Source of the DNA: Alphaproteobacteria bacterium
Lineage (GTDB): Bacteria; Pseudomonadota; Alphaproteobacteria; Micropepsales; Micropepsaceae
NCBI GenBank assembly: GCA_013697055.1
Contig: JACCXK010000079.1
Location: forward strand, 1 to 32,309
Reading direction: 5' to 3'
DNA length: 32,309 nt
Part shown: positions 1 through 32,309 of the stretch, piece by piece
Layout of the letters: each line of letters opens with the position of its first letter
Numbering within the stretch: the stretch's first letter is position 1
The notes under the pieces: model-generated
What the model was told of the DNA's origin: nothing
Database searches by the model: none
What the model saw: only the letters and a program-made list of their open reading frames with translations
Made by a program: the position numbers and the translations under genes

Positions 1-111
1 GGCCAGCACCGTGCCGTCCAGCTGCTCCATGAACATGGCCGCGCCCACGATCAGGGCGATGGTGCGGAAATTGGCCTTTGAAGAGCCAGGGGGAGCGCCG
101 GAATCGGGCAT
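1..111 (-). CDS. MFS transporter, DHA2 (EmrB/QacA-like) family, N-terminal fragment
   Basis: Reading the - strand from the ATG at 111 gives 37 codons that run off the window edge. After a polar N-terminus of about 15 residues, the first membrane helix starts and reaches the motif FMEQLDGTVLA. That motif is typical of the start of transmembrane helix 1 in 14-helix DHA2 drug/proton antiporters (EmrB, QacA), where the Asp is conserved. The family exports drugs or other small organics across the inner membrane. Most of the gene lies outside the window, so substrate and completeness cannot be judged. It is divergent from the DUF6165 gene, with about 100 bp between the two starts. Confidence 0.75.
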   Translation of the reverse strand, partial: MPDSGAPPGSSKANFRTIALIVGAAMFMEQLDGTVLA

Positions 112-212
112 GACCAGACCCGTTTAGGCCCCGCTTATGCCGGGCGCAAGGGCGCGGTTTCGCCGGATTTGCGGCCATTTCGCCGCTCTGTCAGCCCCGC
201 TATAAAGACCCG

Positions 213-605
213 ATGAGCCCCACAATCCCACATGTTCCGACTTCCTGGGGCGAGCTGATCGACAAGATCACCATCCTGGAAATCAAGGTCGAACGGCTGG
301 AAGGCGAAGCAGCCCGCGCCAACGCCGCAAGGGAGCTGGCACTGTTGCGTGAGATCGCCGGTCCGGTGCTGGCGCGCGGCGATATCGCGGAACCGGTGAC
401 GCGGCTTAAAGCTGTGAATCAGGCGCTGTGGGAGATCGAAGACCGCATCCGCGAGCATGAGCGGTCCGCCACCTTTGATGCGGCCTTCATTGAACTGGCC
501 CGCTCGGTCTATCGCCGCAATGACGAGCGGGGGGCGGTGAAGCGGGAGCTCAACCTGGCGCTGGGCTCGGGCCTGATCGAGGAAAAAAGCTACAAACCCT
601 ACTAA
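213..605 (+). CDS. DUF6165 family protein
   Basis: A 130-residue soluble protein with no signal peptide or membrane segment. The N-terminal motif SWGELIDKITILEIK (about residues 11-25) is what I recall as the hallmark of DUF6165. The rest is predicted to be mostly helical and charged, with heptad-like stretches around residues 25-50 and 65-90, and it ends in KSYKPY. The biochemical function of the family is unknown to me. The gene is monocistronic: its neighbour upstream is divergent and a strong hairpin terminator begins only a few bases after its stop. The start at 213 has no strong Shine-Dalgarno, but it places the conserved motif near the N-terminus as expected. Confidence 0.75.
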   Translation: MSPTIPHVPTSWGELIDKITILEIKVERLEGEAARANAARELALLREIAGPVLARGDIAEPVTRLKAVNQALWEIEDRIREHERSATFDAAFIELARSVYRRNDERGAVKRELNLALGSGLIEEKSYKPY

Positions 606-608
606 GAC

Positions 609-635
609 AAAGGGCCCGGCGACGCCGGGCCCTTT
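609..635. terminator. Bidirectional rho-independent terminator
   Basis: A perfect 10-bp GC-rich stem (611-620 with 624-633) around a 3-base loop, extended by A:T pairs and flanked by T-rich sequence on both strands. It lies between the convergent DUF6165 gene (+) and the Gly/His-rich protein gene (-), so it can serve both. Confidence 0.85.
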
Positions 636-640
636 TCTGG

Positions 641-964
641 TCAGTAACCGTAGCCGTAGCCGCGGTCGTAATAGCCGCGGTCATAATAGCGCGGCGGAGG
701 CGGTGGCGGGGGGCCGTAGTCATAGCGGTCATTATAGCGGTCGCGATCCGAGGCAGCCGCGATGGCGCCCAGGGCGAACAAGCCGACACCCAGGCCCAGC
801 AGGGCCCCGCCATCGCCGTGGTCGTGCCAGCCGCCGCCATGGCCGTAACCACGGCTGTAGCCGCCATGGCCAAACCCGCCATGGCCACCGCGATAGCCCT
901 GCGCGGAAGCGGCGGTGGCTCCCACCAGGGTCAGGGCAAGAACGGCAGAAATCAGGCGTTTCAT
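641..964 (-). CDS. Small secreted Gly/His/Tyr-rich protein
   Basis: A 107-residue protein starting at the ATG at 964, chosen because an AAGGAT Shine-Dalgarno precedes it and a clean signal peptide (MKRLISAVLALTLVGATAASA, about 21 residues, cut before Gln) begins there. The longer frame upstream has no signal-like start. The mature part is low complexity: a Gly/His/Tyr block (GGHGGFGHGGY type), a hydrophobic glycine-zipper-like stretch of about 20 residues (GALLGLGVGLFALGAI), an Asp/Arg/Tyr segment, a run of prolines, and YDRGYYDRGYGYGY at the end. It could sit in the envelope, with His residues able to bind metal, but no function is established. It is followed by the bidirectional terminator at 609-635. 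Confidence 0.75.
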   Translation of the reverse strand: MKRLISAVLALTLVGATAASAQGYRGGHGGFGHGGYSRGYGHGGGWHDHGDGGALLGLGVGLFALGAIAAASDRDRYNDRYDYGPPPPPPPRYYDRGYYDRGYGYGY

Positions 965-1097
965 GGTTTTGATCCTTATCCTAAGCGGCGCAGAATCTCG
1001 CGTCGTTGGGGAGGACCATGACAGGGCGGTCATGAACCGGTTCTGAGGCGGCCATTTATCTGCTGTTCATGTCGGGACAATGCAAGGGCAAAGAAAA

Positions 1098-1121
1098 AGG
1101 GCCCCGCTTGCGCGGGGCCCT
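1098..1121 (-). terminator. Rho-independent terminator of the TonB receptor gene
   Basis: A 10-bp perfect GC stem (1098-1107 with 1112-1121) with a 4-base loop. On the - strand it is followed by a T-rich tract (CTTTTTCTTT). It lies about 25 bases after the receptor stop codon. Confidence 0.85.
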
Positions 1122-1144
1122 GGTTCTTGTCCGTGCCGTTTCTC

Positions 1145-4100
1145 TTAGTTCGAGAAGCGGACGCCGACGCGGTACAGGCGGCCAATGACGTCGTACAGGC
1201 CGTTATTGGCGTTCTGGCCACCGGTATCCGGCGGACGAATGTTGGCGGCGTTATCGACCTTCGCGTACAGGTTGGTCTTGTCGCTGACGTTCCAGTTGGC
1301 GCCGATATCGAGGTACAGGATCGACGAAACCTTGTCGAAGTTGTAGGTCGGGCTCTGGATAGGATTGTAGCCAGCCGTGATGCCCGAGTTGGGGCAAGTG
1401 CCGGGGGCGCAGACAACCGCGTTGCGGTTGGCAAACACGCCACCCGAATACCAGCGTTCCGTCAGGTTGATGCCCCAGATGTCGTTCTGGTAGCTCTGGG
1501 TTTCCTGCAGCTTCCAGTTCAACACGTTGAAGTTGGAGTTGTAGCTGTTGGAGTTACCGCCGCCGCCAAGCGCGCCGGCCAGTTCAACGTTACGCTGCGT
1601 ACCGGGAATACCGGAGTCGTTGATGAACTTGCTGGTGTGAGTGGCCAACGACCGGAAGTTGAAGGTGCCGGGGACATCATAGTCCTGGAGGTCGAACGTA
1701 TAGCTCGCTTCCAGGTCGAAGCCGTCGGTCGTCAACGCCGCGAAGTTGAACACCTGCGACGCGACCGCTTGCAGTGCGTTTGGCGAACCCAGGCGGCCGT
1801 CGGCAGCCAGGCTGAGACCGACGCCATTGGCAGTGGCGATCGTGGCCTGGTTGCAGAAGCTGGCGCCCGAGGTAAGCCCCTGCGTTGCGCTCAGGAAACA
1901 CTGTTGTTCAGACTGCTGCGGGCTGAGCGCAATGATGGCGCCCTTCACGGCGATGCGATAATAGTCGACCGAAGCCTGGAAGCCGGGAAGGAAGTCCGGC
2001 TGCCACACGATACCAACTTCCGTCGTCTGCGCCTTTTCCGGCTTCAGGTTGCCGTTACCGATGTTCAGCTGGCGAACCTGCTGGCCATTGCAGAGCGCAG
2101 CACTGCCACCATTCTGGGTGCAGAACTCATTGTTGACAGAGCCATTCAGGCCGGCCGGCGGAGTGAACAGTTCCGACAGGTTGGGCGCGCGAATGTCACG
2201 GGACTGAAGGGCACGGACGCGGACGCCAGGGATCGGCGTATCCCAGGTGATACCAACCTTCCAGGTGTTGGCGTCGGTGCCAGGCAATTCGCCCGCCAGA
2301 CCGGGCAAAACCGGTACGCCATTGGCGGGGTTGATGCCCAGGCCGCCGATACCGTTCTGCGCATTGTAGCGCGCATGGCGGCCGGCGATGTCGAGGTCCA
2401 TCTTGCCCCAGAACTGATCGTTCAAGAGCGGGATACCGACTTCCAGGAACACTTCGTTCACGTGGTAGGTGCCGACACCGTTATGATAGTTACCAGCGTT
2501 CCAGGCACCCAGGCCCTGCGGCGCCGTGGTGTTCAGGCCGCAGTCGATGAACGGATCCTGGCAAGGCTCATTAACGGTGGCCGGTGTCGAACGTGTCACG
2601 CCGCCGGAGTAGGGGTCGGCACGCTCCGAGTAGTGCTCTTCGCGATATTCATAACCGGCCGCGACCGCAACCGGGCCGGCCCAATCGTCGATCGGCGAAC
2701 CGTTGACGCTGAAGCTGAAGGCTTCCTGGCGCACGGTCTGGATCGCGCTCGGTCCAAGGGTGGTGCCGCCGGGGCCGTTCTGGTTGTCGAAGTAGGCCAC
2801 CTGACCGGGGGTCAAGGAGGTCCCGCCAAAGGGATTGAAGGGCATGCAACCAAAAGCCTGGGCAACGGCGTTGCGGCAGACGATCTGGCCGGAAGCATTG
2901 AACACCGCATCCTGCGCCTGGTTGAAGCGCGAGGCGCTGTTGCTGGTGGTATTGGTGCCGGGAATAAACGGCGCGCCCGACAGCGGCATGTTGTAGATCT
3001 TGATGCTGGTGTCGGTTTCGCCGTGCTGGAAGTAGGTTTCCCAGTTCCAGCTCTTGCCGAACAGGTCGAAATTGCCGTCACCGCCCACGACATAGCGGCG
3101 CATCTGGCGATGCAGGAACATCAACTGGTCGGTGGGGATATTGGCCCAGTCCGAACCATAGGGGATGTTGGCCTGCTGCGCGGCGTTATTAAAGTTGGCG
3201 GTGCCCGGCGCGTTCTGCGCAAGCCCTTGGTTGAAGCCGGGGGTCACATTCGTCAGACACTGGGAGATGCTGTTGAACAGGCCCGACTGCAGCAGGTAGG
3301 GGTTGTCGCAATGCGCGTTCATGCCGTTCTTGGACGAATTGCCCTGAGCCGGGATGTTCTCCGTACGGCTGACGCCATAGTTGAAGGTGGCGTAGATTTC
3401 GGTGGACGGCGTCAGGTCATAGGACACGCGGGCGTAGAGGTCGCCGCGGGTCAGCGGATCATACAGACCCTGGGTAAACTGGTGCGCGTCGTTCTGGTTG
3501 CCCGGATCCTGCGGGGTGCCGATGCAAGTGCCGTTGAGCGCGCCCTGCAGAGTGCCACCGGGGCCCTTGAAGCAGGTGCCGGCCAAGTCATAGGCGATCG
3601 CCTTGCCTTGCTGATCGAAAGTGGTGAAGGCGTAAGGCGTGCCGGCCTGAATCAGGCCATAGGCGGAGGACTGGGTGCCCTGGACCAGCGAGAAATACTG
3701 GTTGCGGGCCTGGCCGGGGGGCGCCGCGGAGGCGCCGGTGTCGGCAGCATAGGAGGCCTGGCCCGACTGGCGGGCGATGGTGCGGCCGCCGATGTTCGGC
3801 TGGGCAGAGTGCTGCTGGGCAACCGGATAACGCGGCAGCAGGCCGTCGTTATAGGCGTATTCGCCAGCGATTTCGAAGTGGCCGCGGCCACCGGCAAAGC
3901 TGGTACCAGCCGCCATCTGGAACAGGACCTGTCCCATGTCGCCATAGTTGGACAGGCCGGTCTGGGCGTTGGCCTTGAAGCCTTCGAACTTCTTGTCGGT
4001 GACGAAGTTGATGACACCGGCGACGGCGTCCGAGCCCCAGGAGGCCGAAGCACCGCCGGTCACAACGTCGACGCGCTGGATCAGCATCTGCGGCATCTGG

Positions 4101-4504
4101 CTGACGTCAACCGCACCGTTGAAGTTACCGCCGACGACGCGCTGGCTGTCGAGCAGCACCAGGGTGCGCAGCGGGGACAGGCCGCGCAGACCGAGCGAGG
4201 ACAGGCCGATCAGGCCGGTGGTGGTGGAGCCGGTATTGTAGCCTTCGCCCGAAGAACCCTGCAGGGCGGGCAACTGGGTGATGGCTTCGAACACGCTCGG
4301 CTTGGCCTGGGCTTCCAGGTCAGCGGCGCTGATAACCGTGGTGGGAGTCGGAGCATCGAAGCCCGCGCTCTGCAAACGGGTGGAGGACACGACGACCTGT
4401 TCGACACCTTCTTGCGCCATCGCGGCGCCGGCGCTCAGCGCCAGAATGGCTGCGCCGCTGGCAAGGCGCACGCGAGTCTTCGTCAAACCATAGTTCATAA
4501 ACAT
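1145..4504 (-). CDS. TonB-dependent outer-membrane receptor (1,119 aa)
   Basis: An outer-membrane gated channel for TonB/ExbBD-driven uptake. The signal peptide ends at about residue 30 (AMA before QEG) and is followed by a TonB-box-like QVVVSS. The plug domain lies at about 45-175 (LGLRGLSPLRTLVLLDSQR, VDVVTGGASASWGSDAVAG, INFVTDKKF are classic plug motifs). The barrel runs to a C-terminal strand ending YRVGVRFSN. All 14 cysteines fall in seven close pairs (311/327, 399/416, 543/553, 648/655, 795/805, 869/884, 1032/1037), probably loop disulfides. The gene stands alone, with its own terminator and no adjacent TonB, anti-sigma or periplasmic binding partner. Two starts are possible: ATG 4504 lies 3 bases after an AGGGGG Shine-Dalgarno, and ATG 4498 has the better spacing. 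The length is at the large end of the family, like receptors for complex carbohydrates, but the ligand is unknown. Confidence 0.93.
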   Translation of the reverse strand: MFMNYGLTKTRVRLASGAAILALSAGAAMAQEGVEQVVVSSTRLQSAGFDAPTPTTVISAADLEAQAKPSVFEAITQLPALQGSSGEGYNTGSTTTGLIGLSSLGLRGLSPLRTLVLLDSQRVVGGNFNGAVDVSQMPQMLIQRVDVVTGGASASWGSDAVAGVINFVTDKKFEGFKANAQTGLSNYGDMGQVLFQMAAGTSFAGGRGHFEIAGEYAYNDGLLPRYPVAQQHSAQPNIGGRTIARQSGQASYAADTGASAAPPGQARNQYFSLVQGTQSSAYGLIQAGTPYAFTTFDQQGKAIAYDLAGTCFKGPGGTLQGALNGTCIGTPQDPGNQNDAHQFTQGLYDPLTRGDLYARVSYDLTPSTEIYATFNYGVSRTENIPAQGNSSKNGMNAHCDNPYLLQSGLFNSISQCLTNVTPGFNQGLAQNAPGTANFNNAAQQANIPYGSDWANIPTDQLMFLHRQMRRYVVGGDGNFDLFGKSWNWETYFQHGETDTSIKIYNMPLSGAPFIPGTNTTSNSASRFNQAQDAVFNASGQIVCRNAVAQAFGCMPFNPFGGTSLTPGQVAYFDNQNGPGGTTLGPSAIQTVRQEAFSFSVNGSPIDDWAGPVAVAAGYEYREEHYSERADPYSGGVTRSTPATVNEPCQDPFIDCGLNTTAPQGLGAWNAGNYHNGVGTYHVNEVFLEVGIPLLNDQFWGKMDLDIAGRHARYNAQNGIGGLGINPANGVPVLPGLAGELPGTDANTWKVGITWDTPIPGVRVRALQSRDIRAPNLSELFTPPAGLNGSVNNEFCTQNGGSAALCNGQQVRQLNIGNGNLKPEKAQTTEVGIVWQPDFLPGFQASVDYYRIAVKGAIIALSPQQSEQQCFLSATQGLTSGASFCNQATIATANGVGLSLAADGRLGSPNALQAVASQVFNFAALTTDGFDLEASYTFDLQDYDVPGTFNFRSLATHTSKFINDSGIPGTQRNVELAGALGGGGNSNSYNSNFNVLNWKLQETQSYQNDIWGINLTERWYSGGVFANRNAVVCAPGTCPNSGITAGYNPIQSPTYNFDKVSSILYLDIGANWNVSDKTNLYAKVDNAANIRPPDTGGQNANNGLYDVIGRLYRVGVRFSN

Positions 4505-4906
4505 AGTCCCCCTGGACGGTTGTTCTACCGGCGTAGTGCCGACTTGCTGGGCGGTTGGATAGCAGAGGGCCTAGCCGCCAAGCGAGAGAATATTCGATGG
4601 AACAGGGCTCTAGCCGTTCGGAAAGGATCAAACGTCACATTATTGCCACTCGATGAAACTTGTCGTTAATATTGTGCGGCGCAGCAAAATCTTTGGCGCA
4701 GTTCGATGCCGTGTGTGCTTTGCGATTGAAAGCCTGCGTTTCCGCGGACTTTTCCTTGGCGCCTGACGCGATGTTGGCGCGCGCCGTCGCCGGTGCTGCG
4801 GTTATATAAGTCATGCACCCGAAACGAGCGCACCGATCGGCGTTGCCCGTCAGCGCGATACCGGTGCCGGCCCATGCGCGCAGGTGATTCTATTCGTTAA
4901 CACGCG
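4505..4906. other. Intergenic gap between TonB receptor and TPR gene
   Basis: About 400 bp without a convincing gene. It should hold the receptor promoter (- strand) and the 3' end of the TPR transcript. AT-rich patches occur at 4634-4672 and 4802-4809 (TATATAA core), but I found no well-spaced -35/-10 pair, riboswitch or convincing hairpin terminator. A 69-codon open frame on the - strand (4666-4875) is Arg-rich and looks like noise. Confidence 0.6.
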
Positions 4907-6676
4907 TCAGGAAATATGCGCGCGGCGCAGCGCATCCTGCATATCTGCAAAAACACTGTCCCAATCGCCGGGCTCGCGCTGACGAAACAGCCGCAGGGTC
5001 GGATACCAGGGGCTTTGCGCGCTTTCGAGAAACCAGCGCCAATCCGGCACAAACTTGAGCGCCACCCAGGCGGGACGGCCCAGCGCCCCGGCAAGATGGG
5101 CAAGCGACGTGTCGAGCGTGATCACCAGGTCCAGGCTTTCCATCACCGCGGCGCTGTCCAGAAAGGCATCGCCGGAATCCAAATCACCCAATTCCTCCAC
5201 TTTGACGCCGGCGCTCCTGATCTGCGCGGTGCCATCGCCTTTCTGCAGGCTGATCAGGCGCACATGTTCCATCTGCGAAATCGGCGCCAGGAGCGAAAGC
5301 GGGAAAGAACGGTTCGCAATGCTGGCGGCGCCCTGCCAGCAAATGCCGATCTTGAAGCCGTGGCTGCCGATGCGCCCGCGCCATGTCTCCACACGCCCGG
5401 TTTGCGCCTTCAGATAGGGAACGGGCGCGGGAATTGTGTCGCGCGTGGTGCCAAACGCCAGCGGCAGGCTCATCAGGGGGCTGTGATAATCGAAGTGTTG
5501 CGGCACGCCGGCGCCGCCCAGGATTTCGATATCGCCGCCGGCATCGCGCATCAGCGGCACGATGGGGTCCTGCACCGCCAGGATCACGCGGGCGCCCTTT
5601 GCCCGCGCCATCAGCGCGTAGCGAAAGAACAGTATGGTGTCGCCCAATCCCTGTTCGATATAGCAAAACAGGGTCTTTCCGGCGATATCCTCGGCGCCAG
5701 TCCAGAGCGGCTGGTGGTAATTGCGCTGCTCGATCGGCGCCGGCAATTGCTTGCGCCACTCATAAAGACGAAAGCCTTCCTCCAGATCGCCGGTCAACAG
5801 CTTGACGATGCCCCTGGACCAATGGGCCAGCGCATGGCCGCCGTCCAGCGCCAGCACGCGGTCGAAATCGCCCAGCGCCTTTTCGAACCGCATCAGGCCC
5901 TGATGCGCGGCGCCGCGATTGTTAGCTGCATCCAGATAATCGGGACGGATCGCCAGCGCGCGAGAATAGCTTTCGATGGCCTCTTCATGCCGGTTCAGGT
6001 CCTGCAGGATATTGCCGCGATCGTTCAGCGCCTGGGCATTGGCATCGTCCAGCGCCAGCGCCCCGTCGGCCGCGGCCAGCGCAGCGCCCAGCCGCCCCAG
6101 CCGGCGCAGCACATGGGCGCGGTTGTTGTGGGTCTGGGCGTGACGGGGCGACAGACTCAGCGCCCGGTCATAGCTGGCCAGCGCATCCTCCAGCCGGCCC
6201 AGCCCCTGCAGCGCATTGCCCCGGTTGTTCCAGCCTTCGGCAAAATCCGGATGGATCGCCACCGCCAAATCCAAATCCGCCAACGCTTCCTGGAAATGCC
6301 GCTGGCTGACCAGCAGCAGGCCGCGGGCGTTCGCCAGATCGGCGTGGCGCGGATGCAGCGCGATGGCGCGGTCATAGCTGGCCAGCGCTTCGGGCCCACG
6401 CCCCAGCGCCGCCAGCACGTTGCCGTGATTGAGCAGCGCCAGATCGGAATCGGGATGGATGGCCAGGGCCGCGGTCAAAAGCTCCAGCGCCTCGCTGTGG
6501 CGGCCCTGTTGGTGGCGCAGAATGCCAAGGAGCAACTGGGCAGTGAAATCACCCGGCGCGGCGCGCAGGACCGTGAGATACAGCGGCTCGGCCTCTGCCA
6601 GGCGGCCGCCTTGATGCAGCGCAAAAGCCTGTTCCAGGACGGCTTCGATATCCATGCTGCGAATATCTTGCATCAT
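4907..6676 (-). CDS. TPR protein with C-terminal glycosyltransferase-like domain
   Basis: A 589-residue cytoplasmic protein. Residues about 10-310 are eight or nine tetratricopeptide units of 34 residues with the usual pattern (ALASYDRAIALHP, EEAIESYSRALAIRPDY). From about 330 to the end is a domain like those of TPR-linked glycosyltransferases of the GT9/GT41-like GT-B group: CYIEQGLGDTILFFRYA near 338-354, GICWQGA near 445, and LVITLDTSLAHLAGALG near 530. Such proteins are thought to glycosylate proteins or envelope polymers, but activity is inferred. The first ATG (6676) is followed by others at 6673 and 6655 (MDIEAVLEQAF), and none has a strong Shine-Dalgarno. It is divergent from the cytochrome c gene, with 76 bp between the starts. 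Confidence 0.85.
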   Translation of the reverse strand: MMQDIRSMDIEAVLEQAFALHQGGRLAEAEPLYLTVLRAAPGDFTAQLLLGILRHQQGRHSEALELLTAALAIHPDSDLALLNHGNVLAALGRGPEALASYDRAIALHPRHADLANARGLLLVSQRHFQEALADLDLAVAIHPDFAEGWNNRGNALQGLGRLEDALASYDRALSLSPRHAQTHNNRAHVLRRLGRLGAALAAADGALALDDANAQALNDRGNILQDLNRHEEAIESYSRALAIRPDYLDAANNRGAAHQGLMRFEKALGDFDRVLALDGGHALAHWSRGIVKLLTGDLEEGFRLYEWRKQLPAPIEQRNYHQPLWTGAEDIAGKTLFCYIEQGLGDTILFFRYALMARAKGARVILAVQDPIVPLMRDAGGDIEILGGAGVPQHFDYHSPLMSLPLAFGTTRDTIPAPVPYLKAQTGRVETWRGRIGSHGFKIGICWQGAASIANRSFPLSLLAPISQMEHVRLISLQKGDGTAQIRSAGVKVEELGDLDSGDAFLDSAAVMESLDLVITLDTSLAHLAGALGRPAWVALKFVPDWRWFLESAQSPWYPTLRLFRQREPGDWDSVFADMQDALRRAHIS

Positions 6677-6752
6677 CGCCAGTTTTGCTAGCCAATCCGG
6701 GGGCTTGCCGTTATCGTAGGCGTATCAGGACACCCTCCCCAAGGACACGGAT

Positions 6753-7163
6753 ATGAACCGCCCGCTTCTGCTCGTTGCCGCCGCCCTCTTTGTCGCCGCG
6801 GCGCCGCTGGCCATTGCCCAGGCAGCCAAGCCCGCTCTTTATACCGACGCCCAGGCCACGGCCGGCGCACAGGCCTATGCCTCATCCTGCGCCGCCTGCC
6901 ATGGCGCGCAGCTGGAGGGCGTCGCTGCGCCTGCGCTGAAAGGCGCCCCCTTCGGCGAGATGGCCACGGCGCAAAGCATGACTGCCGGCGCCCTGCTGGA
7001 CGTGATCACCAACACCATGCCGCAGTCCGATCCCGGTTCGCTGAAGCCGGAGGAATATGCCGCCGTCACCGCCTATATCCTGCAGCAGAACGGCTATCCG
7101 GCCGGAACGACGGCGCTGGCCGCGGGCTCCGCGGCCGCAAAAGACGCCAAGGTCATGCCGTAA
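6753..7163 (+). CDS. Periplasmic class I cytochrome c
   Basis: A 136-residue protein with a Sec signal peptide (about 22-25 residues, ending near AIAQA) and one haem c site, CAACH, at residues 46-50. Met89 in the NTMPQSDPGSL segment is the likely distal haem ligand, and LKPEEYAAVTAYIL is the typical last helix. It has an AAGGA Shine-Dalgarno 8-9 bases before the ATG. Only 19 bases separate its stop from the start of the PQQ dehydrogenase gene, so it is very probably the electron acceptor of that enzyme, passing electrons to a terminal oxidase. The tail after about residue 115 is Ala-rich and low complexity. Confidence 0.92.
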   Translation: MNRPLLLVAAALFVAAAPLAIAQAAKPALYTDAQATAGAQAYASSCAACHGAQLEGVAAPALKGAPFGEMATAQSMTAGALLDVITNTMPQSDPGSLKPEEYAAVTAYILQQNGYPAGTTALAAGSAAAKDAKVMP

Positions 7164-7182
7164 TCGTCTCCTGGAGCTGGTC

Positions 7183-8985
7183 ATGAAGAAATCCGTGATC
7201 GCTTTGCTGGCGGCGGCGTGCCTTTGCGGCAGCGCGTTGGCGCAAGCGCCCCAGCCTCAGCCGGCGCTCGGCGTGCCCGCACTCGGCGTGCCCGCACTTG
7301 GCGTGAAAGGCAGCGCCGGCGAAGCGGCCCCGGCGGTGGGCGCGAGCACCGCGCCCAAGCCGGAAAGCTTTCTAAACCGGGCGGCGACGCAGAATGTCGA
7401 TATCCGCGATGCCATGATGCTGGACGCCGACAAGTCCGATGGCTGGATCCTGCACGGGCGCACTTTCGACAATCAGCGCTTCTCGCCGCTTACCGACATC
7501 AACCTGTCGAATGTCAGCAAGCTGCGGCCCACCGCCATCCTGCAGACTGGGGTCGCGAAGAATTTCGAGAATACCGCCATCGCGGTGGACGGCGTGCTGT
7601 ATCTCAGCACCGCCGACAACAAGGTGATGGCCTACGACGCCGTCACCGGCCAGCAGCTTTGGTCCTATATTCCAACCCTCGCCTATTCCAACCTGTGCTG
7701 CGGCCAGATCTCGCGCGGCGTGGCGGTGGCCTATGGCAAGGTGTTTTCCGCCCAGCTTGACGGCCATGTCGTGGCGCTGGACGCGCGCAGCGGCAAGCTG
7801 CTCTGGAAGACCGATCACGCCGAGGTGCTGCCCCAGCCGGCGGTGTTCTATTCCTTCACCATGGCGCCCATCGCCTTCAACGGCATGATCCTGGTGGGCA
7901 ATGCCGGCGCGGAATGGCCGACGCGCGGCTTCCTGCAGGCGCTGGATGCCAATACCGGCAAGCTGGTGTGGCGCTTCAATACGACGGCTGCGCCCGACCA
8001 GCCCGGCGGCAAGACGTGGGAAGGCGATAGCTGGAAATATGGCGGCGGCTCGGTGTGGAATACGCCCGCTATCGATACCAAGAACAACCTGATCCTGTTC
8101 GCGGTGGGCAATCCCAATCCCGACTTGGACGGCACCAGCCGCAAGGGCGACAATGCCTATACCGACTCCGTGGTCGCCATCGACAGCCGCACCGGCAAAC
8201 TGCGCTGGTGGTACCAGGAAGTGGCGCACGACATCTGGGACCTGGACGCCTGCGCGCCGGTGGTGCTGTTCGACACGGTGGACGAAAAGGGCAGGCCCGT
8301 TCAAGCCGCCGCCCATGCCGGCAAGACTGGCATCGTCTATATCGTCAACCGGCTGACCGGAAAGCTGATCCGCAAGTCGCCGCCCTTTGTCGATGTCAGC
8401 GCCAATTTCATGACCGCGCTGGGGCCGGTGCCCAAGACCATCTGGCCCGCCAATCATGGCGGCGCGATGTGGCAACCGCCGGCCTATTCGCCCCAGACGA
8501 AATATCTCTATCAGTTGGGCATCAACGAGGCGCACGACTATACCGTCAAGCAGCCGCTGACAGAGGTTTACAAACCCGGCACCCCGATCCGCGGCCAGTA
8601 TGCCGGCGGCGACATGGCGCTGAACACCAAGGTCTTCATTCCCAGCGGCACCTTCAGCGCCATCGATGTCGACACCGGCGCCATTGCCTGGCAGGTCAAG
8701 TCCGACCGGCCTTACTTCAGCGGCGTGGTCGCCACGGCGGGCGGCCTGGTCTTCACCGGCGAGATGAACGGCGACTTCGTGGCCCACGACGCCAGGACAG
8801 GCAAGAAGGTCTGGGCCTATCCGCTGGGCGCCGGGGTCTGCACCCCGCCCATCACCTACAAGGTCAAAGGCGTGCAATATGTCGCGGTCGGCGCCGGGGG
8901 CTGTCACGGCGGCGAGATTTTCATGCAGAATGAGGGCAAGGCGATCTTCGGCGATGTCTTCGCCATCTTCGCGCTGCCGAACTGA
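7183..8985 (+). CDS. PQQ-dependent alcohol dehydrogenase (quinoprotein)
   Basis: A 600-residue periplasmic eight-bladed propeller enzyme that oxidises an alcohol or sugar-like substrate with bound pyrroloquinoline quinone. The start at 7183 has a GGAG site 8 bases upstream and a clear signal peptide (cut after ALA, residue 20). A Pro/Ala linker holding three tandem ALGVP-type units (residues 28-41) precedes the propeller. Family marks are the vicinal disulfide Cys172-Cys173, PQQ/metal residues Glu129, Glu244 (NAGAEWP) and Asn310 (GNPNPD), and the catalytic region HDIWDLD with Asp353. A second Asp (355) lies two residues on, giving the DxD pattern seen in lanthanide enzymes but also in membrane glucose dehydrogenases. 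There is no haem domain (no CxxCH), so the upstream cytochrome c is the likely partner. The exact substrate is unknown. Confidence 0.92.
   Translation: MKKSVIALLAAACLCGSALAQAPQPQPALGVPALGVPALGVKGSAGEAAPAVGASTAPKPESFLNRAATQNVDIRDAMMLDADKSDGWILHGRTFDNQRFSPLTDINLSNVSKLRPTAILQTGVAKNFENTAIAVDGVLYLSTADNKVMAYDAVTGQQLWSYIPTLAYSNLCCGQISRGVAVAYGKVFSAQLDGHVVALDARSGKLLWKTDHAEVLPQPAVFYSFTMAPIAFNGMILVGNAGAEWPTRGFLQALDANTGKLVWRFNTTAAPDQPGGKTWEGDSWKYGGGSVWNTPAIDTKNNLILFAVGNPNPDLDGTSRKGDNAYTDSVVAIDSRTGKLRWWYQEVAHDIWDLDACAPVVLFDTVDEKGRPVQAAAHAGKTGIVYIVNRLTGKLIRKSPPFVDVSANFMTALGPVPKTIWPANHGGAMWQPPAYSPQTKYLYQLGINEAHDYTVKQPLTEVYKPGTPIRGQYAGGDMALNTKVFIPSGTFSAIDVDTGAIAWQVKSDRPYFSGVVATAGGLVFTGEMNGDFVAHDARTGKKVWAYPLGAGVCTPPITYKVKGVQYVAVGAGGCHGGEIFMQNEGKAIFGDVFAIFALPN
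7264..7305 (+). repeat. Three tandem 15-bp units in the dehydrogenase linker
   Basis: Units begin at 7264, 7279 and 7294, differ at a few bases and encode Ala-Leu-Gly-Val-Pro twice, then Ala-Leu-Gly-Val-Lys. They sit in the linker between signal peptide and propeller and keep the reading frame. Confidence 0.9.
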
Positions 8986-9005
8986 TCTAAACGGGGGCCC
9001 ACATC

Positions 9006-9710
9006 ATGGATGCCAACACCAGGAAAATCCTGGAAGCCATTTCCACCGCCACCCTAACCACGGTGCTTTTGAAAAAAGGACTGCGCAATGTCTGGCTGCG
9101 CGGCCCTTTCCCCAAACAGCCCAATCAGAAGCGGGTGGTGGGCACCGCCTTCACCTTGCGCTTTGTGCCGGCGCGCGAAGACCTGGCGACACCGGCAAGC
9201 TGGGCCTCGCCCATCTCCACCCGCGCCGCCATCGAGGCGATGGAAGAAGGCGTCATCGCCGTGGCCGACGCCAATGGCGTGACCGACGCCGGCATCTTCG
9301 GTGACATTCTCTGCGCCCGCATGGCCAAGCGGAAGGTCGGCGCCCTGATCACCGACGGGGTGATGCGCGACATGGACGGCGTGCTGGCGACCGGCTTGCC
9401 GGTGTGGTGCGCCGGCGCGGCGGCACCGGCGAGCGTGGCGGGCCTGACCTTCGTCAACTGGCAGGAGCCCATCGGTTGCGGCGGCGTGGCGGTATTTCCC
9501 GGTGACACCATCGTGGCCGATGGCGACGGCGCGGTGGTGATCCCGCAAGCCATGCTGGCCGAGGTGACTGAAGCCGCCGCCGAACAGGAAGTTCTGGAAT
9601 CCTGGATCATGGGCGAAGTGGAAAAGGGTGTGCCCCTGCCCGGCCTTTATCCGCCGAACGATGAGAACAAGGCCAAGTACGCCGCCTGGCGGAAAAGCCA
9701 GAAAAGCTAG
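9006..9710 (+). CDS. RraA-like / HMG-CHA aldolase family protein
   Basis: A 234-residue cytoplasmic protein of the RraA fold. The family includes the RNase E regulator RraA and divalent-metal aldolases that release pyruvate from 4-hydroxy-4-methyl-2-oxoglutarate and related 4-carboxy-4-hydroxy-2-oxoacids. Visible marks are GIFGDILCARMAKRK (Gly99-Asp100), ITDGVMRD (Asp117, Arg121, Asp122) and FPGDTIVADGDGAVVIP. Asp100 and Arg121 are 20 residues apart, the spacing I recall for the aldolase members. It starts 20 bases after the dehydrogenase stop, behind a G-rich stretch, and is the last gene of the operon. The metabolic setting favours an enzyme over an RNase regulator, but this is inference. 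Its TAG stop overlaps the stop of the convergent GntR gene in a shared CTAG. Confidence 0.85.
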   Translation: MDANTRKILEAISTATLTTVLLKKGLRNVWLRGPFPKQPNQKRVVGTAFTLRFVPAREDLATPASWASPISTRAAIEAMEEGVIAVADANGVTDAGIFGDILCARMAKRKVGALITDGVMRDMDGVLATGLPVWCAGAAAPASVAGLTFVNWQEPIGCGGVAVFPGDTIVADGDGAVVIPQAMLAEVTEAAAEQEVLESWIMGEVEKGVPLPGLYPPNDENKAKYAAWRKSQKS

Positions 9711-10363
9711 TCTTTTATAAAATCGCGCAGCCGCCCATAGCTGCGCTCGATATGCCGGCGCATGGCGGCCTCGGCCTTTGTGCTATCGCGCGCCTGGATG
9801 GCGGCGATGATGCCGTCATGTTCATGCACCGCTTCCTCCGTGATCTCGCTGCGAAAACAGGAGCGGAAGATGTGGACATGGATGTGCAGCCGCGCCAGCG
9901 AATCCGCGATCAGGTGATTGCCGGCGCCTTGCGCGATCAGGCGGTGGAATTCGGTGTCCATGTCGGCAAAGGCGTCGTGTGACGGCGCCGTCTCGCCGCT
10001 GGCAAGCTGGTGCATGTCGGCATCGGCCATGGCCTCGGCGGCCTTGCGCGCGGCATGGGGTTCGATCAAGAGGCGGAATTCAAACAGCTCATCCAGCTGG
10101 GCGCGGTCCATGCGCTGGCTGGTGGCATAGCCGGCGAAGTGACGCTTGGAGACCAGGCCATTGGCTTCCAGCATAGACAGCGCCTCCCGGATCGGGGTCT
10201 GGGACACGTTCAGCTTGCGGGCCAGCTCGTCCACCGAAACCCGGGTATCGGGCGGAATCTTGAGGGACATGATATCGGCCCGGACGCGGCGGTAGACCTC
10301 TTCCGCCAGCCCGGAGGGGCGGGCGATGGGCCGGTCGGCTGCTTCATTGCGTGCTGAGGCCAC
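9707..10363 (-). CDS. GntR-family transcriptional regulator, FCD subfamily
   Basis: A 218-residue regulator. The N-terminal winged helix-turn-helix spans about 20-85 (VSVDELARKLNVSQTPIREA is the GntR signature). The C-terminal all-helical FCD domain (about 88-215) keeps a metal-binding set: Asp136, His140 (DTEFH), His182 (EHDGIIAAI) and His204 (MRRHIERS). FCD regulators bind small carboxylates or sugar acids and are mostly repressors of nearby catabolic genes. Its position between the PQQ and Ldh_2/ADH/ALDH operons, divergent from the latter, suggests it controls one or both. Its stop overlaps that of the RraA-like gene. The palindrome at 10447-10458 is its likely target. Confidence 0.93.
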   Translation of the reverse strand: MASARNEAADRPIARPSGLAEEVYRRVRADIMSLKIPPDTRVSVDELARKLNVSQTPIREALSMLEANGLVSKRHFAGYATSQRMDRAQLDELFEFRLLIEPHAARKAAEAMADADMHQLASGETAPSHDAFADMDTEFHRLIAQGAGNHLIADSLARLHIHVHIFRSCFRSEITEEAVHEHDGIIAAIQARDSTKAEAAMRRHIERSYGRLRDFIKD

Positions 10364-10433
10364 GGAACTCTCTCATCAGGAAGTGGGCCCACAGAAAGAC
10401 TGGTTTTGCCATTGACCGGGCGGAGCATAACCC

Positions 10434-10458
10434 ATAGGTTTCGAAAATCCTATAGGAT
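10434..10458. promoter_or_regulatory. Candidate GntR operator
   Basis: A perfect 12-bp palindrome, ATCCTATAGGAT, occupies 10447-10458 in the intergenic region between the GntR gene and the Ldh_2 gene. A further ATAGG at 10434-10438 forms an inverted pair with CCTAT at 10449-10453, with 10 bases between. The right half of the palindrome (AGGA, 10454-10457) is also the likely ribosome-binding site for the GTG start at 10468, so a bound repressor would block expression. The site is seen in the sequence; its use by this GntR is inferred. Confidence 0.55.
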
Positions 10459-10467
10459 ATTTGATCC

Positions 10468-11490
10468 GTGAAGGTCGCCGTCAAGGACGTCCGCAAGCTG
10501 GCCGAGGGCATCCTGCTCGCCAATGGTGTGCCGGGGTCCCACGCCGCCACCCAAGCCGGCCTGTTCATCGAAGCGGAAATGCGCGCCATTCCCAGCCACG
10601 GCCTGCTGCGCCTGCGCCGGGTGATCGAACGCATCCATGCCGGCCTGTCCAACCCGACCACGACCGGCAACCAGCAATGGACCGCACGCGCCTTCCTGTC
10701 GGTGGACGGGGAGCGCGGCCTTGGCCCCGTCATCGCGATGGCGGCGCTGGACACCATCATTCCGCGCGCCAAGGAAGACGGCATCGCCATCGCCGCCATC
10801 CGCAACACCAATCACCTCGGCGCGCTCGCCTATTACGCCGAGCATGTCGCCAATCAAGGCCTCACCTGCATCGCCCTGACCATATCCGAAGCGCTGGTGC
10901 ATCCCTGGGGCGGGCGCAAGGCGATGATCGGCACCAATCCCATCGCCATCGGCGTGCCCGCCGATCCAACTCCCATGGTGCTCGATATGGCGACCGGGCT
11001 CGTCTCCATGGGCAAGATTCACGACCACGCCAATCGCGGCGCACCGATCCCGTTGGGTTGGGCGCTGGACGAAAACGGCGATCCCACCACCGACGCCTCC
11101 GCCGCCAAGAAAGGCGCCATCGCGCCGTTCGGCGGGCCGAAGGGTTATGCGCTGGGCATCGCCTTTGAAGTGCTGGTAGCCAGCCTCGCCGCCTCCGCCA
11201 TCGGCACCGGCGTGAAGGGCACGCTGGATTCGGTCAATGTCTCCAACAAGGGTGACATTTTCATCGTCATTGCCCCGCCCCATGCCGAAGGCGCCAAGGC
11301 GCTGGTCACCGCGTATCTGGAAGACATTCGCGGCGCCGCGCCCTCCGATCCCGCCCATCCGGTGCTGGCGCCGGGCGACCGCGCCCATGCCGCGCGGGCG
11401 CAATCGGAAAAGCGCGGCATGTTCATCGACGACGGGTTGTGGGGCGACCTCCAGAAGCTATCAGAAGAATCCAAGAAGGAAATATCATGA
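10468..11490 (+). CDS. Ldh_2 / malate-lactate-ureidoglycolate dehydrogenase family oxidoreductase
   Basis: A 340-residue NAD(P)-dependent enzyme of the type 2 malate/L-lactate dehydrogenase family (YlbC/AllD, sulfolactate dehydrogenase, YiaK, piperideine-2-carboxylate reductase), unrelated to Rossmann dehydrogenases. Family motifs are Ser43-His44-Gly45 (IPSHGLLRL), VDGERGLGP near 79-87, NTNHLG with the probable catalytic His116, GTNPIAIGVP and LDMATG. It interconverts a 2-oxo acid and a 2-hydroxy acid (or an imino acid). The start is GTG 10468, 10 bases after an AGGA. The gene opens the second operon and its stop overlaps the ATG of the next gene (ATGA). The substrate cannot be assigned. Confidence 0.9.
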   Translation: MKVAVKDVRKLAEGILLANGVPGSHAATQAGLFIEAEMRAIPSHGLLRLRRVIERIHAGLSNPTTTGNQQWTARAFLSVDGERGLGPVIAMAALDTIIPRAKEDGIAIAAIRNTNHLGALAYYAEHVANQGLTCIALTISEALVHPWGGRKAMIGTNPIAIGVPADPTPMVLDMATGLVSMGKIHDHANRGAPIPLGWALDENGDPTTDASAAKKGAIAPFGGPKGYALGIAFEVLVASLAASAIGTGVKGTLDSVNVSNKGDIFIVIAPPHAEGAKALVTAYLEDIRGAAPSDPAHPVLAPGDRAHAARAQSEKRGMFIDDGLWGDLQKLSEESKKEIS

Positions 11491-12707
11491 CCCAATTGTT
11501 CGGCGCCCTGCGCCTGCCTGCCTCTGTAATTTTCGGCTCCGGCCAGCGCGCCGCGCTGGGCATGATGACGGCGCAGATCGGCAAGCGTGCGCTGATCTGC
11601 ACCGATGCGCGCATGGCCGGCGATGCCCAGTTCAAGGCCATCGTGGCCGACCTGGAAGCCAATGGTGTGAAGACACGCGTCTATGACCGCACCGAAGCCG
11701 ATCTGCCGATCGAAGGCATTTCCGGTTGCGTTACCGAATGCGCCGATTTCCAGCCGGATGTGGTGCTGGGCATCGGCGGCGGTTCCTGCATGGACATGGC
11801 CAAGTGCGTGGCGGTGCTGCTGAAGCACGGCGGGTCTTTGCGTGACTATTACGGCGAGAACAAAATCCCCGGCCCGGTGGCGCCGGTGATCGCCGTGCCG
11901 ACCACTGCGGGCACCGGATCGGAAGTCACGCCTGTGGCGGTGATCGCCGATACCGAACGCGGCACCAAGGTGGGCATTTCCAGCCCGTACCTCATTCCGA
12001 AAATCGCGGTGTGCGATCCGGAACTGACCCTCACCTGCCCGCCCGGTCTCACGGCGGTGAGCGGCGCCGATGCCCTGACCCACGCCATCGAAAGCTTCAC
12101 CGCCGCCGCCCGCGACGTGACACCCGATCTCACCGTCAAGAATGTGTTCGTGGGCAAGAATATCCTCAGCGACACCTTCGGCCTGCTGGCGCTCAAAAAC
12201 ATCTTCAAGGCGCTGCGCACCGCGGTGAAGGACGGCAAGAATATCGAAGCGCGCGAGCAGATGATGCTGGCCTCGCTGGCGGCGGGCTGCGCCTTCGGCG
12301 CGGCCGGCACCGCCGCGGCCCATGCCATCCAGTATCCGGTGGGCAACGAAACCCACACCCCGCATGGCATGGGGGTGGCGCTGCTGATGCCCTATGTGAT
12401 GGAGTTCAATCGGCCCAACTGCGTCAGCTGCTTTGCCGAGATCGGCCGCGCCATCGGCCTGACAGGCACGGATGAAGAACTGTCCCGCAAAGTGATCGAC
12501 GAAGTCGCCAGCCTGCTCAAGGATATCGGCATTCCCGTGACCCTGCGCGAGCTGGGCCTGCCCGAAAACAAGCAGGACTGGACGGCGGAAAGCGCCATCG
12601 GCGCCGCCCGCCTGATCAACAATAATCCGAGGCTGCTGGATGTGGACGCCCTGAAGGCGATCACCCGCGCTGCCTTCTCGGGCGACCGCGCCACGCTTGC
12701 TTCCTGA
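11487..12707 (+). CDS. Iron-containing alcohol dehydrogenase (type III)
   Basis: A 406-residue NAD(P)-dependent group III alcohol dehydrogenase. The start is ATG 11487, which overlaps the previous stop as ATGA and has an AAGGA site upstream; the open frame reaching further back is not needed. The nucleotide-binding GGGS motif is at 97-100, TTAGTGSEVTP is at 139-149, and the metal ligands Asp195, His199, His279 and His293 are all present (SGADALTHAIES; AAHAIQYPVGNETHTPHG). Paired with the ALDH next door it could oxidise an alcohol to an aldehyde and on to an acid; 4-hydroxybutyrate dehydrogenase is one family role that fits. It is co-transcribed with its neighbours. Confidence 0.93.
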   Translation: MTQLFGALRLPASVIFGSGQRAALGMMTAQIGKRALICTDARMAGDAQFKAIVADLEANGVKTRVYDRTEADLPIEGISGCVTECADFQPDVVLGIGGGSCMDMAKCVAVLLKHGGSLRDYYGENKIPGPVAPVIAVPTTAGTGSEVTPVAVIADTERGTKVGISSPYLIPKIAVCDPELTLTCPPGLTAVSGADALTHAIESFTAAARDVTPDLTVKNVFVGKNILSDTFGLLALKNIFKALRTAVKDGKNIEAREQMMLASLAAGCAFGAAGTAAAHAIQYPVGNETHTPHGMGVALLMPYVMEFNRPNCVSCFAEIGRAIGLTGTDEELSRKVIDEVASLLKDIGIPVTLRELGLPENKQDWTAESAIGAARLINNNPRLLDVDALKAITRAAFSGDRATLAS

Positions 12708-12723
12708 TTTCAAAGAGAGAGCC

Positions 12724-14205
12724 ATGACCAATACCCTGACTTTGCCCACACCCAAGACTGGCCCCGCGCCCTTCCCCATTCCCACCGACCTGTGGATCGG
12801 CGGCCAATGGGTCCCAGCCACCGGCAACAAACGCGTCGATGTGTTCGATCCTTCGACCGGCAAGAAAATTTGCGACGTGGCGGATTGCGATGCCGCCGAT
12901 GCCCTGGCTGCGGTGGACGCCGCCGACAAGGCCGCCGCCGGCTGGGCTGCGACCACGCCGCGCCAGCGCGCCGAGATCCTACGCAAATGCTACGAACAGA
13001 TCGTCGCCAATATCGAATGGCTGGCCTATCTGATCGCCCTCGAAAACGGCAAGGCGCTGCCCGACGCGCGCGCCGAAGTTCTGTATGCCGCCGAATTCTA
13101 CCGCTGGTATGCCGAGGAATGCTGTCATGTGCTGGGCGAAATCGCCCTGGCCCCGGCCAGCGGCGCCCGCATCCTGGTGCAATACCAGCCCATGGGCGTG
13201 GCGCTGTTGATCACGCCCTGGAATTATCCCGCGGCCATGGCGACCCGCAAGATCGCGCCGGCCCTGGCGGCCGGCTGCACCGTGGTGCTGAAGCCCGCCA
13301 CCGAAACCCCACTCACCGCCTTTGCCGTCGCACAGATCATGCATGACTGCGGCGTGCCGGCCGGTGTGGTGAATGTCGTCACCACCGCCAAGGCCAGCCC
13401 CCTGTCCAAGGCCTTGCTGCATGACCCGCGGGTGCGCAAGATTTCCTTCACCGGCTCGACCCCGGTGGGCCGCGCCCTGTTGCATGAAGCGGCCGACCAG
13501 GTGATTTCCTGCGCCATGGAATTGGGCGGCAATGCGCCCTTCATCGTCTGCAAGGATGCCAACCTGAACGACGCACTGGATGGCGCCATGCTGGCCAAGA
13601 TGCGCAACAGCGGCGAGGCCTGCACCGCCGCCAACCGCTTCTATGTCCACAAGGACATTTACGGGCCTTTCACCGACGGCATGGTTGCGCGCATGTCGGC
13701 GATCAAGCTGGGCGAAGCCACCGATCCGGAATCGACCCTGGGCCCGATGGTGAACGAGAAATCCGTCGCCAAGATCGCCGAACTGGTGGATGACGCCGTG
13801 GCCAAGGGCGCCAAGCTGCTGCTGGGCGGCCAGCGCCTCAACCGGCCCGGCTATTACTATCCGCCGACCGTGCTGTCCGACGTGCCCGACAATGCCGACA
13901 TGATGAAGGAAGAGATTTTCGGACCGGTGGTGTCGCTGCAATCCTTCGAGGACGAGGCCGAGGCCATCCGCAAGGCCAACGACACCGAGTACGGCCTAGC
14001 AGCCTATGTCTATACCCAGGACCTCAAGCGCGGCATGCAGATCTGCGAGAAGCTGGAAGCCGGCATGCTGGGGCTCAATCGCGGCCTGATGTCGGACCCG
14101 GCAGCGCCGTTCGGCGGCGTCAAGCAATCGGGCCTGGGCCGCGAAGGCTCGCACCATGGGTTGATCGAGTTCTGCGAGATCAAGTACGTCTCGACGAACT
14201 GGTAG
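12724..14205 (+). CDS. NAD(P)-dependent aldehyde dehydrogenase, succinate-semialdehyde-dehydrogenase-like
   Basis: A 493-residue ALDH-superfamily enzyme that oxidises an aldehyde to a carboxylic acid in the cytoplasm. The start is ATG 12724, behind an AAAGAGAGA Shine-Dalgarno and 16 bases after the alcohol dehydrogenase stop. Catalytic residues are present: Asn167 (PWNYP), Lys190 (LKPATETP), Glu266 (MELGGNAPF) and Cys300 (NSGEACTAANR). The GQACxxxNR-type loop, here GEACTAANR, and the overall pattern resemble GabD/SSADH-like members. It is the last gene of the operon, followed by a double hairpin repeat. The substrate is a guess: succinic or 2-oxoglutaric semialdehyde, or another small aldehyde. 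Confidence 0.92.
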   Translation: MTNTLTLPTPKTGPAPFPIPTDLWIGGQWVPATGNKRVDVFDPSTGKKICDVADCDAADALAAVDAADKAAAGWAATTPRQRAEILRKCYEQIVANIEWLAYLIALENGKALPDARAEVLYAAEFYRWYAEECCHVLGEIALAPASGARILVQYQPMGVALLITPWNYPAAMATRKIAPALAAGCTVVLKPATETPLTAFAVAQIMHDCGVPAGVVNVVTTAKASPLSKALLHDPRVRKISFTGSTPVGRALLHEAADQVISCAMELGGNAPFIVCKDANLNDALDGAMLAKMRNSGEACTAANRFYVHKDIYGPFTDGMVARMSAIKLGEATDPESTLGPMVNEKSVAKIAELVDDAVAKGAKLLLGGQRLNRPGYYYPPTVLSDVPDNADMMKEEIFGPVVSLQSFEDEAEAIRKANDTEYGLAAYVYTQDLKRGMQICEKLEAGMLGLNRGLMSDPAAPFGGVKQSGLGREGSHHGLIEFCEIKYVSTNW

Positions 14206-14216
14206 GCTTCCCACTT

Positions 14217-14290
14217 GTCATGGCCCGGCTTGTCCGGGCCATCCATAACCCTGTCACCGTATGGATGGCCCGCATAAAGCGGGCCATGAC
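14217..14290. repeat. Nested palindromic intergenic repeat (double hairpin)
   Basis: Two hairpins share the same arm, ATGGCCCG/CGGGCCAT: 14220-14242 (7-base loop) and 14265-14287 (9-bp stem, 5-base loop). The whole element is itself an inverted repeat, with GTCATGGCCCG at 14217-14227 mirrored at 14280-14290 and ATCCAT mirrored by ATGGAT inside. It fills the space between the convergent ALDH and selO genes. It resembles the REP/RIME-like repeats common in alphaproteobacteria and may also end transcription from both sides, although it lacks U-tracts. Confidence 0.75.
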
Positions 14291-14300
14291 GATTTGTGAG

Positions 14301-15719
14301 TCAGGACGAACAGCTAACCTCAAGCCCGCACAATTCCGGCGGCGGCGGCGCGGCGAAAGCTTCGTCGCCGTCGTGGCTTTGGAACGGTGACTGGATCAGC
14401 CGGAAGATGCGGTCCAGGGTAGCGATGTCGCCGCGATCCTCGACGGCGCGGATGGCGGTTTCCGCCACCCAGTTGCGCAACACATATTTGGGATTGACCT
14501 CGTCCAGGTCCAGAACATGCTCGCGTTCGGTGCGAACCCGGTAGCGCGACAACCAGGCTTCAGCATCCGCATTGGCCTCGCCGAACAGCACCAGCCAGTC
14601 CGCATCCTCGCCACTGAGATTGCGGAAGCTCAGCGTATAATCGGCCCGCGCCTTGACCATCAGGTTCAGCAGGTCACCGATCAGCTGGTCGTCGCCGGGC
14701 TCCTTGCGCGCCAGCCCCAGCTTGGCGCGCATCAGGGTGCGATAGCGGGTGCGATACATGCCCTCATAGGTGTCCAGCGCGCTGATCAGCGCGTCCTTCT
14801 CAATCAGGTTGGATAGGGCGAAGGCGAGCGCTCGCAGATTCCAGTGCGCGATGGCCGGCTGCATGTCGAAGGCATAGCGGCCCTGCTGGTCGGTGTGGTT
14901 GCAGACGAAACCGGGATCATAGGCCTCCATGAATCCGAACGGCCCATAGTCCAGGGTCAGGCCCAGGATGGACATATTGTCGGTGTTCATCACGCCATGG
15001 GCGAAGCCTACCGATTGCCAGCCGGCCATCAGCTCGGCGGTGCGCTTGACCACTTCGCCGAACCAGGCGGCGTGATCGCCCTCCAGACCTGCGAAATATT
15101 CCGCGATGACGTGATCGGCCAGCAGGCGCACCTGCTCATGCTGGCCGTTGTGGAAGAAATGCTCGAAATGGCCGAAGCGGACATGGCTGCGCGCCAGCCG
15201 GGTCAGCACCGCGCCCGGCTCCGCCGTTTCGCGCAGGACCTGTTCGTTGGTGGCGATGATCGACAAGGCGCGGGTCGTAGTAATGCCCAGCGCCGCCAGC
15301 GCTTCGCTGCAGAGATATTCGCGGATGGTGGAGCGCATCACGGCGCGGCCATCGGCGAAACGCGAATAGGGCGTTTGCCCAGCGCCTTTCAACTGGATGT
15401 CCCAGAGTTCGCCGGCCGGATTGCGCGCCTGCCCGATCAGCAGGGCGCGGCCATCGCCCAATTGCCCGGCCCAGACGCCAAACTGGTGGCCGGAATAGAC
15501 CATCGCCAGCGGCGTGAAGTCACCCAACTGTGCATGCCCGGAAAAAACCTGGGTGAAAGCGGGACCCGCAAAAGAGCTGGCATCCATGCCGATTAGCGCC
15601 GCGGCTTTTGGATTGGCGTGCAGCAGCCTGGGTTGCACCCCGACCTTCTCAGCCGGAATCAGGGTGTAAAATTCCCCCGGCAGACGGGCGTAATGATTTT
15701 CGAGTTTCAGGCCGAACAT
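14301..15719 (-). CDS. selO: SelO family protein adenylyltransferase (YdiU)
   Basis: A 472-residue pseudokinase-fold enzyme that transfers AMP to Ser/Thr/Tyr of target proteins, linked to redox stress. The start is ATG 15719 (MFGLKLENHYARLPGEFYT), which gives the usual SelO N-terminus. A longer frame starting with TTG at 15755 would overlap yaiI. Active-site marks are Lys111 (QLKGAGQTPYSR), Arg/Glu in RSTIREYLCSEA, Asp247-Asn248 (GVMNTDNMSI) and Asp257 (DYGPFGF). The protein ends VSCSS, with Cys470 at the third-last position where animal SelO carries selenocysteine. It lies 5 bases after yaiI on the same strand, so it belongs to the rhlE-yaiI-selO operon. Confidence 0.93.
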   Translation of the reverse strand: MFGLKLENHYARLPGEFYTLIPAEKVGVQPRLLHANPKAAALIGMDASSFAGPAFTQVFSGHAQLGDFTPLAMVYSGHQFGVWAGQLGDGRALLIGQARNPAGELWDIQLKGAGQTPYSRFADGRAVMRSTIREYLCSEALAALGITTTRALSIIATNEQVLRETAEPGAVLTRLARSHVRFGHFEHFFHNGQHEQVRLLADHVIAEYFAGLEGDHAAWFGEVVKRTAELMAGWQSVGFAHGVMNTDNMSILGLTLDYGPFGFMEAYDPGFVCNHTDQQGRYAFDMQPAIAHWNLRALAFALSNLIEKDALISALDTYEGMYRTRYRTLMRAKLGLARKEPGDDQLIGDLLNLMVKARADYTLSFRNLSGEDADWLVLFGEANADAEAWLSRYRVRTEREHVLDLDEVNPKYVLRNWVAETAIRAVEDRGDIATLDRIFRLIQSPFQSHDGDEAFAAPPPPELCGLEVSCSS

Positions 15720-15724
15720 GGGCG

Positions 15725-16180
15725 CTAAATTGCGCGCTTCAGCGCCTGGATGCAATTCTCCAACTCGCCCAAGAAGCGCGAACGATCCTGCTTGCTGAAT
15801 CCGGCATGATGGGTCTGACCGCCTGGCGTCAGCTCGCGCAAATGCCGGCTGAGTTCGCGCATTCCAAGCGCCATGCCGATGCCGTCCTGCGTGAAAGTCT
15901 TGCCGTTGGGACCCAGCACGCGCGCACCCTTGTCCAGGCAGCGCGACGCCAGCGGAATATCGGCGGTGATGCAGATGTCGCCGGCGGCGATGTGCTCCAC
16001 GATCCAGTCATCGGCGGCATCCGCGCCTTCCGCCACGGTGACGTGGCGCAGGAGCGGATTGGCCGAGGGACGCAAGCCCCCGTTGCTGACGATGGTGACG
16101 ACCAGGCCATGCCGGGCCGCCACCTTTTCGACCTCTGCCTTCACAGGACAGGCGTCGCCGTCAACAAACAGTGAAATCAA
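15725..16180 (-). CDS. yaiI: YaiI/YqxD family protein (DUF188, UPF0178)
   Basis: A 151-residue protein with the family signatures FVDGDACPVK (about 5-14), VSNGG, EGADAADDWI (about 51-60) and ITADIPLASRCL. The fold is PIN/NYN-like with conserved Asp residues, suggesting metal-dependent nucleic-acid action, but no function has been proven to my knowledge. The start appears to be TTG at 16180, overlapping the rhlE stop as TTGA, because no ATG or GTG lies before the conserved FVDGD motif. This overlap suggests translational coupling to the helicase gene. Confidence 0.9.
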   Translation of the reverse strand: MISLFVDGDACPVKAEVEKVAARHGLVVTIVSNGGLRPSANPLLRHVTVAEGADAADDWIVEHIAAGDICITADIPLASRCLDKGARVLGPNGKTFTQDGIGMALGMRELSRHLRELTPGGQTHHAGFSKQDRSRFLGELENCIQALKRAI

Positions 16181-17526
16181 GCAGCGCTCGTACGCTTCTT
16201 GTCGTTACCCCGATGCCAGTGTGGCCGCGAACCGTTGCGCTTGGCCGGGGCATGGGGATCGCCATGCGGCAAACCCTCACCGCGTCCGCCGCCAGGCTTG
16301 TGGCCACCCTTGTTCTGCGGCTTGCCGCCATGGCGATGGCCATGGGCACGGCGCGGCTCTTCCTGCTGCTTGCGTTGTTCTTCGGTCAGCTCAGGAAGGT
16401 TGTGCGCCACCAGTTCGATCTTCATGCGGATGATGCGCTCGATATCCTTCAGATAGGCGCGCTCCGAACTGTCGCAGAAGCTGATGGCGATGCCTTCGCC
16501 GCCGGCGCGCGCGGTGCGGCCAATGCGATGGACATAGCTTTCCGGCTCGTTGGGCAGCTCGAAGTTCACCACATGGCTGATATTGTCCACGTCGATGCCG
16601 CGGGCGGCGATGTCGGTGGCCACCAGCACCCGCGCCTTGCCGGTCTTGAACATGTCCAGTGCCCGCTGACGGGCATTCTGGGACTTGTTGCCGTGAATGG
16701 CTTCCGCCACCACGCCGGTGCGCGACAGATGCTCGGCCACCTTGTTGGCGCCGTGCTTGGTGCGGGTGAACACGATCACCCGGTTCATCGAAACATCTTT
16801 CAGCAGTTCGCTGAGCAACTGGCGCTTTTGCGGCGCCGGCACGAAATACAGCTTCTGCTCGACGCGGTCGGCGGTCTTGCCTTGGGGCGTGACCTCGATG
16901 CGCTCCGGCGAGCGCAGCATGTCGTGGGTCAGCTTGACGATGTCGTCGGGCATGGTGGCCGAGAACAGCATCGACTGGCGCTCGCGCGGCAGCATCGCCA
17001 CCAGCTTCCTCACATCGCGGATGAAGCCCATGTCCAGCATGCGGTCGGCTTCATCGACGATGAAGGTGTTCACCGCGTTGAGCTGAACCTGCTTCTGCTG
17101 CACCAGGTCGAGCAGGCGGCCCGGTGTCGCCACCAGGATGTCCACGCCGCGGGACATGTTGCGGATCTGGGTGTTCTGGTTCACGCCGCCCAGGATCACG
17201 GTCATTTTCAGGTTGAGATAGCGGCCGTAAGTGCGCAGCGATTCCTCGATCTGCACGGCAAGCTCGCGGGTGGGCGCCAGAATCAACGCCTTGGCCTGCT
17301 TGGGGCCCGGCGGGACATGGCCGATCGACAGCTTCTGCAGCAGGGGAATACCGAAGGCGGCGGTCTTGCCGGTGCCGGTCTGGGCGATGCCCAAGAGGTC
17401 GTGGCCCGACAGCAGCGCCGGGATGGCGCGGGTCTGGATGGGGGTCGGGGTGGTGTAATTTTCTGCCGCCAGGGCGCGCAGAATCGGCTCGGCAACGCCA
17501 AGCGTCTGGAAAGTCACGTCAGTCAC
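16177..17526 (-). CDS. rhlE: DEAD-box ATP-dependent RNA helicase, RhlE-type
   Basis: A 449-residue cytoplasmic RNA helicase. GTG 17526 is chosen as start because AAGGA lies 5-6 bases upstream and the product then begins TDVTFQTLGVAEPILRAL, the normal Q-motif N-terminus; a frame open to 17565 adds an unlikely leader. Motifs in order are the Q motif (Phe6, Gln31), Walker A AQTGTGKT (48-55), PTRELA, ATPGR, DEAD (VDEADRML), SAT, and the C-terminal helicase motifs including ARGIDV and HRIGRTARAG. The tail from about residue 380 is basic and rich in Gly, His and Lys, as in RNA-binding tails of RhlE. It heads an operon with yaiI and selO and is divergent from the cold-shock gene. Confidence 0.93.
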   Translation of the reverse strand: MTDVTFQTLGVAEPILRALAAENYTTPTPIQTRAIPALLSGHDLLGIAQTGTGKTAAFGIPLLQKLSIGHVPPGPKQAKALILAPTRELAVQIEESLRTYGRYLNLKMTVILGGVNQNTQIRNMSRGVDILVATPGRLLDLVQQKQVQLNAVNTFIVDEADRMLDMGFIRDVRKLVAMLPRERQSMLFSATMPDDIVKLTHDMLRSPERIEVTPQGKTADRVEQKLYFVPAPQKRQLLSELLKDVSMNRVIVFTRTKHGANKVAEHLSRTGVVAEAIHGNKSQNARQRALDMFKTGKARVLVATDIAARGIDVDNISHVVNFELPNEPESYVHRIGRTARAGGEGIAISFCDSSERAYLKDIERIIRMKIELVAHNLPELTEEQRKQQEEPRRAHGHRHGGKPQNKGGHKPGGGRGEGLPHGDPHAPAKRNGSRPHWHRGNDKKRTSAA

Positions 17527-17873
17527 AAAAGTCCTTAAAAACCGCGAGGGCGCGCCAAAGGGCACGGATTTACGGCTGGTTGCCGTCTTCCACGCACACT
17601 GGAGGGAACGGAGGTCAAAGCTGAGATCCGGCGGTGGCAGCGCTGAAAAGCGCCTTGTGCGGTCGCACGGAGGCCGGGCTTATGCGGCTGTTCGCCCCCG
17701 AAGTCAACCCATTTTTGCTGCGTCGCAACATAAGAGACCATAACAATTGTGCGATTAACCCCGTTGCGGGGTGCGTCTTTCTGTAGTCATCATGTCGCAG
17801 TCTCCCCCGCGCAGCCGGAACGGGGGGAGGCTTGGGGTTTTCAAGCCGGCATTGGGGCAGTGCGTCGGTTCTC
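17527..17873. promoter_or_regulatory. Divergent promoter region and cold-shock leader
   Basis: About 350 bp between rhlE (-) and the cold-shock gene (+) with no credible gene. A modest sigma-70-like pair faces the cold-shock gene: TTGCTG at 17715-17720 and CATAAC at 17739-17744 (18-base spacing). Downstream, the presumed leader holds a CCCCG/CGGGG hairpin (17759-17771) and a longer C-run/G-run pairing (17802-17809 with about 17821-17829, one bulge). Structured leaders are typical of cold-shock mRNAs. The promoter call is weak and the structures are only sequence-level pairings. Confidence 0.35.
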
Positions 17874-18497
17874 ATGGCATACGGTAATGACGGGCCTAAG
17901 CCCATTTCGCAGGCTTCTGCGAAGGGCAAGGTAAAGTGGTTCAACGCCACAAAGGGTTACGGTTTCATCACACTGGACAATGGCGGTGACGCCTTCTGTC
18001 ACGCCAGCGCGTTGCAGGCGACCGGGCATGCCGATGTGCAGCCCGGCACCAGCATCGTCTGCGACCTGGCCGACAGCCAGCGCGGCTTGCAGGTGGTGAC
18101 GGTCCACAGCGTGGACACCTCCACGGCGGAAGCACCTGCCCGCGCGCCGCGCGGCGACCGCTTCGGCGGTGGCGGCGACCGTTTCGGCGGCGGCGGCGAT
18201 CGCTTCGGTGGCGGTGGCGATCGCTTCGGTGGCGGCGGTGGTTATGGCGGCGGTGGCGGCGGCTATCGCGACAACAATGCGCCCTCCGGCCCCATGGTCG
18301 AAGGCAAGGTCAAGTTCTTCAACGACCAGAAGGGCTTTGGCTTTGTGATGCCCGACAATGGCAGCGGCGACATCTATCTGCATGCCAGCGCGCTGCGGCG
18401 TTCGGGTGTCCAGGTGGTCGAGCCCGACCAGCGCATCCGCTATTCGACGCGCCAGGGCAACAAGGGCGTCGAAGTGGACAAGGTCGAGATCATTTAA
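17874..18497 (+). CDS. Double cold-shock-domain protein with Gly-rich repeat linker
   Basis: A 207-residue single-strand nucleic-acid-binding protein with two CSDs. The first spans about 17-82 (GKVKWFNATKGYGFI, with RNP1 at 27-32 and RNP2-like DAFCHAS at 39-45). The second spans about 143-207 (GKVKFFNDQKGFGFV, DIYLHAS at 166-172). Between them lies a linker with four GDRFGGG units (residues 94-121) and a poly-Gly/Tyr stretch, an RGG-like RNA-binding and phase-separation-prone composition. Two-CSD proteins of about 200 residues are known in alphaproteobacteria; the repeat linker is less usual. ATG 17874 is preferred because it starts just before the first domain. It likely acts as an RNA chaperone, perhaps with the divergent helicase. 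Confidence 0.92.
   Translation: MAYGNDGPKPISQASAKGKVKWFNATKGYGFITLDNGGDAFCHASALQATGHADVQPGTSIVCDLADSQRGLQVVTVHSVDTSTAEAPARAPRGDRFGGGGDRFGGGGDRFGGGGDRFGGGGGYGGGGGGYRDNNAPSGPMVEGKVKFFNDQKGFGFVMPDNGSGDIYLHASALRRSGVQVVEPDQRIRYSTRQGNKGVEVDKVEII
18153..18236 (+). repeat. Four tandem 21-bp repeats (GDRFGGG) in the cold-shock gene
   Basis: Units start at 18153, 18174, 18195 and 18216 and differ only at synonymous third positions. They encode Gly-Asp-Arg-Phe-Gly-Gly-Gly four times. As 21 is a multiple of 3, gain or loss of units would keep the frame. Confidence 0.93.
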
Positions 18498-18538
18498 CGC
18501 CGATCTTTTGAGCCGCGTTCTCACTGCCCCGCACAGGG

Positions 18539-18829
18539 ATGTCTCAGATGAGCCGGAAGACCATCAACGTTATTTGCAGGGTCGTGCCGCTTTTCTTGTC
18601 GTGGACCGCCTGTATCTGGGTCCTGGGCAATGTCGCCGGCGGTGTGCGCGGCACCGGCGAAGGATTGGGATTTCACATCTTCTGGCTTTTGATCCTGGCC
18701 CAGGCGCCCTTCATCCTGGGTTATCTGTTGACGGCGGAATGGCGCCGGGGGCGCGCCGCTATGGGCTTTCTGCTTCAGACGGCCGCGCTAATACTGGCCT
18801 TCGCACCCGTCGCCTTTTTCAGGCTGTAA
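18539..18829 (+). CDS. Small polytopic membrane protein, unknown
   Basis: A 96-residue protein, not recognised. It has about three hydrophobic helices: about 10-33 (VICRVVPLFLSWTACIWVLG), about 45-66 (HIFWLLILAQAPFILGYLL) and about 75-93 (GFLLQTAALILAFAPVAFF), with short charged loops (EWRRGRA). The start is either ATG 18539 or ATG 18548; an AGGG lies immediately before the first and is better spaced for the second (MSRKTINVICR). It follows the cold-shock gene by about 40 bp on the same strand and is convergent with the ABC exporter gene, ending 6 bases from it. Confidence 0.6.
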   Translation: MSQMSRKTINVICRVVPLFLSWTACIWVLGNVAGGVRGTGEGLGFHIFWLLILAQAPFILGYLLTAEWRRGRAAMGFLLQTAALILAFAPVAFFRL

Positions 18830-18835
18830 CGCCGC

Positions 18836-20701
18836 CTAGACCGGCGCGGCCCTGGCCACGCCGGGCGCCACATCAGGATCGTTCTCGACTTCTTTGAGCT
18901 TTTCGCGGGCCGCCGCGGCTTCGCGCTGCTTGTTCCACATCGAGGCGTAGTGGCCGTTCTGCGCCAGGAGCTCGGAATGGCGGCCGCGCTCGATGATCTG
19001 GCCATGGTCCAGCACCAGGATTTCATCGGCATCCACCACGGTGGACAGCCGGTGCGCGATCACCAATGAGGTGCGATTCTGCGACACGATGTTGAGCGCG
19101 CTCTGGATTTCGCGCTCAGTGCCGGTGTCCAGCGCGCTGGTGGCCTCGTCCAGCAAAAGGATGGGCGGGTTCTTGAGGATGGTGCGGGCGATGGCGACGC
19201 GCTGCTTTTCCCCACCTGACAGTTTCAAGCCGCGCTCACCCACCATGGCCTCATAGCCCAGCGGCAATTCGACAATGAACTTGTCGATCTGGGCCAGGCG
19301 CGCAGCTTCCTTGATGTCGGCCTCGTTGGCGCCGATGCGGCCATAGGCGATGTTGTACTTGACCGTGTCGTTGAAGAGCACCGTGTCCTGGGGAACGATG
19401 CCGATCACGCTGCGCAGGCTTTCCTGCGTCACGTCGCGGATATCCTGGCTGTCGATGGTCACCTGCCCGCTTTTGATGTCGTAGAAGCGGTAGAGAATGC
19501 GGCTGATGGTGGATTTTCCGGCACCCGACGGCCCCACGATCGCCACCGTCTTGCCGGCCGGCACCGTGAAGCTGATGCCTTTGAGGACAATGCGTTCCGG
19601 GTCGTAAGCGAACACCACATTGTCGAAGCGGATCTCACCGCCCGAAACCACCAGTGGTTTTGCGCCCGGCTTGTCCTGAACCTCACGCGGCTGGTTGAGC
19701 AGCCGGAACATGGCTTCCATGTCCACCAGTCCCTGGGTGATCTCGCGATAAACCGTGCCCAGCAGGTTCAGCGGCTGGTAAAGCTGGATCACGATCAGGT
19801 TGGCGGCGACGAACTGGCCCAACTTCACTTCGCCCGACTTGACCATCATGGCGGCCAGGATCAGCACCACCCCCTGCCCCAGCGCCATGATCGCGGCCTG
19901 ACCGGTGTTGAGGATGGACAGCGAGGTTTGCGACTGTATGGAGGCGTTGGAATATTTCTCCATCGAGACGTCGTAGCGCCGGGTCTCATGCTTCTCGTTG
20001 TTGAAATACTTGACCGTCTCGAAATTCAGCAGGCTGTCGACCGCCTTGGTGTTGGCGTCGGTATCGGACTGGTTCATCTCGCGGCGGAAGGCGATGCGCC
20101 AGCGGGTAACGGCGACGGTGAACCAGCTATAGGCCGCCACCATGGCGATGGCGGTCAGCGCCACCCAGATGTTGAACGTCCACAGCAGGAGGCCGGCATA
20201 GATAAGCACCTGGAAGATGATCGGAAACACCGAGAACAGGGCGAAGGAAAGAATATTGTCGATGCCGCGGGTGCCGCGCTCGATCACGCGGCTCAGGCCG
20301 CCGGTCTTGCGCTCCAGGTGAAAGCGCATCGACAGGGTATGAATATGGGCGAAGGTCTCCACCGCCACTTCGCGCATGGCGTGGTACTGCACCTTGGCGA
20401 ACACCCCGTCGCGCAGCTGGGCAAAGGCCTGCATCAGCACGCGCGACATCGCATAGGCCGCCACCAGCGCGATCACCACCCACAGCGCCGCACTCTGAGG
20501 CGTGGTGCCGAAAGCATCGACCGCCGCACCCAGGAATTGCTGCGACACGGTTGTGACAATGATGCCCAGCATCAGGAACACGATGCTCCACACCACCCGC
20601 CAGCGCAGGTCGGGCCGGCGCGCAGGCCAGAGATAGGGCATCAGCCGCCACAAGGGACGGAACGACGGTGCGCCGCTGCCTTCCTCGACCGGATGGGCCA
20701 T
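18836..20701 (-). CDS. atm1: ATM1/HMT1-type ABC exporter, fused TMD-NBD
   Basis: A 621-residue half-transporter that works as a homodimer in the inner membrane. The six-helix transmembrane domain covers about 30-330, with the subfamily pattern DTDANTKAVDSLLNFETVKYF. The nucleotide-binding domain covers about 355-590: Walker A GPSGAGKST, Q-loop IVPQDTVLFNDT, signature LSGGEKQRVA, Walker B ILLLDEATSALD and switch IAHRLST are all intact. ATM1 relatives in alphaproteobacteria export glutathione-linked metals or glutathione polysulfide and give heavy-metal tolerance. ATG 20701 directly abuts the TAG of a 30-codon membrane peptide on the same strand, so the two are probably translated together. Confidence 0.92.
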   Translation of the reverse strand: MAHPVEEGSGAPSFRPLWRLMPYLWPARRPDLRWRVVWSIVFLMLGIIVTTVSQQFLGAAVDAFGTTPQSAALWVVIALVAAYAMSRVLMQAFAQLRDGVFAKVQYHAMREVAVETFAHIHTLSMRFHLERKTGGLSRVIERGTRGIDNILSFALFSVFPIIFQVLIYAGLLLWTFNIWVALTAIAMVAAYSWFTVAVTRWRIAFRREMNQSDTDANTKAVDSLLNFETVKYFNNEKHETRRYDVSMEKYSNASIQSQTSLSILNTGQAAIMALGQGVVLILAAMMVKSGEVKLGQFVAANLIVIQLYQPLNLLGTVYREITQGLVDMEAMFRLLNQPREVQDKPGAKPLVVSGGEIRFDNVVFAYDPERIVLKGISFTVPAGKTVAIVGPSGAGKSTISRILYRFYDIKSGQVTIDSQDIRDVTQESLRSVIGIVPQDTVLFNDTVKYNIAYGRIGANEADIKEAARLAQIDKFIVELPLGYEAMVGERGLKLSGGEKQRVAIARTILKNPPILLLDEATSALDTGTEREIQSALNIVSQNRTSLVIAHRLSTVVDADEILVLDHGQIIERGRHSELLAQNGHYASMWNKQREAAAAREKLKEVENDPDVAPGVARAAPV

Positions 20702-20794
20702 CTACTGGCCCATGTTTCCGCCGCCGAAGGTGACAAACCCGGCGATCATGGCCAGCAGGGCCACGGCCCCCACAATCAGCAACCAGCGCGGCAA
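20702..20794 (-). CDS. 30-residue single-span membrane peptide upstream of the ABC exporter
   Basis: A short frame missed by usual length cut-offs. Reading the - strand, TTG 20794 follows a GGAG site with a 6-base spacer and encodes a peptide beginning PRWLLIVGAVALLAMIAGF after the initiator and ending FGGGNMGQ. One hydrophobic helix of about 18 residues fills the middle. Its TAG (20704-20702) is immediately followed by the exporter ATG at 20701. Good ribosome site, membrane-helix composition and stop/start abutment favour a real gene. The TTG start and lack of a recognised family keep it uncertain. It could be a small exporter subunit or simply a coupling leader. Confidence 0.5.
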   Translation of the reverse strand: MPRWLLIVGAVALLAMIAGFVTFGGGNMGQ

Positions 20795-20882
20795 AATATT
20801 CTCCGTGGCAAGGGGCTTAAAACCCGTCTAGGAAGGCAACGTTTAAAGAAGTATCACGAACTTGCGCAACCCTGTTGGTGGC

Positions 20883-21449
20883 ATGGACAAGACAGAAATC
20901 AGGAAATCCGCGATCTGCGTGTTCTGCGGCTCTTCCTACGGCACGGACCCGGCTTTTCGCGATGCCGCCCGCGCCGTCGGGGCGGGAATTGCCAAAATCG
21001 GCCATGCATTGGTGTTCGGCGGCGGCAGCCCCGGCCTGATGGGCGACGTGGCGCGCGCCGCGCGGGGAGCGGGAACCGCGGTCGAGGGAATCCTGCCCGG
21101 GTTCCTGCGCGACGTGGAACCGCCGCTCACCCAAGGCGAGACCACCGAGATCGTGCCTGACCTTTTTGTGCGCAAACAGAAGATGATGGACCGCGCGGCC
21201 GGCTTTATCGTGCTGCCGGGGGGCCTGGGCACCTATGACGAATTCTTCGAAGTGCTGACCAGCGCGCAGCTTGGCGTGCAGATCAAGCCCATCATCCTAG
21301 TCAATGTGAACGGCTATTTCGATCCCCTGGAAGCGATGCTGCAGGCCTCGGTCAGGAACGGTTTTGTGCGCAAGGAAAATCTGGGCCTGTACCGGATTGC
21401 CGATAGCGCGGATGCGGCGCTGGCGATGATGGCCGAGGCTCTGCGCTAA
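20883..21449 (+). CDS. LOG family protein (TIGR00730; cytokinin riboside phosphoribohydrolase-like)
   Basis: A 188-residue Rossmann-like nucleosidase. LOG enzymes cleave N6-substituted AMPs (and AMP in some bacterial members) to base and ribose 5-phosphate. The family motif PGGxGTxxE is present as PGGLGTYDE (112-120), along with the nucleotide-binding Arg/Lys (VRKQKMMD, about 96-103) and the N-terminal ICVFCGSS and FGGGSPGLMG strands. ATG 20883 is preferred over an in-frame TTG 21 bases upstream. The gene is divergent from the exporter, and its TAA overlaps the stop of the convergent cimA within CTAA. The physiological substrate is not known. Confidence 0.92.
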   Translation: MDKTEIRKSAICVFCGSSYGTDPAFRDAARAVGAGIAKIGHALVFGGGSPGLMGDVARAARGAGTAVEGILPGFLRDVEPPLTQGETTEIVPDLFVRKQKMMDRAAGFIVLPGGLGTYDEFFEVLTSAQLGVQIKPIILVNVNGYFDPLEAMLQASVRNGFVRKENLGLYRIADSADAALAMMAEALR

Positions 21450-23026
21450 ACCGGCGCGTTGTCCTTATACAGCTTGTAGATGATCGAGTCGGTCAGCGCC
21501 TCAAAGGACGCATCCACGATATTCTCCGACACGCCCACGGTGGACCAGCGGTTGCCCTTGCCGTCGGCCGATTCCACCATCACGCGGGTCACCGCCTCGG
21601 TGCCGCTGGTGAGGATGCGCACCTTATAGTCCACCAGCCGCAGGTCTGACAGGAACGGCGAATATTTGCCCAGGTCCTTGCGCAGCGCCGCGTCCAACGC
21701 ATTGACCGGACCGTTGCCGGTACCGGCGCTGCGGATTTTCTCGCCCGCCACCATCAACTCCACCGCCGCCTTGGAGCGGGACTCCAGATCACCGGACGGG
21801 CCCTTCAGGCTTTCCACCGTGACGCTGAACTGCTCGACGGTGAAATAGCGCGGCAGCTTGTTCTGCTGGCGCAGCGCCAGCAGTTCGAACGAGGCGGCGG
21901 CATCGTCATAGCTGTAGCCTTCGAACTCGCGGCGCTTGACGTCCTGCAGCAGCCGCGAAAGATCGCCGCCTTCCGATCCCAGGCTGGCGGCGACGTTGGC
22001 GCGGCCCGATTGGGCCGATACCGGCATGGTGCGCTTATTGCCCACCGATTCCGGCGGCACGTGCTCATACGTATGCGGGTCCTTGACCACGGCGGAGACA
22101 TGCAAGCCGCCCTTATGGGTGAAGGCCGAGGCGCCGACATAGGCGGCATAGCGGTTGGGCGCGCGGTTGAGAATTTCGTCCAGCAGGCGCGAGACATGGG
22201 TGAGCTGGGCGAGGCCTTCCTTGCTAACGCCGGTTTCGAACTGCGACGCGAAAGGCTCCTTCAGCATCAGGTTCGGTAGCAACGCGCAGAGATTGGCATT
22301 GCCGCAGCGCTCGCCCAGCCCGTTCAAGGTGCCCTGTACATGGCGCACGCCGGCGCGGATGGCGGCGAGCGACATCGCCACCGCCTGTTCGGTGTCGTTA
22401 TGAGCGTGGATACCAAGATTGGCGTTGGGCAGCGCCGTCTTCACCGCACTGACAATGCGGTACACATCTTCCGGCATGGAGCCGCCATTGGTATCGCACA
22501 ACACCAGCCATTTGGCGCCGGCGTCATGCGCGGCCTTCAGGCAGGACAATGCGTAGTCCGGATTTTCCTTGTAGCCGTCGAAGAAATGCTCGGCATCGAA
22601 AAGCGGCTCGCGTTTCTTGGCGGCGACGGCTTCCATCGAGCGGGCTATATTGTCAAGATTGTCTTCCAGCGAAATCTCCAGCGCCACCCGCACCTGATAG
22701 ACGCTGGTCTTACCTACCAGGCAAATCGCATCCACGCTGGCATCCAGCACTTGGGCCAAGGACGGATCATTGGCGGCGCTGCGCCCGGCCCGCTTGGTCA
22801 TGCCGAAAGCCGTAAAGCGGGCACGTTTCAGCGGCGGACGTTCCGCGAAGAACGCCGTGTCGGTGGGATTGGCGCCTGGCCAGCCACCTTCGATGTAATC
22901 GATGCCGAGATTGTCCAGCGCTAGCGCGATCTGGCGCTTGTCCTCGACCGAGAAATCCACGCCCTGGGTTTGCGCTCCGTCGCGCAAAGTCGTGTCGAAG
23001 ATATAAAGGCGTTCGCGGGTGGTCAT
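21446..23026 (-). CDS. cimA: (R)-citramalate synthase
   Basis: A 526-residue enzyme that condenses pyruvate and acetyl-CoA to (R)-citramalate, a threonine-independent entry to isoleucine. The N-terminal DRE-TIM aldolase domain carries [16 protein letters not shown] (11-26) with the metal- and base-binding residues, HAHND, and [12 protein letters not shown]. The C-terminal LeuA-type dimer/allosteric domain (about 385-520) suggests feedback control by isoleucine. DGAQTQ in place of DGEQ, together with overall length, separates this group from 2-isopropylmalate synthase. Its ATG overlaps the cysS stop (ATGA), so the pair is translationally coupled. Confidence 0.93.
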
Positions 23027-24333
23027 TTCTTGACCTCCCAGGTCGTGCCTTGCGGGCCGTCCTTGAAGACGATGCCCTTGGCCAGCAATTCGTCGCGGAT
23101 GCGGTCGCTTTCAGCAAAGTCCTTCGCCTTGCGCGCGGCGTTGCGGGCGGCGATGGCGTCCGCGATGGCCACCGTGTCCACTTTGGCTTTGCTTGCGATC
23201 TTGAGCTGCACATTGGAGAAGCCCAAGAAACCCAGCCCGCCGGCCAGCGCCATTTCGTCGGCCTGGTGCAGGCTGGCGATGGCAGCCGGGGTATTGAGAT
23301 CGTCCGACAAAGCTTCGAAGAAGTCAGCGTCCGGCGCAGGGTTGGCCAGCGGCTCGGTCACTTCGTACCACCGCTCCAGCGTCTTCCAGCTTTCCTTCAG
23401 GCCGGCGATGGTGAAATCGATCGGCTGGCGATAATGGGTGCGCAACATGTTGAAGCGCAGCACTTCGCCTGGCCAGTCGGCCAACAGATCGCGGATGGTG
23501 AAGAAATTGCCCAGGCTCTTGGACATCTTCTCGCCTTCCACCTGCAGGAAGCCGTTGTGCATCCACACTTTCGCCAGCGGGTGGCCGTGGTTGGCGCCTT
23601 CGCTTTGGGCGATCTCGTTCTCGTGATGGGGAAAAGCCAAGTCGATGCCGCCGCCATGGATATCGAAGGTTTCGCCCAGATACTGGCCCGCCATGGCACT
23701 GCATTCGATGTGCCAGCCCGGTCGCCCCCGGCCCCAGGGCGAATCCCAACCCGGCAGAATGGCCTCTGACGGCTTCCATAGGACAAAGTCCATGGCGTTC
23801 TTTTTATAAGGCGCTACCTCGACACGGGCACCGGCCAGCATCTCGTCCACGCTGCGGCGCGACAGCTTGCCGTAATCGGCCTTGGACGAGACGTTGAACA
23901 GCACGTGACATTCCGCGGCATAGGCATGGCCGGCCGTGATCAACTGTTCGATCATGGCGATCATCTGGGCGATATGCTCGGTGGCGCGCGGCGTCACCGT
24001 CGGCGGCAGGTTGCCCAGCGCCGCCACGTCTTCTTCATAGATGCGCGCGGTTTCCTCGGTCAGTTCGCGGATCGAGATGCCGCGCTGCGCCGCCCGTTCG
24101 TTGATCTTGTCATCCACGTCGGTGATGTTGCGGACGTAAGAGACATGGGCATCGCCATAGGTGTGGCGCAGCAGCCGGAACAGCACATCGAACACGATCA
24201 CCGGCCGCGCATTGCCGATATGGGCGAAGTCATAGACCGTGGGGCCGCAGACATACATGCGGACATTCTTCGCATCGATAGGTGCGAAATCGTCCTTGGT
24301 CTTGGTCAGGGTGTTGAAGAGGCGCAGGGACAT
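23023..24333 (-). CDS. cysS: Cysteinyl-tRNA synthetase
   Basis: A 436-residue class I aminoacyl-tRNA synthetase. Visible elements are the HIGH-type motif HIGN (38-41), the zinc-binding set Cys29, Cys211, His236 and Glu240 ([22 protein letters not shown]), and an intact KMSKS at 269-273. The protein is slightly shorter than the E. coli enzyme, mainly in the helical C-terminal part. It charges tRNA-Cys in the cytoplasm. It lies about 94 bp after gltX on the same strand and overlaps cimA by 4 bases. Confidence 0.95.
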
Positions 24334-24427
24334 CGACAGGGCTCGGAAAAAGGGATGGACAGGTCAGGCAAACGGAAACGGCGACGGATTTAGCCGCTAA
24401 TTCGAATTCCGGTCTGACACCAAACGA

Positions 24428-25759
24428 TCACGCCGTTTGCCCTTTGAGCCGCGCCACACACTTGTCGCGCCCGATCAGGGGTAACAGTTTTTTGAGTTCG
24501 GGTCCATGCTCGAGGCCGGTCAGCGCCAACCTTAACGGATGAAACAATCCCCTGCCCTTGGCCCCGGTTTGGGCCGAAACTGCCTTGGTCCAGGCGCCCC
24601 AGGTGGTTTCGTCCCAGGGTTCGGGCGGGAGCAGTGCGGCGGCTTTTTCGGCCAGGCCGGCGTCTTCGATCACCGGGGCGACGGGGCCGTTGATCAGCCG
24701 GGCCATCTCTTCGATATCGCCCAGCTTGGTGAGATTGGCTTTTACCGCATTCCAGAAAGCTTCGCCGGATTTTCCCTGAAGTTGGGGCACCCGTCCCGCC
24801 ACGGCGCTGTAAGGCAACAGATGCAGCAGCTTGGCGTTCAGCGCGTCCAGTTCCTCCGGGACAAAATGCGCCGGCGCCCGGCCGATCCTGGCGAAGTCGA
24901 ATTCCGCGGCCAGTTCGCCCAGCGACTGGCGTGGCTCGACCGGATCGGAGGTGCCGATCTTGGCCAGATACGACGCCACCGCCAGCGGTTCGGTGCCCTG
25001 TTCGCGCAACTGCTCCAGTGACAGCGAGCCCAGCCGCTTGCTCAGCGCTTCACCGCCGGCGCCCACCAGCAACGGGAAATGCGCGAACTTCGGAATCGCC
25101 GCGCCCAGCGCCTGGAAAATCTCGATCTGGGCCGCCGTGTTGGTGACATGGTCTTCGCCACGCACCACATGACTGATCGTCATGTCCACGTCATCGGCCA
25201 CCGAAGGCAGGGTATAAAGAAAGGCGCCGTCTTCGCGCACCAGCACCGGATCGGACATGGTGGCAGTGTCGATCTCCACCGGCCCGCGCACTAGGTCGGT
25301 CCAGCTCACTTTTCTGCGCGACAGCTTGAAGCGCCAATGCGGCTTCCTGCCTTCGGCTTCCCACTTGGCCTTGTTGGCCGGCTCCAGCGAGGCGCGGTTG
25401 TAGATGGGCGGCAGCTTGCGCGCTGCCAGAAGAGAACGCTGGCGCTCCAGTTCCCCTTCCGTCTCGAAGCAGGGATAGATGCGTCCCGCCGCCTGCAACT
25501 GGTAGAAGGCAGCGCTGTATTTCGTCAGCCGGTTGATCTGGCGGTCGGTGCCGTCATGGGTCAGGCCCAGCCAGCCCAGGTCGCGATAGATCGCCTCTTC
25601 AAACGCCTTGGTCGAACGCGCCGCATCGGTATCGTCGATGCGCAGCAGGAAACGCCCGCCCAGCTTTTTGGCGAACAGCCAGTTCAGCAGCGCGGTACGA
25701 GCATTGCCGACATGCAGCAGGCCCGTGGGCGACGGCGCGAAACGGACGGTAACAGTCAT
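24428..25759 (-). CDS. gltX: Glutamyl-tRNA synthetase
   Basis: A 443-residue class I synthetase charging tRNA-Glu (and, in the non-discriminating forms, tRNA-Gln). The HIGH-type motif is HVGN at 16-19; FAPSPTG, RIDDTD and VVRGEDHVTNTA follow. The KMSKS loop reads ALSKR at 238-242, with Ala where Lys is usual (KLSKR), a variant that may mark one of the two GltX types many alphaproteobacteria carry. The length is slightly below the usual 465-500. Its ATG shares one base with the nadE stop (TGATG), indicating translational coupling. Confidence 0.93.
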   Translation of the reverse strand: MTVTVRFAPSPTGLLHVGNARTALLNWLFAKKLGGRFLLRIDDTDAARSTKAFEEAIYRDLGWLGLTHDGTDRQINRLTKYSAAFYQLQAAGRIYPCFETEGELERQRSLLAARKLPPIYNRASLEPANKAKWEAEGRKPHWRFKLSRRKVSWTDLVRGPVEIDTATMSDPVLVREDGAFLYTLPSVADDVDMTISHVVRGEDHVTNTAAQIEIFQALGAAIPKFAHFPLLVGAGGEALSKRLGSLSLEQLREQGTEPLAVASYLAKIGTSDPVEPRQSLGELAAEFDFARIGRAPAHFVPEELDALNAKLLHLLPYSAVAGRVPQLQGKSGEAFWNAVKANLTKLGDIEEMARLINGPVAPVIEDAGLAEKAAALLPPEPWDETTWGAWTKAVSAQTGAKGRGLFHPLRLALTGLEHGPELKKLLPLIGRDKCVARLKGQTA

Positions 25760-27417
25760 CAGCGCGCGTCCCGGAAGGCATTGGTGATGGGATAGCGCCT
25801 ATCGCGGCCGAAATTGCGGCTGCTGATCTTCACTCCCGGCGGCGCCTGGCGGCGCTTGTATTCGGAGATATACAGCAGGTGCTCGATCCGCTTCACCGTG
25901 GCGGCATCAAAACCCTTGGCCACCGTCTCTTCGAAACTGCATTCATGCTCCACCAGGCATTCTAGGATGCCGTCCAGAATATCGTAGGGCGGCAAGGAAT
26001 CCTGGTCAGTCTGGTCCGGCTTCAGTTCGGCGCTGGGCGGCTTTTCGATGATGCGCTCCGGGATCACGCGCCCCTGCGGTCCCAGCGCGCCGGCGGGGGA
26101 ATTCTGGTTGCGCCAGCGGGACAGCCGGAACACCTCAGTTTTATAAATGTCCTTCAGCACATTGTAGCCGCCGCACATGTCGCCATAAAGCGTGGCATAG
26201 CCCACGCTCATCTCGCTCTTGTTACCGGTGGTCAGCACCATGGGCCCGAACTTGTTGGACAGCGCCATCAGGATCACGCCGCGCAGGCGCGATTGCAGGT
26301 TTTCTTCAGTGGTGTCGGCCTTGGTGCCGGCGAAGGGCGCGGCCAATGTCTCGCCCATCGCGGCGACGGCGCGCTCGATCTCGATGGTCTCATAGGTCAC
26401 GCCCAGCATCCGGGCGCAGGCATCGGCATCTTCCAGGCTGTCGCGGGAGGTATAGCGCGAGGGCAGCATCACGCAGCGCACGCGCTCCGCGCCAAGCGCA
26501 TCCACCGCCACGGCCGCCGACAGCGCGGAATCGATGCCGCCCGACAGGCCCAGCACCACGCCGGGGAAGCGATTCTTGTTCACATAGTCGCGCAGCGCCA
26601 GCATCATGGCGTGATAAACTTGGCTGGAACGGTCTTCCGCCACGAATTTGTCGCCCGGGGCGCAAACCCACTTGCCGTCGCCATCGCGACGCCATTCGGT
26701 GAGGGTGACGCATTCCTCCCAGCTGCGCAGCGCCGCTGCGATGGTCCCATCGGCGTTCATCACAAAGGACGCGCCGTCATAGACCACCTCGTCCTGGCCG
26801 CCCAGCTGGTTGAGATAGATCAGCGGCACACCCGTCTCATGGATGCGCGCCGCCGCCAGCTTCAGCCGCACATCCTCCTTGCCGGCCTCGAAGGGCGAGC
26901 CGTTGGGCACGCAGAAAATCTCCGCCCCCGCATCCGCCAGCCAGATGGTGACATCCTGTTTCCAGATATCCTCGCAGATCGGAACGCCCAGCTTCACGCC
27001 CCGCACCGTCATCGGCTCGGGTGTCATGCTCTGGGTGAAGACGCGCTTCTCGTCGAACACGCCATAGTTGGGCAGCTCATATTTGTAGGTGAGGCGCTGG
27101 ACCTTGCCGCCGTCCAGCAGCGCCACGGCGTTGTAGATCTCGGTATGTTCCACCCAGGGCGTACCGATCAGGATGGCCGGCCCGCCATCGGCGGTATCGC
27201 GGGCCAGTTCTTCCACCGCGGCGCGGGCATCGGCCTGCAGCGCCGGCTTCAGCACCAGGTCTTCGGGCGAATAGCCCACGATGAACAATTCCGAGAACAG
27301 GATGACGTCGGCATTGCCCGCCTTCGCCCGCGCCCCGCGGGCACGCGCCAGGTTGCCCGCGATGTCGCCCATCACGGGATTGAGCTGGGCCAGGGCTATG
27401 CGAAAGACGTCCGGCAT
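25759..27417 (-). CDS. nadE: Glutamine-dependent NAD+ synthetase
   Basis: A 552-residue two-domain enzyme making NAD from nicotinic acid adenine dinucleotide, ATP and glutamine. The N-terminal nitrilase-type glutaminase domain (about 1-260) holds the triad Glu43, Lys112 and Cys148 (PICEDIW). The C-terminal synthetase domain (about 270-545) has the PP-loop LGLSGGIDSAL, LTTGNKSE and YGDMCGGYNVLKDIYK. It is complete, with no missing motif. It sits upstream of gltX, cysS and cimA on the same strand, 32 bp after a Gfo/Idh/MocA gene, so it may share its transcript. Confidence 0.95.
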   Translation of the reverse strand: MPDVFRIALAQLNPVMGDIAGNLARARGARAKAGNADVILFSELFIVGYSPEDLVLKPALQADARAAVEELARDTADGGPAILIGTPWVEHTEIYNAVALLDGGKVQRLTYKYELPNYGVFDEKRVFTQSMTPEPMTVRGVKLGVPICEDIWKQDVTIWLADAGAEIFCVPNGSPFEAGKEDVRLKLAAARIHETGVPLIYLNQLGGQDEVVYDGASFVMNADGTIAAALRSWEECVTLTEWRRDGDGKWVCAPGDKFVAEDRSSQVYHAMMLALRDYVNKNRFPGVVLGLSGGIDSALSAAVAVDALGAERVRCVMLPSRYTSRDSLEDADACARMLGVTYETIEIERAVAAMGETLAAPFAGTKADTTEENLQSRLRGVILMALSNKFGPMVLTTGNKSEMSVGYATLYGDMCGGYNVLKDIYKTEVFRLSRWRNQNSPAGALGPQGRVIPERIIEKPPSAELKPDQTDQDSLPPYDILDGILECLVEHECSFEETVAKGFDAATVKRIEHLLYISEYKRRQAPPGVKISSRNFGRDRRYPITNAFRDAR

Positions 27418-27449
27418 AGCCCGGTTCTAACAGGAGGCGGGGAAAAGGT

Positions 27450-28442
27450 TTAGCGGCCGCCGGCGGCGCGGGCGGGCTGCGGCAGCGCCACGCCGGAAGC
27501 CCGTTCCACCCACAGCGCCGTTTGCAGCGCCTGGGCCGCCTGTTCCGGGGTCACCAGCGCATCGGTGCCCGCCTGGGCGGCAGTGACAAAGCCGGCCACG
27601 GATTCACCCAGTGGATCGCCCAGTTCCAGCGCCCCCAACAGATGGGGCGTGGTGTTCTTGACGGTGCGGGACAGGAAATCGATCTCCACCACGCCATCGG
27701 CATACACGGCGCGCAGGCCGCGCTTGCGTTCGTTGGCGACGCGGCTGGTTTCCAGCTTGGCGATGGCGCCGCCGGCAAAGCGCAGCAGGGCGAAGACTTC
27801 GTCGGCATGGGGACCATATTCGATCAGGCCTTCGGCGCGCACTTCGGTCACCGCGCCGGGCACCAGGGCATGCACCAGGTCCAGGTCATGGATCATCAGG
27901 TCCAGAACCACCGAGACATCGTCGCCGCGGCCGGTCCACGGACCCTGGCGCCAGCAACTGATCTCGATGGGCGCCTGGGGCAGATCCAGAAGGCCGGTGC
28001 GGGCGAAAACAAAACGCTCCTGATGGCCGACCGACAGGACCCGGTCCACCTGGCGTGACAAGGCCACCAGTTCGGACGCTTCTTCCAGGGTGGTGGCAAT
28101 GGGCTTTTCCACCAGCACATGGGTGCCGGCCTTGAGGAAATCGCGCACAATCTCGGCATGGGTGACAGCGGGGGAGCAGATGCTCACCAGATCCACCTTG
28201 CCCAGAAGCTCGCGCCAGTCGGCCACAACCTTGCAGCCATGATGGGCGCGGGCCTTGACCAGCATTTCGGCATTGGGATCGGCGATGGCGAAAAGTTCGA
28301 CATGCTGCCCGGCCTGGGCCAGGCTTTTGTACTTGGTGGCGTGATGATGCCCAAAGACGCCGGCGCCGATCACGGCAGCTTTCAGCGGTCCACTCTCCGG
28401 CACGCGGCGGCGCAGAAACAAGGCTTTGATTTCCCCGGGCAA
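27450..28442 (-). CDS. Gfo/Idh/MocA family NAD(P)-dependent oxidoreductase
   Basis: A protein of up to 330 residues with an N-terminal Rossmann fold (VIGAGVFGHHHATKY, about 24-38) and the family's EKP motif (VLVEKPIATT, Lys113), then DLMIHDLDLV with His185 in the usual catalytic position. Members oxidise or reduce sugars, inositols or UDP-sugar acids; ones with GAGVFGxxHxxKY often work on nucleotide sugars, but this is not decisive. There is no ATG near the expected N-terminus. Candidates are TTG 28442, TTG 28421 (behind GGGGAA) and GTG 28403. The end of the coding region and its family are sure; the start is not. Confidence 0.85.
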   Translation of the reverse strand: MPGEIKALFLRRRVPESGPLKAAVIGAGVFGHHHATKYKSLAQAGQHVELFAIADPNAEMLVKARAHHGCKVVADWRELLGKVDLVSICSPAVTHAEIVRDFLKAGTHVLVEKPIATTLEEASELVALSRQVDRVLSVGHQERFVFARTGLLDLPQAPIEISCWRQGPWTGRGDDVSVVLDLMIHDLDLVHALVPGAVTEVRAEGLIEYGPHADEVFALLRFAGGAIAKLETSRVANERKRGLRAVYADGVVEIDFLSRTVKNTTPHLLGALELGDPLGESVAGFVTAAQAGTDALVTPEQAAQALQTALWVERASGVALPQPARAAGGR

Positions 28443-28533
28443 AGTCTGAAGGCGGATTAGGGACTGCGCCCCATTGAGTCGCCAGCAAACAAATGTTTCG
28501 GCTTGTTACCATATAAGTCGTTGCAAAGCCTAG

Positions 28534-29283
28534 CTATTTTTCGGGCGCGGAGGCCATCAGGGACGCCAGCGCGGCGACGATCAGATAGGCCAGCATAAGG
28601 GGGGCCAGCCCGATCAAAAGGGCCCCGGTGACATCGGCAAAGGCGCTGCAGTTCAGCCAGGGATAGGCCGAGCCCACGAACAGGAACTGGATGCCCACCA
28701 CCGCCACGATCCCGAACAGGAAAGCGCGCAAGGTCGGCCCCAGGGCTTGCGGCCGGTCGCTTGCTTCCAGCCGGATCAGCCCGGCCTGCAGCTTCAGCCG
28801 CGAGGCGGCGCTGGCCAGGTAAATGATGGCCAAAAGCCAGGCGAAAGACGCGGCGAATATCCGTCCGCCATCCATGGTGCAGGCGTCCAGCGAAGAGAAC
28901 AGCGCTCGCTGGCCGGGCACCACAAAATAGATGGCATCCTCCAGGGCGCTGGCCCCGCGGCCGATAGTGGCGGGCGCGACAAAGGCCTGGTTGAGGAAGC
29001 TCAAAGCCACGAACAGCAGGAACACCGCTTCATTGAAGCCGGGGATCAGGTGATGCGGCTTGAAGCGCGACACAAAGGACGCGCCGCTGACATGCGCCGC
29101 CGAAACCCCGAAACCGCCCACGAACAACAGCCCCATGGCGGTGAACAGCAGGGCGCAGATGCCGATGGCGGGCAGCGACATGTCCAGCGGCACGCCCTGC
29201 AGCACCGCGAAACGCAGGGCATGGGCGCCGGCGAACAGGCAGAAAATGATCCAGCCTTTGGCCAGGAGACGAGCAATACCCAT
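28534..29283 (-). CDS. Polytopic membrane protein, unknown
   Basis: A 249-residue protein I do not recognise. It has six or seven hydrophobic helices: about 7-25, 38-60, 85-105, 140-160, 185-205 and 218-243. A cytoplasmic-looking basic loop (SRFKPHHLIPG) follows helix 2, and extra-membrane segments contain lone cysteines (DACTMDGG, WLNCSAF). There is no signal peptide cleavage site. It stands between the Gfo/Idh gene and the DAHP synthase gene on the same strand, separated from both by 90-130 bp with a structured repeat upstream, so it is probably its own transcription unit. No function is suggested by context. Confidence 0.7.
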   Translation of the reverse strand: MGIARLLAKGWIIFCLFAGAHALRFAVLQGVPLDMSLPAIGICALLFTAMGLLFVGGFGVSAAHVSGASFVSRFKPHHLIPGFNEAVFLLFVALSFLNQAFVAPATIGRGASALEDAIYFVVPGQRALFSSLDACTMDGGRIFAASFAWLLAIIYLASAASRLKLQAGLIRLEASDRPQALGPTLRAFLFGIVAVVGIQFLFVGSAYPWLNCSAFADVTGALLIGLAPLMLAYLIVAALASLMASAPEK

Positions 29284-29351
29284 TAAACCCGACTCAAATC
29301 CCCTGCCGCTCGCCCAAGCTCGCGGCGTTCATCGCTTTCGCAGGTCCTTGA

Positions 29352-29402
29352 GGTAGGTTGGCCGAAGGCCACGAAATCGTCCAGTGGACGATTTCGACTA
29401 CC
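29352..29402. repeat. Three-way-junction-like palindromic repeat
   Basis: A perfect 11-bp hairpin with a 3-base loop occupies 29372-29396 (CGAAATCGTCC arm). Just before it is a smaller hairpin, GGCC-GAA-GGCC (29360-29370). Both are enclosed by the outer pairing GGTAG (29352-29356) with CTACC (29398-29402). No T-tract follows on either strand, so it is not a classic terminator. It lies between the DAHP synthase stop and the start of the membrane-protein gene and looks like a REP/MITE-type dispersed element. Confidence 0.65.
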
Positions 29403-29411
29403 GAAACCTGC

Positions 29412-30809
29412 TCACGCGCTACGCGCGCCGCTCTTCACTTGCTTCATCCGTTCGTCGCGGATGCCTTCGGCGATCAGGAAGGCCAGTTCCAGCGCCTGGC
29501 TGGCATTGAGGCGCGGATCGCAGGCTGTCTGGTAACGATCGGCAAGATCGATTTCCTTGAGGCCCTGGGCGCCGCCCAGGCACTCGGTGACGTCCTGGCC
29601 GGTCATCTCGAAATGCACGCCGCCGGCATGGGTGCCTTCGGCGCGGTGGATGGCAAAGAAGCTGCGCACTTCTTCCAGCACCCGCTCCACGGGCCGCGTC
29701 TTGTAGCCGGATTGCAGCTTGATGGTGTTGCCGTGCATGGGATCGGACGACCACACCACGCTCGCGCCTTCGCGCTTCACCGCCCGCACCAGGGTGGGCA
29801 GCTTGTCGGCGATCTTGTCGGCGCCGAAGCGCGCGATCAGCGTCAAACGGCCGGGAATATTCTGCGGATTGAGCGCTGCGATCAGGCGCAAGAGGTCATC
29901 CGGCTCCAGCGACGGACCGCATTTGAGACCGATCGGGTTCTTGATGCCGCGCATGAATTCTACATGGGCGCCGTCGAGCTGGCGGGTGCGGTCGCCGATC
30001 CACAGCATGTGGGCGGATGTGTCGTACCAGTCGCCGCTGGTGGAATCCACGCGGGTCATCGCCTGCTCGTAGGGCAGCAGCAGCGCTTCGTGGCTGGTGT
30101 AGAAATCCGTGCCGCGCAGCTGCGGCACCGACGTGGAGGTAATTCCGATCGCGTCCATGAATTCGAGCGTTTCGGAAATACGCTGTGCGAGACCTTTATA
30201 TTGTTCGCCGGCCGGCGAGTCCGCTATGAAGCCCAACATCCAACGATGGACATTGTGCAGGTCGGCATAACCGCCCTGGGCGAAGGCGCGCAAAAGATTC
30301 AGCGTCGCCGCCGACTGGGCATTGGCCTGCAGCAGGCGCTGCGGATCGGGAATGCGCGATGCGTGCGTGAACTCGCTGCCATTGATGTTGTCGCCGCGAT
30401 AGGAGGGCAGCTTGACGCCACTTTGCGTTTCGAAATCGTCGGAACGCGGCTTGGCGAACTGGCCGGCGATGCGGCCCACTTTCACCACCGGCACGCCGGC
30501 GGCAAAGGTCAGCACCACCGCCATCTGCAAGAGCACGCGGAAGGTGTCGCGGATATTGTCGGGATGGAATTCGGCGAAGCTTTCGGCGCAGTCCCCGCCC
30601 TGCAGCAGGAAGGCCTTGCCTTCGGCCACCTGGCCCAGGCCCGCCAACAGGTTGCGCGCCTCGCCGGCGAACACCAGCGGCGGATGGGTCTTGAGCTGGC
30701 CCAACACGCGGTCCAGCGCCGCCTTGTCCGGGTAATCCGGCATCTGACGGGCGGGCTTTTCCTGCCAACTTTGCGGGGTCCAGCTCTGGGCCACGGTCAC
30801 ACACTCCAT
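29412..30809 (-). CDS. aroG: Class II 3-deoxy-7-phosphoheptulonate (DAHP) synthase
   Basis: A 465-residue plant/Mycobacterium-type enzyme, the first step of the shikimate pathway: phosphoenolpyruvate plus erythrose 4-phosphate gives DAHP. Motifs include WTPQSW near the N-terminus, [11 protein letters not shown] (metal-binding Cys), [59 protein letters not shown] (His and Glu metal ligands) and [22 protein letters not shown] 30809 is chosen; GTG codons at 30800 and 30794 are alternatives, the last best spaced from a GGAG. A frame open to 30890 gives an unlikely leader. The C-terminal GARSA lies in a CGCG-rich palindrome next to the repeat downstream. Confidence 0.93.
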
Positions 30810-30983
30810 AACGGGCGGTGGATATAGGAGATTGGGGGCGACTTTACCAGACACGCAAGGCGCATGGGTGAACGGCGCATGCCCAGTCAAAGCCCAATAA
30901 GATTAAAGGCTTACGTCCGGCGCCGGCGCGCGCGCATCCTCGGAGGATCGGCTATAGTGCCCTTGGGCGGCAAGACGGGGGTC

Positions 30984-31957
30984 TTGGTGCGTACAATTGC
31001 AGCGTTTGTGTTTTTGCTGGCGACCGCCGGCGGTGCCCGGGCGGCCGACTGCCCGCTGACCATCCTGGGATCGATGGACCTGCAAGTCTCGCCGGACAAT
31101 CTGCAGGTCCCGCTGACCTTCGGGACAGTCGAAAAAAGCTTCTACCTGGAAATCGGCTCCGGGTTGAACATGATCACCCAGGAAGCGGCGGATCAGGCCG
31201 GCTTTCACTTCCATTCGCTCGACCCGAACATCAGGCTCGGCGGCTATGGCCAGAATATCACGCGCCTGGGCAATTCACCCAAATTCCGCATGGGCACCTT
31301 GCCGGGTGACGATGTCGAGTTCGGTATTCTGCCCCGGCATTGGAGGACGCCGCCGTCGCCGGCCATCTGGGCAATCGCATGTTCGAGCAGCTGGACTTCG
31401 AACTCGACATCGCCCAGCACAAGCTGAACGTGTTTTCCACCGATCATTGCCCGGAAAAAGTCGTCTACTGGACAAAGACGGGTTTTGCGGAACTGCCGCT
31501 CCGGCGGGAAGGCACGTCCCTCATGACCAGTATGTCGCTGGATGACAAGCCGCTGCGTGTCACGCTCCACACCCATGCCGGCTCGGTGATCGGCATGAAT
31601 ACGGTTCGGGAATTGTTCAAGCTGGATGAAAATTCACCGGGCATGACACTGGCCAAGACGTCACCCGACGGGCAGAAATACTATCACTATCCCTTCAAAA
31701 CCCTCACCGTGGATGCGCTCACCATCGGCAATCCCAATATCCTGATACGGGACGAAGCGCCCACGCAGACCTGCAACAACAGGCCGCAAATCCGCGAGAT
31801 GAACGCGCCGATGGGACATGCGAGCGAGAAGCCGATGGTCTACGTGACCTGCTTCAAGCCGGACCTGCTGATCGGGCTGTCGGTTCTCAGCAAGCTGCAC
31901 ATTTATTTTTCGTCCAAGGAAAAGATGATCTACGCCACGGGCGCGGGCGCGCGCTGA
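30984..31957 (+). pseudogene. Retropepsin-like periplasmic protein, frameshifted and lacking the expected catalytic Asp residues
   Basis: Two overlapping frames together encode one secreted protein. Frame one (start TTG 30984 or GTG 30987) gives a signal peptide (TIAAFVFLLATAGGARAA) and the first lobe up to VEFGILP near 31334. The rest (ALEDAAVAGHLGNRMFEQLDF through DHCPEKVVYW to the stop at 31957) lies one base back. Restoring one C in the CCCC run at 31332-31335 would join them. The layout matches bacterial aspartyl-protease-like proteins with two retropepsin lobes. Where the first lobe should read L-D-T-G it has LEIGSGLNMIT, and the second has LHTHAGSVIGM, so both catalytic Asp positions are replaced. 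It is either a decaying gene or a sequencing error in a non-catalytic protein. Confidence 0.7.
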
Positions 31958-31984
31958 AGCGGCCGGGCAGATCACCACGGCAAC

Positions 31985-32309
31985 TCAAGGCGTTTTCGAA
32001 TAGGCTTTCGTCCGCATCGTCACCAGCTCTTCTGCCGCGGTGGGATGCAGCGCCATGGTGCCGTCGAAATCCTTCTTGGTCGCGCCCATCTTCATCGCCA
32101 CCGCCACGATCTGGATGATCTCGCTGGCATGGTCGCCGAAGATGTGACAGCCCAACACCTTGTCGGTTTTGCTATCCACGATCAGCTTGATGTGGGTGCG
32201 CACCGGCCGCCCGCCCAACGTATGCAACAGCGGCTTGAAAGTGGACTTGTAGACATCGATGGCATGGCCCTTCAGCAGCGCCTTCTGTTCGCTGAGGCCG
32301 ACACAGGCC
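31985..32309 (-). CDS. gor: Glutathione reductase, C-terminal fragment
   Basis: The frame is open from the right window edge to TGA 31985 (107 codons visible) and matches the dimerisation domain of class I flavin disulfide reductases. It begins near CVGLSEQKAL, passes VYKSTFKPLLHTLGGR, which is typical of glutathione reductase, and ends with ALHPTAAEELVTMRTKAY, which carries the active-site His-Glu pair HPTAAEE contributed to the partner subunit. The enzyme reduces GSSG with NADPH. The FAD domain and CxxxxC redox site lie outside the window, so completeness is unknown. It is convergent with the protease-like gene, 27 bp apart. Confidence 0.9.
   Translation of the reverse strand, partial: ACVGLSEQKALLKGHAIDVYKSTFKPLLHTLGGRPVRTHIKLIVDSKTDKVLGCHIFGDHASEIIQIVAVAMKMGATKKDFDGTMALHPTAAEELVTMRTKAYSKTP

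Follow-up and report, generated by a model that had tools for sequence, protein, structure and literature searches.

The locus studied here raises the question of whether two short sets of oxidation genes, lying on either side of a single GntR-family regulator gene, serve one pathway, and what that pathway might consume. The window, i.e., the whole stretch of 32,309 nucleotides that was analyzed (contig JACCXK010000079.1, Alphaproteobacteria, Micropepsaceae), encodes on its forward strand a first set, operon 1, with a secreted mono-heme cytochrome c (positions 6753 to 7163; PF13442/PF00034, with a CxxCH heme motif and a signal-like N-terminus in the translation), a PQQ-dependent alcohol/aldose dehydrogenase (7183 to 8985; PF01011, also with a signal-like N-terminus), and an RraA-like protein (9006 to 9710; PF03737 and NCBIfam PRK08245, 338 bits against a cut-off of 208). 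Operon 2, on the same strand, comprises a 2-hydroxyacid oxidoreductase of the Ldh_2 (malate/L-lactate/sulfolactate dehydrogenase) family (10468 to 11490; PF02615, 331 bits), an iron-type alcohol dehydrogenase (Fe-ADH; 11487 to 12707; PF00465 and PF25137), and a succinate-semialdehyde dehydrogenase (SSADH)-like aldehyde dehydrogenase (ALDH; 12724 to 14205; PF00171, 551 bits), and the FCD-type regulator gene (9707 to 10363; PF00392 and PF07729) lies between the two sets on the reverse strand. All families were accepted on Pfam scores above the gathering cut-offs, and the open reading frame calls give gaps of 19 bp (7164 to 7182) and 20 bp (8986 to 9005) in operon 1 and a 4-bp overlap (11487 to 11490) followed by 16 bp (12708 to 12723) in operon 2, so that the places, families, spacings, and operon structure reported in a preliminary description of this DNA are confirmed. 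No inner-membrane solute importer was recognized among the window proteins scanned.

With respect to regulation, we observe a palindrome, ATCCTATAGGAT (10447 to 10458, no strand assigned), which ends 9 bp upstream of the Ldh_2 start and is, judging from sequence, the probable operator to which the GntR-family regulator would bind. It occurs with at most two mismatches in all 36 regions scanned first (0.22 expected from shuffles) and in 42 of 45 once extra loci were added, with L080, L208, and L211 holding no acceptable copy (three to four mismatches). As read from protein matches and annotation, 31 of these 36 regions have Ldh_2 as the first module gene downstream of the site. In the window's own genome the palindrome is the sole copy within one mismatch, with one two-mismatch site elsewhere; of 69 same-genus genomes, 14 contain the exact 14-mer, and none of these has it outside the module. 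The window scan found no second site within two mismatches, hence none before operon 1, and the number of three-mismatch sites (3 found, 3.98 expected) is not above chance.

Within the genus, the two gene sets are linked. Fifteen pieces around an RraA homolog (at least 70% identity) were compared, and 14 of them (L039 to L052, some truncated where the contig stops) have the regulator gene and module genes next to RraA; L056 carries RraA with no module beside it. RraA adjoins gntR in 15 of the 20 same-genus genomes with Fe-ADH, RraA of this type being absent from the other five, and the distance is at most 1.5 kb in all 15 genomes that have both the module and RraA. The PQQ dehydrogenase gene is absent from this spot in 6 of 14 relatives. 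Beyond the genus, GntR, Fe-ADH, and SSADH-like ALDH, usually with Ldh_2, occur together in rhizobia, roseobacters, sphingomonads, Variovorax, Hydrogenophaga, and Billgrantia, and the core occurs without operon 1 in the loci read. The expected co-conservation of the six-gene neighborhood holds inside the genus but not beyond it in the loci read. Because the conserved site stands only before operon 2, the core is found without operon 1, and RraA is missing from 5 of 20 genomes, the earlier reading of two operons arranged around one regulator is not supported; we regard operon 2 plus gntR as a portable catabolic module and operon 1 as a genus-level attachment to it.

The portable module varies in its own composition and in its company. 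Ldh_2 has no match in L068, L070, L072 to L074, L087, L091, and L093, and its match in L210 covers residues 13 to 101 and 219 to 337 only, so the Ldh_2 step is not universal. The variant settings add acid, lactone, or sugar handling: an alpha/beta hydrolase and DJ-1 in some, in most cases joined by a sugar-type ABC importer (the importer in rhizobia), an Amidohydro_2 lactonase-like protein and a TRAP system in others, SMP-30 in a wider Sphingobium cluster, in Sinorhizobium medicae an HpcH/HpaI aldolase on the far side of the GntR gene, and an MR_MLE dehydratase-like protein. Fe-ADH has matches in 148 plasmid records, of which 127 are from Sinorhizobium or Rhizobium. The three dehydrogenases bear generic names only in the regions read, and no published description of the gene set was found in the literature searched.

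The enzymes of operon 2 retain most catalytic residues. Fe-ADH D196, H200, H280, and H294 (numbering of the stretch 11484 to 12704), which we take to be the metal ligands, are invariant in 15 aligned homologs, and alignment with GabD shows that the ALDH has the same catalytic Cys and the same Arg/Arg/Ser that hold the carboxylate in SSADH. No enzyme reaches a substrate-specific curated cut-off: the ALDH scores 552.9 bits as SSADH (TIGR01780, cut-off 646.35), Fe-ADH 210.8 bits as 4-hydroxybutyrate dehydrogenase (NF058672, cut-off 500), and the Ldh_2 protein 245.6 bits in its best NCBIfam match, L-sulfolactate dehydrogenase (NF040650, cut-off 500). The closest solved relative of the Ldh_2 protein, 3uoe, is named only "Dehydrogenase." Pairwise distances of the module genes correlate (r = 0.75 to 0.92, 30 to 41 loci per pair, matches covering <80% of the query dropped, relatedness of the loci uncorrected), and no pair agrees more closely than Ldh_2 does with Fe-ADH and GntR (r = 0.92).

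In operon 1, the cytochrome c is the probable electron acceptor of the PQQ enzyme. The latter, whose best solved relatives are type II quinohemoprotein alcohol dehydrogenases, carries two vicinal Cys residues and an Asp-x-Asp pair at the presumed metal site; W-D-[LY]-D is found in 9/9 same-genus copies looked at and aligns with W-D-F-D of 6zcv, so that its sequence places a second Asp two residues past the catalytic one. We take this motif as a lanthanide-type sign that is not diagnostic, since membrane glucose dehydrogenases presumably have it too. As a methanol/ethanol dehydrogenase (TIGR03075) the protein falls short (410.7 bits, cut-off 480.05), although PF01011 is far above its cut-off. 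Upstream, a conserved sequence (6688 to 6718, forward strand), possibly a promoter or leader, resembles by eye a stretch before the cytochrome c gene in L039, L042, L045, and L046 and was not seen in the other upstream regions compared in this way; it is unlike the site before operon 2 and unique in the window, and no sigma-70-type promoter was called in its region.

The RraA-like protein is likely, from its residues, a class II pyruvate aldolase or 2-oxo-acid decarboxylase. It belongs to the same family as the HMG/CHA aldolase of Pseudomonas putida F1 (3NOJ), and the alignment keeps the equivalents of Arg-123, Asp-124, and Glu-199 common to both, with Arg-Asp in 15/15 same-genus copies looked at. 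According to the enzyme study (PMC5065237), Arg-123 stabilizes the enolate and Asp-124 and Glu-199 bind the metal, Lys-147 and Asn-71 are proposed to bind the CHA carboxylate and are required for HMG turnover, and kcat of the P. putida enzyme on HMG drops by a factor of more than 1,000 with K147A or N71A. Unlike 3NOJ, to which its similarity is only 55.8 bits, the RraA-like protein has Ala at Lys-147, and Asn-71 falls outside the alignment; we therefore do not file it as an HMG/CHA aldolase. Outside the genus, RraA of this type has few recurring neighbors. SDR, DapA-like, MR_MLE, and IlvD families each recur in 3 to 4 of 21 RraA loci; L054 holds a homolog with IlvD/Edd, MR_MLE, DapA-like, and SDR genes and L056 one with MR_MLE. 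The RraA family is often labelled as RNase regulators, and if the aldolase step holds it would give one branch of this large family a physiological job.

Taken together, the module is carried by many soil and marine bacteria and probably burns some hydroxylated acid or lactone. In our working model, which keeps the general chemistry proposed earlier (oxidation in the periplasm, oxidation of C2 and of a semialdehyde in the cytosol, pyruvate release) and which we hold with somewhat less than even confidence, the catabolic module of operon 2 and gntR works together with RraA in this genus to provide a route to pyruvate. An intermediate would make the GntR protein leave ATCCTATAGGAT and so open operon 2; in the cytosol, Fe-ADH would act on a hydroxy compound that is carboxylated (or derived from a lactone), oxidizing its primary alcohol to give a semialdehyde, the ALDH would oxidize this to an acid, the Ldh_2 enzyme would turn the 2-hydroxyl into a 2-oxo group, and in this genus the RraA-type aldolase would split or decarboxylate the 2-oxo acid to pyruvate. 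In the periplasm, the substrate may be produced or supplied by the PQQ dehydrogenase and cytochrome c, both of them secreted and encoded in an operon that has no GntR-linked site; our guess for the substrate is a C4 to C6 2,omega-dihydroxy acid or its lactone. A broader version, fairly doubtful, would be a widespread undescribed pathway that consumes a hydroxy-lactone or dihydroxy acid common in the environment. Its portable cassette (GntR with its one operator, dehydrogenases for a primary alcohol and a semialdehyde, and in most cases another for a 2-hydroxyacid) would be coupled by lineage to interchangeable uptake systems, lactonases, and nonhomologous pyruvate aldolases (RraA, HpcH/HpaI, HMGL-type), and in this genus a PQQ enzyme whose metal site is of the lanthanide type would feed it.

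Several other readings were weighed. The module might convert 4-hydroxybutyrate or gamma-butyrolactone to succinate, with Ldh_2 and RraA belonging elsewhere: Fe-ADH, SSADH-like ALDH, and hydrolase resemble the Agrobacterium blcABC (attKLM) gamma-butyrolactone operon, which shares the idea (hydroxybutyrate dehydrogenase, SSADH, and lactonase), the carboxylate-binding residues are kept in the ALDH, and L070, L091, and L093 have Fe-ADH, ALDH, and alpha/beta hydrolase with no Ldh_2 match. The blcABC regulator and hydrolase families, however, are different, no Ldh_2 is known there, and Fe-ADH and ALDH miss the family cut-offs (210.8 versus 500 and 552.9 versus 646.35 bits), while Ldh_2 comes first after the site in 31/36 regions and follows Fe-ADH and GntR in its distances (r = 0.92). 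Because these cut-offs are missed and 4-hydroxybutyrate would leave a 2-hydroxyacid dehydrogenase with nothing to do, this compound, earlier suggested as an entry point, is not supported, and we consider the route quite unlikely. Pantoate or pantolactone catabolism (pantoate to 4-dehydropantoate and 3,3-dimethylmalate by Fe-ADH and ALDH, then to 2-oxoisovalerate by oxidative decarboxylation through Ldh_2; the route involves EC 1.1.1.106 and 1.1.1.84) fits the order of enzyme types and the hydrolases or lactonase-like proteins that go with the module elsewhere, but it leaves RraA without a role, no pantothenase, valine, or branched-chain gene was recognized in the loci read, and literature on such genes was not found among the matches listed, which makes it very improbable.

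A sugar-acid or deoxy-polyol pathway, in which the PQQ enzyme and lactonases yield an aldonic acid, the module oxidizes C2 and the distal end of that acid, and a 2-oxo-3-deoxy acid serves as the substrate for cleavage by RraA, would draw on the neighbors of RraA in L054, L056, and the 21 loci and on the sugar-type importer of the rhizobial module. It appears unlikely, since such neighbors occur in a minority of the 21 loci, the binding residues of the ALDH suggest a short semialdehyde with a carboxylate, and iron-type alcohol dehydrogenases are not known to act on sugar acids. Finally, operon 1 may be functionally unrelated to operon 2 and its neighbor by ancestry alone, as would suit the convergent genes, the lack of a common cis site, the PQQ gene missing from this spot in 6/14 relatives, and the core found elsewhere without operon 1. 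Against this, which we also think improbable, stand the constant proximity of RraA to gntR in all 15 genomes with both and the PQQ dehydrogenase and cytochrome c genes of a sphingomonad Fe-ADH/ALDH cluster.

That cluster, in Sphingobium indicum B90A pSRL1 and Sphingomonas echinoides, shares with the window Fe-ADH (63%), ALDH (60 to 61%), GntR, PQQ dehydrogenases, and cytochromes c, and has the site with one and zero mismatches, respectively. Unlike in the window, Ldh_2 and RraA were not seen in the stretch, and an amidohydrolase, a galactonate-type MFS transporter, a CaiB CoA-transferase, and an enoyl-CoA hydratase are added. With respect to other aldolases within the genus, two RraA-less genomes have a 4-hydroxy-2-oxovalerate aldolase gene, adjoining acetaldehyde dehydrogenase, 1.7 to 2.7 kb from the ALDH gene. 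This aldolase exceeds its cut-off in 10/17 Fe-ADH-bearing versus 4/38 other same-genus genomes (P = 0.0004, relatedness uncorrected), and its higher frequency in genomes lacking RraA (4/4 versus 6/13) does not reach significance (P = 0.10). The aldolase cassette of G006/G045 also sits on contigs other than the module's in four genomes, including the window's own.

The module also has a copy in a model strain, Sinorhizobium meliloti 1021, where the pSymA cluster of gabD3 (SMa0260), SMa0263, SMa0267, and SMa0270 has GntR, Ldh_2, Fe-ADH, and ALDH genes arranged as they are here (locus tags were placed on pSymA coordinates by order only). The segment 145822 to 151175 aligns from end to end, at 98%, with the locus annotated in strain M162 and contains a two-mismatch copy of the site. 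The M162 stretch, unlike the window, has a sugar-type ABC importer, DJ-1/PfpI, and an alpha/beta hydrolase, and no PQQ dehydrogenase, cytochrome c, or RraA in the part read. No substrate for the S. meliloti cluster was found in the literature passages searched. A single conserved site, together with the presence of the module in a model strain, puts the inducer and through it the substrate within direct reach. In one table of a PhaR study, gabD3, SMa0263, and SMa0270 are all lowered, among many other genes (PMC12542648).

The locus is real, conserved and catabolic, combining a portable module, which carries a conserved site of its own, with a genus-level add-on. All seven genes of the preliminary description exist at the positions assigned to them: cytochrome c (6753-7163), PQQ dehydrogenase (7183-8985) and the RraA-like protein (9006-9710) as operon 1, Ldh_2 (10468-11490), the Fe-alcohol dehydrogenase (Fe-ADH; 11487-12707) and the aldehyde dehydrogenase (ALDH; 12724-14205) as operon 2, both on the forward strand, and the GntR-FCD gene between them on the reverse strand (9707-10363). 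Its intergenic distances (19 and 20 bp; a 4-bp overlap and 16 bp) are exact with starts at 7183, 11487 and 12724, and Pfam backs each of its gene families.

Directly before the ldh2 start, the gntR-ldh2 intergenic stretches carry the 12-base palindrome ATCCTATAGGAT (window 10447-10458), a predicted operator. With at most two mismatches it is present in 36 of 36 scanned regions (exact in 18, one mismatch in 10 and two in 8), 15 of them from the genus, window included, and 21 from elsewhere, while dinucleotide shuffles lead one to expect such a site in 0.22 of 36. Nine further loci with an adjacent gntR (L077, L080, L087, L091, L208-L212) were scanned later; six have the site at no more than one mismatch (L077, L087, L091, L209, L210, L212), and it was not found in L080 and L208 (3 mismatches each) or in L211 (4 mismatches), giving 42 of 45 gntR-adjacent regions overall. 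In five loci whose module has no gntR beside it (L068, L071, L081, L085, L097), the upstream stretch scanned holds no site at up to 3 mismatches, and in L098, with gntR some 6 kb away from the module, a site with 2 mismatches lies above gntR, indicating that the site accompanies the regulator gene. The window's own genome has a single copy of the 14-mer ATCCTATAGGATAT, with the palindrome matching on the other strand as well, and just one second site within 2 mismatches of it (G000:C171:3174-3187). The exact 14-mer is found in 14 of 69 genomes of the genus, always at this place, with 0 matches to a reversed control pattern.

From its position and linkage, we infer that GntR binds this site; the simplest reading is that it controls operon 2, and probably itself too. 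The preliminary description placed both operons around this one regulator, and for operon 1 our site scans of the window and the same-genus sequences found nothing that links the two. Before operon 1, the window has no further GntR-type site at up to 2 mismatches, and the only extra site in the 15 same-genus sequences scanned (L052:155, 2 mismatches) is far from both operons. A different conserved stretch (6688-6718), with no copy of the site, precedes the cytochrome c gene.

With respect to conservation within the genus, some RraA match was found in 54 of the 147 relatives searched (the window's own genome measures 3.77 Mb in 256 contigs), and we took the neighbourhoods of the 18 best non-self loci (L039-L056). 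The regulator and module genes adjoin rraA in 14 same-genus pieces (L039-L052), several of them cut by contig ends, with 0.8 to 1.4 kb of other sequence between gntR and rraA in L048, L050 and L051. The PQQ gene lies within the operon in 7 of the 14 (L039-L042, L045, L046, L049), is displaced in L051 and is absent from the spot in the other 6 (L043, L044, L047, L048, L050, L052). L053-L056, of which L056 alone is from the genus, have RraA at 70 to 76% without the other genes searched. Fe-ADH is found at E <= 1e-90 in 21 of the 147 relatives, 20 of which belong to the genus (own genome counted); 15 of these 20 have an RraA homologue (76 to 100%), the exceptions being G006, G008, G045, G052 and the partial G061. 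The ALDHs of L049 and L052 are 61 to 63% identical to that of the window, versus 86 to 96% in the other same-genus pieces, with the rest of the operon conserved, and are probably gene replacements. In L210 (G045; 9937-10543), Ldh_2 matches are limited to residues 13-101 and 219-337, which suggests a shortened or broken gene; the module is otherwise intact. A SelO gene (PF02696; 14301-15755, reverse strand) borders the ALDH gene, as it does in 9 of the 14 pieces; the remaining five stop short of this position. In L040 and L041, the PQQ gene is directly preceded by a second, tandem PQQ dehydrogenase gene, 65 to 77% identical to that of the window and cut by the contig end. The window's genome holds a large set of PQQ-type beta-propeller dehydrogenases (45 matching pieces, some genes being two pieces). 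Divergent to operon 1 are genes for a TonB-dependent receptor (PF00593/PF07715; 1145-4504) and a TPR protein (4907-6676), both on the reverse strand, and by eye the same TPR and receptor-like order adjoins the cluster in L050 (9644-15271); they are a possible outer-membrane uptake partner.

Family scores define the chemistry loosely. RraA is the sole protein over a curated cut-off among the NCBIfam matches shown (PRK08245, 338 bits versus 208), and the family name is uninformative. The best matches of the others fall under their cut-offs: sulfolactate dehydrogenase for Ldh_2 (245.6 bits; 500), SarD for Fe-ADH (257.7; 700), SSADH for ALDH among the best 25 of 44 families (552.9; 646.35), and 410.7 bits against 480.05 for the PQQ dehydrogenase. 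Fe-ADH also stays under the cut-off of the 4-hydroxybutyrate dehydrogenase model (210.8; 500). The query stretches for Fe-ADH and ALDH sometimes open one codon before the start, and the PQQ stretch used for the Pfam, NCBIfam and solved-structure comparisons opens 14 codons early, the search of the own genome having taken the longer ORF; neither is expected to affect the results. A sulfonate (DHPS/sulfolactate) pathway was rejected, as the loci examined showed no recognisable gene for sulfite release.

In the alignment, ALDH keeps the Cys and the three positions that we take to be catalytic and to bind the SSADH carboxylate, respectively, pointing to a semialdehyde bearing a carboxylate as its likely substrate; loss of a carboxylate Arg was considered and rejected once the residues were placed. 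The presumed metal ligands of Fe-ADH are invariant in 15 homologues, and the protein may have an ADHFE1/HOT-like insert. The PQQ dehydrogenase has the vicinal Cys pair and, in all 9 same-genus copies inspected, W-D-[LY]-D, like 6zcv and unlike 1kv9, 1yiq and 1kb0. The second Asp of W-D-x-D is a lanthanide signature but is also common in membrane glucose dehydrogenases, so that a lanthanide-type metal site is a lead only. In the alignment, RraA shares Arg-123, Asp-124 and Glu-199 with the HMG/CHA aldolase 3NOJ and has Ala in place of Lys-147. According to sections of PMC5065237, Arg-123 is critical for catalysis, Asp-124 and Glu-199 bind metal, Asn-71/Lys-147 are proposed to bind the CHA carboxylate, and kcat on HMG drops by a factor of more than 1000 when Asn-71 or Lys-147 is changed to Ala; the same sections describe oxaloacetate decarboxylase activity through a common pyruvate enolate and consider most homologues likely to be class II pyruvate aldolases. 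Because Arg, Asp and Glu are kept and Lys-147 is not, a fair reading is that RraA would be a pyruvate aldolase/decarboxylase of a specificity other than HMG/CHA; it may also have a different chemistry. The Lys-147 to Ala result in these sections counts against the mechanism that we favour, in which Fe-ADH would oxidise a primary alcohol of a carboxylated hydroxy compound, ALDH the resulting semialdehyde and Ldh_2 the 2-hydroxyl, and RraA would release pyruvate; as a whole, we hold this mechanism to be tentative and somewhat on the doubtful side.

Could another aldolase stand in for RraA? Two genomes without RraA, G006 and G045, have a 4-hydroxy-2-oxovalerate aldolase gene near the ALDH gene, at distances of 2.7 and 1.7 kb; its product scores 571 and 567 bits, respectively, against a cut-off of 286. 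In G045 it adjoins an acylating acetaldehyde dehydrogenase gene (463; cut-off 282), of which G006 has a homologue at 86%; the two arrangements may be one event. Across 55 same-genus genomes, the aldolase passes its cut-off in 10 of the 17 that have Fe-ADH and in 4 of the 38 that do not (Fisher P = 0.0004, kinship ignored). Against this, it is found on contigs other than the module's in the four other module-bearing genomes looked at, the window's own included, and in 6 of 13 genomes having both RraA and Fe-ADH. Since it also occurs on other contigs in RraA-bearing genomes, the IclR/4-hydroxy-2-oxovalerate aldolase cassette was rejected as proof of a strict RraA substitute. The own-genome cassette (L214 on C127, 7576-10409) consists of IclR, the aldolase and the acylating acetaldehyde dehydrogenase, and by eye no genes of aromatic pathways could be recognised next to it. 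Cassettes of this kind are found in L215, L216 (a short contig) and L217, and the fifth locus taken, from G028, is by eye a classical aromatic cluster.

At class level, RraA is found at E <= 1e-75 in 24 of 385 genomes (own and one congener counted). A further 17 loci were taken (G365 and G802 left out), and the 21 loci clustered show few recurring neighbours (SDR 4, DapA-like 4, MR_MLE 3, IlvD/Edd 3); larger neighbour clusters overlap with the rraA gene and resemble shadow frames. L054 has a clear sugar-acid cluster around RraA, and L053 has myo-inositol oxygenase and an FGGY kinase.

Fe-ADH is found in 4 of 337 genomes of the class (E <= 1e-100; own and one congener counted), in 9 of 398 of the phylum sample (E <= 1e-90; own counted) and in 148 records among 72,556 plasmids, mainly Sinorhizobium (65) and Rhizobium (62). 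Among 10 annotated plasmid regions compared, five (R. leguminosarum WSM1325, S. meliloti, Pararhizobium, Alloyangia, Qingshengfaniella) combine GntR, Ldh_2, Fe-ADH and ALDH with an alpha/beta hydrolase and DJ-1/PfpI, and in all of these except WSM1325 a sugar-type ABC importer adjoins the GntR gene. Sphingobium indicum has Fe-ADH and ALDH with PQQ and cytochrome c genes, an amidohydrolase, MFS, a CoA-transferase and an enoyl-CoA hydratase. The remaining four join Ldh_2, Fe-ADH and ALDH to different partners: an HpcH/HpaI aldolase gene beyond the GntR gene that follows the module (S. medicae), MR_MLE and a peptide-type ABC (Agrobacterium leguminum), a serine/folate cluster (Mesorhizobium) and a sugar ABC (Aminobacter).

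The pathway is new in the sense of being undescribed in the literature searched, the enzyme kinds themselves being known, because searches on the gene set, the site and candidate substrates gave no description: we found no paper naming the genes together or with candidate substrates, none on the 12-base site and, by title and abstract start among the matches listed, none on such genes for pantoate. The S. meliloti module's locus tags are named in parts of PMC12542648 and PMC11387232, and no substrate for it turned up there. The replicon-deletion growth study PMC4207669 has D-ribono-1,4-lactone among its growth substrates, with no tie to this locus in the portion seen.

In named genomes, the Fe-ADH matches listed include Sphingomonas echinoides, Billgrantia, Variovorax, Hydrogenophaga, Microvirga and Microbacterium; neighbours were compared for 16 of at least 80 loci by tblastn and for three by ORF reading. 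Ldh_2 is not universal in the module, with no match in L068, L070, L072-L074, L087, L091 and L093. Microvirga aerilata (L096) has the module with a TRAP system, an Amidohydro_2 fuconolactonase-like protein, a HIBADH-type dehydrogenase, an enoyl-CoA hydratase and a CaiB 82% identical to that of Sphingobium. A highly similar pair of CaiB CoA-transferase and enoyl-CoA hydratase accompanies the Fe-ADH/ALDH genes in L096, L077 and L087 (Microvirga and sphingomonads), which suggests a CoA branch of the same pathway.
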